Source: Fusibacter sp. 3D3 | Lineage (GTDB): Bacteria > Bacillota > Clostridia > Peptostreptococcales > Acidaminobacteraceae | Direction of reading: 5' to 3' | DNA: 64,000 nt | NCBI RefSeq assembly: GCF_001748365.1 | Contig: NZ_BDHH01000001.1 | Span: forward strand, 367,843 to 431,842 | Part shown: positions 1 to 64,000 of the stretch, in pieces | Layout: every line of letters begins with the position of its first letter | Numbering within the stretch: the stretch's first letter is position 1 | Notes under the pieces: generated by a model | What the model saw: only the letters and a program-made list of their open reading frames with translations | The model's database searches: none | Told to the model about the DNA's origin: nothing | Made by a program: the position numbers and the translations under genes

Positions 1-434
1 AATACGGGTTCAACTCCCAATACCACAACACCTTCTTCGTATCCATACATCGAACTCAGCACAGTATTAAAAATTTGATACGTCATCGCAATTAATACAA
101 TTAGAACCCAACTGTATAAAACCTGAACAACAATCCGAAAGGGGCTTGTCATCCTAATTGCCAAATACTTGTTAAAAACCTCTTCTTTGCCGCAAATGCC
201 TTTCACCACAAAGTTCACCACAAATGTTTGCACAAGGCCTAAAACTAATCCCAAGACAAAAATAGAATCTATCACGCTGTGCATGAGCATCGGCATACCG
301 AAACCTATAAAATAGTATGTCGCTGCATAGCACCACCATTTGGACACCCCAACTTGAATCGGTATTGGGATAGACGACAGTAGATCAATTTTGTATGGAT
401 CTAGCCTTTTCTTTTCCTTTGCTTTCTTTTTCAT
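1..434 (-). CDS. Small membrane protein, partial (3' end outside window)
   Basis: This reading frame runs leftward off the window edge. It starts at an ATG whose complement is at 432-434, behind a GGAGGG ribosome site. The 144 visible residues begin with a Lys-rich segment (MKKKAKEKKRLDPYKID), then about three hydrophobic segments separated by short charged loops, so it is an integral membrane protein. It is the last visible gene of the ABC transporter operon and starts 10 bases after the stop of the gene before it. I do not recognise the family; a Yip1-like or transporter-accessory role is possible but unproven. Confidence 0.7.
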   Translation of the reverse strand, partial: MKKKAKEKKRLDPYKIDLLSSIPIPIQVGVSKWWCYAATYYFIGFGMPMLMHSVIDSIFVLGLVLGLVQTFVVNFVVKGICGKEEVFNKYLAIRMTSPFRIVVQVLYSWVLIVLIAMTYQIFNTVLSSMYGYEEGVVVLGVEPV

Positions 435-444
435 AAATCCCTCC

Positions 445-882
445 CTAGAAGTAGATTGAGATGTCCTGATCTTTTTTGAAGTTATAAAGCGTCGCAAGCA
501 CTAACGCGAGCACTGTCAACCCAACCGAGACACCCACAAAACTAAGTGAAGTCATCATGTTCTTAGTTATTGTAATTTCAGGATAGAGTGCAACTTCATT
601 TAAAGTCTCTTTTACGAATAAAAAAGCAAAACCCATTTGTACAAGGGACACAATGTAGGTGGTCACTAATGTGGCTACGGATTTTTTAGCGGCATAATTG
701 ACACCATTTAAAATGTTAATTATTGTAAACAACACAAACGCAAACATGTAAAACCCAATTATTGTGGAATATAACCCTGTAATCATGTTTATATGTGTTG
801 TAATTACTATCATTTGGAACAAACCACTGAATAAAAGCATTCTACTCGCCCAAACGCCTTTACTTGTTTTCATTTTTTTCAT
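445..882 (-). CDS. Small integral membrane protein of the ABC operon
   Basis: The protein has about 145 residues with four hydrophobic segments and a short basic N-terminus (MKKMKTSKGVW). An in-frame TTG lies 12 bases upstream, but it overlaps the GGAGGT ribosome site, so the ATG at 882 is the better start. It lies directly downstream of the ATPase gene. No catalytic motif or recognised family is visible. The context (two permeases, ATPase and other small membrane proteins on the same strand with short gaps) suggests an accessory role in the same uptake system. That role is an inference. Confidence 0.7.
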   Translation of the reverse strand: MKKMKTSKGVWASRMLLFSGLFQMIVITTHINMITGLYSTIIGFYMFAFVLFTIINILNGVNYAAKKSVATLVTTYIVSLVQMGFAFLFVKETLNEVALYPEITITKNMMTSLSFVGVSVGLTVLALVLATLYNFKKDQDISIYF

Positions 883-899
883 TGGGACCTCCAAATACT

Positions 900-1997
900 T
901 TATCTAATGCGTTCTTCTGTTTCCATATCAAAGAAATGAATCTTGTCCATATTGAGTGCGACTTCTATGTGATCACCCATCTTAATTTGATGCTTGGACT
1001 CCGTATTAATTAAAATCTTTGAGTCTCCAATCTGTGCATAAATAATGATTTCTTTGCCCAAAAGTTCAAAGACTTCAATTTCCACCTTTGTCTTAGACGC
1101 CTTTACAGCGTTAAAAACATCTCCATCTAAATGAATGTTTTCAGGTCTAATCCCCAGTGTAATCTCTTTGCCTTCATAACCTCGCTTTTGAAGATCCGCA
1201 TATTGATTTGCTTCAATTTTGAATTTATCCGCTTTAACACAGAAATAGCCATTTTCTATTTTGCCATTTATAAAATTCATAGGCGGTGTTCCAATAAAAC
1301 CTGCAACAAATTTATTGTTTGGAAAATCATAGACATCCTTCGGCGAACCAATTTGCTGAATATAGCCCATGCTCATAACGACGATTCGATCTGCCATGGT
1401 CATCGCTTCAATTTGGTCATGCGTCACATAAATCGTTGTGGCATTCATGGCTTTATGAAGTTTGATCAGTTCTGTTCTCATTTGAACTCTAAGTTTTGCA
1501 TCTAGGTTTGAAAGGGGTTCATCCATTAGAAAAACCTTAGGATTTCTAACAATCGCGCGGCCGAGTGCAACCCTTTGTCTCTGACCACCCGAGAGCTCTT
1601 TAGGCTTTCTCGTGAGATATTCATCTAAGCTTAAAATTTTAGAAGCGTTCATTACTTTTTCATGAATCACATCGGAATCTTCCTTTTTAAGGAGTAAACT
1701 AAAAGCCATATTATGATACACCGTCATATGCGGATAAAGTGCATATGACTGAAATACCATGGCAATATCTCTTTCCTTAGGCGCTAAATTATTGATTTCT
1801 TTTTCATCGAGAATGAGCGACCCACTTGAAATTTCTTCAAGACCAGCGATCATCCTTAACGTTGTAGATTTTCCGCATCCAGAGGGACCTACAAAAGCAA
1901 CAAATTCACCATCTTTAATTTCCAAATTGAAATCATAAACAGCTTGAACACCATTTGGATATATTTTATTGACATTTTTAAGCGACATGTTAGCCAT
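900..1997 (-). CDS. Carbohydrate ABC transporter ATP-binding protein (MsmX/UgpC type)
   Basis: This is the cytoplasmic ATPase that powers sugar import through the permeases encoded upstream. The 365-residue length fits the MalK/MsmX/UgpC family. Walker A GPSGCGKST is at residues 37-45, the Q-loop at VFQSYALYPH (81-90), the signature LSGGQRQRV from about 135, Walker B VFLMDE at 155-160, and a switch His in YVTHDQ. A TOBE-type regulatory domain fills the C-terminal third. The ATG follows AGGAGGAAATACTGTA. Many Firmicutes share one MsmX among several importers; here the ATPase is inside the operon, which suggests a dedicated one. The substrate cannot be told from the sequence. Confidence 0.93.
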   Translation of the reverse strand: MANMSLKNVNKIYPNGVQAVYDFNLEIKDGEFVAFVGPSGCGKSTTLRMIAGLEEISSGSLILDEKEINNLAPKERDIAMVFQSYALYPHMTVYHNMAFSLLLKKEDSDVIHEKVMNASKILSLDEYLTRKPKELSGGQRQRVALGRAIVRNPKVFLMDEPLSNLDAKLRVQMRTELIKLHKAMNATTIYVTHDQIEAMTMADRIVVMSMGYIQQIGSPKDVYDFPNNKFVAGFIGTPPMNFINGKIENGYFCVKADKFKIEANQYADLQKRGYEGKEITLGIRPENIHLDGDVFNAVKASKTKVEIEVFELLGKEIIIYAQIGDSKILINTESKHQIKMGDHIEVALNMDKIHFFDMETEERIR

Positions 1998-2011
1998 TAC
2001 AGTATTTCCTC

Positions 2012-2485
2012 CTATTTAGTCCCATAATATTTTTTGAGTGCACTTGCTTTCCGATAGCCAATTATGCCACTGATCAAAATGAGTATACTCATGACGATTA
2101 AGGCTCCTGCGGATTTATAACCTGCAAGCAGTATTGACTTTCCCGTTTCTATACTGATGGTATCACCCGTTTGAATCAATTCATTTGCCTGCACAAATAA
2201 CATTCTCGGCATATATAGAATCCGAACGATATCAAATCCAGCAAGTCCCATAAAGTACTTACTCCATTTTTCGTCATGATCTTTAACGCGCTCCATCCCT
2301 AAAAACATGAACATAAACGTCATCAGATTGATGGCAATTTCAATTCCAATGTGATAGGTAATCGCTAAGCTGTTCAGGGATGTTACCAAATAGTATTGAT
2401 TGATCAAGAATGCCACTAAAGCTAAATTATAAGAACTTTTATTTTCTTGATATCGCATTTTCTCAATTTTTATATTTCTCATCAC
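2012..2485 (-). CDS. Small integral membrane protein of the ABC operon
   Basis: This protein of about 157 residues has four hydrophobic helices and Lys-rich ends. The frame opens with GTG-ATG directly after the stop codon of the preceding gene, and the GGAGG lies within that gene's last codons, so translation is probably coupled. Either codon could be the start. No family is recognised. The gene sits between another small membrane protein and the ATPase, all in one tight same-strand run, so a transport-accessory function is plausible. Confidence 0.7.
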   Translation of the reverse strand: MMRNIKIEKMRYQENKSSYNLALVAFLINQYYLVTSLNSLAITYHIGIEIAINLMTFMFMFLGMERVKDHDEKWSKYFMGLAGFDIVRILYMPRMLFVQANELIQTGDTISIETGKSILLAGYKSAGALIVMSILILISGIIGYRKASALKKYYGTK

Positions 2486-2971
2486 TTAAGCCTCCGTTCC
2501 TTTTCTTAAAAAAGTACTCGCAATAAGCAATACAGAAAAAATAACAAGTACGCTATAAATGACATAACCATAACTAAAAGTCATCGTTGATAATTGATAT
2601 TCTGGAAAGTACATGTGCACATCTTCAATATTGAGCTTTAAATATGCATTTTTAAAGAAAGGCAAATATTTTAAGCCAAAAAAACACGACCAAATACTTC
2701 CAAGTCCACTTAAACATGCAAATCCTTTGCTGATAATGTGGTTTGATCCATTTTGATAACCAAACATAAACATCACGCCTGAAGCGAGCATTACATACAA
2801 AGAGTAGGCGAATATTTTGTGATTAAAGAGTTGTAATAAATCATATAATTTTCGGTCCGCGCCGCTGATCTGTACAAAATTCGTAAAAAAACCAAGCGCA
2901 TATACAAACGAGATGATCGTCATGATGAAATAAATCAATATCATCCACTTGAGTATCTTATTTTTTTTCAT
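2486..2971 (-). CDS. Small integral membrane protein of the ABC operon
   Basis: This protein of about 161 residues has about four membrane segments; the first follows MKKNKILKWM directly. The frame can be extended to an ATG at 2989, but AGGAGG lies inside that extension, 5 bases before the ATG at 2971, so the shorter start is preferred. It follows the second permease gene with a 27-base gap. No recognised domain. Its size, topology and position parallel those of its downstream neighbour, so the two may form a pair of membrane partners. That is an inference. Confidence 0.7.
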   Translation of the reverse strand: MKKNKILKWMILIYFIMTIISFVYALGFFTNFVQISGADRKLYDLLQLFNHKIFAYSLYVMLASGVMFMFGYQNGSNHIISKGFACLSGLGSIWSCFFGLKYLPFFKNAYLKLNIEDVHMYFPEYQLSTMTFSYGYVIYSVLVIFSVLLIASTFLRKGTEA

Positions 2972-2998
2972 TTTTTCCTCCTGAGTCATTACTGAGCT

Positions 2999-3865
2999 TT
3001 ATCCTTTTACACCACCAACATTAACACCTTTGACAAAGTATTTCTGTAGATATGGATAAATGATGATAATTGGAATAATTGAGCACACAAGCATGCCGTA
3101 AATAATGGCTTCAATAGAATAGTTGAGTGCTAACCCACCTATTTCATCCGATATCTGTTCTAACATCTCAAATTTAGTTCTAAGATAAACCTGCAACGGT
3201 ACATCGTTTGTATCATTTAATAAAATTCTTGACCAGAAGAAACCATTCCATCTACCAAGGCCCGAAAACAAAGTGACTGTAGCAATAGAGGCTTTTGACA
3301 TCGGGATATAAATCGTTTTTAATATATTGAACTCACTTGCACCATCCATAGTGGCCGCTTCCTCAATCTCACTAGGAATACTTTCAAAGTAATTTCTGAG
3401 TAGAATAACATTGAACGCTTGAACACCAAAAGCGACGACAATCCCCCATCTGTTGTTTACACCCATTTCCACGTAATTGATGTACGTAGGAATCATGCCT
3501 GCCGAAAACCACATTGTAAACACCAGTAAGAAATTGAGTTGTCTTCTAAACATTAAACGTTTTTTAGAAAGTGCATAGGCACCTGTAATCGCTATAAACA
3601 TGGAATACAACGTCCCGTAGAACGTATAAAAAAGTGTATTCGTATAGGTGATCCAAAATGTTTTATCGTTAAAAATATACTGATAGGCACCGAAAGTGAT
3701 TTCTTTTGGCAACAAAAATACTTCGCCACGCTCAAAGGCAATCCGACCACTTATGGATGCTGAAACTGTATAAATAAAAGGATATATTGCCATAATCGCA
3801 AATACACCTACTAGAATGTGCGCTATAACAGTAAAGATCAACTCTGACTTATCTAACCTTTTCAT
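2999..3865 (-). CDS. Carbohydrate ABC transporter permease (AraQ/LplC family)
   Basis: This is an inner-membrane permease of a sugar ABC importer. Its 288 residues contain about six hydrophobic segments. The cytoplasmic EAA loop reads EAATMDGASEFNILKTIYIPMS, which docks the ATPase. The N-terminus (MKRLDKSELIFTVIAHI) and the C-terminal YPYLQKYFVKGVNVGGVKG end are typical of LplC/YtcP-type permeases, which usually handle complex or plant-derived oligosaccharides. The start follows AAGGAGAAATAG. It pairs with the LplB-type permease 10 bases upstream. Confidence 0.93.
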   Translation of the reverse strand: MKRLDKSELIFTVIAHILVGVFAIMAIYPFIYTVSASISGRIAFERGEVFLLPKEITFGAYQYIFNDKTFWITYTNTLFYTFYGTLYSMFIAITGAYALSKKRLMFRRQLNFLLVFTMWFSAGMIPTYINYVEMGVNNRWGIVVAFGVQAFNVILLRNYFESIPSEIEEAATMDGASEFNILKTIYIPMSKASIATVTLFSGLGRWNGFFWSRILLNDTNDVPLQVYLRTKFEMLEQISDEIGGLALNYSIEAIIYGMLVCSIIPIIIIYPYLQKYFVKGVNVGGVKG

Positions 3866-3875
3866 CTATTTCTCC

Positions 3876-4841
3876 TTAAAATAATGATGTTTCTGAAATT
3901 TTACGACTGATGTAATTTGCACCGAGTACGAGAACCATTGCCACCAAAGAGTTAAACAATCCAGCCGCTGTTGCAATCGATGGATTTACAGCAGTTTCTC
4001 CCATTCCCAATCTGTATATAAAGGTTTCAAGCACATCTGCGGTCTCATAAATGCTGGCATTGTAAAGTAAGAATACTTTTTCAAAACCCACCGCCAACAT
4101 ACTTCCAATTCGTAAAATCAACATGATCGTCAACGTGGATGCCATCCCTGGCATGGTAATATACCGAATTTGATCAAATTTGGATGCCCCATCCACTCTC
4201 GCCGCCTCATAATTGCTCGGTGGAATTCCCATGATTGCGGCAAAGTAAACGATAGAACCGTAACCTGCACCGACCCATATATCAGACACGATATAAATCG
4301 CCCTAAAGTAACCTGGTTCATAGAGCAGTTTTGCATCCGGACCAATCACACCAATCATTTGGAGTAAATGCGCTACAATACCCACTTGCCCATGACTGTT
4401 GGAAACTAACATAGCAATCAAAGTGGTGATGATAACTTCAGAAATAAATTTTGGTAAATAAGAAAAGGTTTGCGTGACACTTCTATAGGCAACATTTTTA
4501 ATTTCACTGAACAAGAGTGCTAAAATAATAGGCGCTGGGAATCCAAATAAAATGCCATATATATTGAGCATAAAAGTGTTTCTAAGCGCTCTCCAAAACT
4601 CTCTACTCGCACTGCCGAACATAAGCTCTCTGATATAATAGAATCCCGCAAAATCACTTCCCAGAACCCCATCAATGACCTTGTACTTTTTAAATGCCAC
4701 AAGGACACCGCCCATCGGTTTATATCGCCACATCACAAAGAAGACAATAATCGGGATTAACAAAACATAAAGGGCCCAATCTCTCCTCAACGTTTCTAAA
4801 AAACGTTTCAACTTACTATTCTGATTTACTCTAAAGTCCAT
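3876..4841 (-). CDS. Carbohydrate ABC transporter permease (LplB/UgpA family)
   Basis: This first gene of the operon is a 321-residue permease with about six membrane helices and the EAA loop YEAARVDGASKFDQIRYITMPGM. The motif RYKPMGGVLVAFKKYK after the first helix is typical of LplB/YteP proteins. It follows AGGAGGAAAAG. With the downstream LplC-type permease it forms the membrane channel heterodimer. No extracellular solute-binding protein is encoded upstream, so it must be downstream of the window or elsewhere. Expression is probably controlled through the LacI-type palindromes in the leader. Confidence 0.93.
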   Translation of the reverse strand: MDFRVNQNSKLKRFLETLRRDWALYVLLIPIIVFFVMWRYKPMGGVLVAFKKYKVIDGVLGSDFAGFYYIRELMFGSASREFWRALRNTFMLNIYGILFGFPAPIILALLFSEIKNVAYRSVTQTFSYLPKFISEVIITTLIAMLVSNSHGQVGIVAHLLQMIGVIGPDAKLLYEPGYFRAIYIVSDIWVGAGYGSIVYFAAIMGIPPSNYEAARVDGASKFDQIRYITMPGMASTLTIMLILRIGSMLAVGFEKVFLLYNASIYETADVLETFIYRLGMGETAVNPSIATAAGLFNSLVAMVLVLGANYISRKISETSLF

Positions 4842-4905
4842 CTTTTCCTCCTGAACATTTTAAAATTCATTCTCAAAATTACTTGATGCAATCGCTGAAG
4901 CACTT

Positions 4906-4923
4906 AATGTTAACGTAATCATT
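4906..4923. promoter_or_regulatory. LacI/GalR-type operator candidate, proximal
   Basis: The site reads AATGTTAACGTAATCATT, an imperfect 18-base palindrome with the central CG typical of LacI/GalR-family operators. It lies about 65 bases before the first permease start codon, where bound repressor could block transcription. No LacI-family gene is in the window, so the regulator is unknown. Confidence 0.5.
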
Positions 4924-5072
4924 TTAATTATTTTGTAATTACAAAATTTAAAAAAGAGCTTTAAACGTTAGTTTTTCAAGTGTAGTTACCTTTAAAATCA
5001 GAAAAACATACTCTGATTATTTATCAACGTGTCCATTTTAACCGCCACTTTAAAATGTTTTCGTCCACAATC

Positions 5073-5090
5073 AATGTTAGCGTTAACATT
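5073..5090. promoter_or_regulatory. LacI/GalR-type operator candidate, distal
   Basis: The site reads AATGTTAGCGTTAACATT. It is an 18-base palindrome with only one mismatched base pair next to a central CG. It shares AATGTTA with the proximal site 167 bases away, so one repressor could bind both and loop the DNA. Confidence 0.6.
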
Positions 5091-5416
5091 TTAAGGCGAA
5101 AATTAAGTTCATCTAGTACTTCTAGTAAGAATAACCTAACTTCTTATTTAGAAAACGACCTTAAATGAACACACCTCAAAGAAAAAATACTTGTATTTGA
5201 TGCTCTATATATAATAGAACTTATCACAGATTAAATACATCTTTTTTTACATTGTAACAGAAAATAATTCATAATAATATACAATTCTTGCCCTAATCTA
5301 TACAAATCTTGTTCTTTGTTAAAAATTTAGCTTAACGCAATAGCGTCTAATTGTAAATAATATGGTCTCAATTTTACATCAACTTTACAATCAACTGCGC
5401 TCATTCGCATACCTGT

Positions 5417-6028
5417 TTAAACAATTTTAGTCCCATGCACTTCAAAAACCCCTGTTTTTTCGATCAACTCCAAATAATTATCTTTTGTCACGCCACCGCC
5501 AGGCATGATGATAATTTCATCCTTACTCGCCAGATTAAGCGTCCGTATTTGATCTATATTTTTAAAGGCAGAAAGCTTTCCACCTTTTGTCAATATTCTT
5601 TTAACACCGATCTCTTTGAGAAAATCCATGGATTCAAACATATCCTTACATGCATCAAAAGCCATATGGAAGGTTACTTCCATCCCCTCGGTTGCCTCCA
5701 TAACAGCTTTCATATACGATTTATCAATCTCCCCATGACGGGTTAAAGTGCCTACAGCAATACCGTTATAGCTTAAAACTTTGCATCTTTCAATCCTTTT
5801 TAGCATGCCGTCAAATTCACTTGGTGTATAAATAAAGTCGCCACCTCTAGGTCTGATAATCGCTACCAAAGGGATTTTGATTTTTTGACGTGTCATGATG
5901 AGCATTTCTAAACTCGGCGTTACGCCTCCTATGTCTAACCGCTCACAGACTTCAAGACGATCTGCACCGTTTTGCTCAGCGATACAAGCCATTTCAAAAC
6001 TGCCTATACAAGCTTCTCTTATAATCAT
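5417..6028 (-). CDS. cutC: Copper homeostasis protein CutC
   Basis: The protein is a cytoplasmic TIM-barrel member of the CutC family, linked genetically to copper tolerance; its biochemical role is not settled. The N-terminal pattern EACIGSFEMACIAEQNGADRLEVCERLDIGGVTPS matches the family hallmark. Conserved barrel segments IRPRGGDFIY, VTFHMAFDAC and ILTKGG are present. At 203 residues it is slightly short but within the family's range. The start follows GGAGTTTAT. It is downstream of rpmE, separated by a terminator, so it is probably a separate transcript. Confidence 0.9.
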   Translation of the reverse strand: MIIREACIGSFEMACIAEQNGADRLEVCERLDIGGVTPSLEMLIMTRQKIKIPLVAIIRPRGGDFIYTPSEFDGMLKRIERCKVLSYNGIAVGTLTRHGEIDKSYMKAVMEATEGMEVTFHMAFDACKDMFESMDFLKEIGVKRILTKGGKLSAFKNIDQIRTLNLASKDEIIIMPGGGVTKDNYLELIEKTGVFEVHGTKIV

Positions 6029-6055
6029 ATAAACTCCTTTATGCTCTCAAAACAC

Positions 6056-6082
6056 AAAAAAGACTGGGAACATCTCTCCCAG
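6056..6082 (-). terminator. Rho-independent terminator after rpmE
   Basis: On the minus strand CTGGGA and TCCCAG form a stem around a 7-base loop (6064-6069 with 6077-6082), followed by TCTTTTTT. It lies between the rpmE stop and the cutC start and ends the rho-rpmE transcript. Confidence 0.8.
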
Positions 6083-6099
6083 CCTCAGCAATCTCAAAT

Positions 6100-6300
6100 T
6101 TATTTAAGACCATATTTCTCTTTGAATTTATCTGCTCTACCGCCACGTTCTACTTGCTTAACTTGACCAGTAAAGAACGGATGACACTCAGAACAAATCT
6201 CAATTCTTATCTCTTCTTTTGTTGATTTAGTCGTAAAATTGTTTCCACATGCACAGTGTACATTAATCTCATGATAATCTGGATGAATTCCTTGTTTCAT
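6100..6300 (-). CDS. rpmE: 50S ribosomal protein L31, zinc-binding type
   Basis: This 66-residue ribosomal protein forms part of the inter-subunit bridge of the 70S ribosome. It begins [14 protein letters not shown]. It has the four cysteines of the zinc-containing form: C16 and C18 (CAC) and C36 and C39 (CSEC). It is therefore the C+ type, which many bacteria replace with a zinc-free paralogue under zinc starvation. It lies directly downstream of rho, as in other Firmicutes, and is followed by a terminator. Confidence 0.97.
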
Positions 6301-6401
6301 TATTGTTCACCTCTTTCTTTCTAAAATTTATATCAATAAACGATAATCTAATTTCAAGCCTTATCATTATAACACAGTTGATCTATACTTTCAATCACTT
6401 T

Positions 6402-7889
6402 TTATGAAAAATCACGATTTATGAGTTTAACAAATTCTTCATTATTGCGTGTACTGATTAGTGTATCAATTAACTTTTCTGTGCTTTCAGCACTATTGCT
6501 CTTATCTAGGTGTCTTCTTATACGCCATATAGCTTCAACCTCATTTTTATTAAATAGAAATTCTTCTCGACGTGTACCCGATTTTTTAATGTCCACTGAA
6601 GGGAAAATGCGCTTTTCAGAAAGTCTTCGGTCAAGGATGAGTTCCATGTTGCCCGTTCCTTTAAATTCCTCAAAAATAACATCATCCATCCGAGAACCCG
6701 TCTCAACCAATGCTGTAGCAAGAATTGTAAGAGATCCCCCTTCTTCAATATTACGCGCTGCACCAAAAAAACGCTTAGGTTTGTGAAGCGCATTAGGGTC
6801 AAGACCACCTGATAACGTTTTACCACTAGAAGGCATCACCAAGTTGTACGCCCTTGCAAGCCTTGTGATGCTATCGAGTAAAATAACCACATCTTTTTTT
6901 TGTTCTACAAGTGCTTTTGCACGGTTGAGCACCATTTCTGCCACCTTCACATGATGAGATGGCAATTCATCAAAGGTGCTGTATACAACATCTGCATTAA
7001 TAGAACGCTTCATATCTGTAACTTCTTCTGGTCTCTCGTCAATAAGCAGTACAATCAATTCCACTTCAGGATAATTTTTAGAGATGCTCTTTGCAATTTT
7101 TTGAAGTAAAATAGTCTTCCCAGATTTAGGAGGCGCTACAATTAAACCTCTTTGTCCTTTCCCAATTGGCGATACAATGTCTATAATCCTCATGGCAAGT
7201 TCTCTAGAATCCCCTTCAAGTTTAAACCTCGACGTTGGATACATAGGGGTCAATTCATCAAATTTAGGGCGTTTTCCATTTGACTCTGGCTTAAGTCCGT
7301 TAATTTGCTTTACATATAAGAGCGCTCTAAAGCGTTCCCCAGGATTCGGGGTACGCGTAACACCCATGATCTTATCACCCGTTCTCATAGAAAATTTTCT
7401 AATTTGAGAAGGCGACACATAAACGTCTTGTTCACTGGATAAAAAGTTCTGAAATCTCAAAAATCCATATCCCTGTTCAATGATTTCCAGTACACCCTCT
7501 ACATCTTGCTTGCCATCATTACTTTCTCTTTTTTTTCGCACTGTGCCTTCGTCAAGGCTTTCCTCAGAATTTCCGTCTAGGTTTTCTTCAGCTATGCGAT
7601 CCGCGCCTAAATCGTTATCTTCAACTTCAACTTCTTCATCTTCATCATCTTCTTCATCTTCTTCATCATCTTCTTCATCATCATTAGAATCGTCGGCATC
7701 ATCAGAGAAATCGTCCTCAACAAACTCGATTGTTTCATCATTTTCATTTTCTGAAGACTCTTGATTCCCATTAATAATCAAGTCAATTAAATCATCCTTC
7801 CTACGCCTAGTCAGATCCTCAAATCCCATTACCTTCGCAATCTCTCTCAAATCCTGAACTTTTTTCAAGCGTAACGTCCTAATATCCAT
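6402..7889 (-). CDS. rho: Transcription termination factor Rho
   Basis: Rho is a hexameric RNA helicase that ends transcription. The order is an N-terminal SAP-like Rho_N segment (residues 1-45), a long acidic low-complexity insert (about 50-110, with long runs of Asp and Glu), the cold-shock RNA-binding domain (about 128-200, GYGFLRF), and the RecA-like ATPase. The ATPase has Walker A APPKSGKT, Walker [10 protein letters not shown] and the Q/R loops [21 protein letters not shown]. The 495-residue length exceeds the 420-430 of compact Rho because of the acidic insert. GGAGGAAGC precedes the ATG. It probably forms a transcript with rpmE. Confidence 0.97.
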
Positions 7890-8156
7890 GCTTCCTCCAT
7901 TTACAACATTATTATGTAATTTTTAATTTTTAATGAACAAACAAAATAATTGATAAACTATCGTTTAAAAGTCATCAAATTGTGATATATTAAAGAAGAT
8001 ATTCTTCTATTACTCTGGGGAAATTTAGGTTGACATCAAAAAGAGTGGTTCTAAGAAAATTCACACAAAGAGTTGATACGCGTTAGAATAAATAGAATTG
8101 TTGCTACAGATAATACTAACATACTTTTGTAGACAAATCAAATGAAGGTGGTTCCA

Positions 8157-9968
8157 ATGATTAAAAAGATACTTATATGTCTACTCATTATAAATTTAGC
8201 CATTCCCACACTCGCTTTTGCAAATACGCCCATTATGGACGGCACACCGCTTGTGGCTAAAGTTTATTTAGATGATTTTGAAATCACATTTACCAATCCT
8301 CCCCTCTACCTTCAAAATAAGATCATGGTCCCTGCACGTGCTGTTTTTGAAAAATTAGGGGTCCAAATTTATTGGATTGATAAAACCCAAGAGCTTTTAG
8401 CTTACAGAGATAATGTCTTTGTGAAAATTCAAATCGACAATCCTGTTGCCCATGTAAACGGCAAAGCAACGTCTATGGGGATTACACCTCTCGTTCGATC
8501 TGGAGAAATCTTTATTCCAGCATCTTTTATTGCAAATGCATTCGATCTCAATTATACTTTGGACTCGAAAATGCACAGTATAAATTTAGATTTCAGAGAA
8601 AATTTGTATGAGTACGAACAATTTAACGATCAACATTATAAAAAAATAAATACCCTCAACTGGGGCATCAGTTTTTTCATTCCTGAATACTGGGAAAAGC
8701 TTGATGGCACCTATGCTTCCTATGGTTATTCAAGCGATTACGAATATTATAAATTTGAACCTAGAGTTATACCACTTGATAGTGATTTCAATAGAGTTAT
8801 TTTGTCAAACGCCTTAATAAACAACTTGAAATATGAATATGGTCTTCAAATTTCAAATGTAAAAAACACAGAACGCCTCTATAATGATTTTCTATGTCGA
8901 GTGACCACTTATGACTTTAAAGACGATCAAGTGCTGAAGAAAAGATTTATCTACGTTTTTTTTGAAAATAATAACGGTTACATTTTCGAAGGTGAGGTCA
9001 ATACTACCGTCGATTCAAGTGATGCAAGAAATGTATTTGATACCATTGCAAATACATTTCAAATTAGTAAACTGACTGTAGACGACAACAGTGAACACTA
9101 TATTGAACTCGCTAAGTTTTTCGAAATGGAGATGCACCTTGATATGCAGCTTTACTCTAATATGACCGTTGAAAATCAATTTTTATTCAGTGGTACATTT
9201 CCAGAAGATACCGCTTTAAAAGGGCTACACATAATCGTCTCTAAAGGCTCTGAAACAACTGAATACTATGCACCTCTTATTTCGGGAGCGTTTAAAGCAA
9301 ATATTTTTACGCCTTTTGGCCTTGGCAAGCACAATATCACTGTCATGGTTGATGACGCAGGTAGCAAACCCCCTTTAAGCGAACGCATTAGCCTCGGACC
9401 CACACTTGACGATATTGTCAACAATGCCATTTCGCTTGAAATGCCTATTGACTCTAAGAAAATAGTTATGAAATTCAGCATACTCAACACTTCCGATGAT
9501 GCTATAAAATTCTTGTTGCCATCTGATTATATTGATTATGATGCTCATAGTGTTTACCAAACCGCCAATGGATTGACGTATAACCTCACAAATGACTATG
9601 CAAAATCAAAAATGATCTACGAATGGATTGTGGACAACTACACTTATGAGCCTATCTTGGAAAGCACCACGCTCTCTAGCACCACCAGTATGATTTCAAA
9701 AACAAGTGGTACCGAAGTCGACCTCAGCATTTTATACGCGGGTCTTATGCGCTCCATGAATGTGCCTTCACGAATCGTGAGAGGTACCAACGAACAAGTT
9801 TCCCACTACTGGGTCGAAAACTTCATTAACGGTAAATGGCAACTTTCCGACATTGCTTGGGAAATAAAATATAAAGACGACCAATCACAAAAGAAACTTC
9901 AATATTTTAATATCAATATGATGGGACATTACTCACAGTACAAGAAGACAGAATTTTTACCGTTCTGA
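8157..9968 (+). CDS. Secreted stalk-domain protein with degenerate transglutaminase-like domain
   Basis: The protein has a Sec signal peptide (MIKKILICLLIINLAIPTLAFA). Next comes a copper amine oxidase N-terminal-like stalk domain (about 30-150, with VPARAVFEKLGV and FIPASFIANAF), a central region of unknown fold, and a C-terminal transglutaminase-like domain (about 465-590). The last keeps the His (SHYWVENF) and Asp (WQLSDIAWE) positions. However, the expected G-x-C-x-D-Y-A motif reads SGTEVDLSILYAGLM, with no cysteine, so it is probably catalytically dead or a binding module. An ATG at 8142 is in frame, but GAAGGTGG at 8144-8151 favours 8157. It is monocistronic and on the opposite strand to rho. 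Confidence 0.8.
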   Translation: MIKKILICLLIINLAIPTLAFANTPIMDGTPLVAKVYLDDFEITFTNPPLYLQNKIMVPARAVFEKLGVQIYWIDKTQELLAYRDNVFVKIQIDNPVAHVNGKATSMGITPLVRSGEIFIPASFIANAFDLNYTLDSKMHSINLDFRENLYEYEQFNDQHYKKINTLNWGISFFIPEYWEKLDGTYASYGYSSDYEYYKFEPRVIPLDSDFNRVILSNALINNLKYEYGLQISNVKNTERLYNDFLCRVTTYDFKDDQVLKKRFIYVFFENNNGYIFEGEVNTTVDSSDARNVFDTIANTFQISKLTVDDNSEHYIELAKFFEMEMHLDMQLYSNMTVENQFLFSGTFPEDTALKGLHIIVSKGSETTEYYAPLISGAFKANIFTPFGLGKHNITVMVDDAGSKPPLSERISLGPTLDDIVNNAISLEMPIDSKKIVMKFSILNTSDDAIKFLLPSDYIDYDAHSVYQTANGLTYNLTNDYAKSKMIYEWIVDNYTYEPILESTTLSSTTSMISKTSGTEVDLSILYAGLMRSMNVPSRIVRGTNEQVSHYWVENFINGKWQLSDIAWEIKYKDDQSQKKLQYFNINMMGHYSQYKKTEFLPF

Positions 9969-9987
9969 TTTTCATCAAGTCCTAACA

Positions 9988-10068
9988 AAAGCCCCCCATA
10001 CAATCCTCTCTGGGAAGAGTCCTCGGCTGCGCCTGCGGATTCCCGCCTAGGATTGTATGGGGGGCTTT
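9988..10068. repeat. Long hairpin 1 with conserved core (inverted orientation)
   Basis: Perfect 20-base arms (9988-10007 and 10049-10068) enclose a 41-base loop. The loop carries, on the minus strand, TCCGCAGGC-GCA-GCCGAGGACTCTT. The first arm is AAAGCCCCCCATACAATCCT. The right arm ends in CTTT, so it could act as a terminator for the plus-strand gene ending at 9968. The core inside the loop is shared with two neighbouring hairpins whose arms are unrelated. Confidence 0.8.
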
Positions 10069-10098
10069 GTCATAGGATAGTTTCAAAACCACAAAAGC

Positions 10099-10158
10099 AG
10101 CACACCTACATCCGCAGGCTTTAGCCGAGGACTCTTGCTCGTAGGATGTAGGTGTGCT
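10099..10158. repeat. Long hairpin 2 with conserved core
   Basis: Perfect 15-base arms (AGCACACCTACATCC at 10099-10113, complement at 10144-10158) enclose the plus-strand core TCCGCAGGC-TTTA-GCCGAGGACTCTT, followed by GCTCGTA. The arms share little with the other two hairpins beyond a GGATG-like inner edge. There is no T-tract. Confidence 0.8.
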
Positions 10159-10183
10159 ACCTTATTACTGTTCAAACCACACA

Positions 10184-10262
10184 GGTTGCACGTTGACATT
10201 CGAAGGGCAATCCGCAGGCCAACGGCCGAGGACTCTTGCCCGTAGAATGCCAACGTGCAACC
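10184..10262. repeat. Long hairpin 3 with conserved core
   Basis: Arms of 18 bases with one mismatch (GGTTGCACGTTGACATTC at 10184-10201, partner 10245-10262) enclose the plus-strand core. Here the core has a further inner stem, GGGCAA/TTGCCC, around TCCGCAGGCC-AAC-GGCCGAGGACTC. The hairpin ends 4 bases before the kce stop codon, so it forms the 3' end of that minus-strand transcript or terminates it. Confidence 0.8.
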
Positions 10263-10265
10263 GCT

Positions 10266-11078
10266 CTATTTTAGTCCCAAAATCGCTCTAGCCTCATCAG
10301 GTGTCGCCACTTCTCTGCCAATCTCTTTAGCGAGTCTGACGATTCTTTCCACAAGCTCAGCATTGGACTTTGCAAGTCTGCCTTTTGAGTAGTAAACATT
10401 GTCTTCGAAACCAACGCGCACATGGCCTCCCATGACAATTGCCATAACAGCCAGTGGTGTTTCAGCGCGTCCAATACCAGCTACCGTCCATGTCCAATCT
10501 TCTGGAATTTGGTTTACCATGAACATAAGATCCTCTGGGGTTCCTGGGCAAGCCCCTGGTACGCCAAGTACGAAATCCACATGAAGTGGCGCTTTTATAA
10601 GACCTTTTTTCACAAGACTCTTAGCATTCTCAATCATGCCTCTTTCAAACACTTCTATTTCAGGCTTAACACCCATTTCTTGCATTTTTGTTGCAAAACG
10701 TACTATATATTCTTCTGAGTTCATAAACACATCTGGTCCAAAGTTGCAAGTCCCACAACTCAACGTTGCCATTTCTGGTTTTAGATCTACAGGTTGTAAT
10801 CTTTGTTCTGGCGTATGCCATACAGCACCACCTGTTGAGGGTTGAAAAATAATCGGACATTTTGCTTCTACTTTCTCTTTAATCTCTTTGTAGACTTCAA
10901 AATCTTGAGTCGGATTCCCCTCTGCATCTCTTGCGTGTACATGAACAACAGAAGCGCCGGCTTGGTAACACTCATATGCCGCTTCTGCGATTTCATCTGG
11001 TGTTAAAGGTAAGCTTGGTTGTTGCGCTCTTGTGACTTCTGCACCTGTTAAAGCTGCCGTTATAATCAATTTTTCCAT
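10266..11078 (-). CDS. kce: 3-keto-5-aminohexanoate cleavage enzyme (BKACE/DUF849)
   Basis: In lysine fermentation this metal-dependent enzyme converts 3-keto-5-aminohexanoate plus acetyl-CoA to 3-aminobutyryl-CoA and acetoacetate. The 270-residue protein starts MEKLIITAALTGAEVTR and carries the metal-binding VVHVHARD motif (His pair near 46/48) and GGHVRVGFEDN near the C-terminus, which supplies the conserved acidic ligand. The family includes other beta-keto acid cleavage enzymes, but the adjacent upstream gene looks like 3-aminobutyryl-CoA ammonia lyase, the next enzyme of the pathway. That makes the assignment strong. GGTGATGAT precedes the start. Confidence 0.92.
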   Translation of the reverse strand: MEKLIITAALTGAEVTRAQQPSLPLTPDEIAEAAYECYQAGASVVHVHARDAEGNPTQDFEVYKEIKEKVEAKCPIIFQPSTGGAVWHTPEQRLQPVDLKPEMATLSCGTCNFGPDVFMNSEEYIVRFATKMQEMGVKPEIEVFERGMIENAKSLVKKGLIKAPLHVDFVLGVPGACPGTPEDLMFMVNQIPEDWTWTVAGIGRAETPLAVMAIVMGGHVRVGFEDNVYYSKGRLAKSNAELVERIVRLAKEIGREVATPDEARAILGLK

Positions 11079-11086
11079 ATCATCAC

Positions 11087-11476
11087 CTACTTGTTTCTCT
11101 GTTTGTCTTTAGTGACGACACAGGTGCCCACAGCCCTACAAACAATAATAGGCTCTTCGAGCACATCACATGCTGACGCGTTGATATCAGGTCTTGGGAT
11201 AATCACTTTACGTGCTTCAAAAGTCATCTTGCGAGAAGAGTTACCCATTTTTGTAATTTCACCTACTGCTTCGATATAGTCGCCCGCATAAACCGGTGCT
11301 AAAAACTCAACACTCTCATATGCGGCGAAAAGACCCTCATCGCCATCTTGTCGAATTAAAAGCTCAGTCGCTACATCGCCAAATAAGTTCAACATTTTAG
11401 CGCCATCCACAAGGTTTCCACCATAGTGTGCATCATGCATACTCATTCTCATTCTAATCATTGCTTTTTCAGACAT
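11087..11476 (-). CDS. kal: 3-aminobutyryl-CoA ammonia lyase
   Basis: This enzyme deaminates L-3-aminobutyryl-CoA to crotonyl-CoA in lysine fermentation. It is a small single-domain hotdog protein of about 129 residues. [32 protein letters not shown] forms the N-terminal hotdog strand-helix, and [17 protein letters not shown] is the central strand pair. The frame can be extended to an ATG at 11491, but GGAGGGACATAAA places the start at 11476. The stop is 8 bases before kce, so the two are co-transcribed. The lysine aminomutases and the dehydrogenase (kdd) of the pathway are not in this window. Confidence 0.9.
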
Positions 11477-11527
11477 TTTATGTCCCTCCAAATTATTTAA
11501 AATTTGATCCCTAGTTCCTATTTTACA

Positions 11528-12955
11528 TCATCTTTCATCAATTTTGAAGGTATTTCCCTCAACCTCTAAAAATTTATCCCGAATGATGTCAAAACCAATG
11601 GCAAAAGTTATGATCAATAAGAATAGTACAATGAAATTATAACGGGGTTGTCCTTCATATACGAAAAAAACCATAGAGACAAAAGCTAAGTTAATCACTG
11701 GAATTACAACAAAAGATTCCAAATTAAGCTTCTGATTATAGAGTGATTTAACCATTCTAAAAATATTCATAAAGACAAAGACAACTCCAAACCCACTTAT
11801 GATCCCTAGAACAATATCCGACAAGGCCCTAAAGAAATTCATAAATCTAGTATAAGTGAATTCATCCACATCTTTAAAACTTGGCAATACTGTCGCCAAC
11901 TGATCATAAGAAATTTCATTCATCGTCCAAGCATCCAGATCCCATGCCCCATTAAAATAAGTCGCATGAATGCGAATAACGCCTAACTTGAAAAATTCAA
12001 TAGGATGAGCTTTAATATAATCCACGGCATACGGCTTTAAAAGCACCTCTAAATTAGGCGACGTCTTCACCGAGGCACCATGGCTTTGAACTTCAGCTTC
12101 AATGGCTTGTTCAAGTGCATACGGTTTTTCGATTTCACGATAGTCCATCCAGCCACCATGAACGTTTTGTGCATTATTATTAATATATAAGTTAAACCCA
12201 GAATTGTAGGAAACAGGAATCCACCGGTCATATTTCTCAAGGTTTCTTAAAGACCACGGTAAAATCACCAGCATCATCACCACATAAACGGATGCAAAAT
12301 AAAGCAAAGACTGTTTCCATTTGTGCGTCATCATATAATGCGCTATCGCCAAAATCATAGGATAAGCCAGAAAGAAAGGTTTTGATAAGGATAAAAAGCC
12401 ACATAAAACGCCAAGTCCCAAGACCTTATAAATCATTTTCACACGACATAAACTCAGGCATATGGCAGCACTTAAAAAGAAAGCCGTTATAATTTCAGTC
12501 CCTATGACATTACAATACATAATTTGATGCGGCATAAAGGTCATTAAAAAAACACTGATCCAAACGGCCCAAGGCTTATTATAAATTCGCCTCATAATCA
12601 TATAAACAAATACAATCGTCATCTCTGATAGGAATACATTGATCACTTTAGGAATGATTTCAGAAGTATTGCCTAAAATCTTGTAAATCACACCCAGTCC
12701 GGTAGAATAAAGCATGCCCTGCCACGCCACAGGATATCCCCCTAGTGTATAACCTTGACCTGTGGCAATATTCACCGCAAGTTGCTGATAGGTTTCAAAA
12801 TCAAACATTTGCTGCGTTGGAATTGTCAAAACGAAGGTTAATCTAAGGCATAAGCCCACTAATAAAAAAAGACTTAAGAGGATCACTGTCCTAAAGTGCG
12901 CTTTAAAAATTGCCTCAAAGGTTGCTTTTAAATTACACCTCTCCATCTTCTTCAC
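11528..12955 (-). CDS. GT-C glycosyltransferase (GT39/ArnT-like) membrane protein
   Basis: This 475-residue polytopic protein has about ten or more membrane helices. After the first helix it carries an acidic motif, FDFETYQQLA, like the catalytic first-loop Asp of GT-C enzymes. Such enzymes move sugars from polyprenyl-phosphate carriers onto proteins or envelope glycans outside the membrane. The start is GTG, inside the end of the GtrA gene and behind GGAGGGAAAC. With the GT2 and GtrA genes it forms a logical trio: charge the carrier, flip it, transfer the sugar. The acceptor is unknown. Confidence 0.82.
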   Translation of the reverse strand: MKKMERCNLKATFEAIFKAHFRTVILLSLFLLVGLCLRLTFVLTIPTQQMFDFETYQQLAVNIATGQGYTLGGYPVAWQGMLYSTGLGVIYKILGNTSEIIPKVINVFLSEMTIVFVYMIMRRIYNKPWAVWISVFLMTFMPHQIMYCNVIGTEIITAFFLSAAICLSLCRVKMIYKVLGLGVLCGFLSLSKPFFLAYPMILAIAHYMMTHKWKQSLLYFASVYVVMMLVILPWSLRNLEKYDRWIPVSYNSGFNLYINNNAQNVHGGWMDYREIEKPYALEQAIEAEVQSHGASVKTSPNLEVLLKPYAVDYIKAHPIEFFKLGVIRIHATYFNGAWDLDAWTMNEISYDQLATVLPSFKDVDEFTYTRFMNFFRALSDIVLGIISGFGVVFVFMNIFRMVKSLYNQKLNLESFVVIPVINLAFVSMVFFVYEGQPRYNFIVLFLLIITFAIGFDIIRDKFLEVEGNTFKIDER

Positions 12956-13358
12956 GTTTCCCTCCTTTAAATATCCAAAATTTGCTAATCATATAATTCA
13001 GTAAAATCACAATAATGTTCATGACCAGTTTAGCGATCATTTCCTGCACGGCTAAACCACTAATCAGTATGAGGAGACCAACCGTCTCCATTGAAAAAGT
13101 TGACAGTCGACTTCCAGCGAACATCACGAGCTCTTGACTTGTAGCGTTTTGAGTCACCACTTTAAAAACAAAATACTTATTGGCGAAAAAGGCAAACACC
13201 ACCGATAATACAAAAGCAATCGTCGTTGCCACCAGATACTCCATTTCGAACCACAATCCCATTTGATACACGCCAAGATTGATTAAAGTCGTCAATCCAC
13301 CTACCACTAAATACCGAAAGCCCTCACTTGCATGATGTCTTAAAGGATTAAGCCTCAT
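12933..13358 (-). CDS. GtrA-family membrane protein (putative lipid-linked sugar flippase)
   Basis: This 141-residue protein has four helices, starting with RYLVVGGLTTLINLGVYQ and containing FFANKYFVF and NYMISKFWIFK. These are the hallmarks of the GtrA/DPMS family, thought to flip or present undecaprenyl-phosphate sugars. It overlaps the stop of the GT2 gene by 11 bases and the start of the GT-C gene by 23 bases, so translation of the three is coupled. Confidence 0.9.
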   Translation of the reverse strand: MRLNPLRHHASEGFRYLVVGGLTTLINLGVYQMGLWFEMEYLVATTIAFVLSVVFAFFANKYFVFKVVTQNATSQELVMFAGSRLSTFSMETVGLLILISGLAVQEMIAKLVMNIIVILLNYMISKFWIFKGGKREEDGEV

Positions 13359-14340
13359 GGTCTATACCATAGTTTTTGATTTCATTTTTTTCAGACACCC
13401 GGTCTGGGTCCACACCTTCTGATCGCCCGACAATATAAAGAGGTCTCTCTCTTACTTCTTCATAAATTCGAGCGATATATTCACCCACCACCGATATCTG
13501 CATCATGATAATCCCAAAGAAAAATAGAATAATCGTCACAGTAGAAGTCCAACCATCTGTGGGATTGCCAAAGAGCATTTTCTTTATAATCCAGTATAAC
13601 ATCAACAAGAATCCAAACCCTGCCGAACAAAATCCAAACAAAGTAAACAATTTTAAAGGTTTATATGAAAAGGATATAATCGCATCGACTGCGAGCTTCA
13701 TAAGTTTAATGTAGCTGTACTTTGTCTCGCCTGCGTGGCGCTCATCTCGGTCGAAATAAACATAAGTGACATTAAATCCAATCCAGTGTGTAAGGCCTCT
13801 AAAAAATCGGTTTTTTTCGCTAAAACGATTGAGCTCGTCCACAGCACGTCTGCTGAGCAATCTATAATCACCGGTGTCAAGGGGAATTTCCGTATCGCTC
13901 ATAAATTTGAGCACACGATAAAACCACTTTGACGTACTCTTTTTGATAAAACTCTCTTTCTTTCGCGTTTTGCGCTTGGCATATATGACATCAAAGCCTT
14001 CTTTATACTTTTCATACATGTCGATAATGAGCTCTGGCGGATCTTGTAAATCTGCATCAATGATGACAACTGCTTGCCCTAATGCTGTTCTAAATCCAGC
14101 AGTATTCGCCATTTCATGTCCAAAATTACGTGAAAAAGACACGAGCTTAACGCGTTCATCAAGCGCTCTCATTTTTAAAACTTCTGCCACCGTCTCATCA
14201 TGACTGCCGTCATCTATAAAAACGATTTCAAAATAAGGACTTATTTTCGCTAAAACGCTTAACAATCTATCATAAAGTGGCTTTATATTCATTTCTTCAT
14301 TATATGCAGGTACAACAACGCTGATCTCCGGCCTGTTCAT
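13348..14340 (-). CDS. Polyisoprenyl-phosphate glycosyltransferase, GT2 family (GtrB-like)
   Basis: The enzyme attaches a sugar from a nucleotide donor to a polyprenyl phosphate at the cytoplasmic face. The GT2 domain (1-230) shows VVPAYNEEMNI, the donor-binding IDDGSHDET and DADLQDPPELI. Two C-terminal membrane helices follow (about 233-300, KPLKLFTLFGFCSAG and TVTIILFFFGIIMMQ). The 330-residue length is typical of GtrB/YkcC. It is the first gene of the trio and starts 186 bases after the pyrG stop, beyond the pyrG terminator. Confidence 0.92.
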   Translation of the reverse strand: MNRPEISVVVPAYNEEMNIKPLYDRLLSVLAKISPYFEIVFIDDGSHDETVAEVLKMRALDERVKLVSFSRNFGHEMANTAGFRTALGQAVVIIDADLQDPPELIIDMYEKYKEGFDVIYAKRKTRKKESFIKKSTSKWFYRVLKFMSDTEIPLDTGDYRLLSRRAVDELNRFSEKNRFFRGLTHWIGFNVTYVYFDRDERHAGETKYSYIKLMKLAVDAIISFSYKPLKLFTLFGFCSAGFGFLLMLYWIIKKMLFGNPTDGWTSTVTIILFFFGIIMMQISVVGEYIARIYEEVRERPLYIVGRSEGVDPDRVSEKNEIKNYGIDHEA

Positions 14341-14463
14341 AAATGCCTCCTAATCTTTAATTTTCTCTCTGTTTATTATAAAACAATATTCATATCATGT
14401 CTTGTCTTTATTCTTAGATAGGATCTATCTCTTATTTTTAACACCTTAATTCTTTACAAGATG

Positions 14464-14494
14464 AAAAATCAGAGCCTAACAATTAGACTCTGAT
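14464..14494 (-). terminator. Rho-independent terminator after pyrG
   Basis: On the minus strand ATCAGAG-T-CTAA and TTAG-G-CTCTGAT form a stem around a short TTG loop, followed by TTTTTCATC. It sits 33 bases after the pyrG stop. Confidence 0.8.
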
Positions 14495-14526
14495 CTATAA
14501 GGGTTGCCTGTATGATCTTTTTCGTT

Positions 14527-16134
<1,608 letters not shown>

Positions 16135-16217
16135 TTAACTCCTTTCAAAAATTGGAAAAACTCTATGTCGATCCACGCTTTCCAGTGTTTAACCTACTCA
16201 CAAGGTCCTAATTTCAC

Positions 16218-16297
16218 AAAAAAAGAGTGAGAAGTCACCCCTTAAGGATGACTAAACACTCTTGTTCCTAAGGCTCAAGTAGCCACCCGAAAGGGTG
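16218..16297 (-). promoter_or_regulatory. pyrG leader with attenuator-like terminator
   Basis: Going 5' to 3' on the minus strand, CACCCTTTCGGGTG (16284-16297) forms a small hairpin. GGCTACTTGAGCC (16272-16284) then forms a second that shares one base with it. Next comes a strong terminator, AAGAGTG...CACTCTT with an inner AGTCA/TGACT stem (16223-16263), ending in TTTTTTT. It lies 87 bases before the pyrG start and would stop most transcripts unless antiterminated. The Bacillus pyrG mechanism needs a run of G at the transcript start, which is not seen here. I do not recognise the upstream hairpins as a known riboswitch. Confidence 0.65.
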
Positions 16298-16340
16298 TCA
16301 CTATACCGATTCAATTCATAAATCTTAATAATACTTAGAT

Positions 16341-16369
16341 AGTATATCCACAATCGATTTTAAAGTCAA
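16341..16369 (-). promoter_or_regulatory. pyrG: Sigma-A promoter of pyrG
   Basis: On the minus strand the -35 box is TTGACT (16364-16369) and the -10 box is TATACT (16341-16346), with a 17-base spacer. It lies just after the stop codon of the upstream SLH gene. Confidence 0.8.
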
Positions 16370-16392
16370 CTCTTTTTACTTTGAACTTAGCC

Positions 16393-18309
16393 TCATTTTT
16401 TCGTAATGACGATTGACTCAGCTTCAAAGAGTACATCTGTCAATTGAGTGCCTTTTATTAAGAGCTCATCTCCAATTTTATAGTCCGTAATTTTAAGGCC
16501 CGAAGCTTGAGCAAATCCTACCGTTTTAGTGATGCCAGCACCATCTTTTACCACGAGAAGGTTTGTAGTTGAAAATACATTTGTCACGGTGCCATTAAAG
16601 CCGACAGCTTCTTTCTGATAACTGAAATCAATGCGATCAATACCGCCGATACCTACATGTATTCTTACGCTTTGATTCAATTTTAAATCATATATCGTCA
16701 GCACCTCGTTGCCAATTTCATCCACTATCTTAGCAGCATCTGAAAGTGTATATTTTTCTATAGTGCCTGCTTCTACTTTAATGGCAATTTCAGGCGTTTT
16801 AGTAATGTGAATTTCTTCTATGGTGCCCATGAGATCTTTAGATTGTCCTAAATATTCAACATTGGATACAACGCCATATTTTAAAGTTACTTTTACAATG
16901 TCATTTTTAGCAAGTACTTTCACAGGATCTCCAAAAGAAACCGAAGTGGTTAATGCTTGCTTAAAAGTCACGCCATCTTCTTTAGTCATCTCTAGAGTCA
17001 TAGGTGCTTTTGGATCAATAGGTTGATTGAGCATCCCTGTAAATTGATACTGATCCGAATAAGCCGCAATACTTTTAGCATCATAACCATCATATGATAC
17101 AACAACTTTATAGCCCGCTTTTAAATCAAGGACCGTTTTTTGAACGCCATCTATGGTTATCGGTGTACTGTCATATACACGTTTGAAATCAAACGATTTA
17201 TTTTCAAGTTGAAATTTTAAAGATCTAAATTTAAGCGTCTCTCCCATAGGCTCTGTTACTTGAGCAAAAGTACCTTCCACTTTTTGATAAACTTTATCAA
17301 GTACCACGGTTGTCACGATCTCTTTGCTGAGCGTTAACTTTACATAGGCCCCTTTTTCTAAACTGTCAAAATCAATCATAGCTTGTTCTGCATAAATTTT
17401 AGCTTGCTTTAAGTCATAAACGGTGGTCTTTCCAGTTGTCTCTTTAATTTCGATCAATTTCAAATCTTTAAAGATATCTGTTATCGAACCCGTTACAACA
17501 ACATCATTCGCGTTTGCTTCGGATCCTGTATTCGCATTGGCGCTGCCTGGAATAGTCGTCTGAGCTTTGTCACTTGTAGGGGTTCCGGCTGGATCCATTG
17601 GCGTCGTCACTTCATTTTTAATCGCCTTATAGTACCAATTTACATAAACTGCCAGCACAGATCGATTGATGATGCTTTTGGGATTAAAATTACCGCTGCT
17701 ATCCCCTTTATTGGAAATGATATCGTATTCAATTAAAAGGTTGACATATTTAAGTGCTCCTAATGATATATCAAATGCATCTTTATAGGAAAGTGATATG
17801 ATCTTATTCAAATTTTCATTTTTATAAACATTGAGTGCCTTGCCAAAAAAAACAGATACATCCACTTTTTTAGCTTCAGTGAGTTTATCCTTACTGATAA
17901 AGTATTTCACTTCATCCATCACTAAAATCTTATTTTCAAGTGCATAAGCAAGCGCTGGGTACACATCCCCACCATAAGGTGCAAGCATTACAGGTATATT
18001 AAGCGCTTTTAAATCGCTTTCATACTTACTGGTCAAGGTATTGAGATTAACTTCCTGTAAATAGCCCGCTGCCTTCGCTGCTCGATAAAGGACAATAATC
18101 GCCTCTACATTTGTCACATTGGCATTGGGTTTAAAACTACCGTCTTCATTTAAAAGCATAATTTCCTTTTCCACAACGTTTTGAACATAATCATTGGCCC
18201 AATGTGAAGAGGTCACATCTGTGATTGCCACCACACCGAAAGACAAATTACTCATCATTAACAAGATTAATACCATTGCCGTTATTTTAGAAAATTTATT
18301 TTTAGTCAT
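16393..18309 (-). CDS. S-layer homology (SLH) domain surface protein
   Basis: This secreted protein of about 638 residues has a signal peptide (MTKNKFSKITAMVLILLMMSNLSFGVVA). Three SLH repeats follow (about 30-85, 100-160 and 170-230, e.g. VTSSHWANDYVQNVVEKEIM), which bind cell-wall polymers. After a Thr/Pro/Asn-rich linker (about 235-270), the C-terminal 370 residues are repeated beta-rich modules with no recognised family, with variants of a yDLKxxk-(v/i) pattern. Two ATGs are adjacent; the second (18309) has better spacing from GGAGGT. It ends 23 bases before the pyrG -35 box and no terminator is seen between them. Confidence 0.85.
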   Translation of the reverse strand: MTKNKFSKITAMVLILLMMSNLSFGVVAITDVTSSHWANDYVQNVVEKEIMLLNEDGSFKPNANVTNVEAIIVLYRAAKAAGYLQEVNLNTLTSKYESDLKALNIPVMLAPYGGDVYPALAYALENKILVMDEVKYFISKDKLTEAKKVDVSVFFGKALNVYKNENLNKIISLSYKDAFDISLGALKYVNLLIEYDIISNKGDSSGNFNPKSIINRSVLAVYVNWYYKAIKNEVTTPMDPAGTPTSDKAQTTIPGSANANTGSEANANDVVVTGSITDIFKDLKLIEIKETTGKTTVYDLKQAKIYAEQAMIDFDSLEKGAYVKLTLSKEIVTTVVLDKVYQKVEGTFAQVTEPMGETLKFRSLKFQLENKSFDFKRVYDSTPITIDGVQKTVLDLKAGYKVVVSYDGYDAKSIAAYSDQYQFTGMLNQPIDPKAPMTLEMTKEDGVTFKQALTTSVSFGDPVKVLAKNDIVKVTLKYGVVSNVEYLGQSKDLMGTIEEIHITKTPEIAIKVEAGTIEKYTLSDAAKIVDEIGNEVLTIYDLKLNQSVRIHVGIGGIDRIDFSYQKEAVGFNGTVTNVFSTTNLLVVKDGAGITKTVGFAQASGLKITDYKIGDELLIKGTQLTDVLFEAESIVITKK

Positions 18310-18551
18310 CATCTACCTCCGAATTTTTGTTTATACCGTTCCTTTTTTCTTTAATTCTATACCTATTATAACATGCGTTTTAAAATTGTTTATTACATTT
18401 CAAAAACAGTATTGAATAAGTAGCTTATTTCATCACGCGTTTTATGGTAAAATGTAGAGTGAAATCATATATCTAATCGGCTGTAGAATTCAAAGTCACG
18501 TTGAGAATGCACGTAATTAAAATTTATTCAGCGTTTATAAGGGGTTAAAAC

Positions 18552-19310
18552 ATGAGTTTTTTCGATTATAAATCCAAAAAGGTCCATTATGTACAACGTG
18601 GTCATGGTAAATCTGTCCTCATTCTCCACGGATGGGGCACTAATATTGAAAGTTTCAATCTCATCATTGAAGACCTTTCAGCACATTATCAAGTCACCGC
18701 ACTTGATTTTCCAGGGTTTGGATTATCAGAAGAACCTGTAGAACCCTTTACACTTTTACAGTACGCAGAGTTAGTGGAGGCTTTTACAACCCATTTAAAT
18801 CTGGAAAATCCAGTCGTCATAGGGCATTCCTTTGGGGGGCGTGTCGCCATTAAACTGGCGCCAAAAAACATCTATGATAAGCTCATTTTAGTAAATAGTG
18901 CGGGCATAAAACCGAAACGAAAATTCAATTATTATTTTAAAGTATACGGCTTTAAGGGTATTCGAGCTCTTGGTAAATTGCCGCTTTTTTCATATGTATT
19001 GGCCGAACCTATCAAGGCATATTCTGAGAAATACGCCAGTCAAGATTACAAGCAAGCCTCACCAATGATGAAAATGGTTTTATCCAAAGTGGTCAATGAG
19101 GACCTTAGAAACTTTTTACCTAAAATTGTCTCACCAACACTCCTCATTTGGGGGGATCAAGATACGGCAACGCCGCTACAAGATGCACAGCTCATGTCAT
19201 CCCTTATTCCTGATTCTGGATTGGTTGTATTTGAAGGTGCTGGCCACTTTACGTATTTAGAGCAACCCACTCGATTTTTGACCATTATAAAAACTTTTAT
19301 TGGAGGCTAA
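18552..19310 (+). CDS. Alpha/beta hydrolase
   Basis: This 252-residue cytoplasmic hydrolase shows the full catalytic set: the oxyanion strand ILHGWGTN, nucleophile elbow GHSFGG (Ser about 97), acidic residue in WGDQDTATP, and His in GAGHFTYLEQP. The substrate cannot be inferred. It is the first gene of a plus-strand cluster; its stop is 3 bases before the MurF-like gene, so the two are co-transcribed. The ATG follows AAGGGGTTAAAAC. A role in processing a cell-wall precursor is suggested only by context. Confidence 0.9.
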   Translation: MSFFDYKSKKVHYVQRGHGKSVLILHGWGTNIESFNLIIEDLSAHYQVTALDFPGFGLSEEPVEPFTLLQYAELVEAFTTHLNLENPVVIGHSFGGRVAIKLAPKNIYDKLILVNSAGIKPKRKFNYYFKVYGFKGIRALGKLPLFSYVLAEPIKAYSEKYASQDYKQASPMMKMVLSKVVNEDLRNFLPKIVSPTLLIWGDQDTATPLQDAQLMSSLIPDSGLVVFEGAGHFTYLEQPTRFLTIIKTFIGG

Positions 19311-19313
19311 TCC

Positions 19314-20915
19314 ATGTTCATAGGGATTTTATTAATACTCGTGCTCATCTTTTTAAGATCCAAAGATGATTTACAAAAGTTCCAACAAAATTCATATCGA
19401 ATCAAACGTTATTCAAAATGGCTCATGAGTAAACACAATTCATTTTTGAGACCTCACGAATGGCTCTATGTCCTCGGCGCTATTTTATTGCTCTATACAA
19501 ATGCCTTTTATTTTAAAATTTTAGGCTTACTTTTAATACTTTTGGATTATTATTTCTTTTGGCTCATTAAAACCGCTACCAAAACAAAACTTAAACTCAA
19601 CATGACCGCACGTGTAAAGCGCATGATGTTTACCAACGGCTTGTTATTATCACTTTTATTCGCCATTTGGTTTTACGCCTCAGATTCTGCAAAAACACTT
19701 GTTTCGACACTTATTGCGGTGCTTTATCTCGGATCCTTTTTACTGACCATGATCAGCAATCTGATCAACATGCCCATTGAAACACAAATTAACAACTACT
19801 TTTTTGCGGATGCGCAAAAAATCATGGCTAAAAATCCAAACTTAACAGTTATCGGCATCACCGGAAGTTATGGTAAAACCAGCACTAAAAATGTACTCTA
19901 TCAAATGCTCTCAAAAGATTTTAATGTCTTGATGACACCTGAGAGTTTTAATACCAAGATGGGATTGACCAGAACCATAAGAACATATCTCAAGCCCACA
20001 CATCAAATTTTAATCGCTGAAATGGGCGCGAAAGAGATTGGTGACATCAAAGAACTCTGCGATTTTGTCCACCCCAAAATGGGGATCATCACTTCAATCG
20101 GACCTCAACATTTAGAAACTTTTAAAACGCTTGAAAATGTCATTGCTACCAAAGGCGAACTCTTTGAGTGTCTTTTGCCAAACGGCACTGCCTTTGTCAA
20201 TGTGGATGATGAAAACATTTTGAAATTACCCAAACGTGAAGATTTGAAATATGTGCATTTTTCTACAAATACGGATTATAAAGCACTCATACCACTACCC
20301 GATTATGCGATCGAAGATGTTCATCTCTCTGGGAAAGGTTCTAGCTTTACGCTGGTTCATATCCCGAGCAAAAAGAAAGTGCGTCTCAATACCAAACTGC
20401 TCGGGCGTCACAATCTGGCGAACATCGTTTCAGGCGTGGCGGTCGCACTTGAACTGGGTGTCAGTATGGAAAGACTTAATACCCTTATCGTTGATATCAA
20501 CCCAATTGAGCATCGACTATCCTATAGACGCGTCAACGACACTTATACCTTGCTAGATGATGCTTTTAACGCCAATCCGATTGGTTCCAAAATGGCCCTT
20601 GAAGTTTTAGACCGATTTGAGGGCAATTCTAAGATCATCATCACCCCTGGGATGGTAGAGCTGGGTTCAGCTTCTTTTACACTCAACAAGCAATTGGGCG
20701 AACAAATCTCTAGAGTATGTGATTTCACAATTCTAGTGGGCAAAAAACAAACAGAACCCATTCAAGAAGGTCTAAAAGAAAATCACTATCCCTCTTCTAA
20801 ACTCTATATTGCAAGCGATCTTTCTGATGCCTTTAGAAAACGGGATGAAATTATAGCTAAAGATGATGTGGTTCTAATTGAAAACGATCTTCCGGATACC
20901 TTTAATGAAATTTAG
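19314..20915 (+). CDS. Mur ligase family protein (MurF-like) with N-terminal membrane region
   Basis: The Mur ligase part (about 175-530) has the ATP loop GITGSYGKTSTKN, the central motif EMGAKEIGDIKELC and DDAFNANPIGSKMAL. These place it nearest MurF, which adds D-Ala-D-Ala to UDP-MurNAc-tripeptide. About 170 N-terminal residues hold several hydrophobic helices not found in housekeeping MurF, so this one is membrane-anchored. The gene directly downstream is a D-Ala-D-Ala-type ligase, which would make the dipeptide substrate. A second, ordinary murF is expected elsewhere. GGAGGCTAATCC precedes the ATG. Confidence 0.85.
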   Translation: MFIGILLILVLIFLRSKDDLQKFQQNSYRIKRYSKWLMSKHNSFLRPHEWLYVLGAILLLYTNAFYFKILGLLLILLDYYFFWLIKTATKTKLKLNMTARVKRMMFTNGLLLSLLFAIWFYASDSAKTLVSTLIAVLYLGSFLLTMISNLINMPIETQINNYFFADAQKIMAKNPNLTVIGITGSYGKTSTKNVLYQMLSKDFNVLMTPESFNTKMGLTRTIRTYLKPTHQILIAEMGAKEIGDIKELCDFVHPKMGIITSIGPQHLETFKTLENVIATKGELFECLLPNGTAFVNVDDENILKLPKREDLKYVHFSTNTDYKALIPLPDYAIEDVHLSGKGSSFTLVHIPSKKKVRLNTKLLGRHNLANIVSGVAVALELGVSMERLNTLIVDINPIEHRLSYRRVNDTYTLLDDAFNANPIGSKMALEVLDRFEGNSKIIITPGMVELGSASFTLNKQLGEQISRVCDFTILVGKKQTEPIQEGLKENHYPSSKLYIASDLSDAFRKRDEIIAKDDVVLIENDLPDTFNEI

Positions 20916-20960
20916 GCTTATGGATTGGCCTTAAAATCCAAATCTGTTTTTTAGGAGAGT

Positions 20961-20990
20961 ATGGCATACCATACAATATCTTATGATTAA
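20961..20990 (+). CDS. Nine-codon upstream ORF coupled to the Ddl-like gene
   Basis: The AGGAG at 20953-20957 is placed to serve the ATG at 20961, not the ligase start at 20983. The frame encodes MAYHTISYD and its TAA overlaps the ligase ATG by 8 bases. This fits a leader peptide that delivers ribosomes to the ligase start. There is no evidence that the peptide itself acts. Confidence 0.45.
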   Translation: MAYHTISYD

Positions 20991-22149
20991 TATTGGCGTT
21001 TTTTTTGGGGGAACCAGCGTAGAACACGAAGTATCCATTATCACTGCACAACAAGCAATTAGTCAGCTCCTTGACATGAAACATTATAAAATCGTACCGA
21101 TTTACATTTCCAAAGACAACAATTGGTACACTGGGGACTACCTTCTAGAAATTGAACATTTTAAAGATTTAAAAAAAGTGATTGCATCAAGTCATCGCTG
21201 TCATATGGTCAAAGCGGATAAATGCGCACACCTCATTCATGCAGAGATGAAACTTTTCAAAAAAACTTATATCTGCGACATCGATCTCGCCTTTCCAATC
21301 ATACATGGCACAGGCGGCGAGGATGGCAACCTTCAAGGGTTTCTAGAGCATATGGCAATTCCATATGTAGGGTGTAATGTCCTTGCAGCATCGCTCACAA
21401 TGGATAAAATTGCCTCGAAACTCTTTTTACAGAATTCAGGTATTCGGGTCGTTGAAGGCGAATGGTTCTACTCGCACCACTGGAATCAATACGCCTCTTC
21501 CATTATAGAGGATCTTGAAAAAAAGCTCTCCTATCCTCTGATCGTCAAACCCGCCGACATTGGTTCGAGTGTAGGCGTAAAACCTGTGAAGACAAGAAGT
21601 GCACTCATCGAAGCTATTGATTTTGCAAAACAGTTCTCCACTCGCATTCTCATTGAAAAGATGCTAGATGATATGCGAGAAATCAATATTGCCGTGCTCG
21701 GCGATAGCGAAAAATTGAAATTATCCGTTTGTGAAGAACCCCTTACCGCTTCTGATTTTTTAACCTACGAAGACAAATATGTCAACGAAGCGGGAAGCAA
21801 AGGCATGTCTTCTGCAAAGAGACAAATTCCTGCAAAACTGAGTGACTCTTTAAAAAATGAAATTGAATGCATGGCAGCAGAGGCTTTTATTGCACTTGAC
21901 TGTGCTGGCGTTTCAAGAATTGATTTTATGATTGATCGAAAAACGAATTTACCTTATATAAATGAATTCAATACCATTCCAGGATCACTTTCATTCTATT
22001 TATGGGAGGCCACTGGTGTAACGTTCAAGCAAATGCTCGAAGAAATGATTGAGGCAGCTTATAGAAGTCACCGTCGAAAAAGTAGTTTGATTCGCTCGAA
22101 CAGCATCAATATTCTTTCAAAGGCAGACTTAAGTGGCATTAAAAAATAA
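20983..22149 (+). CDS. D-alanine--D-alanine ligase family protein
   Basis: This ATP-grasp enzyme joins D-Ala to D-Ala or a related D-amino or hydroxy acid. The N-terminus MINIGVFFGGTSVEHEVS is standard for Ddl. The ATP-grasp core has IVKPADIGSSVGV, DFMID, and the C-terminal metal site NEFNTIPGS. The protein is 388 residues, longer than the usual 300-360. The segment after TYEDKY is enlarged compared with classical Ddl, so substrate choice cannot be read safely. It lies between a MurF-like ligase and a VanR/VanS-like pair, so it may make a variant dipeptide. The start has no strong ribosome site of its own. Confidence 0.88.
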   Translation: MINIGVFFGGTSVEHEVSIITAQQAISQLLDMKHYKIVPIYISKDNNWYTGDYLLEIEHFKDLKKVIASSHRCHMVKADKCAHLIHAEMKLFKKTYICDIDLAFPIIHGTGGEDGNLQGFLEHMAIPYVGCNVLAASLTMDKIASKLFLQNSGIRVVEGEWFYSHHWNQYASSIIEDLEKKLSYPLIVKPADIGSSVGVKPVKTRSALIEAIDFAKQFSTRILIEKMLDDMREINIAVLGDSEKLKLSVCEEPLTASDFLTYEDKYVNEAGSKGMSSAKRQIPAKLSDSLKNEIECMAAEAFIALDCAGVSRIDFMIDRKTNLPYINEFNTIPGSLSFYLWEATGVTFKQMLEEMIEAAYRSHRRKSSLIRSNSINILSKADLSGIKK

Positions 22150-22186
22150 ATTTTAACCCTTAACGATAACAGGAGGCAATTTAAGT

Positions 22187-22870
22187 ATGGAAAAAATACT
22201 CATCGTTGAAGATGATCTTCAGATCCAAACCTTGATCAGAGATTATGTTAATGCTTCTGGCTATATTGCAGTCACCGCATCTGATGGCGAAGAAGCCCTT
22301 CAAAAATTCGAATCTGAAAAACCAAGTCTTGCGTTGCTCGATATCATCGTGCCCAAGATTGATGGTTTTGAAATCTGTCGTAAGATTCGCAACGAATCCA
22401 ATATCCCCATTATCATGCTCAGTTCAAAGAAAGAAGATACCGATAAGATTTTAGCGCTAGGTCTTGGTGCTGATGATTACATCGAAAAACCTTTTAGTCC
22501 ACGTGTTCTCGTTGCAAAAATTCAATCGCAGTTTAGACGTGTGAACGAACTTTCAGGCACGCCTGTAACGGATACACTTAAAATCAACGATCTTGAAATT
22601 GATATCAAAGCTAGAACCGTCACTGTTAACGGTGTGAACATGCCTTTTTCGGTGAAGGAGTTTGAAATTCTAAATTATTTGATGGTCAATAAAAATCAAG
22701 CACTCTCTCGCGAGAAAATATTTGATGAAATCTGGGGCTATAACGAATACGGTGACATTAATACAGTCACTGTACATGTTCGCAAAATTAGAGAAAAGAT
22801 TGAAAAAAATCCATCAGAGCCCGAATACATTGAAACCGTTTGGGGTATCGGTTATAAATTTAAAGGATAG
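22187..22870 (+). CDS. OmpR/PhoB-family response regulator (VanR-like)
   Basis: This 227-residue DNA-binding regulator has a receiver domain (1-120) with acidic pocket E8/D9/D10, phospho-acceptor Asp 52 in LLDIIVP, and Lys in EKPFSP. The C-terminal winged helix (130-225) ends in the family pattern TVHVRKIREKIE...YIETVWGIGYKF. AGGAGGCAATTTAAGT precedes the ATG. It is followed 5 bases later by its histidine kinase. Likely targets include its own cluster and the ligase genes upstream. Confidence 0.95.
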   Translation: MEKILIVEDDLQIQTLIRDYVNASGYIAVTASDGEEALQKFESEKPSLALLDIIVPKIDGFEICRKIRNESNIPIIMLSSKKEDTDKILALGLGADDYIEKPFSPRVLVAKIQSQFRRVNELSGTPVTDTLKINDLEIDIKARTVTVNGVNMPFSVKEFEILNYLMVNKNQALSREKIFDEIWGYNEYGDINTVTVHVRKIREKIEKNPSEPEYIETVWGIGYKFKG

Positions 22871-22875
22871 ATCAC

Positions 22876-23946
22876 ATGAAACTTCTAAAAATATCTTTAC
22901 GTATGAAAATCATCTTTTTTCTCTCCAATATGATTATGTTCACGACTATCTTTGTCTTTTATATCTTCTTTACTTATAAGATTGATAAAATTCAACAAGT
23001 TTCCTTGTTTAAAAGTCCTTACCTGCTCTTAGCGGTTCTCGTCACCGTGTTGATCGTCTACTTTATGGTCATGATCATGTTGATTACAAAGTATATCTTC
23101 GAACCCATTTCTGAGATGAAAAAAGCAGCTGAGCAGATTAAAACAGGCAATCTCAATTACCCCATTCAATTCACTGAGGGCAATGAAATCGGCGAGTTTT
23201 GTAAAGAATTTGATAAAATGAGAATTCGTTTAAAAGACACGATTCTGGAACAACACGAACTTGAAAAAAGACGGAAAAGGCTCATTGCAAGCATTACACA
23301 TGATTTAAGAACGCCGCTCACCTCTATAAAAGGTTATGTGGAAGCGCTTCAAGATGGTATCGTTAAGGACAAAGAAACCTATGACAAGTACCTTGCAACC
23401 ATAAATGAAAAGTCTGACCTCTTAAATCACCTGATTGATGACCTTTCCGTTTATACCAAGCAAGAATTGGGTGAATTCACTCTTAATATCGAGCGTATCC
23501 ATTCAGGGCGCCTTCTTAATAACTATTTTAATCACAAGCAATACGATTTTAAATACTCTGATATTGAGCTCGTTTTAAAAAAACCTTTTATTTCAACCTA
23601 TATTAACGTAGATCCCTATCGGATGACACAGATCCTAGATAACCTTTTAAGCAACGCCAAAAAATATGCGCGCACTCAAATCATCGTATCAACAAAGGTT
23701 ATTCAATACCATCTTCGAATTTCAGTACAAGATGATGGCGAAGGCATTCCCGAGGATTTTATCCAAAATCTCTTTGATCCCTTTTTTATGGTCAATAAGA
23801 AAAAAGATCAAAAAGAAAAAGGTGGCTCGGGACTTGGTCTTGCCATTGTCAAACAACTTACTGAAGCCCATGATGGCGAAATACTCGTTGAGAGTGTTCT
23901 GGATCACGGGACTACTTTTACCATTGAAATTCCAATAGATCGATAA
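22876..23946 (+). CDS. Membrane sensor histidine kinase (VanS-like)
   Basis: The kinase partners the upstream response regulator. It has two N-terminal membrane helices (about 12-32 and 48-72) with a very short external loop, then a HAMP linker (about 72-125). The HisKA helix follows, with the phospho-acceptor in SITHDLRTPLTSIKGY (His about 139), then the ATPase domain with DNLLSNAKKYA, QDDGEGIPED and GGSGLGLAIV. The tiny external loop suggests it senses an event in or at the membrane rather than a large ligand. It is 356 residues, typical for the type. Confidence 0.95.
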   Translation: MKLLKISLRMKIIFFLSNMIMFTTIFVFYIFFTYKIDKIQQVSLFKSPYLLLAVLVTVLIVYFMVMIMLITKYIFEPISEMKKAAEQIKTGNLNYPIQFTEGNEIGEFCKEFDKMRIRLKDTILEQHELEKRRKRLIASITHDLRTPLTSIKGYVEALQDGIVKDKETYDKYLATINEKSDLLNHLIDDLSVYTKQELGEFTLNIERIHSGRLLNNYFNHKQYDFKYSDIELVLKKPFISTYINVDPYRMTQILDNLLSNAKKYARTQIIVSTKVIQYHLRISVQDDGEGIPEDFIQNLFDPFFMVNKKKDQKEKGGSGLGLAIVKQLTEAHDGEILVESVLDHGTTFTIEIPIDR

Positions 23947-23961
23947 TCAAAGGAGGTCTCC

Positions 23962-25623
23962 ATGAAATGTCCAAATTGTAGTTTTATGAACCCCGACCAA
24001 AGTGTCATGTGTAAAATTTGCGGTTATGAATTTGATACAAATCCAGCCCCAAAAGGCACTCATAAACACGATCATGCTGCCGTATCAAGTGATGACGATT
24101 CTGAAATGGAAGTCACCTTTGATACTTTGTTTGGTGTTCGCTCTAATCCACGTAAAATCAAAAATCCTTTAGATAAATCCAAGGATAAAAAACGCAGTCT
24201 TGATGCAACAGATGCGCTCTCTGAAGAATCCGATTCTCAAAATCAAGACTCACCGTCTGAACCTAACCCTCACGAGGATTCAGCTTATGTTAATTCAGCT
24301 TATAATCATACATCCAGTGTGCTCCGACCTCACATCCCCGTATACGATTACGATACAGATGAATTCGATAACAGCCTTGAACCAAGCGCTTCTAGAGAAA
24401 CGCATGCAGATGAAAGTGAAGAAGAGGCAACCGAATGCGCCACTGAGAATGCAAACGAAGCCGTTTCAAGTCATGTATTCCTTGACGAGAATGGCGATGT
24501 TATTGATATTGAGCTTGTTCAAACGGGAGATATTCAAAATGATTTTTATACTTTAGATGAAGCAATTTTAGATGAAGATGATCAACAAACCAACAATAGA
24601 AAAGTTACGATTATTTTGTTGGTTGTGGTGGTTTTATTAATCGCTCTTGTCTTTGCACTTGCCAGTTCAAAATTGAAATTTAACCCATTTGCCTCTGAAC
24701 CAGCCGCACCCATTTCAGAACCTGTGGATAACACACCCGCTGATGTTAATAATCCACAAACTGACGCTGTTATCAACATCGGTCCTGACAATACAGTCAA
24801 CGCTTTCTTTAATGAACTCCCAGGATATGTGAATGATAACAACATTTCATTTTCAATGTATTTTAAAACGCCTCAATCTGCACTTGAAATTCTAACCGCC
24901 TTTAAAAATAAAGGCCACATTGACAAAATAGAATTTGATATCTCAGATACGACCTTAAGCGATGAAAATACAGCCTCAGTCAATGTCATTAGCAGCATTG
25001 ATCGCACGAGCGAAAACAAACACCTCATCAGTCAAGATCAGTGGCAATTTACACTTACATTAGAAGGGGATGCATGGTTAATTCAAGATTTTTCGCTTAA
25101 CGATCAAGACTCCAGCGCTAATAGTTCAAACAACGCTACATCTAATGCTCCGACTGCATCCACTGAAAACTCAGCTACAACTTCAACGACGACTTCAACC
25201 CCGCCTATTAAGCCTGAAGGCTTCGTAAAATCGGGCGGTTTTAAGGGTGGCATCATCACGGATGGACAAGATATCAGTGGTATTCGATATGGCAATCACG
25301 ATCAGTACGAACGTCTTGTAATCGATCTTACAGAATGGCATACAGATGGCTCTGCTGTTAAAGTCAGTGAGGCCTGTCATTATGAAACGACCATTTCCGA
25401 AAACGGCCTTGAGGTCAACATCGTCTTATCAGGCGCTCGTGCAGCCTCAGCTGCTGCACCCGTTTTTGCAGATACCAGCAATATAAAAGCCGTAGACATC
25501 TACTATCCTTCTGATGATTCTGTAATTGGTTTATCTATAAAACTTAAAAAGCCAAGCAGCTATAAAGTGTTTTCACTAAAAGAGCCTGGCCGAATTGTAA
25601 TGGATTTTATGCCCGAATCATAA
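23962..25623 (+). CDS. Zinc-ribbon, membrane-anchored protein with AMIN-like C-terminus
   Basis: Domain order: a cytoplasmic zinc ribbon (C3, C6, C17, C20), a long acidic, Ser/Asp/Glu-rich disordered stretch (25-200), and one membrane helix (about 213-235, VTIILLVVVVLLIALVFALA). An extracellular domain of about 120 residues follows, then a Ser/Thr linker and a C-terminal AMIN-like beta domain (about 420-550, ending EPGRIVMDF), a fold linked to binding of wall structures. AGGAGGTCTCC precedes the start, 15 bases after the kinase stop. It may couple cytoplasmic state to the wall, in line with the cell-wall genes upstream, but no function is proven. Confidence 0.8.
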   Translation: MKCPNCSFMNPDQSVMCKICGYEFDTNPAPKGTHKHDHAAVSSDDDSEMEVTFDTLFGVRSNPRKIKNPLDKSKDKKRSLDATDALSEESDSQNQDSPSEPNPHEDSAYVNSAYNHTSSVLRPHIPVYDYDTDEFDNSLEPSASRETHADESEEEATECATENANEAVSSHVFLDENGDVIDIELVQTGDIQNDFYTLDEAILDEDDQQTNNRKVTIILLVVVVLLIALVFALASSKLKFNPFASEPAAPISEPVDNTPADVNNPQTDAVINIGPDNTVNAFFNELPGYVNDNNISFSMYFKTPQSALEILTAFKNKGHIDKIEFDISDTTLSDENTASVNVISSIDRTSENKHLISQDQWQFTLTLEGDAWLIQDFSLNDQDSSANSSNNATSNAPTASTENSATTSTTTSTPPIKPEGFVKSGGFKGGIITDGQDISGIRYGNHDQYERLVIDLTEWHTDGSAVKVSEACHYETTISENGLEVNIVLSGARAASAAAPVFADTSNIKAVDIYYPSDDSVIGLSIKLKKPSSYKVFSLKEPGRIVMDFMPES

Positions 25624-25738
25624 TAACTGAAGTATAAAATTGAATAGATTCTTACCCAATTCTAATCACAGACTAATGCATCTTATATCTATACTTGCTA
25701 AACTGTATTTAATAAGTTTATATGAGGAGGTGTATTAA

Positions 25739-26200
25739 ATGCTATTTTCACTAATTACTATGGCAATCGTAGGCAAACTACTCCACAACAAAGGTTACGA
25801 GATTGAAAAACTCATCCCCTTTGTTTTAATCGCAGGTTTAGTTGCTTATTTCATTCCAATTGGCGCCATTATTATATGGCCTTTTAAAGTACTGTTTGGT
25901 ATTATAGGCGGTATTTTGGGGTTTGTTGGTGGTATTTTTGGATCCACCATTGGCGGAATCGGTGGTATTACAGGTGGTGTTGTCGGTGGCATCGGTGGTC
26001 TTATCGGCGGGGTCTTAAGTGTCGTTTTCGGCATCATTGGTGTGATTCTTGGCATTATCGGTATTGCCATTGGTTTAGCCTTTGGACTTGTTGGGCTTGT
26101 ACTGGGACTTGTCTTCCTATTCTTTATTCCCGCGACCATCCTATTCGTCGTTATTAAAGTGCTCCATTCAGAAACAAAAATAGCTCCTGACAGACGTTAA
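25739..26200 (+). CDS. Glycine-zipper membrane protein
   Basis: This 153-residue protein is almost wholly hydrophobic. One helix (about 20-45) is followed by about 85 residues built from GGI, GGV and GIIG steps (about 50-125). Such glycine zippers pack helices tightly or form pores and oligomers. It ends in a short charged tail (HSETKIAPDRR). A strong GAGGAGGTG precedes the ATG. It has no recognised family. It sits at the end of the plus-strand cluster after a 115-base gap, so it may have its own promoter. Confidence 0.7.
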   Translation: MLFSLITMAIVGKLLHNKGYEIEKLIPFVLIAGLVAYFIPIGAIIIWPFKVLFGIIGGILGFVGGIFGSTIGGIGGITGGVVGGIGGLIGGVLSVVFGIIGVILGIIGIAIGLAFGLVGLVLGLVFLFFIPATILFVVIKVLHSETKIAPDRR

Positions 26201-26223
26201 CCAATATCTATATCTATTCACAC

Positions 26224-26289
26224 TAAAAAAGCGTTCCATTAGGCTTTCATGTCCTCCTATAGAGGGTGGAAAAGCCTTATTGAACGCTT
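26224..26289. terminator. Long terminator-like hairpin beside the IS
   Basis: Arms 26229-26247 and 26271-26289 pair (AAGCGTTC-ATTAGGCTTT type) with one or two mismatches around a loop that has its own small CCTC/GAGG stem. On the minus strand the right-hand side continues as TTTTTTAG, a good T-tract. It lies just after the glycine-zipper gene and just outside the insertion sequence, so it may serve either strand. Confidence 0.7.
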
Positions 26290-26329
26290 GTACTATTTTA
26301 CTGCTATGTTTGCTGATTGGAACAAATAA

Positions 26330-28192
26330 CCTACATTCCGCTGAATAGGTTACAAAAATCCAACATTTAAATCCAACTATTTTTAACCTCAACTAGAACC
26401 TTTGATAAAGGTCTCAAGTGGTATATCTAAATAGTTTAATATTTTTATAAGAGATTCGTCTAAATTATTGGCATAACTACGCTCCCACGGTTTGTTTGGG
26501 TGTTTTATAACACGCACACGAACGGAATAGAACATGTCGTATATTGCTCTTTGAGTAGGTTTTTTCATTTTTACCTGACCTGGTCCAACAACTTGATCTT
26601 GATCTGCACACAAGCCTCTGCGGACAACATACTCAGCTGTGGATAGCAACAACATGCAAATGAGCATCAAATATGAAAATGCTTCAATGCGTTCTGGTGA
26701 TTCCAAATAGATTGAATTTACAAACTGTGGTGATTTCAACTGTTTGAACTTCTTTTCAACACTGTCTTGAGTTTTGTATTCTTTTAGAATTTCTTCACCA
26801 TTGATTACAAGATCATTTGAACAGAGTACAAAACAACATTCTCTCTGTATTTCATAATGAATGAATGCTTCATCTTGAGAGCTATTTAGTTTTAAAAAGT
26901 ACTCATAGCCAACAAGGTCAGCTTTTGGATCCAATGAAGGTCGACCACGTCTACGTTTGAGTTTGGATTCTATTGTAAAATCTATCTTATGGTATTTGAA
27001 ATTTTTGAGATCTTTCAATTTGAGTTTTTCAATCTCCAAATTTGAATCTTCTTCACAGGCGAATGCTCGTTTTGAAAGCACTTTTGATAGTTTATCTAAG
27101 GCATCTAATTCTTTACTTACTTTTTTCCGAATGGTTTTTTCTTTTTGTGTTTTATATTTTGTGCTGTAATAGGTTGCAATTTTTAATGCGTGTCCTTTAT
27201 AATCACAGGTTTTTTCAAGGACTTTATAATCATAGGATTGACCCTTGTAATCTTTAATTGTAATCGTATCAAGGCCATCAAGATGTGTTACAACCTCATC
27301 AATTGCATCTTTGGCAAGGAGCACGTTATCTGGCATGCGTGTAATTAACTTAATTGAACGGTCAGCTGCCATATCTAAATTTTTTTCAGAAAACAGGGCA
27401 CTATCAGCTATATAGTAAAAATCAGACTTTTCAACTTGAAGATTTTCAAGAACATCATTCAAACGTTCAAGTGTATCTGTGTTGTATGTTTTGTCGTCTT
27501 TGTTACCTGAAAGAACAATTGCATCAACGACAATTCCATTGGCACAGCCTATACCGTATTTGATTTGTTTTTTATCCTGGCGTTTGTCTTTACTATGACC
27601 AAAATCAATTTGAATACTGCCCAAGATACCTTCGGCTGTTTCATATGAACCCCACATGACTTTCGAAGTTGTATCAAAGTTAATGTTTTTGATCTGTACA
27701 CCATAGGTTATCAGTGCATTTGCCGATGCTTTAGCAAATATTTTTTGACATCCTGCTTTGTAGAATAGATCTAAAAATCCACCAAATCTATCATCATTTA
27801 TTTGATCAAGGGCGACCGACTGATGAAATATGCCTTCAAGATCTTTATATTTGTAGTATTCATTAAGACGATATAGTGGATGATGATCGTCACACATATT
27901 TACCATCATCATCATTGCCAGCACCCCATACGATATTTCGGGCGGACGACCAGCAGGACTTTCAAGAGCACTGTCGATAAGTCTAGGAATACCAATAGCT
28001 TCACAGAGTGCTACAATAAAACCTTCTTTTCCGCAACTATATGTTTCAACTATATTTGGATCTACTAACATACGATAACCTCCATTTTAAAGTCTTCTTA
28101 TGTTAGTATTCGCTATAAATTCATAAAATCCTTTTTGGAATTTTATGGATTTTTTAATCATTTACTTTCATTTTAGTTCAGCGGAATGTAGG
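26330..28192. mobile_element. Insertion sequence, IS1634-like
   Basis: The terminal inverted repeats are CCTACATTCCGCTGAA at 26330-26345 and its complement at 28177-28192. Both can be extended by one base (ACC...GGT). The element is about 1.86 kb with one intact transposase on the minus strand. I see no clear target duplication: the flanks are AATAA on the left and TAACT on the right. The full-length frame and matching ends suggest a recent and possibly active copy. Confidence 0.88.
26389..28071 (-). CDS. IS1634-family transposase
   Basis: This 560-residue DDE transposase has an N-terminal DUF4277-like part (SCGKEGFIVALCEAIGIPRLID). The catalytic core shows the first Asp in NINFDTTSKVMWG, the second in FYYIADSALFS, and the family motif DFGHSKDKRQDKKQIKYGI. 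The C-terminal region EYKTQDSVEKKFKQLKSPQFV holds the probable catalytic Glu. These match the IS1634 group within the IS4-like transposases. The frame is intact. It starts 106 bases inside the right-hand terminal repeat. Confidence 0.92.
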   Translation of the reverse strand: MLVDPNIVETYSCGKEGFIVALCEAIGIPRLIDSALESPAGRPPEISYGVLAMMMMVNMCDDHHPLYRLNEYYKYKDLEGIFHQSVALDQINDDRFGGFLDLFYKAGCQKIFAKASANALITYGVQIKNINFDTTSKVMWGSYETAEGILGSIQIDFGHSKDKRQDKKQIKYGIGCANGIVVDAIVLSGNKDDKTYNTDTLERLNDVLENLQVEKSDFYYIADSALFSEKNLDMAADRSIKLITRMPDNVLLAKDAIDEVVTHLDGLDTITIKDYKGQSYDYKVLEKTCDYKGHALKIATYYSTKYKTQKEKTIRKKVSKELDALDKLSKVLSKRAFACEEDSNLEIEKLKLKDLKNFKYHKIDFTIESKLKRRRGRPSLDPKADLVGYEYFLKLNSSQDEAFIHYEIQRECCFVLCSNDLVINGEEILKEYKTQDSVEKKFKQLKSPQFVNSIYLESPERIEAFSYLMLICMLLLSTAEYVVRRGLCADQDQVVGPGQVKMKKPTQRAIYDMFYSVRVRVIKHPNKPWERSYANNLDESLIKILNYLDIPLETFIKGSS

Positions 28193-28274
28193 TAACTAAG
28201 TAAATGATATCACCAAATAAATTGACCGTCAATATCAGTATCCAAAGGAGGGGATACGCGTTGAAGGTAGAAAT

Positions 28275-28318
28275 CAAAAAGAGTTCACTTTGAAAAACGA
28301 TTTTCATAATGAACTCTT
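28275..28318 (-). terminator. Rho-independent terminator after the ROK gene
   Basis: On the minus strand AAGAGTTCA (28310-28318) pairs with TGAACTCTT (28279-28287), with an inner GAAAA/TTTTC stem, followed by TTTTGATTTC. It is 31 bases after the ROK stop codon. Confidence 0.75.
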
Positions 28319-28349
28319 CTGACCATGGACTTAACTATAATCTCTTCTT

Positions 28350-29543
28350 TTAACCCTGTTCTGCCACAACCACAGATTTAAAGGTTTCATTGACCACAAG
28401 AGCAACACTGCCCAGACCACTTGCGCTCATTTCTATTTCACTGAGTACAATCTCAGTTTCAACTGCAGCATTAGAAAAGATGGATTGATTCACCTCGTGA
28501 AAAAGCACATTTGTAAACACTTTGCTGTTTATAGGCACAATTCCTCCAATAACAACCATTTGAGGATTGAAAATATTGATCAGATTTGCTATGCCTACTG
28601 AAAGTACTTTCGCACTTTTAATCAAAATGGCATTGGCCTCATCCTCATTTTCGTAAGCCATTACCTCTCTAAACGTCATTTTCTTATTTGGATTTAGTTT
28701 AAGTGTCTCAGAAATTTCAGAAATAATGGCCCCTGCAGAAACATACATCTCAATGCAACCTCGATTGCCACAGTAACATTCTCTACCATGATATTCGATG
28801 ACCGAGTGACCGAATTCACCTGCCACACCATTAGCACCTTCATAGATCGCTGAATTGCTGACAATTCCACAGCCCACACCTTGATCCACAAACACATATA
28901 TAAAATGCTTTACTTCTCTCCCTCTGCCAAACCAAAGTTCACTTAAAGTGCGCGTTCTTGCAACATTGTCAATATATACAGGACAATCAAACTTGTCTTT
29001 AAACCAAGCTTTGACATCTATAGATTCCCAACCTTTAAGGATTGCATACGATTTTGATTTATGATGTTTAAAATTAGTGCCTGGGGTTCCTATACCGATT
29101 CCAGCAATTTTATCCCTAGGTATATTGTATTTTTGAATCAATTTAGTAATAACGCTATTGATCTCTTCTAGCATCTTCGTGGGCGTATCATACGCCATCT
29201 GTGGCGATTCCCAACGTTCAATCGTGCATCCAGAAAGATCGGTCAACACAACAAGGGTATTAATCGCAATTTCCACACCTAAAATATAGAGGTGATCACG
29301 ATTTAAGCAAATTAAATTTGGCTTTCTGCCACCACTTGAATCCCCTTTTCCAACATCTATTACTAACCCCTCTTCTGTTAATCCATCCACAATCCTCATA
29401 ACACTTGGAAGTGTCAGTTTTGTGATTTTTGCAATTTCTGATCTGCTTATATTACCCTGTTTAAAGATCAACTTTATGATCGAGTTTCGGTTTATTCGCT
29501 TTAAAAGTTCTGGCTTTCCAATCACTATTTTAGAATTCATCAT
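28350..29543 (-). CDS. ROK-family (NagC/XylR-type) transcriptional regulator
   Basis: The 397-residue regulator has an N-terminal winged helix-turn-helix (about 15-75, NISRSEIAKITKLTLPSVMRIVDGL). It is followed by the ROK sugar-kinase-like domain with the phosphate loop near GVEIAINTLVVLTDLSG, IGIGTPG, and the zinc motif CYCGNRGCIE. Such repressors usually respond to a sugar or sugar phosphate. It is alone between the insertion sequence and recR, so its target is unknown. The palindromes before the ABC operon look LacI-like rather than ROK-like. The start has adjacent ATGs; AGGACGTTCA precedes the first. Confidence 0.92.
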   Translation of the reverse strand: MMNSKIVIGKPELLKRINRNSIIKLIFKQGNISRSEIAKITKLTLPSVMRIVDGLTEEGLVIDVGKGDSSGGRKPNLICLNRDHLYILGVEIAINTLVVLTDLSGCTIERWESPQMAYDTPTKMLEEINSVITKLIQKYNIPRDKIAGIGIGTPGTNFKHHKSKSYAILKGWESIDVKAWFKDKFDCPVYIDNVARTRTLSELWFGRGREVKHFIYVFVDQGVGCGIVSNSAIYEGANGVAGEFGHSVIEYHGRECYCGNRGCIEMYVSAGAIISEISETLKLNPNKKMTFREVMAYENEDEANAILIKSAKVLSVGIANLINIFNPQMVVIGGIVPINSKVFTNVLFHEVNQSIFSNAAVETEIVLSEIEMSASGLGSVALVVNETFKSVVVAEQG

Positions 29544-29636
29544 TGAACGTCCTTAGTTGAGTTTATGCGTTGCTATTCATAAATTCTACTCTAATGGGTT
29601 GACCACTGTCAACTTTTGTATGATATCGACGATTTC

Positions 29637-29663
29637 AAAAAAAACTTTGGCATAAGCCAAAGT
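29637..29663 (-). terminator. Rho-independent terminator after recR
   Basis: ACTTTGGC (29644-29651) and GCCAAAGT (29656-29663) pair around ATAA. The minus strand then runs into TTTTTTTT. It lies 6 bases after the recR stop and ends the dnaX-ybaB-recR transcript. Confidence 0.85.
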
Positions 29664-29669
29664 CATTTT

Positions 29670-30269
29670 TTACAGTATTCTTCTGCCTTCAATTGCTTTT
29701 GCAAGCGTAATTTCATCAGCATATTCCAAATCGCCTCCCACAGGGATGCCGTGAGCAAGGCGCGTCACCTTGATATCGGTTCCTTTTAAAAGCTTTGAAA
29801 TATACATTGCAGTTGCTTCACCCTCAATCGTTGGATTCGTTGCAATAATAATCTCGTTGGTATCATCTTCTTGAAGCCTCAATATGAGTTCTCTGATCTT
29901 AACCTCATTAGGCCCAATGCCATCCATTGGTGATATTGCACCATGAAGGACATGATAATAGCCATGAAACTCTTTTGTGTTCTCAATAGCAATTAAATCT
30001 CTTGGTGATTCAACAACACAAATTAAGGTCTTATCACGCTTCTGATCAGAGCAAATATCACACAATTCACTTTCAGTGATATTAAAACATTTTTCGCAGT
30101 ATTTGATTTTTCGCTTCACTTCCAGTATGGATTCCGCAAAACTATAAGCCTCTGACTGCTCCATATTGATCACATAAAACGCAAGTCGTTGTGCCGATTT
30201 TTTACCAATTCCAGGTAATCTAGAAAATTCATCAATCAATTTATTGATAGAAGGAATAAATTTTGACAT
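29670..30269 (-). CDS. recR: Recombination protein RecR
   Basis: RecR works with RecO and RecF in loading RecA at gapped DNA. The 199-residue protein has a helix-hairpin-helix region ([19 protein letters not shown]), a four-cysteine zinc finger ([16 protein letters not shown]), a Toprim domain ([13 protein letters not shown]...[16 protein letters not shown]) and a C-terminal Walker-B-like end. It begins one base after the ybaB stop codon, in the conserved dnaX-ybaB-recR order. Confidence 0.98.
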
Positions 30270-30608
30270 CTAGAACAACCCTGGTATGTTCATGCCACCA
30301 GTAAACTTGCCCAGTGATTTGCTCATGGTCTCTTCAGCTGTTTTAAGCGCCTCGTTCACTGCGACAATAATTAAGTCTTGAAGCATTTCAATATCATCTG
30401 GATCAACCACTTCAGGTTTTAAATCAATTGAAATGACTTCTTTTTTACCACTAACCGTTACTTTAATTGCACCACCACCCGCTGTTGCTTCAAATACTTC
30501 AGATTCAATTTTTTCTTGTGCTTCCTGCATATCTCTTTGCATCTTTTGAACTTGCTTCATCATGTTATTCATATTACCAGGCACAGCTGGTCCTCTACCT
30601 TTAGCCAT
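30270..30608 (-). CDS. YbaB/EbfC nucleoid-associated protein
   Basis: This small DNA-binding protein of 112 residues belongs to the YbaB/EbfC family. It has an N-terminal helix ([20 protein letters not shown]), the conserved [27 protein letters not shown] sheet and a C-terminal helix ending in [13 protein letters not shown]. The family forms dimers that bind DNA and is almost always next to recR, as here. Confidence 0.96.
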
Positions 30609-30630
30609 AATTGAAAATCCTCCTAAAATC

Positions 30631-32271
30631 TTATTTTATCTCAAGCACATCTTTATAATCCCTAAAGTAGTCTTTTACCTGCTCTTCTGGATCTAGTGCT
30701 TCTTTATGTTCTTCTTCCTTAATTTCAAACTGAAGTGAAATAAGCTTCTTTAAAAGCCGAGACATCAAAGCTTCTAAATACCTTAAGTTTACTGCATTTT
30801 GAACGATATTAATAAAAAGTTTATCTTCTGGTGCTATACCAATTGTAATCCTATTTCCATTAAGAGTCAAAGGGGTTGCATTCTCAAAAACAGGCATAAT
30901 CCCCTTCTTTTCAGTTTTTATGGCCTCCTTAAATTTTCCCCACACGGCATTGACATGATCAAAATCAATTTCAGATTCAGTAAATTCAATGAACGGTTCA
31001 ATATCATCCTTCTGCACAACTGGAGGTGTTTTTAAAGGGCTCTCGTTGAGCCTGCTCTTTGAAGATACAGAAGACCTTGCCGGCGCCAATGGATGCGCTC
31101 CTTTAGGGACATTGCCACCTTCGTAAACAATTTTTTCTAACCTAGTGATGCGTTCTACAAGACCCTCAATGGTTTGATCTGCTTTCACATTCATAATTTT
31201 AACGAGTGTTGCTTCAAATAAAATGCGTTTATTTTGAGAATATTTGATGCTCTTTGAAAGCTCAATAAAGAGGTTTAAAGCCCTAGAAATCTCAATTTGA
31301 GTAAACTGAGTTGCTAAAGATTTTACGGTCTCCATGTATTCATTTGAGGCGTTGATCAAAAGATCGTAATTTTCCTTTACCGATAAAACAATTAATAAAT
31401 CTCTATAGACCTCTATAATTGCATTAATAAATTGATTGAGATCCTTCCCATTTTTTATAATATCGTCCACTTGTATAAAGATTTGATTCGCATCTTGATT
31501 CACTAAATGTTCTATAAGCTTCAAAATGACTGTGTTCTCCACAAGACCTAGTAAATCGACCACATCTTCAACCAACAAGCGATTTGTACCTACACTTAGA
31601 CATTGATCTAAACTGCTGATGGAGTCTCTCACAGCACCATCACTTTTTTCAATAATAAGTTTTAACGCCTCAATATCATAAGTTACAGCAGTCTGATCAC
31701 AAATATACTTTAATCTAAAGAGCAACTCTTCATAAGAGACTCTTTTGAAATCAAAGCGCTGACATCTTGAAAGAATCGTTGCTGGAATTTTATGCGATTC
31801 TGTAGTCGCTAAAATAAAAAGCACATATTCAGGCGGTTCCTCAAGCGTCTTTAATAGTGCATTAAAAGCACCTTGAGATAGCATGTGTACCTCATCTATT
31901 ATATACACCTTAAATCGACCCTTTGAAGGTGAAAATTTAACGTGTTCTCTCAACTCTCTAATATCGTCAACACTATTGTTAGAAGCAGCATCCATTTCCA
32001 CAACATCAATAAACTGGTCTTCTAAAATGCTTTTGCAATTTTCACATGCGTTGCAAGGATTGCCATCTGAATTATTTAAACAGTTTACAGCTCTTGCGAA
32101 AACCTTTGCTGTTGTGGTTTTCCCAGTGCCTCTAGTGCCTGAAAAAAGATAAGCATGGCCTATACTGTTGTTAACAATTTGATTTTTAATAGGCAATATA
32201 ATATGATTTTGTCCAATAATTTCATCAAAGTTAAGGGGTCGCCATTTTCGATACAATGCTTGATAAGCCAT
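30631..32271 (-). CDS. dnaX: DNA polymerase III subunits gamma/tau
   Basis: This is the clamp-loader ATPase of the replicase. The AAA+ domain has Walker [15 protein letters not shown], a zinc-binding cluster (CLNN...CNACENC), Walker [12 protein letters not shown], the SRC motif ILSRCQRF and sensor 2. It is followed by the collar domain (about 220-360) and a divergent tau tail. The 546-residue length is normal for Firmicutes. The gene starts 76 bases after the stop of the HD-GYP sensor gene upstream, where other Firmicutes have the SRP RNA. Confidence 0.98.
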
Positions 32272-32347
32272 TTCTTACTCCTTTATTTGTAAAAAGATAT
32301 TTGTAAACTACATACTGTTTTATGTTTAAATCCTTTAAATTAATAAA

Positions 32348-34642
32348 TTATAGATCATCAATTATACTCTGCAACCTATCTGGAGATTGCATCACAATTT
32401 TTTCAAATGCATCTATGATAACAGGGATAAATTGAGTTCCTTTATTTCTGATCAATTCTTCGAGACCTTCATATATGGTCTCTGCTTGAGAATAAGATCT
32501 TTCGGAAGTTATCGCATCAAACGCATCCGCAACACCTATAATGCCAGCATATTCAGGCAATTCTTGCAAAGTTTGTACCCTTGGATAACCCTTTAGATCA
32601 TATCTCACATGATGGTATAAAATACCCTCCATAATTTGAGGATTTAGTTTAATGGATTTTAATATTTGAATGCCCTTTTCAGGATGCTGTTTTATAATCT
32701 CATATTCTTCTAAGCTCAATTCACCTTGTTTTGTAAGGATGGATTGGTGTATGCCCACTTTCCCAACATCGTGAAGGAGACCTGCAATTTCTATATTTTC
32801 AAGTTCTTCATTACTATAGCCCATTTCTAGCGCAATTTCAACAGAAAATCTTGATACTCTTCTTGAATGTCCTTCAGTATATTTGTCCTTGGCTTCAATG
32901 ACATTTACAAGTGCATGTATTGTATTGAAGTATTGCTTCCTCAATTGATCATATAACAAAGCTCTTTGGATAACGACTGAGGCTTGGTTTTTAAACATTT
33001 TTAGAATATTGATATCATTTGAATTCAAATCCCGCTCAATCCCAAGTGCTAAAATAGATATAATTTCACCTTCAGTCTCCATAGGCGCAATCAATATCTG
33101 CTTTAAATTATCAGAATAATGATGCTCTTTGCGATAAACCTCATCCACTTCAATAATTTTTATCTCTGAATCCATTATAATGTCACTTTCGTAATACGTG
33201 TTTACATCCTCAATATACAGATCATGGTAAAATTCGCCTTTCTCTGTTTGAGCTTTTAACTCCCAAAATCCATTATCATTTTTGATTCGAATTGTTCCAA
33301 AAATAATATTGAAAAGAGAATCAATTCTATTGATTATATTGATCAGTAATTCATTAAGGCCCCAATTGCTAATCAGTGCGGAATTGATTTGATTAATGTA
33401 CTCCAGTTCCCTATTCTTTCTTAGAATTCGACTTTGAAGTGTAATTTCATCATTAATGGACTTACCAATGTATAAATAACATCCGTTCGTTAATGCCTCA
33501 ATCTTGACGTTCAAAAACTGGGACACTTTAGAATCAAAACTGCTCATTCTAAAATTTAAAAACAAAGGTTCTGAACAATGAGTGGTCAGTTCTTTAAGGG
33601 TTTTGGATTTATCAATCATTATTGATCGTATTGATTTCCCAACAATTTCATCTTTTTTAAAGCCCAATGTGTTCTCAAAAGTACGGTTGACCTCTAAAAT
33701 ATCGCCTTCTCTATTGATCAAAAAAACAATTTCATTTACTGTATCAAAGAGGATATCGTTCATCTCTTCTTTTGTTGCCATCTCAGTAAAGTATTGATCA
33801 TGTTCTCTTTTTAAGGCTTTGCTGTTCTCAATTACAGATTCACTATCTTGTCTGTATTTCTCACATGAAATAATCAATGCTTTTATTTGTTCATCCAAAT
33901 GCACTTCAACCTCACATATTTCACTGATTAGATCCTCTAAAGGTTGATCAACATTATTTTTTATCATATTGTCACGCTTATATTGACCCGTTTTAATGAG
34001 ATTTAGTGTTTCTATGAGATTATTTAATAGATATTGTTTCTTTTTCAATACAATGTTGAATAGAGCAAAAATGCCTATGTTTATTAAAATTACAACAACA
34101 CACCACAATATATAGGGAATACTGTGGCGGTCTTTAACAGGCATTATAATCACCATTTCAAGATTTAAACTTTCATTGTAAACGGCCTTGTAGTAGTCAT
34201 TGTCAATCATCTGTAGTACATTTGATTTTAGCTGCAAATTCGAATTAGAGGTGATTTCAAATGCATAATTTGATAGATTGAGGTCCTCAAAACCAACATA
34301 TTGAACTAAAGAACTCACCCCATCTCGCTTAATGTAGATCGCAAATCTATTATGGTTTGAATCCATACTGACAACATATTCGAAAAGAGCTTGATCTTCT
34401 TCTACAGGTGTTTTACCTAACCGGTCTATCTTTTGAATAAACTTTAATTGATTTAAGTGATTCTCTAAATTCAAATAGATTTGATCTGCTAATCGGTCTA
34501 TCTCTAAATTAACTTTTGTAAGTGCTCTCTCTTTTATAGATTCATCCAAATAGAAAAAAGCACTTAAACTCCATAATATCATTGGAATCAAAATGATCAC
34601 AAAAATTAACCATTTTTGAAAATTATAATATTTAATTCTCAT
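32348..34642 (-). CDS. Membrane-bound PAS/GAF/HD-GYP protein (putative c-di-GMP phosphodiesterase)
   Basis: This protein of about 764 residues has a membrane helix near the N-terminus (KWLIFVIILIPMILWSLSAFFY), an external sensor region, and a second helix (about 170-195). It continues with a coiled coil, a PAS domain (about 290-400, IVFLINREGDILEVN), a GAF domain (about 430-570) and a C-terminal HD-GYP domain (about 585-750). The last has GHSRRV, LLHDVGKVG, the HH pair in YHHVRYDLKGYP, and VADAFDA. The metal ligands look complete, so c-di-GMP hydrolysis is plausible. The ATG at 34642 follows GGGGGA and overlaps the preceding stop by 11 bases; a longer frame from 34678 is less likely. Confidence 0.88.
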   Translation of the reverse strand: MRIKYYNFQKWLIFVIILIPMILWSLSAFFYLDESIKERALTKVNLEIDRLADQIYLNLENHLNQLKFIQKIDRLGKTPVEEDQALFEYVVSMDSNHNRFAIYIKRDGVSSLVQYVGFEDLNLSNYAFEITSNSNLQLKSNVLQMIDNDYYKAVYNESLNLEMVIIMPVKDRHSIPYILWCVVVILINIGIFALFNIVLKKKQYLLNNLIETLNLIKTGQYKRDNMIKNNVDQPLEDLISEICEVEVHLDEQIKALIISCEKYRQDSESVIENSKALKREHDQYFTEMATKEEMNDILFDTVNEIVFLINREGDILEVNRTFENTLGFKKDEIVGKSIRSIMIDKSKTLKELTTHCSEPLFLNFRMSSFDSKVSQFLNVKIEALTNGCYLYIGKSINDEITLQSRILRKNRELEYINQINSALISNWGLNELLINIINRIDSLFNIIFGTIRIKNDNGFWELKAQTEKGEFYHDLYIEDVNTYYESDIIMDSEIKIIEVDEVYRKEHHYSDNLKQILIAPMETEGEIISILALGIERDLNSNDINILKMFKNQASVVIQRALLYDQLRKQYFNTIHALVNVIEAKDKYTEGHSRRVSRFSVEIALEMGYSNEELENIEIAGLLHDVGKVGIHQSILTKQGELSLEEYEIIKQHPEKGIQILKSIKLNPQIMEGILYHHVRYDLKGYPRVQTLQELPEYAGIIGVADAFDAITSERSYSQAETIYEGLEELIRNKGTQFIPVIIDAFEKIVMQSPDRLQSIIDDL

Positions 34643-37010
34643 AATGTTCCCCCGGTATTTTCGAATCATAAAGTGCATCTAAAGCATCGTTTCTATTATC
34701 AATCAAATCCTCTAATATTTTCAACAGTTGTGGTGAATAGACCGTTCCAGATTCCGCAGTCATTTTTGTTACAAAATGATTGCGGTCAGATTCTCCACTA
34801 TTATAATTCATAAAAAGATCAAAATCATTTGCCAATCTAATAATCTGTGCATAATAGGGTTGCTCTTGAAGTTCAATAGGCTTATTTGACAAATCATAAT
34901 TGAGATGATGGAATTCAATACCGTTAAGAATTTCCCTATTAAAGCCTACATGCTCTATCATTTTTCTGCCCATAGCCCCATGTTCATCTATGTCAAAAAA
35001 ATACTCCAAAGAATTATCTGCGAAGCCTAATTTTCCGATATCGTGCAGTAACCCTGCAATATAAATATCATCAATTTCACTGTCCTTTAAATAAAGTCTT
35101 TGAGCAATTAAGCTACAAATCTTAGCAACTCGTCTTGAATGCCCACTAAATCTTTCTTGCTTAATTTCTGCTGCTGTGACAAACGCTTCAACTGTTTTAA
35201 AGTAATTTGCCTTTAACTGATCATATAACAAAACCTTTTCAAGGGAAATAGTGACATTAATCGATATCGATTCTAACAAAATGATATCGTCGGTTTTAAA
35301 TTTGAAATCGCTAATGATTGACATAACGCCAAAGCTCTTTTGGTAATTGGCCAACGGTATATAGGCAATTGATCGTCCTTCTTTTAGTAACTGCTCTAAA
35401 ATAGGTTCGTGAAACCGTAAATCTTCTTCATGATTAATTAAAATAATCTTATTTTCTTTAAAACAATACCCCATATGTCTCCCTTCAATTGGGATTTCTT
35501 CACTTAAAACATACGCCGTACTATAACCCGAAATTGTTTTGAGTTCAAGTTTTTGATCTTCATTTACAAGTCTAATTGTACTTGAATTTAAATTTGCCAA
35601 AAAAGCAACCTTGTCCAGTATATCTTGTAAAGTTACATCTATATTGTTATTAACACTTACTATTTTGCCGATTTCATTGATAAAATGCAAATCCCTGCTC
35701 TTTTTAAGGTAATTTTGATTCATTTTATTTTCAAAATTATTTTTTGAACAAAAACATAGTATACAATTTACTTGATGAAATGTTTTTATTCTTACGGAAC
35801 TCCCATTAAGTGATTCGTTGAATATATGGTTTTTAAACGTGAACTTAATGGATTTGTAATCTCGCTCTAATAAAAGGCCTAAGTCTTCATCAAAGCCTTC
35901 TATAAATGCACTCATGCGATCACATGGCGTTGTCATATTTTCCATTTTTAGGTTTTTTTCAAGCGCTTGATTAACGTAAATAATATGTCCACTTGCATCC
36001 ATTAACCAGATCATCTGATCTATATTATTAGCCACCGCATCAAAGAATGAGGTGAGATATAATGCCTTATTTTTAAGAACCACATGATTTTTATAAAGCG
36101 CTTCAAACTGTTTCGTCTTATACCGGATATCCTGTATCAACTCATTCTCAACGACCTTAAGTTCGCTAATTTTAAGCATTTTTTGATCAATATCTTCTTT
36201 TATTTCATCTAAGCTTGCCCTAATCACATGATATTCCTCTATTAAATAAGATCCGCCAATATTTTTTCTATAGTTTGTATCCAAAGCCACTACTAATTGA
36301 TTCAAAGTCTCATAACTCTTACTTACGAAAACATAGCACGACACTAATAAAAGTAATATCATCAATATGATTTGCGTAAATCGATTTCTAAATATTTCTG
36401 GAAGATATTTAAAATGATTTGATTGATCGACAATTATGTATCGAGAATCATCACTATAAAGCAGTTGTACACGATCTGATTCATTCATTGTTGCCAAAAC
36501 GGACGCTTTAAAAGCTTCATATTGGTAGTTCATTATAAGATTTCCTCGCCACTCTCCTTTAGAATTTATAACATTTTTGCTAAATGTTACATATTCAACG
36601 TCCAGAGTGGGATCTTGTTTGGGCTCAGAAATACTGATTTCATCCGATTTTGATGAATTGATTTTTAAATCTTCATCTTCTACTGTATAATGAACACTCA
36701 ATATATTAGAATCTGAACTCACAAGTGCCTCTAAAAACAACTTATTTTCATGTTCATCCTGTATTAGATTGCTTTCTTGATGTTTTATGAGGATATCTGA
36801 TAAAAGCTCTAATTCATCCAATATAACCTTTATAGGCGTATTTCTTACGTCTAATGGCACTGACTCTTTATCTTCAATCACATGACTCACATCACAAAAA
36901 ACGCTAAAGAACGCTATATTGGCGCCTAATAGCACAAACACTAACAACGCTATATATTTTATTAAAAAATGTAGTGTTGATCTTTTTATCGAATCTCTTT
37001 TATGATTCAC
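34632..37010 (-). CDS. Membrane-bound sensor with degenerate HD-GYP domain
   Basis: This 792-residue protein has two membrane helices (about 15-35 and 215-232) around an external sensor domain. Then come a coiled coil, a PAS-like segment (about 330-420, MIWLMDASGHIIYVNQ), a GAF domain (about 450-610) and an HD domain (about 620-780). GHSRRVAKI, LLHDIGKLG and FHHLNYD keep the metal ligands, but the GYP signature reads DLSNKP. It may be a c-di-GMP enzyme of altered activity, or a partner of the overlapping downstream HD-GYP protein with the same domain order. The pair looks like a diverged tandem duplication. Confidence 0.85.
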   Translation of the reverse strand: MNHKRDSIKRSTLHFLIKYIALLVFVLLGANIAFFSVFCDVSHVIEDKESVPLDVRNTPIKVILDELELLSDILIKHQESNLIQDEHENKLFLEALVSSDSNILSVHYTVEDEDLKINSSKSDEISISEPKQDPTLDVEYVTFSKNVINSKGEWRGNLIMNYQYEAFKASVLATMNESDRVQLLYSDDSRYIIVDQSNHFKYLPEIFRNRFTQIILMILLLLVSCYVFVSKSYETLNQLVVALDTNYRKNIGGSYLIEEYHVIRASLDEIKEDIDQKMLKISELKVVENELIQDIRYKTKQFEALYKNHVVLKNKALYLTSFFDAVANNIDQMIWLMDASGHIIYVNQALEKNLKMENMTTPCDRMSAFIEGFDEDLGLLLERDYKSIKFTFKNHIFNESLNGSSVRIKTFHQVNCILCFCSKNNFENKMNQNYLKKSRDLHFINEIGKIVSVNNNIDVTLQDILDKVAFLANLNSSTIRLVNEDQKLELKTISGYSTAYVLSEEIPIEGRHMGYCFKENKIILINHEEDLRFHEPILEQLLKEGRSIAYIPLANYQKSFGVMSIISDFKFKTDDIILLESISINVTISLEKVLLYDQLKANYFKTVEAFVTAAEIKQERFSGHSRRVAKICSLIAQRLYLKDSEIDDIYIAGLLHDIGKLGFADNSLEYFFDIDEHGAMGRKMIEHVGFNREILNGIEFHHLNYDLSNKPIELQEQPYYAQIIRLANDFDLFMNYNSGESDRNHFVTKMTAESGTVYSPQLLKILEDLIDNRNDALDALYDSKIPGEHYEN

Positions 37011-37164
37011 TCAAATTCCCCACGATCTGATCCATTGATGTATTAAGTAAATTATATTAGAAAAAGCATTAAAAATAAAGCAGAATACCACCTTTGAAGT
37101 TAAACATCCCTGAAAACCCTATCCACTCAATTTGATTTGATTTGCATAACAAATTTTAGATACT

Positions 37165-37189
37165 AAAAAAAGTTGTCTATAAGACAACT
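37165..37189 (-). terminator. Rho-independent terminator after the SRP RNA
   Basis: AGTTGTCT and AGACAACT pair around a 3-base loop (37171-37178 with 37182-37189). The minus strand then continues into a T-run. It ends the SRP RNA transcript. Confidence 0.85.
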
Positions 37190-37202
37190 CTTTCTTATGT
37201 AA

Positions 37203-37468
37203 GCCGTGCATCCAACTTCGAAATACTACTACGGACGTTACCACAACAGTTAGCTCAAACCAGGAACCCCTGCGGCACATAAACTTTCTCACTTACCGCT
37301 GCTTCCTTCCAGATCTGACGGAGTTCATAAGTGTCTATTGCGCAGGACCCAATTATCAACACCACTTTTCATGGGCAGACTCAACAATGGTATCCCTTAG
37401 ATGGACTTCAATCTTGCTACAGCGGATTGCAAGTTACAAGGCACCGCTACCTCCCCATCTAGCACGGC
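37203..37468 (-). ncRNA. ffs: Signal recognition particle RNA, large Bacillus type
   Basis: Read on the minus strand the RNA begins GCCGTGCTAGATGGGGAGG and ends in the complementary GCACGGC, closing the long terminal stem. The Alu-domain motif GGGGAGGTAGCGGTGCC is present, and the domain IV loop reads CTGGAAGGAAGCAGCGG, the Ffh-binding hairpin. The length of about 266 bases is that of the large, Alu-containing bacterial form. Its 5' end is only 11 bases after the CCA end of tRNA-Ser, so it is probably processed from a shared transcript, or its promoter lies inside the tRNA gene. Confidence 0.93.
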
Positions 37469-37479
37469 ATATATTTTAT

Positions 37480-37569
37480 TGGCGGAGAGAGCGGGACTCG
37501 AACCCGCGGGGCCATGACAGCCTTACACGCTTTCCAGGCGTGCCCCTTAGCCAACTCGGACATCTCTCC
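37480..37569 (-). tRNA. tRNA-Ser(GGA)
   Basis: The minus strand gives a full cloverleaf: acceptor GGAGAGA/TCTCTCC, anticodon arm CACGC-CTGGAAA-GCGTG with anticodon GGA, a long variable arm typical of serine tRNA, T arm GCGGGTTCGAGTCCCGC, and an encoded CCA. The 5' end is one base after the tadA stop codon. Confidence 0.96.
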
Positions 37570-37570
37570 A

Positions 37571-38026
37571 CTATCTTAACCTTTTAAAAAAACGCTTCAT
37601 TACGTCCGAGCATTCTCGACTTAATACGCCTTCAACGATCTGACAATAATGATTCAATCCTTGAAAATCAAATAAGTTGAATACTGAACCACAAGCGCCC
37701 CCTTTAGGGTCTCTTGAACCAAAGTAAACCGTCTTAATTCTGGACTGATAAATAGCCCCAACACACATAGGGCAGGGCTCAATTGTAACATATAGCACAC
37801 AGTCTGTCAATCTCCAATGCCCCATATTTTGACACGCGTCTTGTATCGCATTGATCTCAGCATGAGCAATGGCACTTTCGGATAATTCCCTTGTATTATG
37901 CCCTTTTCCAATCACCTTTCCATTTTTTACAATGACTGCACCTATCGGCACTTCTCCAAGATCAAAAGCTTTCTCAGCTTCAACTAGCGCTAACTTCATA
38001 AAACGACAATGCATTGTTTCATCCAC
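37571..38026 (-). CDS. tadA: tRNA-specific adenosine deaminase
   Basis: TadA converts A34 to inosine in tRNA-Arg(ACG). The 151-residue protein has the zinc and catalytic motif HAEINAI and the second zinc motif PCPMCVGAIYQS. The N-terminal MKLALVEAEKAFDLGEVPIGAVIVK is standard. The stop codon is one base before tRNA-Ser, in the tadA / tRNA-Ser / SRP RNA neighbourhood known from other Firmicutes. Confidence 0.96.
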   Translation of the reverse strand: MDETMHCRFMKLALVEAEKAFDLGEVPIGAVIVKNGKVIGKGHNTRELSESAIAHAEINAIQDACQNMGHWRLTDCVLYVTIEPCPMCVGAIYQSRIKTVYFGSRDPKGGACGSVFNLFDFQGLNHYCQIVEGVLSRECSDVMKRFFKRLR

Positions 38027-38044
38027 AACAATATCTCTCCTCTG

Positions 38045-38842
38045 TTATAATTTACTGCATACCACTGTAAAGGTCTTAGGAATTCCCTGATCAAATACTT
38101 CTGAGGATAAATTTTGTTCTTCTTTGAGTTCATTGATCAAAAATCCAGCTTGTGCAAGTGCCGTTATCACTTCTCCTAGAGTCCATTTTCTGAGGCGGAC
38201 TTTTTCAAGAACCACTTCATCTGAATACTTAGAAAAAGCCACTTCCTGCTCTTCCAATTCCGTACTAAAATAATTCCCTGTCACTTTATGTTTTCTAACT
38301 TTTGCAGTGGAACCTCTAGAGGTTATAAGTTTTGTCGACACAGGGTGAAAGTCTCTTAAAATAAATTTTCCATTTTGACCGAGTAATTTCAAAGCCATTT
38401 GAAAAAAAGGTTTTAAATCTTGAAAATAATGGATGATCCCCATCTCCGCGAACACAATATCCGCTGTACCCTCATATTTTTCAAGGTCTACTTTGAGTAC
38501 GTCACCTATTATATACTCGATCTCACAGTCACATGCCTCTGCCAGTTCCGTAGCGTACTGTTTATTACCTGGAGAAATATCAATCACAGTGACATGCGCA
38601 CCTAATAAACTTAAAGCGACCGCTTTCTGCCCCATAGAACCCATCAAATTAACAATCTTCTTCTCCCTTACATTTTCAAAGTAAGGATAGATCGGGTGCA
38701 AAATCTTTTCTGGTGACTTCATAATTTTTTGTGCAGCTTCAGTCGGTACACCGTATTTATTGACATAAGCATTATATGTCTCTTTTTGCCATAAGGCATT
38801 ATTTATATCTTCATTGCTTTCGGATTTCATCGTTACCTCCAA
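38045..38842 (-). CDS. Class I SAM-dependent methyltransferase
   Basis: This 265-residue protein has the Rossmann SAM-binding motif I in KKIVNLMGSMGQKAVALSLLGAHVTVIDISPGN, an acidic ribose-binding residue at the end of strand 2 (VIDIS), and motif II-like ADIVFAEMGIIHYF. Such enzymes act on small molecules or natural products; the substrate is not readable. An in-frame ATG a few codons in (MKSESNEDIN) may be the true start. It precedes tadA by 18 bases on the same strand, so the two share a transcript. Confidence 0.88.
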   Translation of the reverse strand: MEVTMKSESNEDINNALWQKETYNAYVNKYGVPTEAAQKIMKSPEKILHPIYPYFENVREKKIVNLMGSMGQKAVALSLLGAHVTVIDISPGNKQYATELAEACDCEIEYIIGDVLKVDLEKYEGTADIVFAEMGIIHYFQDLKPFFQMALKLLGQNGKFILRDFHPVSTKLITSRGSTAKVRKHKVTGNYFSTELEEQEVAFSKYSDEVVLEKVRLRKWTLGEVITALAQAGFLINELKEEQNLSSEVFDQGIPKTFTVVCSKL

Positions 38843-38881
38843 TTGCTCTGGATGTTAAATCAAAACTAACAATCTATAACA

Positions 38882-38911
38882 AACCCCTGTGACCTACTGA
38901 TCACAAGGGTT
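38882..38911 (-). terminator. Terminator-like hairpin after tRNA-Arg
   Basis: AACCCCTGTGA (38882-38892) and TCACAAGGGTT (38901-38911) pair with one mismatch around an 8-base loop. The minus strand then reads TTTGTTATAG, a weak T-tract. Confidence 0.6.
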
Positions 38912-38920
38912 CTAATGTCG

Positions 38921-38996
38921 TGGCGCACCCGAGAAGATTTGAACTTCCGACCTACCGCTTAGGAGGCGGTTGCTCTATCCACTGAGCTACGAGTGC
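38921..38996 (-). tRNA. tRNA-Arg(CCT)
   Basis: The minus strand gives a cloverleaf with acceptor GCACTCG/CGGGTGC, D arm GCTCAGTGGATAGAGC, anticodon arm CCGCC-TCCTAA-GCGG-type with anticodon CCT, T arm TCGGAAGTTCAAATCTTCTCG, and an encoded CCA. Its 5' end is 2 bases after the stop codon of the OmpA-like gene. Confidence 0.95.
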
Positions 38997-38998
38997 AT

Positions 38999-39730
38999 TT
39001 ATTTTCCATTGATGTTCTTTATAACATAATCTCTAAAATATATTTCCACATAATCATTTTTTTGACGTTCTTCTTTTTTAACAGAAATAGGATTTGAAGA
39101 ACCCGCATTTATAGTCACAAATTTGCTTTGATCCAAACCATTTGCGGTCATGATCGTGTACACTGCTTTAACTCTATTAGAAGATAATTCAACTTCCATA
39201 GCGGTATTCATAAAATTAGGGTATCCATCAGCGTGACCTTCTATGACAATTGACTCATCAGGATATGCTTTTACCACATCTATAAAAGATTCTAAGGATG
39301 CTTTGGCTTCATCGCTAACTGCAAATGACTGAAAATCAAAATAAATGTTTATATGTGCTTCTTTCAAGATTTTTAGATCTTCTATTGAGTACGTTCCGTT
39401 TCCATCACGCTCAGGACCCTCTGTTACTTCAGTGTCCTGTTCTTCAATAGGATCATCAATAGTATTTTGAGTAGGTATGTCTTCTGGTACATCTTCTGGT
39501 ATTTTTTCTGGAACATCTTCTGGTACATCTTCTGGTTCGGTTTTTTCTACACCATTTGCTAAATCTATCGGCTCATCTACATTATCTAAGTTCGTATGAG
39601 CAACCGGTTCGGGTTGATCCGCTACGTAACCAAAAATATAACTACTACTTATAATAACGATTGTCAGTAAAGAAATCAAGTAAATTCCAATTATTATTTT
39701 ACCTTTTTGAGTGTATTTTTTAGGAAACAT
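38999..39730 (-). CDS. OmpA/MotB-type peptidoglycan-binding membrane protein
   Basis: This 243-residue protein has one N-terminal membrane helix (about 11-34, IIIGIYLISLLTIVIISSSYIFG). An external acidic linker with Pro-Glu-Asp-Val repeats (about 60-90) follows, then an OmpA C-like domain (about 115-235). That domain keeps IVIEGHADGYPN and LSSNRVKAVYTIMTANGLD, the Asp and Arg that hold diaminopimelate in the family. The final motif is NDYVEIYF instead of NRRVEI. It probably anchors to the wall while its N-terminus is in the membrane. It is the last gene of a four-gene operon, 6 bases after the coiled-coil gene. Confidence 0.85.
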   Translation of the reverse strand: MFPKKYTQKGKIIIGIYLISLLTIVIISSSYIFGYVADQPEPVAHTNLDNVDEPIDLANGVEKTEPEDVPEDVPEKIPEDVPEDIPTQNTIDDPIEEQDTEVTEGPERDGNGTYSIEDLKILKEAHINIYFDFQSFAVSDEAKASLESFIDVVKAYPDESIVIEGHADGYPNFMNTAMEVELSSNRVKAVYTIMTANGLDQSKFVTINAGSSNPISVKKEERQKNDYVEIYFRDYVIKNINGK

Positions 39731-39736
39731 TGTACC

Positions 39737-40474
39737 CTACTTCTTAGGCTTAACAAATTCAACAAGATTAATAATCTTCTGAATTTCATATTCAATTAAA
39801 GTATTTTGGTCTTCTTGGAATTTTTTTCTACTCTTATTGATTTCTTTTAAATCTTCAATCCGTTTTTCTAATTCTCTAATCGTTGCATCGTTTCTATTAA
39901 AAATTTCTTGAGTAGTAGAAACCGTTTCTTCCAGCACTGTATTAAGCGAATCAATTCTCTTATATGCATCGTTTAAAAGTTCGTCTAAACTTATATTAGA
40001 AACGTTCATTATATTTAAAACAGTTTCTCTTTTGAGATCCATTGGTAAATTTTCTGGAATTGCTTTTAAATAAACATCAGCCATAAAAATTGACTTTTTT
40101 AAATCTGTTTCTAAATGAGAATTTCTGTAAATCTCATCAATTGTCAACATTTTATTTTTTTCATAAGCATTGATCAACAAGTCGAGTTTGTCACCAATAT
40201 CTTTTGGAATATCGTTCATTTTCCCAGCTTTTTCTCTTTCCAAATCTTTTTCTTTAAATCTTGCACTTTCTTTTTCAATACGAACAGCAGCCTCATCAAC
40301 TGATGCTGATACTAAATGTGATAAATCAGGGATATTTTCTAAATCTGGAACCTGATTTACATCTAATTCAGGTTCTTTGGATTCTTCTATCATTTCGAAT
40401 TTTGATTCATCGCCTTCCGCTGAGTTTGTTTCCACAAGTCCCATTCTTTCAAATAACGTTTTTTTAGGTACCAC
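39737..40474 (-). CDS. Coiled-coil protein of the HTH/OmpA operon
   Basis: This acidic cytoplasmic protein of about 245 residues has no signal or membrane helix. The start is probably GTG at 40474 (VPKKTLFERMGLVE), because AGGGAGGG lies 7 bases upstream; the longer frame from an ATG at 40504 overlaps the previous gene. A disordered acidic region (20-85) is followed by helices and a strong C-terminal coiled coil (about 165-235, RIDSLNTVLEETVSTTQEIF and RELEKRIEDLKEINKSRKKF). No known family. Its position between two DNA-binding coiled-coil proteins and a wall-binding membrane protein suggests a linker role. Confidence 0.7.
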   Translation of the reverse strand: MVPKKTLFERMGLVETNSAEGDESKFEMIEESKEPELDVNQVPDLENIPDLSHLVSASVDEAAVRIEKESARFKEKDLEREKAGKMNDIPKDIGDKLDLLINAYEKNKMLTIDEIYRNSHLETDLKKSIFMADVYLKAIPENLPMDLKRETVLNIMNVSNISLDELLNDAYKRIDSLNTVLEETVSTTQEIFNRNDATIRELEKRIEDLKEINKSRKKFQEDQNTLIEYEIQKIINLVEFVKPKK

Positions 40475-40493
40475 GTCAATGCCCTCCCTATAC

Positions 40494-40880
40494 TTATAAT
40501 TCATTTAGTCTACTTTCCAAATATTGAATTTTGCCTCTATTACTCTTTAGTATACTCTTATAAGATTCAATAATTTCATCTTTTCGATTGATTTGAAGCT
40601 TTTTAATCTCAATTTGATGACTCAAGAGATCAATGACTTCATTTAAATCTTCTAAGCTATTTCTCTTAAACTCAGCTAAATCAGTATCTTCATTTAGTAA
40701 ATAGGGTGTTATAACTTCAATACTATCTTTTATAATTTGAACACCTTCATCATCAATATAAGTAATGTTACTTCTCGTATGAATATGAGCTTTCAACACT
40801 TTTTTATTCTTATTTATTTTTTTGTAGATCGTCACTTTACTGACACCTAGCATTCGAGCTACTTCAATCACTCTATACAT
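40494..40880 (-). CDS. HTH/coiled-coil DNA-binding protein, paralogue B
   Basis: This protein of about 128 residues begins MYRVIEVARMLGVSKVTIYKKI, a MerR/excisionase-like helix-turn-helix. A wing-like segment, NITYIDDEGVQIIKDSI, follows, then a C-terminal coiled coil (about 70-128, IEIKKLQINRKDEIIESYKS). The frame opens at 40901, but alignment with paralogue A (MYKVSEAADIIGVEKVEIFEKM, GVTYFDERGLEILK) puts the start at 40880. The architecture resembles RacA and plasmid DUF536 proteins. The gene follows paralogue A by one base and overlaps the frame of the coiled-coil gene if that gene's longer start is used. Confidence 0.78.
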   Translation of the reverse strand: MYRVIEVARMLGVSKVTIYKKINKNKKVLKAHIHTRSNITYIDDEGVQIIKDSIEVITPYLLNEDTDLAEFKRNSLEDLNEVIDLLSHQIEIKKLQINRKDEIIESYKSILKSNRGKIQYLESRLNEL

Positions 40881-40881
40881 A

Positions 40882-41322
40882 TTACTCAACTGACCTTTCA
40901 AGCTTTTTTAGTAAACCATACTGTAATTTGCTGATCACGTCTAGATCTTCTAACAGTTTAAACTGATATTTTGCCATCAATTCATCTTTAATTTCTAATT
41001 CTTGATCTAAATTTGTCAATTCATCTGTTATTATCTCTAGCTTCCTTCTCAAGATATCATACTCTTTATCTTGCCTAGACTTTATTTTGTTTTGCTTTAC
41101 ATCTTTAATATGATCCATATCATCTGAAGTAGAACTCTGGTTCAGATCCAAACTTGTGTGAAATAATGTCTTTAATATCTCTAATCCCCGTTCATCAAAG
41201 TAAGTAACACCATCTTGCTTTGAAATATTAGGATCAAGTAAAGCTTTATGTGTGATCATTTTTTCAAATATTTCCACTTTCTCAACACCAATTATATCTG
41301 CTGCTTCACTGACTTTATACAT
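40882..41322 (-). CDS. HTH/coiled-coil DNA-binding protein, paralogue A
   Basis: This 146-residue protein has an N-terminal MerR-like helix-turn-helix (1-25), a wing-like GVTYFDERGLEILKTLF (about 39-55) and a long C-terminal coiled coil (about 85-140, LRRKLEIITDELTNLDQELE). GAAGGAGGTGAATTA gives a very strong ribosome site. It is the first gene of the four-gene operon and the paralogue of the next gene. The upstream region carries repeated TTAACTG-type sequences that could be its own operator. Confidence 0.78.
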   Translation of the reverse strand: MYKVSEAADIIGVEKVEIFEKMITHKALLDPNISKQDGVTYFDERGLEILKTLFHTSLDLNQSSTSDDMDHIKDVKQNKIKSRQDKEYDILRRKLEIITDELTNLDQELEIKDELMAKYQFKLLEDLDVISKLQYGLLKKLERSVE

Positions 41323-41758
41323 TAATTCACCTCCTTCAGTTTACTGTTAATTAACTGTTAATCATATAATTCGCTTATTAACTGACTTCACATGCATATA
41401 TTAATTTTACATAATTAAATTCATAATTACAATTCATTTTTTATATATCTTTTTTTTATATGTATCAGTTTATTTTCAGTGTATTAAGCTTAAAACAGTA
41501 AGTACTCACACATTTTATTTTCGAATTTTTAAACTGTAAACCTGTTTACATTTATCATCTAAATCTTTATTTTTCAATATCTTGATCCTTTTTATATTTT
41601 TAAAATGCAGTTTAATTTTTTAGAACTTATTTTAATTGGGACAGCGTCATACAACTTTCACGCCTATTGTCTTCATAATTTGATATGTATACAAAACTGA
41701 GAAAGGTTGAAAGCGTTTCAATACAGAACGTTCTCAACCTATGTTTTATAATGAGATT
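41323..41758. promoter_or_regulatory. AT-rich intergenic control region
   Basis: This 436-base stretch has no credible gene. It contains the repeats ACTGTTAAT-TAACTGTTAAT (about 41343-41362) and TTATTAACTGAC close to the start of paralogue A. It also holds a perfect palindrome at 41535-41550, listed separately. Very long A/T runs make promoter boxes ambiguous. Confidence 0.5.
41535..41550. promoter_or_regulatory. Palindromic operator candidate TGTAAAC-CT-GTTTACA
   Basis: Two perfect 7-base arms with a 2-base centre lie between the divergent-acting regulator gene's end and the HTH operon start. It could be bound by the Fis-type regulator encoded at 41759-43183 or by the HTH paralogues. Confidence 0.45.
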
Positions 41759-43183
41759 TTATTTTTTTTTGATTTTTGTTTCAATTTGATACTTTTCGAG
41801 TTTACGATATAAAGTACTTCTTCCAATTCCAATGATTTCTGCTGCCAGTGTAAGATTATAATCTACTTTAGTGAGCACTTTCTGAATATACTTGGCCTCC
41901 ATTTCATCTAAGCTCAGAAGATTCTCATCTTGAAGATGTGACAAGTGTTCCACACTGTAAACACTTACATTTCTATTATTTAGCTCTGATAATTGAACAT
42001 CTAGAACAATTTCTTTAAAGTTCTTCATTTCACTTTTATTTATGAGTTTATCAATATACTCTGGTGTACAATTTACGTCATTGTTATCAATGATCTTTTT
42101 AACCAGTTTACAATAGTCATCTGTGAAATCGTAAAGATTCTTAAGCACAATTGAATTTTGTTTAATTCTTGATAGCAATCTTTGATTTATATTGAGTTCA
42201 GCAAGCGCATTAACCGATGTGTAAACTGTTGTCAAGATTATATTATAGCATTTGAAATCACTATATTTATATCCTAAGTTTGCAATTATTTTTTCTTCAG
42301 TGTAAACGATTAACAATGCAATACTTTTTGAATCTAGCAATTCAAAATTTTCTATTATGACCGTATCAAATTGATACAATCCTGTTAAAAGTTCATCATA
42401 TCTAGCCTTTCTAGGAATGTCCACTACATTTATTAATATTCTAGATTTTGAAATTTGCTCTGCTAAATAAAGTGCTAAAGTTGTCTTCCCACTTCCTTTA
42501 GACCCCATGATAAAGATGGGCATTCTATATTCCAAGAGTCTTTTAATATTCATTTCAAAATTAGCCAAATAGGATTCTGGATATGCAAACAATTTATCTA
42601 CTCTATAATTCGTTTTATTTTCTTTGTGCACAATAAGTTTAGAATCTATTTTCATTTTTTTAAGTGATTCTTGAAATCGATGCACATCATATTCTGACAA
42701 ATTGACATCACTGATGATCATACAGACACCATAAAAAATATCTTTTAATGAGATCGGCATTGCCACCGTATATAAATTGCTAAAGACATTTAAATAGTGC
42801 TCTTCTAAAGACACTTTCGTATATTTTTCTGTTCTCAATGAAATCGCAGCAGCATTGGTTCCAATCAAAGTTTCATCTACATGATTGATCACATCATACA
42901 CATCATGAATTATATTCTTGAATAGGACATCACCATTGGTATCACAAATCAGGTAATCGTAGTTATGATCTACAAGCCTAGATATATTTTCTATCATCTC
43001 ATTACTCATAGTGGTTTCTAATGAGTCCTTTTGACTTTTAGATCTTATTGGCTCATCCGAATTTAGATGTGTGATAAAACATCTATACCATGATTTTGAA
43101 ATTTCTTCGTTGACTATTTTTTTATTTAAACGGCCTGTCTTTATAAAATGCATTTTTGCTTCTTTTACTTGAATATTATACAT
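41759..43183 (-). CDS. AcoR/DhaR-like regulator with degenerate AAA+ domain
   Basis: This 474-residue cytoplasmic regulator has an N-terminal GAF-like sensor (about 60-170, including ETLIGTNAAAISL, a motif of AcoR/DhaR proteins). A reduced AAA+ domain follows, with Walker A GSKGSGKTT (227-235) and Walker-B-like DTVIIENF (273-280). A C-terminal Fis helix-turn-helix ends the protein (about 430-470, YNLTLAAEIIGIGRSTLYRKLEKY). The GAFTGA loop that contacts sigma-54 is missing and the AAA+ core is unusually diverged. It probably works without sigma-54, as TyrR does. GAGGAAGTGAT precedes the ATG. It is upstream of the HTH operon on the same strand. Confidence 0.82.
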   Translation of the reverse strand: MYNIQVKEAKMHFIKTGRLNKKIVNEEISKSWYRCFITHLNSDEPIRSKSQKDSLETTMSNEMIENISRLVDHNYDYLICDTNGDVLFKNIIHDVYDVINHVDETLIGTNAAAISLRTEKYTKVSLEEHYLNVFSNLYTVAMPISLKDIFYGVCMIISDVNLSEYDVHRFQESLKKMKIDSKLIVHKENKTNYRVDKLFAYPESYLANFEMNIKRLLEYRMPIFIMGSKGSGKTTLALYLAEQISKSRILINVVDIPRKARYDELLTGLYQFDTVIIENFELLDSKSIALLIVYTEEKIIANLGYKYSDFKCYNIILTTVYTSVNALAELNINQRLLSRIKQNSIVLKNLYDFTDDYCKLVKKIIDNNDVNCTPEYIDKLINKSEMKNFKEIVLDVQLSELNNRNVSVYSVEHLSHLQDENLLSLDEMEAKYIQKVLTKVDYNLTLAAEIIGIGRSTLYRKLEKYQIETKIKKK

Positions 43184-43323
43184 ATCACTTCCTCAACTTA
43201 ATCACATGTGGTTTAAACCTCTAAATTTTCGCTATATCACGTTTTATCCGTATATCGATATTTTATATAAAAAATATAATTTCTTTCTTTATAGAGTCAT
43301 TGTTTTTAACATATATATCCATT

Positions 43324-44217
43324 TTAATAAAATTTCAATGCATTTTCGAGCATGGAAATTTTAGCTGGTGTTTTTCCAACTAAGTTACCATCTGCATTGA
43401 TATAATACTGTCCTTTATCATCATGTATTTCAATATCTTTTCCTTTAAGATAACTCACTTCATTTACTTGATCCAATTTCCCACTGTAAATTTTAGAAAG
43501 TTCTTTTGCAAATAAAATTTTGCTAACTGCATTAACCATACAGATATCAAAGACACCATCTTGTGGCGAAGCATCTGGACAGACATTCATTCCACCACCA
43601 ATATATTTTCCGTTTCCAACAGCAATCAAAATTAATGGTTTATCTATTTTTTGCTGATCTATATTTAGTAAAACTCTATTGGCTTTAAAAAACAAACCCG
43701 ACTTCAAGGTGCTTAAAAAATAAGCTGTTGATCCTGGAATTATTTTTTTAAGTTTATCCGTATCTTTAATAATAGGACCATCAATTCCAAATGAACACAC
43801 ATTAATAAAATAGAACTGATTCACTTTCCCCACATCAATGAGCAATGACTCTTCATTTTCTATTCTAGATAATATGGAATCAATATCTGCTGGTCTATCA
43901 AAACATCGAACAAAATCATTTCCTGTTCCACATGGGATGATTCCCACTTTAATTTTATTTTCACTTTCATATTCAAGCCCATTGATTATTTCTGATAAAG
44001 TACCATCACCACCAACACCAATAAATTCTTCATACCCATCCGCATAATAGGATTTAACAATTTCAGTTATATTGCCTTTGTATCTTGAAACTTGAATGCT
44101 GTATTTTATATTTATCATTTTATCTAATTTTGCTTTAATGGTCGGTAGTAGCTTAATTGTATTACCTCTACCAGCGACAGGATTTATAATAAAGACAATT
44201 TTTCTTTCTTTCACCAT
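43324..44217 (-). CDS. Diacylglycerol kinase-family lipid kinase (DagK/YegS type)
   Basis: This 297-residue kinase phosphorylates a lipid alcohol such as diacylglycerol. It shows IINPVAGRG at the N-terminus, the nucleotide-binding GVGGDGTLSEIING, GIIPCGTGNDFVR, and the C-terminal domain VGNGKYIGGGMNVCPDASPQDGVFDI. All are standard for the DAGK catalytic family. It lies between the regulator gene and the parB repeat region and appears to be transcribed alone. Confidence 0.93.
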   Translation of the reverse strand: MVKERKIVFIINPVAGRGNTIKLLPTIKAKLDKMINIKYSIQVSRYKGNITEIVKSYYADGYEEFIGVGGDGTLSEIINGLEYESENKIKVGIIPCGTGNDFVRCFDRPADIDSILSRIENEESLLIDVGKVNQFYFINVCSFGIDGPIIKDTDKLKKIIPGSTAYFLSTLKSGLFFKANRVLLNIDQQKIDKPLILIAVGNGKYIGGGMNVCPDASPQDGVFDICMVNAVSKILFAKELSKIYSGKLDQVNEVSYLKGKDIEIHDDKGQYYINADGNLVGKTPAKISMLENALKFY

Positions 44218-44579
44218 GCAAACCTCAATCTAAGTTTTATTTACGTCTTCTTATATTATACTCTATTTTCACTTTTTTTGTATTAACTATATTCATGCCA
44301 TGAAGTATAACTCTTATCCTAATTGTAATTTTGATGTGCTTTTTAATTATGAACTATGATCAACCCAATAGAATTGATTTACTTCATATTTTTTTCATTT
44401 TTATTTCATATAAACTTAATTTCGATTTTTAAAGTGTTGATATTTCAACGGTTTGAACGCGTATCGCTTTCTTAGTTAATTGTAACGTCTCTTTTCGCTC
44501 CCCTTGATACAGTTGTCGTCGCGTCTTTAAAACATCTCACAGCTCAAATTTAAGCCATCCAGAGTGCGTTATATTAAAA
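44218..44579. other. Intergenic, nothing recognised
   Basis: About 360 bases upstream of the lipid kinase gene, AT-rich on the kinase side and more mixed towards 44500. No gene, RNA or clear promoter is seen. Confidence 0.5.
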
Positions 44580-44629
44580 GAAGCCTGAAATCGGCATTGT
44601 TTCACGTGAAACATCCTATTTCAAGCTTC
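44576..44629 (-). terminator. Hairpin enclosing a parS site, probable parB terminator
   Basis: GAAGC-C-TGAAAT (44580-44591) pairs with ATTTCA-A-GCTTC (44618-44629). The loop contains the complete parS palindrome, which can itself fold. The minus strand continues CTTTTAATAT. It would terminate the parA-parB transcript after the repeat region. Confidence 0.55.
44598..44613. promoter_or_regulatory. parS site (perfect)
   Basis: TGTTTCACGTGAAACA is the exact 16-base consensus for chromosomal parS, bound by ParB as the nucleation point for partition complexes. It lies about 1.3 kb from the parB start and about 9 kb from the origin. Confidence 0.95.
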
Positions 44630-44640
44630 ATTATTATACC

Positions 44641-44781
44641 CCTTGGGGAGATGTCCCCCACTTCTCAAAGTGGGGGTTCATATTCCTAATTCAGTGGGAG
44701 TCCAAACTCCCACTGAATACAATCCGATAGGATTGCAAGGGTTACGAAGGTAGCGAAGCGGACTGAGTATATGTTTTGATT
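44641..44781. repeat. Tandem structured repeat, copy 1 (141 bases)
   Basis: The unit starts CCTTGGGGAGATGTCCCCC. It contains a GTCCCCCACTT/AAGTGGGGG hairpin, a second 12-base-pair hairpin TTCAGTGGGAGT/ACTCCCACTGAA, a third CAATCC-GATA-GGATTG, and the tail GTTACGAAGGTAGCGAAGCG. It ends TTTTGATT. Copy 2 follows directly. In copy 1 the right arm of the first hairpin is damaged (GGGGGTTCATAT). Confidence 0.85.
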
Positions 44782-44921
44782 CCTTGGGGAGATGTCCCCC
44801 ACTTCTCAAAGTGGGGGACATCTTCCTAATTCAGTGGGAGTCCAAACTCCCACTGAATACAATCCGATAGGATTGCAAGGGTTACGAAGGTAGCGAAGTG
44901 GACTGAGTATAAGCTTTGATT
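44782..44921. repeat. Tandem structured repeat, copy 2 (140 bases)
   Basis: This copy is nearly identical to copy 1, with a few substitutions and a one-base difference. Its first hairpin is perfect: GATGTCCCCCACTT and its complement form a 14-base-pair stem around CTCA. It ends 80 bases before the second parS. The three-hairpin layout resembles the ends of IS200/IS605-type elements or their guide-RNA regions, but no transposase is nearby. Confidence 0.85.
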
Positions 44922-45001
44922 ATTAGCTAAAGGGTTTAAATAAATATTCAATTCCATTACGTAGAACATTTCAAATAGAGATTATCCAATAAGAATTTCA
45001 A

Positions 45002-45017
45002 TGTTTCACGTGAAACT
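45002..45017. promoter_or_regulatory. parS site (one mismatch) overlapping the parB stop
   Basis: TGTTTCACGTGAAACT matches the parS consensus at 15 of 16 bases. Its last two bases are part of the parB stop codon complement. It lies 404 bases from the perfect parS, on the other side of the tandem repeats. Confidence 0.9.
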
Positions 45018-45900
45018 ATTTTTGATTTATTAATTCCAAAATTCTATTCAGATCATCAATGTTGTAAAAGTCTATCAGTATTTTTCCTCTTCCATTAGAT
45101 TCTTTAATAGTTACCTTTGTTCCAATCGAAACCGCTAACTCTTCTTCAATGTTGATGATTTCAGGTAATTTTTTATTGGGTTTATGTGTCCGTTGCAAAG
45201 GTTGTTTATTAAAAAAAAGATCATAATGCTTTACAAGTTCCTCAGTTTTTCTGACACTTAAACCTTCTTTAACGATATATTCATAAGCAATTCTACGCTT
45301 TTTATCCGTGTCAAGGGATAACAGTGAACGCCCATGTCCATTTGTAATCGTATTATCTGCTATTCCCAGTTGAATAAATTCTTCGAGTTTTAAAAGTCTA
45401 ATTGTATTCGTAATATAAGATCTACTCTTTCCAACAATTTTACTTAAACTCTCTTGTGTAATTTTAAATTCATCAATTAACTTGTGATAAGCAACAGCTT
45501 CCTCAATAGCATTTAAATCCTCACGTTGAATGTTCTCCACTAGAGATAATTGAGCAACCGTGAACTCATCAACATCCTTTATAATAGAAGGAATCTTTTT
45601 TAATCCAACCTCTTTACAAGCTCTCCACCGTCTTTCACCTGCAATGATTTCATAGTAGCTACCTTTCCTCTTAAGAACAATAGGTTGTAATAATCCCAAT
45701 TCCTTTATAGAATCGCCCAATGCTATAATTTTGGAATCGTCAAAATCTTTTCTGGGTTGATCTCTGTTAGGGATAATTAGATTTATATCAATTTGATCGA
45801 TCATCTCCCCATCTTCATTAATTTTTGATTTTTTCTCTACTGTAATATCGTTAGGTATTAAAGCGCCAAGCCCTCTCCCCAATCCACTCTTCTTATTCAT
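45016..45900 (-). CDS. parB: Chromosome partitioning protein ParB (Spo0J)
   Basis: ParB binds parS and, as a CTP-dependent clamp, spreads on DNA to guide origin segregation. The order is an N-terminal ParA-contacting segment (KKSGLGRGLGALIPND), the ParB/Srx CTP-binding domain with IIAGERRWRA and the LSLVENIQREDLNAIEEA motif, a helix-turn-helix (ITQESLSKIVGKSRSYITNTIRLLKL), and the dimerisation tail. The start at 45900 follows GAGGAGTCAAGAT and overlaps the parA stop by 8 bases; an ATG at 45921 is in frame but lacks a good ribosome site. Confidence 0.97.
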   Translation of the reverse strand: MNKKSGLGRGLGALIPNDITVEKKSKINEDGEMIDQIDINLIIPNRDQPRKDFDDSKIIALGDSIKELGLLQPIVLKRKGSYYEIIAGERRWRACKEVGLKKIPSIIKDVDEFTVAQLSLVENIQREDLNAIEEAVAYHKLIDEFKITQESLSKIVGKSRSYITNTIRLLKLEEFIQLGIADNTITNGHGRSLLSLDTDKKRRIAYEYIVKEGLSVRKTEELVKHYDLFFNKQPLQRTHKPNKKLPEIINIEEELAVSIGTKVTIKESNGRGKILIDFYNIDDLNRILELINQK

Positions 45901-46669
45901 ATCTTGACTCCTCAAGTTCAATAAACTCTACAGCTAAATCCATATAGGCCTCAGATCCTTTAGATTTAGAATCATAATGCATAATAGGCAAACCAAAACT
46001 AGGTGCCTCAGCCAATCTGATATTTCTCGGTATAATAGTAGAATAAACCAACGCCTTAAAATGCTTCTTTACTTCTTCAACAACTTGAATTGATAAATTT
46101 GTTCTACCATCAAACATACTTAAGAGAACACCCTGTATTTCAATTTCAGGATTAATACTCTGCTTTATCAAATTAAAAGTATTTAAAAGTTGACTAACAC
46201 CTTCAAGTGCATAATATTCACACTGAATAGGGATCACAACACTATCTACAGCTACAAGTGCATTTATCGTCAGCATCCCTAACGAAGGTGGGCAATCAAT
46301 AATAAGATAATCATAAGATTCTTTTACTTCACTCAAGCATCTCTTTAATAATGTTTCTCTATTATCAAGTTCAATAATCTCTATTTCAGCACCTGCTAGG
46401 TCCACACTTCCTGGCAAAATCGATAAATTATCAAATTTAGTTTGTACGATTGCTGATTTGATTGGAACATTATTAATCAGAACCTCATAAATGGAGTATT
46501 CCACATTATACTTATCTACACCCACACCACTCGTTAAGTTTCCTTGTGGGTCATTGTCAATGAGTAATACACTACGTCCTAATTGTGCAAGACCTGCTGC
46601 CAAATTTACAGCCGTTGTTGTTTTACCAACACCACCTTTTTGATTGAATATAGCAATCGATTTTCCCAT
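45893..46669 (-). CDS. parA: Chromosome partitioning ATPase ParA (Soj)
   Basis: This 258-residue deviant-Walker ATPase begins GKSIAIFNQKGGVGKTTTAVNLAAGLA, with the characteristic KGGVGKTT loop. It has DNDPQGNLTSG, YDYLIIDCPPSLGMLT and the C-terminal RLAEAPSFGLPI. It moves ParB-parS complexes and influences DnaA in Firmicutes. It starts behind its own -10 box and after the terminator of the mnmE-mnmG-rsmG unit. AGGAGGAATAC precedes the ATG. Confidence 0.97.
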   Translation of the reverse strand: MGKSIAIFNQKGGVGKTTTAVNLAAGLAQLGRSVLLIDNDPQGNLTSGVGVDKYNVEYSIYEVLINNVPIKSAIVQTKFDNLSILPGSVDLAGAEIEIIELDNRETLLKRCLSEVKESYDYLIIDCPPSLGMLTINALVAVDSVVIPIQCEYYALEGVSQLLNTFNLIKQSINPEIEIQGVLLSMFDGRTNLSIQVVEEVKKHFKALVYSTIIPRNIRLAEAPSFGLPIMHYDSKSKGSEAYMDLAVEFIELEESRYE

Positions 46670-46698
46670 GTATTCCTCCTATTTAAGATACTATATTC

Positions 46699-46704
46699 AT
46701 TATA
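46699..46704 (-). promoter_or_regulatory. -10 box of the parAB promoter
   Basis: TATAAT on the minus strand, about 30 bases before the parA start and directly after the rsmG terminator. The -35 region is a T-rich run without a clear TTGACA. Confidence 0.5.
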
Positions 46705-46717
46705 CTAAAAAAACATA

Positions 46718-46769
46718 AAATAAAAAAGAAATAAGAATCCAATATTCAAGATTGGGCTCTTATTTCTTT
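46718..46769 (-). terminator. Rho-independent terminator after rsmG
   Basis: AAAGAAATAAGA (46725-46736) pairs with TCTTATTTCTTT (46758-46769), with an inner CCAAT/ATTGG stem. The minus strand then runs into TTTTTTATTTTA. It separates the mnmE-mnmG-rsmG genes from parAB. Confidence 0.85.
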
Positions 46770-46832
46770 TAAAGCAAGCAATATAAATTTAAACTAAAAT
46801 TATTAATTGTCATATTTAAATCAATTCGTTAA

Positions 46833-47534
46833 TTAAAGGGGATTTTTTTTAGGCACGCCTGGTTTTCTAGGATATTTCTTTTCGATTTTACCTCTCTTTT
46901 GAATAATTAAAAGATCTCTTTCACCATAGCCATCTGGTAATATGACTTTTTGAACCTCTACTAATTCAGATTTCATACATTGAAATGCATTTTGTGCATC
47001 ATCTAATTCCGTTTTAGTTTTAATACTCTTATAGGCGATAAAATAACCATTTATTTTTACAAAGGGCATCACAAGTTCCAGCAGCAATCTAAGCTCTGCA
47101 ACCGCTCTCGAAACAGCTATATCATACCCTTCTCTGTATTGGCTATCCTGACCAAAATCCTCAGCTCTTCCATGGATAAAAGCGCAATGATCTAATTCAA
47201 GTACCTGTACCAATTGATTCAAAAAAGTAATTCTTTTATTCAATGAATCAAGTCCCGTTACTTTTATACTCGGTTCTAATATTTTAATGGGAATAGAAGG
47301 AAATCCAGCACCAATTCCAATATCAATAATAGTTTTATGAGCCACTTCAACCCCACTATTTTTAATGAGCATAGAGTCTAAAAAATGCTTGATAAATACA
47401 TCTTTGCGCTCTGTAATTGCAGTTAAATTATATTTCTCATTTTCATCTATTAAGAAAGAATAGTATTTTTCGAGTTTATCATACTGTGACATTGAAAGCG
47501 CTATATTCATAGATTCAAATAAATTATTCATCAT
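46833..47534 (-). CDS. rsmG: 16S rRNA (guanine527-N7)-methyltransferase
   Basis: RsmG (GidB) methylates G527 of 16S rRNA. The 233-residue protein has YNLTAITERKDVFIKHFLDSML, the SAM motif IDIGIGAGFPSIPIKI, GLDSLNKRITFLNQL, and AVSRAVAELRLLLELVMPFVK, all typical. Two ATGs are adjacent at the start, overlapping the mnmG stop, so translation is coupled. A basic tail (KKYPRKPGVPKKNPL) ends the protein, as in other RsmG. Confidence 0.97.
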   Translation of the reverse strand: MMNNLFESMNIALSMSQYDKLEKYYSFLIDENEKYNLTAITERKDVFIKHFLDSMLIKNSGVEVAHKTIIDIGIGAGFPSIPIKILEPSIKVTGLDSLNKRITFLNQLVQVLELDHCAFIHGRAEDFGQDSQYREGYDIAVSRAVAELRLLLELVMPFVKINGYFIAYKSIKTKTELDDAQNAFQCMKSELVEVQKVILPDGYGERDLLIIQKRGKIEKKYPRKPGVPKKNPL

Positions 47535-49417
47535 TTATTTTTTCTCCTCTGTTGCTCTAAATAGACAAGTAACACAGATATATCAGATGGCGATACACCC
47601 GATATTCTTGATGCTTGACCTATTGAATCAGGCTTTATTTTCATCAATTTTTGTCTCGCTTCTAATCTCAAACTCTCTATTTCATTATAATTAATATTAT
47701 AAGATAATTTTTTTTCTTCAAGTGCTTTAAATTTTTCAATTTGTTGCATTTGTTTTTTGATATAGCCTTCATATTTGACGGAAACTTCTATTTGTTTTAT
47801 AACATCTTTTGTCAGTTCATTGGGTCTCGTTTCATCAACAGCTATAAGATGCTTATAAAAAACTTCAGGTCTTCTTAAAATATCTATCAATTTAGTACCT
47901 TGTGTTACAGGACTGCTCTCAATAGACGCTAAAGCGTTGTTTAAAGACTCCATTTTTAAATTTACCGATTGAATGCGCATATATTCTTTATCAATCATCT
48001 CTAATTTCTTTTGAAATCTTAAATAGCGATCTTCTTTTACAAGTCCAATATCATAGCCTTTTTGCGTTAATCTCAAATCTGCATTATCTTGTCTTAAGAC
48101 CAATCTATACTCTGCCCTTGAAGTCATCATCCTATAGGGCTCATCAGTCCCCTTAGTGACAAGATCATCTATCAGTACACCAATATAAGCTTCTGATCTA
48201 TCCAGTATAAGCGGTTCTTCACCCTTGAACTTTAGCGCTGCATTAATGCCAGCAATTAACCCCTGCGCAGCAGCTTCTTCATAACCTGATGTCCCATTGA
48301 ATTGACCCGCTGAAAAAAGACCCTTCACGGATTTAAGCTCTAAAGAAAGATTTAACATCAATGGATTTATGCAATCATACTCAATTGCATATGCCGGTCT
48401 CATAATTTCACATTGCGCCATACCCGGTATAGATCTCATAAAAGCTAATTGCACATCCTCTGATAAACTTGTAGACATGCCCTGAACATACATCTCATTA
48501 GTATCTCTACCTTCAGGTTCTATAAAGAGCTGATGTCTCGGTTTATCTGTAAATCTCTGTAATTTAGTTTCAATAGATGGACAATATCTTGGGCCAGTAC
48601 CTTCAATGGCGCCAGTAAAAAGACCAGATTTATCCAAATTACTCAGTATAATCTCATGCGTCACATTATTTGTGTAGGTTAACCAACAAGGTAATTCATC
48701 AAGCCTTAATTCATCATTCATAAAAGAAAATAACTCATAGTCTTGATCACCCCATTGTACTTCCATTTTGTCAAAATTAAGAGACCTTTTATCCACACGA
48801 GCAGGTGTACCTGTTTTAAATCTTCTTAAGTCAAACTCATACTGATTTAAACTGTCCACTAATTCATAAGAACCTGAAAGTCCGTTTGGACCGCTTCGTA
48901 GTTCGGCATCACCTATAAAAATAGTACTTCCCAAATAAGTACCTGTAGAGAGTACCGCAACGTCACAAGTATATTTAGAACCTATGCTCGTAATAACGCC
49001 TTTGATCATATGATCTTCGATGATTAAAGAAGTCACTTCTGCCTGTTTCACATAGAGATTATTTGTGTTCTCAAGTACTTTTTTCATTTCAGTATGATAC
49101 TGATGTTTATCCGCTTGGGCACGTAGTGAATGAACAGCAGGTCCTTTAGAACTATTGAGCATCTTACTTTGAACGAAAGATTTATCAATATTAAGACCCA
49201 TTTCACCACCGAGTGCATCAATTTCTTTTACGAGATGTCCTTTCCCTGTGCCACCGATAGAAGGATTACAAGGCATCATCGCAATTGAATCTAAATTAAT
49301 CGATAAAATCAAAGTCTTAACACCCATCCGAGCACTTGCGAGCGCAGCTTCACATCCTGCATGTCCTGCACCAATCACTATACATTCAAAATATCCTGCA
49401 TCAAAAGTTCTAACCAT
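47531..49417 (-). CDS. mnmG: tRNA uridine-5-carboxymethylaminomethyl modification enzyme MnmG
   Basis: MnmG (GidA), with MnmE, modifies U34 of several tRNAs using FAD and NADH. The 628-residue protein has the FAD-binding N-terminus ECIVIGAGHAGCEAALASARMG, MPCNPSIGGTGKGHLVKEIDALGGEMG, the cysteine-containing FKTGTPARVD and GTGPRYCPSIETK regions, and a C-terminal helical domain that contacts MnmE. It starts 10 bases after the mnmE stop. Confidence 0.98.
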   Translation of the reverse strand: MVRTFDAGYFECIVIGAGHAGCEAALASARMGVKTLILSINLDSIAMMPCNPSIGGTGKGHLVKEIDALGGEMGLNIDKSFVQSKMLNSSKGPAVHSLRAQADKHQYHTEMKKVLENTNNLYVKQAEVTSLIIEDHMIKGVITSIGSKYTCDVAVLSTGTYLGSTIFIGDAELRSGPNGLSGSYELVDSLNQYEFDLRRFKTGTPARVDKRSLNFDKMEVQWGDQDYELFSFMNDELRLDELPCWLTYTNNVTHEIILSNLDKSGLFTGAIEGTGPRYCPSIETKLQRFTDKPRHQLFIEPEGRDTNEMYVQGMSTSLSEDVQLAFMRSIPGMAQCEIMRPAYAIEYDCINPLMLNLSLELKSVKGLFSAGQFNGTSGYEEAAAQGLIAGINAALKFKGEEPLILDRSEAYIGVLIDDLVTKGTDEPYRMMTSRAEYRLVLRQDNADLRLTQKGYDIGLVKEDRYLRFQKKLEMIDKEYMRIQSVNLKMESLNNALASIESSPVTQGTKLIDILRRPEVFYKHLIAVDETRPNELTKDVIKQIEVSVKYEGYIKKQMQQIEKFKALEEKKLSYNINYNEIESLRLEARQKLMKIKPDSIGQASRISGVSPSDISVLLVYLEQQRRKNK

Positions 49418-49427
49418 TTTGATTCCT

Positions 49428-50810
49428 CTACTTTCCTAAACAAAAATTACTAAAAATCGTGTTCATTAAATCTTCCTCAACACTTTCCCCAGTGACATGC
49501 CCTAAATTTAAAATTGCATTTTTGACATCAACTTCAATAAAATCATAAGGCATTCCAGAGCGTACCGCACTTAAGGCTTCTAAAATATTCTTTTCTGCAT
49601 CTTTGACCAGTTGAATATGCCGCGTATTGCTTATAATATCCGTATGATTCATATCCACTTCATTTCCAAATACCATGGTTTTGATTTCATTTTCTAAAGC
49701 TTCAATACCAAGATCGTTATGGACTGAAGCTTTTATAATCGCTTTATCCACCAACACCGCGTTAATATAGGCCATCTCTATTTTGCTTTCCAAATCCGTT
49801 TTATTGATAATCACAATGGCATGCTTGTTTTTTACAAGTTCCATGAGATCATGATCTTCCTTAGTCAACACTTCAGAAGCATCCAAAACAAAAATAATAA
49901 GGTCCGCTTCATTAAAATAATGCTTCGATTTTTGCACACCAATTTTTTCAACCACATCTTCTGTTTCTCTTATGCCAGCTGTATCAATCAATTTAATCGG
50001 TATACCCGAAATATTCATATATTCTTCAATAACATCTCTTGTGGTTCCTGGAATTTCAGTCACAATTGCCCTTGAATCCTTAAGTAAAGCATTCATCAAA
50101 CTCGATTTTCCAACATTAGGTTTTCCAACGATAACTGTTTTTAAACCTTCTCTTATAATTTTACCAGACTTTGATTTCTCAATAAGCACACTCAAATGCT
50201 CTTTTAAATCAGTAAGCGTAGATTCAATCTTAGAATACGTAATTTCTTCAATATCTTCTTCAGGATAATCTATAGAAACTTCAATTTCAGCCATTAAGGC
50301 AATCAAAATATCTCGATATTTCGTAATCTTTTCAGACAGATGTCCCTTGAGCTGATGCATTGCAATATCAAATCCAATTTCAGTTTTTGCGCTGATGAGA
50401 TCCATTACCGACTCAGCTTGTGCAAGATCAATTCTGCCGTTCAAAAAAGCACGTTTTGTAAATTCACCTTTATCAGCAATTCTTGCCCCTTTTGTTAAAA
50501 TTAATGCAAGAATTTCTCTAAGTGGCATCAGTCCCCCATGACAATTGATCTCAACGATATCTTCCATCGTATAAGAACCGCTTGAAGGTAATTTAACAAC
50601 CATCACTTCATCCATTATTTTTTCATCACTTACGATATGTCCATAATACATTTTTCTATTTTCTAAAATGCCACTAGAACTTCTAATAGGTTTAAAAATT
50701 TCAGATAATATTGGAAAGGCATCCGGACCACTTATACGCACAATACCAATAGCACCTTCTCCTATCGGTGTTGAAATAGCTGTAATTGTATCAAATAACA
50801 ATTTAATCAC
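49428..50810 (-). CDS. mnmE: tRNA modification GTPase MnmE
   Basis: This is the partner GTPase of MnmG. Its 460 residues include the N-terminal folate-binding domain (1-118, DTITAISTPIGEGAIGIVRISG), a helical domain, and an inserted G domain with GKPNVGKSS, the switch segment IPGTTRDVI, DTAGIRETED and NKTD. It ends in the conserved FCLGK with the C-terminal cysteine. The order mnmE-mnmG-rsmG is the usual origin-proximal one. Confidence 0.98.
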   Translation of the reverse strand: MIKLLFDTITAISTPIGEGAIGIVRISGPDAFPILSEIFKPIRSSSGILENRKMYYGHIVSDEKIMDEVMVVKLPSSGSYTMEDIVEINCHGGLMPLREILALILTKGARIADKGEFTKRAFLNGRIDLAQAESVMDLISAKTEIGFDIAMHQLKGHLSEKITKYRDILIALMAEIEVSIDYPEEDIEEITYSKIESTLTDLKEHLSVLIEKSKSGKIIREGLKTVIVGKPNVGKSSLMNALLKDSRAIVTEIPGTTRDVIEEYMNISGIPIKLIDTAGIRETEDVVEKIGVQKSKHYFNEADLIIFVLDASEVLTKEDHDLMELVKNKHAIVIINKTDLESKIEMAYINAVLVDKAIIKASVHNDLGIEALENEIKTMVFGNEVDMNHTDIISNTRHIQLVKDAEKNILEALSAVRSGMPYDFIEVDVKNAILNLGHVTGESVEEDLMNTIFSNFCLGK

Positions 50811-50833
50811 TCCTAAATTACAAATTAAAATAT

Positions 50834-50854
50834 AACCCAGTGGTTAACTGGGTT
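50834..50854 (-). terminator. Hairpin after jag, possible weak terminator
   Basis: AACCCAGT (50834-50841) and ACTGGGTT (50847-50854) pair around GGTTA. The minus strand continues ATATTTTAATTTG, only a weak T-tract, so read-through into mnmE is likely. Confidence 0.5.
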
Positions 50855-50860
50855 ATTGGA

Positions 50861-51496
50861 TTAGTTAGCTCTATTCTTTTTATAATCGTAATATATAACG
50901 ACTTTTCTAAAAGGCTCATCACCCTCCGATTTTGTACTGACAAAAGGATTGTTTTGAAGTGCCGAATGAATAATACGTCTTTCATAAGGATTCATTGGTT
51001 CTAAAATAACATTCTTTCTAGATTTTTTAACCTTAAAAGCAAGTTTTCCAGCTAAATTTTCAAGTGTCTCTTTTCGCTTCATTCTATAATTTTCTGTATC
51101 CAGTACAACTCTTACATATTCATCACGATTTTTATTGACCACTAAGCTGATAAGATATTGCAAAGAATCAAGTGTTTGACCTCTTTTTCCAATTAAAATG
51201 GCCATATCCTCACCAGCCATATTAATAGAAAGATTATCATCAAATAATTCAGCACTAATACTTGCTGAAATATTCATCTCTCTTAACAAACTCGCTAAAA
51301 ACGTCTGTGCTATATCAGCAGCATTGTGCTTTTTACTCACTTTAATTTTAGTTTCCTTAGCACCAAAACCTAAAAAGCCTTTAGAACCTTCTTCAATAAT
51401 TTCGTATTCAACTTCATCTCGGCTGGCATCAAGTTCAATTAATGCTAGTCTTAGTGCTTCTTCAACACTCTTACCATATTTTTCGACAAATTTCAT
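50861..51496 (-). CDS. jag: RNA-binding protein Jag/KhpB
   Basis: This 211-residue protein has a Jag-N domain (1-50, YGKSVEEALRLALIELDASRDEVEYEI), a KH-II-like region (about 75-150, with MAILIGKRGQTLDSLQYLISLVVN, the GxxG-type loop) and a C-terminal R3H domain (about 150-205, EPMNPYERRIIHSALQ). It binds RNA and affects cell-wall elongation and division in other Firmicutes. It starts 3 bases after the yidC stop. Confidence 0.95.
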   Translation of the reverse strand: MKFVEKYGKSVEEALRLALIELDASRDEVEYEIIEEGSKGFLGFGAKETKIKVSKKHNAADIAQTFLASLLREMNISASISAELFDDNLSINMAGEDMAILIGKRGQTLDSLQYLISLVVNKNRDEYVRVVLDTENYRMKRKETLENLAGKLAFKVKKSRKNVILEPMNPYERRIIHSALQNNPFVSTKSEGDEPFRKVVIYYDYKKNRAN

Positions 51497-51499
51497 GTA

Positions 51500-52216
51500 C
51501 TATGCATCCCCCTTAACTTGTCTATTCATAATATATTGTTGACCAATTTGGAATAAATTACCAATCGTCCAATATAAAATCAGACCAGCGGACAAATTTT
51601 TACCCCAAAATAGAATCATTACTGGGAAAATGGTTTGCATTACTTTCATTTGAGTATTTGCAGCACCATTTGCAGCAGGTGCAGTGCTCATTGTTGCCAT
51701 TTGAAAATAAGTTAATGCTGCCGAAGTTATAGGTAAAAGTCCTGGTAATGCAATTAACCAATCCGGACCATTTGGCACAATATTTCCAATTAAATCAGGC
51801 AACGCTAAATTTGGAACCCATAAAAATGCATCTTGTGTTGCACTGATCAGCAATTCTGGGTTTCCGGCAAAAACATACAACTCCGGTTGTCTTAAAGCAG
51901 TAAAAAGACCAATAATAACTGGAAACTGAATTAAGATCGGCAAACAACCACTTAATGGATTATAATTATGTTCTTTATAAAGTTCCATTGTAAGTTGTTG
52001 TATTTTTTCTTGATTGCCTTTGTATTTCTCTTGAATTTCTTTTATCTTAGGTTGAATTGCTGCCATTTCCTTCGAAGATTTTAACTGCTTGATCGTAAGT
52101 GGCAACAAAATCAATTTTGTTATCAATGTAAATATGATGATTGCAATACCATAATCTTGTACTAAATTAAAAATTAACCCCAATAAGTAACCAAAAATTT
52201 GCGCAAATATCGTCAA
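51500..52216 (-). CDS. yidC: Membrane protein insertase YidC/OxaA
   Basis: This 238-residue insertase has five membrane segments. The core has IFTLITKLILLPLTIKQLKSSKEMAAIQPKIKEIQEKYKG, including the conserved Arg/Lys-rich groove region, and NPLSGCLPILIQFPVIIGLFTALR. The long periplasmic domain of Gram-negative YidC is absent, as in Gram-positives. No lipobox cysteine is seen at the N-terminus. Confidence 0.96.
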   Translation of the reverse strand: MTIFAQIFGYLLGLIFNLVQDYGIAIIIFTLITKLILLPLTIKQLKSSKEMAAIQPKIKEIQEKYKGNQEKIQQLTMELYKEHNYNPLSGCLPILIQFPVIIGLFTALRQPELYVFAGNPELLISATQDAFLWVPNLALPDLIGNIVPNGPDWLIALPGLLPITSAALTYFQMATMSTAPAANGAANTQMKVMQTIFPVMILFWGKNLSAGLILYWTIGNLFQIGQQYIMNRQVKGDA

Positions 52217-52235
52217 TGAATTCTCCTCCTATTTA

Positions 52236-52454
52236 CTATTCTAATGGATCATACCCACCTGGATGAAAAGGATGACATTTTGAAATTCTTTTCACACTAA
52301 GGAAGCCACCCTTAATTGCCCCATATTTTTCTATTGCCTCAACTGAATATTGAGAACAAGTAGGAAGAAATCTACAATTACTACCTAATAGAGGGGATAT
52401 AAACTTTTGATATAATTTTATCATAAATATCATAACATATTTCATTTTAATCAC
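52236..52454 (-). CDS. yidD: Membrane protein insertion efficiency factor YidD
   Basis: This small 72-residue protein has an amphipathic N-terminus ([38 protein letters not shown]) and the conserved cysteines, ending in [13 protein letters not shown]. It helps YidC-dependent insertion. It overlaps the end of rnpA by 8 bases; an internal ATG (MKYVMIF) a few codons in could be the true start. Confidence 0.95.
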
Positions 52455-52779
52455 GCTTACTAATCATTTTATTTAATAAAAATTTCATAGATTTTTCAAT
52501 TTTAGCATAATCTGCATCATTTGATCTCACACGTGCTATAAAAACTATATCATAATTGCCATTACTCAGATAATTCAAACGAAACGCTTCTCTGATCAAT
52601 CTCTTTATTCTATTGCGTCTAACACTGTTCCCAACTTTTTTACTTACCGATAAACCTACACGTGTAAATCCGAGTTTGTTAGGTAGAATATACATCACCA
52701 AATACTTATCTGCAAAAGATTTTCCTCTTTTATATACCTTACTGAACTCTGAAGGTTTCTTCAAACTTTCATAAGTCAT
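52447..52779 (-). CDS. rnpA: Ribonuclease P protein component
   Basis: This 110-residue basic protein of RNase P helps mature the 5' ends of tRNAs. It contains the family motif [13 protein letters not shown], preceded by [14 protein letters not shown]. It lies between rpmH and yidD, in the order conserved across bacteria. Confidence 0.96.
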
Positions 52780-52884
52780 AAGACCTCCAACTTAAATCCT
52801 ATAAACGAGCGACACTCGCTTTTCTAAACTAAAAGTGAAAATTACATTGCAAAAAAAGACCACTGACTGCGGTCTTTTCATCCA

Positions 52885-53019
52885 TTAAGCAGATAATTTT
52901 TTTCTACCTTTTCTTCTTCTTGATTTAAGAATATTTCTACCTGAGCTTGATTTCATTCTCTTTCTAAATCCATGCTCAACTTTTCTTTGTCTCTTCTTAG
53001 GTTGAAAAGTTTGCTTCAT
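52885..53019 (-). CDS. rpmH: 50S ribosomal protein L34
   Basis: A 44-residue frame on the minus strand begins [20 protein letters not shown], continues with [20 protein letters not shown] and ends KLSA. This is an unmistakable L34. An AGGAGGTGTCTGATA-type ribosome site precedes the ATG. It is the first gene left of the origin and is followed by rnpA. Confidence 0.98.
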
Positions 53020-53243
53020 TATCAGACACCTCCTTAATTGTGAACAAATTATATATGTTAACAAATTTTCTACACAAGTCCGCTAAAATATTATAACTTG
53101 AAGGGCTTCACCTGTCAAGTTATAACATCAAGTAATTCATATTATACCGGATGAAACCGTTTTCTACTATATATAGTAATGCATGCTGAAGCAATAAACT
53201 TATGTGGTATATTCTAAAAAATGTTGTGGAGAAAAAAATAGAC

Positions 53244-53611
53244 TTATCCACAATATATTTTGCAAAATTATTTTTAGAATTCATCAAAAAGATATCCACA
53301 TGTTTAAAATCATAAATAAATTAATATTTTTTGTGGATAAGTTTGAAAAAAGCCTTAATCTTTGGTAAAATAATTTGTACTAACAATTTACCGTTTTCTT
53401 TGAGATGAAGTTGTGGATAAGTATGATATGTTGATTATTTATCGATTTTTTTTTGACTTTTTGCATATTCCACTGTTGATACTGTTGATAAACTAGGCTA
53501 TTTTCTGTTGATAAGTCTATTTTGATCGTATTTATCCACAATTTTATACATTAGAAATTCGTAATGCCACTTTTTAAACTATCAACAATATTAACATTTA
53601 TTTGTGGATAA
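53244..53611. other. oriC: Origin of replication, DnaA-box cluster upstream of dnaA
   Basis: DnaA boxes: TTATCCACA at 53244-53252 and 53532-53540; TGTGGATAA (reverse) at 53332-53340, 53412-53420 and 53603-53611. Weaker forms are ATATCCACA at 53292-53300 and TGTTGATAA at 53483-53491 and 53506-53514. The whole rpmH-dnaA gap (53020-53636) is AT-rich and has no gene. The strand switch of the gene blocks on either side supports the origin here. Confidence 0.9.
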
Positions 53612-53636
53612 CTATCAGCAATTAGGAGGATAACAC

Positions 53637-54971
53637 ATGGATAATTACTTGCAGACCATTTGGGATCAAGCCAGGGAAATTATGAGAAATGAATTAATGA
53701 CCGTTAGTTTCAATACTTGGATTGAAACAATCGATCCAGTCACCATCGAGGGCAGTACGATTATATTGCAAACTTTAAGTGTTTTAAATAGAAGTGTTTT
53801 AGAAACAAGATACAATGATTTGATTAAAAATACAATCAAACATGTGACGAATCAAGATTTTGTTGTAAAATACATCATTCCTGAAGAAAATACACTTGAT
53901 AAGAATAAAGCTGCAATGGCACAAGAAGTCAACGATATCTTAGAGTCTACAAATTTAAATCCAAGATATGTTTTTAATGAATTTGTCGTTGGCAACAGCA
54001 ATCGATTTGCACACGCTGCATCTCTTGCAGTTGCAGAATCTCCAGCAAGAGCTTATAACCCACTTTTTATATATGGAGGCGTTGGTCTTGGTAAAACACA
54101 TTTAATGCATGCCATTGGACACTACATTCTGTCCCAAAATAAAAATGCCAAAATCTACTATGTCTCAAGTGAAAAATTTACAAATGAACTCATCAATTCT
54201 ATTAAAGATGATAAGAATGAAGAATTCAGAAATAAATACAGAACTGTTGATGTTCTACTCGTGGATGATATTCAATTTATTGCAGGTAAGGAACGTACTC
54301 AAGAAGAGTTTTTCCATACATTTAACGCACTTTATGAAGATAATAAGCAAATCATCGTTTCATCTGATAGACCCCCTAAAGAAATTCCCACACTTGAAGA
54401 TCGATTGAGATCGCGTTTTGAATGGGGTTTAATATCAGATATTCAAGCACCAGATTTTGAAACGAGAATCGCTATATTGAGGAAAAAATCTGAAAGAGAT
54501 CGCGCAGATGTTCCAAATGAAGTCTTTGAATTTATTGCTTCCAAAATAAAATCTAATATTAGAGAACTTGAAGGTGCTTTAAACAGAGTTGTTGCATATT
54601 CCACACTTACAAAGAGAGAAGTTGACATTTCACTTGCCAATGAAGCACTTAAAGATCTAATTGCTTCCTCTAAAGCCAGAAAAATTGATGTTGATTTGAT
54701 TAAAGCGACTGTGGCTGAATACTTTAATATGAAGATAGATGATTTTGAATCCAAAAAAAGAACACGCCAAATTGCATACCCTAGACAAATAGCGATGTAC
54801 ATTTCAAGAGAACTTACGGATCTTTCATTACCAAAGATTGGTGAAGAGTTTGGTGGTCGTGATCATACAACCGTTATTCATGCTTGCGAAAAAATAAACA
54901 ACGATATGAGCAATGATTTTGACTTAAAACATCGAATAGAGGGCATTATTAAAGAAATTAAAGGGGATTGA
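53637..54971 (+). CDS. dnaA: Chromosomal replication initiator DnaA
   Basis: DnaA binds the boxes around it and opens the origin. The 444-residue protein has domain I (1-80, [24 protein letters not shown]), a short linker, and the AAA+ domain III with Walker [16 protein letters not shown] and Walker [27 protein letters not shown]. The DNA-binding domain IV ends with [28 protein letters not shown] precedes the ATG. A DnaA box 26 bases upstream suggests autorepression. Confidence 0.99.
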
Positions 54972-54985
54972 TACCCCTGTGTACA

Positions 54986-55073
54986 TGTGTATAACTTTTT
55001 TGTGCATAACTTATTTTTTTTTCGCTTTTATGCACAGTGGACAACTTAGCCAGTTTACCTCTTTTTATACACA
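54986..55073. other. oriC: Second DnaA-box cluster between dnaA and dnaN
   Basis: Boxes of the form TTATNCACA or its complement are at 54986-54994 (TGTGTATAA), 55001-55009 (TGTGCATAA), 55028-55036 (TTATGCACA) and 55065-55073 (TTATACACA). A small AGGGG/CCCCT hairpin lies at the dnaA stop. Together with the upstream cluster this gives a bipartite origin like that of Bacillus. Confidence 0.8.
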
Positions 55074-55197
55074 GGCTAACCAGAGTGATTTTGGCTCTAT
55101 TGCATGTCTAGAAGTGGTTTTCCACAAATCAACAGCCCCTATTACTATTACTAGTAAAATAATTATCTAATTTATATTTATAAAAGGAGGATCACCC

Positions 55198-56304
55198 ATG
55201 AAATTTTCATGTAATCAGCAAGAATTATCAACAGCTATTAATTTAGTTTCAAAAGCTGTTTCTAGCAAGACAACTTTACCTATATTATCTGGTATCTTTT
55301 TTGAAACTGTAGGTGATCAATTAAGAATAATTGGAAACGATTTAAATCTAAGCATAGAAACATTTATGAATGTAACGGTTTATGAAGAGGGGAATATTGT
55401 AATTCCATCTAGACTACTAACTGAACTTATTAAAAAATTACCGAATAATACAATCGAAATTGAAGTAAGTGACAATAATGTGATCGCTATTAATTGTCTA
55501 GAGTCTAGTTTTAAAATAGTGGGTCTTCCTGGTAATGAGTATCCCGAACTCCCTAACATTGAAGATCAAAATTCTTTTGAAATTGATAAGGAACTTTTTT
55601 CAAATATGATCAAACAAACCAGTTTTGCTATTTCTCAAGATGAATCCAGACCGATACTTACAGGTGCTCTTCTTGAAATTGAAAACGGCAAATTTAATAT
55701 GGTGGCATTAGATGGATTTAGAATGGCCATTAAACGCGCTAACATAAAAACAAATTTAAGCAACAAAGCAGTTGTACCCGGTAGAACTTTAAACGAAATC
55801 AATAAAATTATGATGCAGGTGGAATCCAAGGGTGATCTTAAAATTTCATTTGACGATAAACAAGTTTTATTTACTTTTGAATCCTTGAAAGTGTATTCAA
55901 GATTACTTGCAGGTGAATTTATTAATTACACTCAAATACTACCAAGTGATTTTAAATCGGTCGCTAAAGTGAATACAAATGAATTTTTAACATGTATTGA
56001 TCGTTCTTTCCTAATGGCTAGAGAAAATAAAAATGTAGCCATCAAATTAGAAATAAAAGATGATCTTATTAAAATATCTTCTAGTTCTGAAATGGGAAGT
56101 TCTATGGAAAAACTCAATGTAGAACTAGAAGGTAATGATCTTGAAATTGGTTTTAATCCCAAATACCTCATTGATGCGCTCAAAGTAATCGATAGTGAAG
56201 AAATTTATTTGGAACTTATTAACAATGTAAGTCCATGTATTATTAGACCTATAGATCATGAAAGTTATACGTATTTAGTATTACCTTGTAGAATATCTAG
56301 ATAA
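55198..56304 (+). CDS. dnaN: DNA polymerase III beta subunit (sliding clamp)
   Basis: This 368-residue clamp has three similar domains. It begins [33 protein letters not shown] and ends [10 protein letters not shown], both standard. AAAGGAGGATCACCC precedes the ATG. It is 226 bases downstream of dnaA, with DnaA boxes between them. Confidence 0.99.
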
Positions 56305-56314
56305 GGGTGGTCAA

Positions 56315-56560
56315 ATGAAAAAAATAGAGATCAAAACGGATTTTATTAAACTAGATCAATTGCTTAAATATGCAGCTATTGTAGACTCAGGCGGTGTTTC
56401 TAAATTGTTAATTCAAGAAGGTTTTGTAAAAGTGAATGGTGAAGTCTGTATGATGCGCGGTAAAAAGATTCATGATCAAGATGAAGTAGAAGTGATTATA
56501 CCTGATGAAATGGGTCACCCTCAGGAAAAATTTATATTAAAGGTCTTTAAAAACAAGTAG
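56315..56560 (+). CDS. yaaA: S4-domain RNA-binding protein YaaA
   Basis: This 81-residue protein has an S4 domain, [42 protein letters not shown]. It belongs to the YaaA/RlbA-type family found between dnaN and recF in Firmicutes. The exact role is unknown; family members are linked to ribosomal RNA. It is 10 bases after dnaN and 10 before recF. Confidence 0.93.
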
Positions 56561-56570
56561 AGGTGCGCTA

Positions 56571-57677
56571 TTGAAAATTAAGTCTATTGCGCTTAAAAAT
56601 TTCAGAAACTATAATTATGTTAAATTAGGTTTTGATGAACATCTCAATATTATTGTGGGTGATAATGCTCAAGGCAAGACAAATTTACTGGAGGCATTAT
56701 ATGTATGTGGGTTTGGCAAGTCTTTTAGAACTTCTAAAGATTCTGATCTTGTCAATTTTAACGAAGAGATTACTTCTGTAAAAATTGAGATAGAACATGA
56801 AAATGGCTATGAAGAGGTCATTGAATACAGAATTAATCACAAAAACAAAAAAGAATTTTTAGTCAATGGTGTTAACATCACTAAAATTTCGGATTTGCTA
56901 GGAACGATTAATTTGGTCCTTTTTTATCCAGACGATTTAAAACTCATAAAAGATAGCCCAAGTGAGCGCAGAAAATTCATCAATAGAGAGCTTTCACATA
57001 TCAGTAAAATTTACTGCCTTGATATCATCGAGTACAATCGAATTCTAATACAAAGAAATGAATTGCTAAAGAAAATATTTTATAAACCGGCCTATAAAGA
57101 GACTTTAGATATTTGGGATGAGCAATTAGCAGCTAAAGGGTCTAAGATCATTATGAAAAGAATGCATTTCATAGAAAGTCTTGGCGAGATCAGCAGAGAA
57201 ATTCATAGTAATATAACAAATCATAGTGAAAATTTATCAATTAATTATATTACATCTGTTAAGAACCTAACAAATTATGATACAATAAAGGATGACTTAA
57301 TAGCGGGATTTAAAAAAAATCAAGAGAGTGATATCAAAAGAGGTTTTACTTCTATTGGACCTCATCGAGATGACATAGATATAAAAATAAATGATATCAA
57401 TATCAAATCTTTTGGTTCTCAAGGGCAACAGAGAACTGCGGCATTATCATTAAAGCTTTCAGAAATTGAAATTATCAAAAAGGAAGTGGGTGAGTATCCT
57501 ATTTTACTACTTGATGATGTCATGAGTGAGCTCGATTATAAACGTCAAAAAGATCTCATATATACTTTAAAAAATGTTCAAACGATCATCACAACAACAG
57601 ATGTAAAAAATCTATTAGATGATTATATAAATGCTTCTAAATTAATAAAAGTGAAAAATGGAAGTATTAAATGCTAG
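56571..57677 (+). CDS. recF: DNA replication and repair protein RecF
   Basis: This 368-residue SMC-like ATPase helps load RecA at gaps. Walker A is GDNAQGKTNLLEAL, the signature SFGSQGQQRTAALSLKL, and Walker B LLLDDVMSELD. The N-terminal MKIKSIALKNFRNY is typical. The start codon is TTG, behind GAGGTGCGCTA; no closer ATG fits the family's N-terminus. Confidence 0.97.
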   Translation: MKIKSIALKNFRNYNYVKLGFDEHLNIIVGDNAQGKTNLLEALYVCGFGKSFRTSKDSDLVNFNEEITSVKIEIEHENGYEEVIEYRINHKNKKEFLVNGVNITKISDLLGTINLVLFYPDDLKLIKDSPSERRKFINRELSHISKIYCLDIIEYNRILIQRNELLKKIFYKPAYKETLDIWDEQLAAKGSKIIMKRMHFIESLGEISREIHSNITNHSENLSINYITSVKNLTNYDTIKDDLIAGFKKNQESDIKRGFTSIGPHRDDIDIKINDINIKSFGSQGQQRTAALSLKLSEIEIIKKEVGEYPILLLDDVMSELDYKRQKDLIYTLKNVQTIITTTDVKNLLDDYINASKLIKVKNGSIKC

Positions 57678-57680
57678 TAG

Positions 57681-59603
<1,923 letters not shown>

Positions 59604-59616
59604 GAGGAAATAGAAG

Positions 59617-62160
59617 TTGAGTGATTTTAAAAATGATGACGTCAATGATGAAATCAATGAAAGTATAAATGAATCTGAGACGATTATTCAAGTAGACATC
59701 ATGGATGAAATGAAGAAATCGTATATGGATTACGCAATGAGTGTCATTGTCAGTAGAGCATTACCAGATGCAAGAGATGGTTTAAAACCTGTTCATAGAC
59801 GTATTTTATATGCGATGAACGAAATTAATTTTACGCATGATAAACCACATCGTAAATCTGCGCGTATCGTTGGAGAAGTTATTGGTAAATACCATCCACA
59901 TGGTGATTCATCGATTTATGGTGCTATGGTAAGATTTGCACAAGATTTTTCCATGAGATATCTACTTGTTGATGGTCAAGGTAACTTTGGTTCTATCGAT
60001 GGCGATGGTGCAGCTGCCATGCGTTATACAGAAGCAAGAATGACACGTCTTTCTGGAGAACTTTTAAGAGATATAGAAAAAAATACAGTTGATTTTATGC
60101 CAAACTTTGATGAGACAGAAACACAACCGGTGGTATTACCGAGTCGTTTTCCTAATCTTCTTGTAAATGGTTCAAATGGTATCGCCGTTGGTATGGCCAC
60201 TTCTATTCCACCCCATAATTTAGGTGAAGTTATAGATGCGGTTGTAAAAATGATGGATGATCCTGAAACAGATGTCTATGATCTTATGGAATGTGTTAAA
60301 GGACCTGATTTTCCAACCGGCGCTGAAATTATGGGTATTGAGGGCATTAAACGTGCATACAGAACGGGCAGAGGCAGAGTTATTCTCAGGTCAAAAGCTG
60401 AAATAGAAGAGATGAAAAATGGTAAGACACGTATAATTGTTTCAGAAATTCCTTATCAAGTTAATAAATCTAAAATGATTGAGGGGATTGCCGAACTTGT
60501 AAAATCCAAAAGACTTGAAGGCATTACGGATTTAAGAGATGAAAGTAATCGAAATGGTATTCGTGTCGTCATTGAACTTCGTCGAGATGTAAATGCTAAT
60601 ATCATGCTCAATCAGCTTTATAAAAATTCACAGCTTCAAGTTTCTTACAGTATTATTTTACTTGCGCTTGTGGGCGGCGAACCTAAAGTTATGAACTTAA
60701 GGGAAATAATTTCCGTTTATATTGATCACCAAATTGAAGTTGAAACAAGAAGAGTTGTTTTTGATCTTCAGAAGGCAAGAGATCGTGCTCATATCCTTGA
60801 AGGCCTTAGAACAGCCATTGATAACATTGATGAAGTCATTAGAATCATCAGATCTGCTTACAATGATGCTGAACAAAAATTGATGGAGCGCTTCAATCTA
60901 TCAGAAATTCAATCGAAAACAATTGTAGACATGAGATTGAGAAGACTACAGGGACTTGAACGTGAAAAAATTGAAAATGAATATACTGAAATATTAAAAA
61001 CAATTGATTATTTAATATCCTTATTAAATGACAAAGAATTGCTTTTAAGCATTATCAAAGAAGATTTATTGCGTATTAAAAAACAATATAACGATGAAAG
61101 AAGAACCGATATCAGCATTAATCCAGATGAAATTGATTACGAGGATCTCATTGAAGAAGATGAAGTCATTATCACTTTAACACACGCCGGTTATATCAAA
61201 CGTGTTTCTACTGGGGAGTACGTTTCTCAAAAAAGAGGTGGTAGGGGTAAAACTGGATTGTCTACGAGAGAAGAGGATTTTGTCAAAGATATCTTTACAA
61301 CTTCAACTCATGATTATTTATTGTTTTTTACTAATTTTGGTAAAGTTTACAGAATGAAAGCTTATAGAATTCCTGATGGTTCAAGAATTTCTAAAGGAAC
61401 AGCCATTGTAAACTTATTACCACTTGAACCGGAAGAACGTGTTAATGCCATTGTGCCAATTAAAGATTTTGACAATGGTTATTTGACATTGTGTACAAAG
61501 CAAGGTGTCATAAAGAAAACGACGCTTGATCAATTTGATACATCTCGTAAAACGGGTTTGATTGCCATTAACCTCAACGAGGATGATCAGCTTATTTCTG
61601 TTAAACGTACAGATGGTAACAATGAAATGATCGTGATAACTGCCAAAGGAAAATCGATTAGATTTAGTGAAAATGATGTACGTCCGATGGGTAGAACTGC
61701 CACAGGTGTAAGAGCTATTAAACTTGCAAGCTATGATCATGTTATTGAAATGGATATTGTTACAGAAAATGGGAAAATGTTAATTGTTTCTGAAAATGGC
61801 TACGGTAAAAGAACACCACTGACAGAATATAGACAACAAACCAGAGGTGGAAAAGGCATTATCACTTATAACATTAATAGCAAGACGGGTAGTGTTATTG
61901 GCGCTAAAGTTGTTGAAGATTCAGATGATTTGATGATTATCAATGATAACGGTGTGCTCATTCGAATTAAAGTAGATGAAATTTCAGTAACGGGTAGAAT
62001 TACATCCGGTGTTCGTCTGATGAAAGTTAATGATGAAACGAACTTAGTTTCAATTGCTTTAATAAAAGATGTTGATTCAGAGGATATTGCTTCTGAAGGA
62101 TCAGAAAAGACATTGATAGAAAATACTTTAGGCGAAATTACTGAGACTGAAGAAGAATAG
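59617..62160 (+). CDS. gyrA: DNA gyrase subunit A
   Basis: This is the DNA-cleaving subunit of gyrase, 847 residues. The N-terminal part has [33 protein letters not shown], the quinolone-resistance region [25 protein letters not shown] and the catalytic Tyr in [12 protein letters not shown]. The C-terminal beta-pinwheel contains the GyrA box [11 protein letters not shown] and ends in an acidic tail. The start is TTG after GGAGG, with an extra acidic N-terminal 30 residues before the conserved core. Confidence 0.99.
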
Positions 62161-62171
62161 AATAAAATTAA

Positions 62172-62215
62172 AGAGCCAATCTCAAGTGAATTTTCAATTA
62201 CTTGAAATTGGCTCT
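62172..62215. terminator. Bidirectional terminator between gyrA and the convergent gene
   Basis: AGAGCCAAT (62172-62180) pairs with ATTGGCTCT (62207-62215), with an inner TCAAGT/ACTTGA stem. T- or A-rich flanks lie on both sides. The two convergent genes end 12 bases before and 7 bases after the hairpin. Confidence 0.75.
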
Positions 62216-62221
62216 CTTTAA

Positions 62222-63865
62222 TTACATATACATGACAGCATAGGTTGTGATGTAAAACAGATATTGGATCATTTCAAATACAAAGAAAAAGAAAAAGGCT
62301 GTAATGAAATGTGTTTGAGGTTTATTCTTAAGAAAAAGATGAATACATAATAAACTTATTCCAGTTGTAAAAATAAAAGTCAAACTCGATAAGAAAACTG
62401 AACTTAGATGGAATGGTGGCGTTCCCATTGAAGTATTTGAAAACAATAGTAAATCAAAATTTGAAAAAACATAATAAATTTTTACAAGCAAATAAGCCAA
62501 TATAGCAGAATACAACATTTTAATAGGATTTCTTTCAACCCAATTCATTTTAATAATTGCGATTGGAATGACTACAAAAATGACTGGAAATAGTAATCCA
62601 ATGATGACCATCCAAGAGGTCATAAGCGATGCTGGAATATAAGTCAAAGCACCAAAAAAGATATTTTGATAATCCGTTAGCGCTAATTTTGTACTTTGTT
62701 TAATGATGTTTGGTTCATTACTAGAAATATAAAGGACATTTTGGCCATGATCAATTTCATTTGTAATGAGATAATCCAATTTATCAACGGTAATAAATTT
62801 AAAGTTTGGCGCATAATTTTGAGACTTTGTTAAAATTTTAAAAGGCAATTGTTCAATTTCTTGACCTTTAGTAATGGGTCTTAAAAAAACATTTGTATAT
62901 GTTTTAAACTGAGATCCTATTTCTAATTTACCAATAAAACTTTTGTCATTATAAGCAATGTAAACTTGATCATTGTAGCTTACAAATTGGGTATTCGGAT
63001 CATAACTCATATTTGAAGAATCAACACTTTCTATAATATCTAATGTGTTTTTATCTACAATTAGATTCGTTTCAAAATTTTGTCCATATTTTGTATTTTT
63101 CAAAATCATACAATTGTAAAGGTGATCCTCTTTAATAAATAAATCTGTATCCAATGAAATAGTGCCTGAGATTGCATTTACTTTCTGCATATTCTCTTTA
63201 TAAAAGAGCTCATCATGATTGATATCATAACGGTATAAGCTGAAATAGTAACCGCCTAAATTGTATTCAAGTAAATTGATAAAGAGTTTATTTTGATCCA
63301 ATTGAAAATCAAATTGCTCGACTTTTGAATTCTCGCTTACAAAATTCAAATTTGTACCATTAAAAAAGTAAAAAGTATCATCAACATAAACAACCGCATT
63401 TTTTCCATCTAGCTTGACACTTTCAAAATGATTTGTGATTTCAGCTTGAGCATTTAATGTAAAATCACTTAGGTTAAAATTATATTGATTAAGTGTAGTC
63501 TCTGTTGCAATTAAAACAGTTAAGACATTTAAATTGATCTCAGTACTTATTTTTTTTACGTTGGTATTCAAATCATAAGTAAAAGATTTTTGTATTTCAC
63601 CAGATAAATTTAGAATATTAAAATGCAACTTTTGCTTATCACTAAAAGTTAATAGAAGTTGATGGTCATAATCGACAACATCAAAAATGTCATCGTAATA
63701 GTTCTGAGTTTGGTCAGTAACATCGGATTGATATAATGTTATGTATTTTGACCAGTTTTCACTTGGTAATGTAACAAAATCAGCATAGAGTACAGATGAT
63801 AAAAGTAATAATGCAATAAAAACACTCATAAACAATGCAAACTTCCAATTATACAGTTTTTTCAT
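62222..63865 (-). CDS. Large membrane protein with extracellular beta-rich domain, unknown
   Basis: This 547-residue protein has an N-terminal helix or signal anchor (about 8-28, WKFALFMSVFIALLLLSSVLYADF). A long external domain of about 365 residues follows, with a recurring pattern of beta strands rich in Asn/Asp/Tyr/Phe that looks propeller-like. The C-terminal third has four or five membrane helices (about 400-545). No known motif or family is recognised. AAAGGGGGCGCTTT precedes the ATG. It is head-on to replication and convergent with gyrA. Nothing recognisable lies between its start and the window end. Confidence 0.75.
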   Translation of the reverse strand: MKKLYNWKFALFMSVFIALLLLSSVLYADFVTLPSENWSKYITLYQSDVTDQTQNYYDDIFDVVDYDHQLLLTFSDKQKLHFNILNLSGEIQKSFTYDLNTNVKKISTEINLNVLTVLIATETTLNQYNFNLSDFTLNAQAEITNHFESVKLDGKNAVVYVDDTFYFFNGTNLNFVSENSKVEQFDFQLDQNKLFINLLEYNLGGYYFSLYRYDINHDELFYKENMQKVNAISGTISLDTDLFIKEDHLYNCMILKNTKYGQNFETNLIVDKNTLDIIESVDSSNMSYDPNTQFVSYNDQVYIAYNDKSFIGKLEIGSQFKTYTNVFLRPITKGQEIEQLPFKILTKSQNYAPNFKFITVDKLDYLITNEIDHGQNVLYISSNEPNIIKQSTKLALTDYQNIFFGALTYIPASLMTSWMVIIGLLFPVIFVVIPIAIIKMNWVERNPIKMLYSAILAYLLVKIYYVFSNFDLLLFSNTSMGTPPFHLSSVFLSSLTFIFTTGISLLCIHLFLKNKPQTHFITAFFFFFVFEMIQYLFYITTYAVMYM

Positions 63866-64000
63866 AAAGCGCCCCCTTTAAATGTGCAAAAAATGTTGTT
63901 ATGTCATTATCTCTTTAATAATCAAAAATGTGAATATAAAAAGAATCAAAAAGATATTAACAAATATTAATAAATCAGATAAAATAGGAAATATCATAGA

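Follow-up and report, generated by a model that had tools for sequence, protein, structure and literature searches.

Three hairpins between two convergent genes

The window analysed here is a 64,000-nucleotide stretch of DNA from Fusibacter sp. 3D3, and in it two convergent genes are separated by three hairpins (hp1 to hp3) that carry a common core. Labels beginning with G, C and L denote the genomes, contigs and loci of this study, and G000 is the genome of the window. The features, in window coordinates, are as follows.

8142..9968, + strand: left convergent gene, with a copper-amine-oxidase-N-like and a transglutaminase-like domain (Pfam PF07833, PF01841)
9988..10068, - strand: hp1, from inverted-repeat arms, folding, orientation and a model match at 9996-10062 (E 3.2e-15)
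10020..10039, - strand: hp1 core, TCCGCAGGC-GCA-GCCGAGGA, from the exact-core scan (G000:C1:377862-377881)
10099..10158, + strand: hp2, a degenerate copy whose inner stem lacks its 5' half, from 15-nt exact arms and a model match at 10100-10155 (E 1.1e-7)
10111..10131, + strand: hp2 core, from the exact-core scan (G000:C1:377953-377973)
10124..10161 and 10225-10262, + strand: 38-nt direct repeat joining hp2 to hp3 (79% identity)
10184..10262, + strand: hp3, from inverted-repeat arms and a model match at 10188-10256 (E 4.1e-17)
10211..10232, + strand: hp3 core, from the exact-core scan (G000:C1:378053-378074)
10266..11078, - strand: right convergent gene, a beta-keto acid cleavage enzyme (BKACE; Pfam PF05853, E 1.6e-114)

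The core, TCCGCAGGC-N-GCCGAGGA, is exact in all three hairpins, on the - strand in hp1 and on the + strand in hp2 and hp3. The arms measure 29 nt in hp1 (86% complementary), 27 nt in hp3 (89%) and 15 nt in hp2 (exact). Each hairpin was folded on both strands, with z-scores from -5.3 to -8.3, and in none of the six folds was any of 200 shuffles as good. A sequence-only reading of the window had proposed three hairpins sharing one core, opposite in orientation in hp1, with inner stems GGGAA/TTCCC in hp1 and GGGCAA/TTGCCC in hp3, and all of this is borne out. The same reading called the arms unrelated. The copies indeed do not all share arms, but hp2 and hp3 are 79% identical across 38 nt, from the core through the 3' arm, in copies 101 nt apart, and are therefore diverged tandem copies. 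The inner stem of hp2 lacks its 5' half, as if, we infer from the sequence, about 12 nt had been deleted between two copies of ATCC.

Both outer hairpins face against the gene that they follow. The sense strand of the hp1 head is the - strand, antisense to the + gene 8142-9968, and its model match lies 27 nt behind that gene. The hp3 head is antisense to the - gene 10266-11078, which we take to be probably kce of lysine fermentation, and its model match ends 9 nt from the stop.

Family size and distribution

G000, at 5.1 Mb, has 25 exact cores, compared with 0 occurrences of the reversed pattern. Of 61 genomes searched, 8 contain the core; the G018 match (L031) seems to be a chance one, and the G045 match (L032/L086) is doubtful. 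A first covariance model (R1), built from 13 copies, has 45 matches in G000 at E<=0.05, the weakest of which, near E 0.004, is hp2 itself. In a scan of the window, hp1, hp2 and hp3 are the sole model matches at E<=5. With a second model (R2), built from 107 rows aligned by model, some of them repeats and a few of them poor, we found 45 matches in G000, 33 in G002 and 2 in G001, three congeners, at E<=1e-4. By this model 9 of 41 genomes of the family are carriers and 32 of 41 have no match; carriers make up 14 of 393 genomes in the order (a set that overlaps the family set) and 6 of 391 in the class. Two members of the class set, G602 and G721, have a variant in which CU/AG replaces UCC/GGA. 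In G689 a hairpin follows a tRNA.

A pattern scan of 84,980 genomes returned 13 stretches, six in Fusibacter ferrireducens, one in isolate OKU2 and six elsewhere. We infer that G002 is F. ferrireducens Q10-2 and that G028 is isolate OKU2. The six stretches elsewhere we take as chance: the model is blank in five, and its match in L129 is partial, covering just 27 positions. The sequence-only reading had held that a mobile or family interpretation would fail if the core occurred nowhere else or if all copies had their arms in common. Neither outcome occurred: exact-core and covariance-model searches find the core again both in the genome and in relatives, and not every copy has the same arms.

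At the gathering threshold, Rfam 15 has no match at the window hairpins or in 13 loci. At E<=5 five sub-threshold microRNA families appear, the best being mir-578 with 38.5 of 98 bits, and we regard these as artefacts of hairpin shape. The Rfam scan also places a bacterial large SRP RNA at 37204-37467 of the window (- strand), with two tRNA genes near it. The viral contigs searched gave no matches, 17 plasmid matches were rejected as weak and partial (they cover no more than 43% of the query, and the best has E 0.7), and our literature searches found no report of such repeats in Fusibacter.

Structure of the head and the folded strand

From the outside in, a hairpin consists of the arms, a 3x3 internal loop, a covarying inner stem of 5-7 bp, a C(U)UC bulge, UCC/GGA, a GCA/GA loop, a distal stem that also covaries (GGC/GCC, AGC/GCU, GC/GC and others) and a loop; copies in G010 and G063 have a longer distal part. 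The UCC/GGA and GGC/GCC pairing had been recognised from the window, but the head is richer than this, having also the 3x3 GNA/GNA loop, the bulge and the GCA/GA loop. The consensus places GNA/GNA between arms and inner stem. Among 73 folded hairpins, 36 have a 3x3 loop at that place, of the form GNA/GNA in 24 of the 36 and TNC/TNC in none, while 8 of the 73 have no two-sided internal loop whatsoever.

Covariation was measured in two sets. Among 13 sequences picked solely for having the exact core, 96.8% of cells were paired and 16 of 24 pairs had double changes; none of 500 shuffles reached as high a value, and slid partners gave 27-44%. In a larger, model-fitted alignment of 78 distinct rows, 94.8% of cells were paired and 23 of 24 pairs had double changes, and here too the signal collapsed once partners were slid. 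In model-fitted alignment all 12 outer arm pairs are variable and the head columns are near-invariant. A conserved centre with variable self-complementary flanks, as the first reading put it, is the right description. To our knowledge, bacterial palindromic repeats keep their stems and vary in their loops, and the Fusibacter family reverses this usual pattern. A near-constant tip on site-specific legs suggests that the tip may be the part recognised by something.

The hairpins resemble intrinsic terminators in lying just behind the stop, about half of them with a T-rich exit, but their stems are longer, their structured head is conserved and many have no T-tract. That they are simply unrelated terminators with a chance resemblance is an explanation to which we give practically no credence: it agrees with the terminator-like position, but is refuted by the 25 exact cores against 0 reversed and by the covariation controls.

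The two strands of the hairpins are not equivalent. In 34 hairpins found without using the arms, repeated array units included, the head strand has 74 G.A against 10 T.C, and in the same set 29 G.T against 13 A.C (p 0.02). The G.T excess becomes weak if each repeated array unit counts only once, and it is absent in the outer arm extensions beyond the model (44 vs 54); the 64 G.T vs 20 A.C obtained elsewhere derives from the model-fitted alignment. Because of these G.A/T.C and G.T/A.C asymmetries, the head strand is likely the folded strand, whether as RNA or as single-stranded DNA, and RNA seems the more likely of the two.

Position and orientation relative to genes

We examined the genes flanking 56 hairpins: 28 lie in convergent gaps, 23 in tandem gaps and none in divergent gaps, and 5 have one flank uncalled. 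A wider set of 71 hairpins includes one divergent case (L118:9409). Of 40 hairpins placed unambiguously no more than 60 nt from a gene end, 34 have their head strand antisense to that gene and 6 have it sense (p 8e-6), in a count of non-independent copies that uses our own ORF calls and omits hp2, one partial copy and certain rows that overlap or are doubtful. Beyond 60 nt, 16 are sense and 4 are antisense; a further 6 have no called gene 3' end. A T-rich exit on the gene strand (at least 5 T in 8) follows 18 of the 34 gene-antisense hairpins.

Persistence across species and genera

Some sites are occupied in more than one genome. A hairpin stands behind groEL in G000, G019 and G031 and behind ychF in G000, G002 and G063, always antisense; the ychF comparison leaves out L203 and L204 and takes L205 by its coordinates. 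We assign these gene names provisionally, by sequence. There are hairpins at metK in G000 and G002; the copy in G010 is another one, in sense orientation, 111 nt behind metK and after a plain terminator. Many relatives have plain terminators at equivalent genes. So does G001 at kce, metK and engB, where the intergenic DNA is too diverged for alignment in the empty-site comparison. Because decayed half copies exist, single copies are dispensable.

Orthologous hairpins of G000 and G002 were compared base pair by base pair in seven of ten intended pairs, the core pattern having missed three. Across the seven, 164 base pairs are unchanged and 17 are compensated, that is, changed on both sides with pairing kept; 10 have one-sided changes compatible with G.U, 15 have one-sided breaks, and 1 falls elsewhere. 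At clpC there are 6 one-sided breaks and no compensated pair. The counterparts of hp1 and hp3 in G002 have 4 and 6 compensated pairs, and their arm differences are mostly matched changes. In a kce comparison made without loci L135-L137, the hp3 counterpart in G002 lies 10 kb from kce, and a near-identical copy adjoins kce.

At G002:C45:233391-243730, 10 kb of DNA lie between two nearly identical hairpins that point the same way, and the genes so separated are adjacent in G000. Integron attC sites act as a folded strand and carry conserved R boxes at the hairpin base. Such a pair, the position behind stop codons and the antisense folded strand would suit an attC-like site used by a site-specific recombinase. 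The bases of the Fusibacter hairpins, however, have no letters in common, whereas attC ends are conserved, and the flanking genes are housekeeping genes; we consider this explanation very improbable.

Another explanation is a selfish element like REP sequences or MITEs, its head recognised by a transposase on folded single-stranded DNA and its site behind genes reflecting tolerance. PMC3733652 links REP/REPIN sequences to RAYT transposases, in GTAG and CGTC superfamilies, and describes short extragenic multi-copy palindromes, mostly downstream of genes, in tandem and convergent gaps and often in opposite-facing pairs, all of which the Fusibacter hairpins resemble. Measured against that description, they differ in having a conserved head and variable arms, stems that reach 20-30 bp, about 45 copies rather than hundreds, and no link to a RAYT that we could find. 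A GTAG or CGTC end tag is absent: the 5' loop triplet reads GTA in 8 of 73 aligned copies, GAA in 15 of 73 and GAG, GCA or GGA in others, and it lies inside a longer stem. REP arms are common to copies, whereas here every one of the 12 outer pairs is variable. The dispersed, intergenic hairpin and double-hairpin elements of mitochondria, thought to be mobile, are also similar, although the sponge elements (PMC2800124) keep their stems and vary in their loops, opposite to the Fusibacter family.

A selfish element would agree with the patchy spread (45, 33 and 2 copies in three congeners, none in 32 of 41 family genomes), the dispersed G010 copies with a common bounded module, the tandem arrays and the decayed halves, and target preference could produce the orientation bias. 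Nevertheless, no element-specific enzyme was found, and the heads at groEL and ychF were kept across genera while the arms diverged, so we hold this explanation to be possible but doubtful. An IS200-like Y1 transposase is unsupported as the partner: 18 of 22 genomes have a Y1 domain, carriers and non-carriers alike, none was found in carriers G071 and G378, and the 12 Y1 loci scanned contain no hairpins. By eye, no mobile gene was common to the clusters in L117 and L118.

Changes in arms and heads

Several loci record how arms and heads change. L104 has CTTC where L075, L076 and L106 have AGAA, which makes this L104 arm exactly the reverse complement of the opposite arm, itself unchanged; L011 and L012 show a similar arm change. 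L075 and L076 have a common left flank and opposite heads. At engB the arms are homologous between G000 and G002 and the head is inverted, which disfavours a strict need for one orientation. The kdd-kamA gap of G002 contains a perfect stem, of which the upstream gene's stop codon is a part, with half of an older hairpin beside it, and G000 retains the decayed half of another hairpin.

Template switching homogenises arms by copying them as reverse complements and inverts spacers (PMC8604942, PMC8794818), and arm copying of the L104 type together with head inversion is what it would produce. It is a mutational mechanism rather than a family, and we invoke it for the arms only. The family offers natural single-site cases of arm homogenisation and head inversion and would be a test of the idea that hairpin arms are written by template switching.

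Dispersed copies of G010, on different contigs, have 19-25 nt to the left of the core, 19-24 nt in L166-L169, and 22-28 nt to its right in common and then differ, while their stems continue. This pattern fits a moving inner module with new outer arms, which may have been copied from the flank or may be pre-existing terminators. The sequence-only reading had suggested a mini-element aimed at terminator loops. On such an account the module would insert into the loop of an intrinsic terminator that was already there, and the terminator stem would become the outer arms. In its favour, the inner module is sharply bounded, the outer arms of L170-L173 resemble terminator stems beyond it, and the ychF hairpin is followed by T7. 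But only about half of the exits are T-rich, several outer arms in G010 are AT-rich, have no T-tract outside and are not terminator-like, no empty site was seen, and the plain terminators of relatives have other stems. We judge it improbable.

Alternatively, a mobile head might write its own arms, the module settling behind genes and the flank being copied as reverse complement across the head by template switching, which we think rather unlikely. Each copy would so gain a unique near-perfect stem, and the head alone would be the signal for a host or element protein.

A candidate gene-end mark

The explanation that we prefer, and consider moderately probable, is that the hairpins form a REP-like extragenic family of Fusibacter and some other Clostridia, in which the conserved head is a candidate docking site and the whole hairpin would mark the gene end. 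The head would be kept by selection on the folded single strand, and a candidate factor would dock on it. The hairpin as a whole may mark the transcript end, protect 3' ends or act as a barrier to transcription from the opposite side. Matched changes would maintain the pairing of its arms, helped at some sites by replication template switching in which one arm is copied onto the other, an event that could also flip the head. New sites would probably arise through local tandem duplication and spread of the inner module. An RNA family read by a protein had been one of the original suggestions; the covarying, structured head fits it, but no partner was found. It counts against the preferred explanation that the head strand, if it is RNA, would in most close cases be antisense to the gene, which makes the source of transcription problematic at tandem sites such as groEL. 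Further points against it are the weak G.T excess, the head inversion at engB, the uncompensated breaks at clpC and the 15 breaks over the seven pairs, the divergent case L118:9409, the decayed half copies and the plain terminators of many relatives. The family could supply, in its defined head, a bait with which to capture a gene-end factor of Clostridia.

Arrays and clusters

Tandem arrays of hairpins occur at G000:C5:1-1400 (L010/L051) and at the starts of contigs C11 and C22, with units of 221-223 bp. The unit of L010/L051-type arrays is one hairpin and a copy of the 5S rRNA tail with its terminator, behind a 5S rRNA gene, and C5, C11 and C22 hold 5, 3+2 and 5 copies. We take a 475-aa ORF between two hairpin arrays (L116:1384-2811) to resemble an IS110-type transposase. 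Adjoining a hairpin array at L010:1556-2686 is a DDE transposase ORF (PF13808, PF01609). G001, the congener with few hairpins, has a head array at L156:1106-1550 with a 116 bp unit in 3.8 copies. Finally, L118 (G028) and L198 (G063) represent a homologous ABC-permease/response-regulator region with several hairpins each, and the hairpins behind its permease gene belong to different subfamilies.
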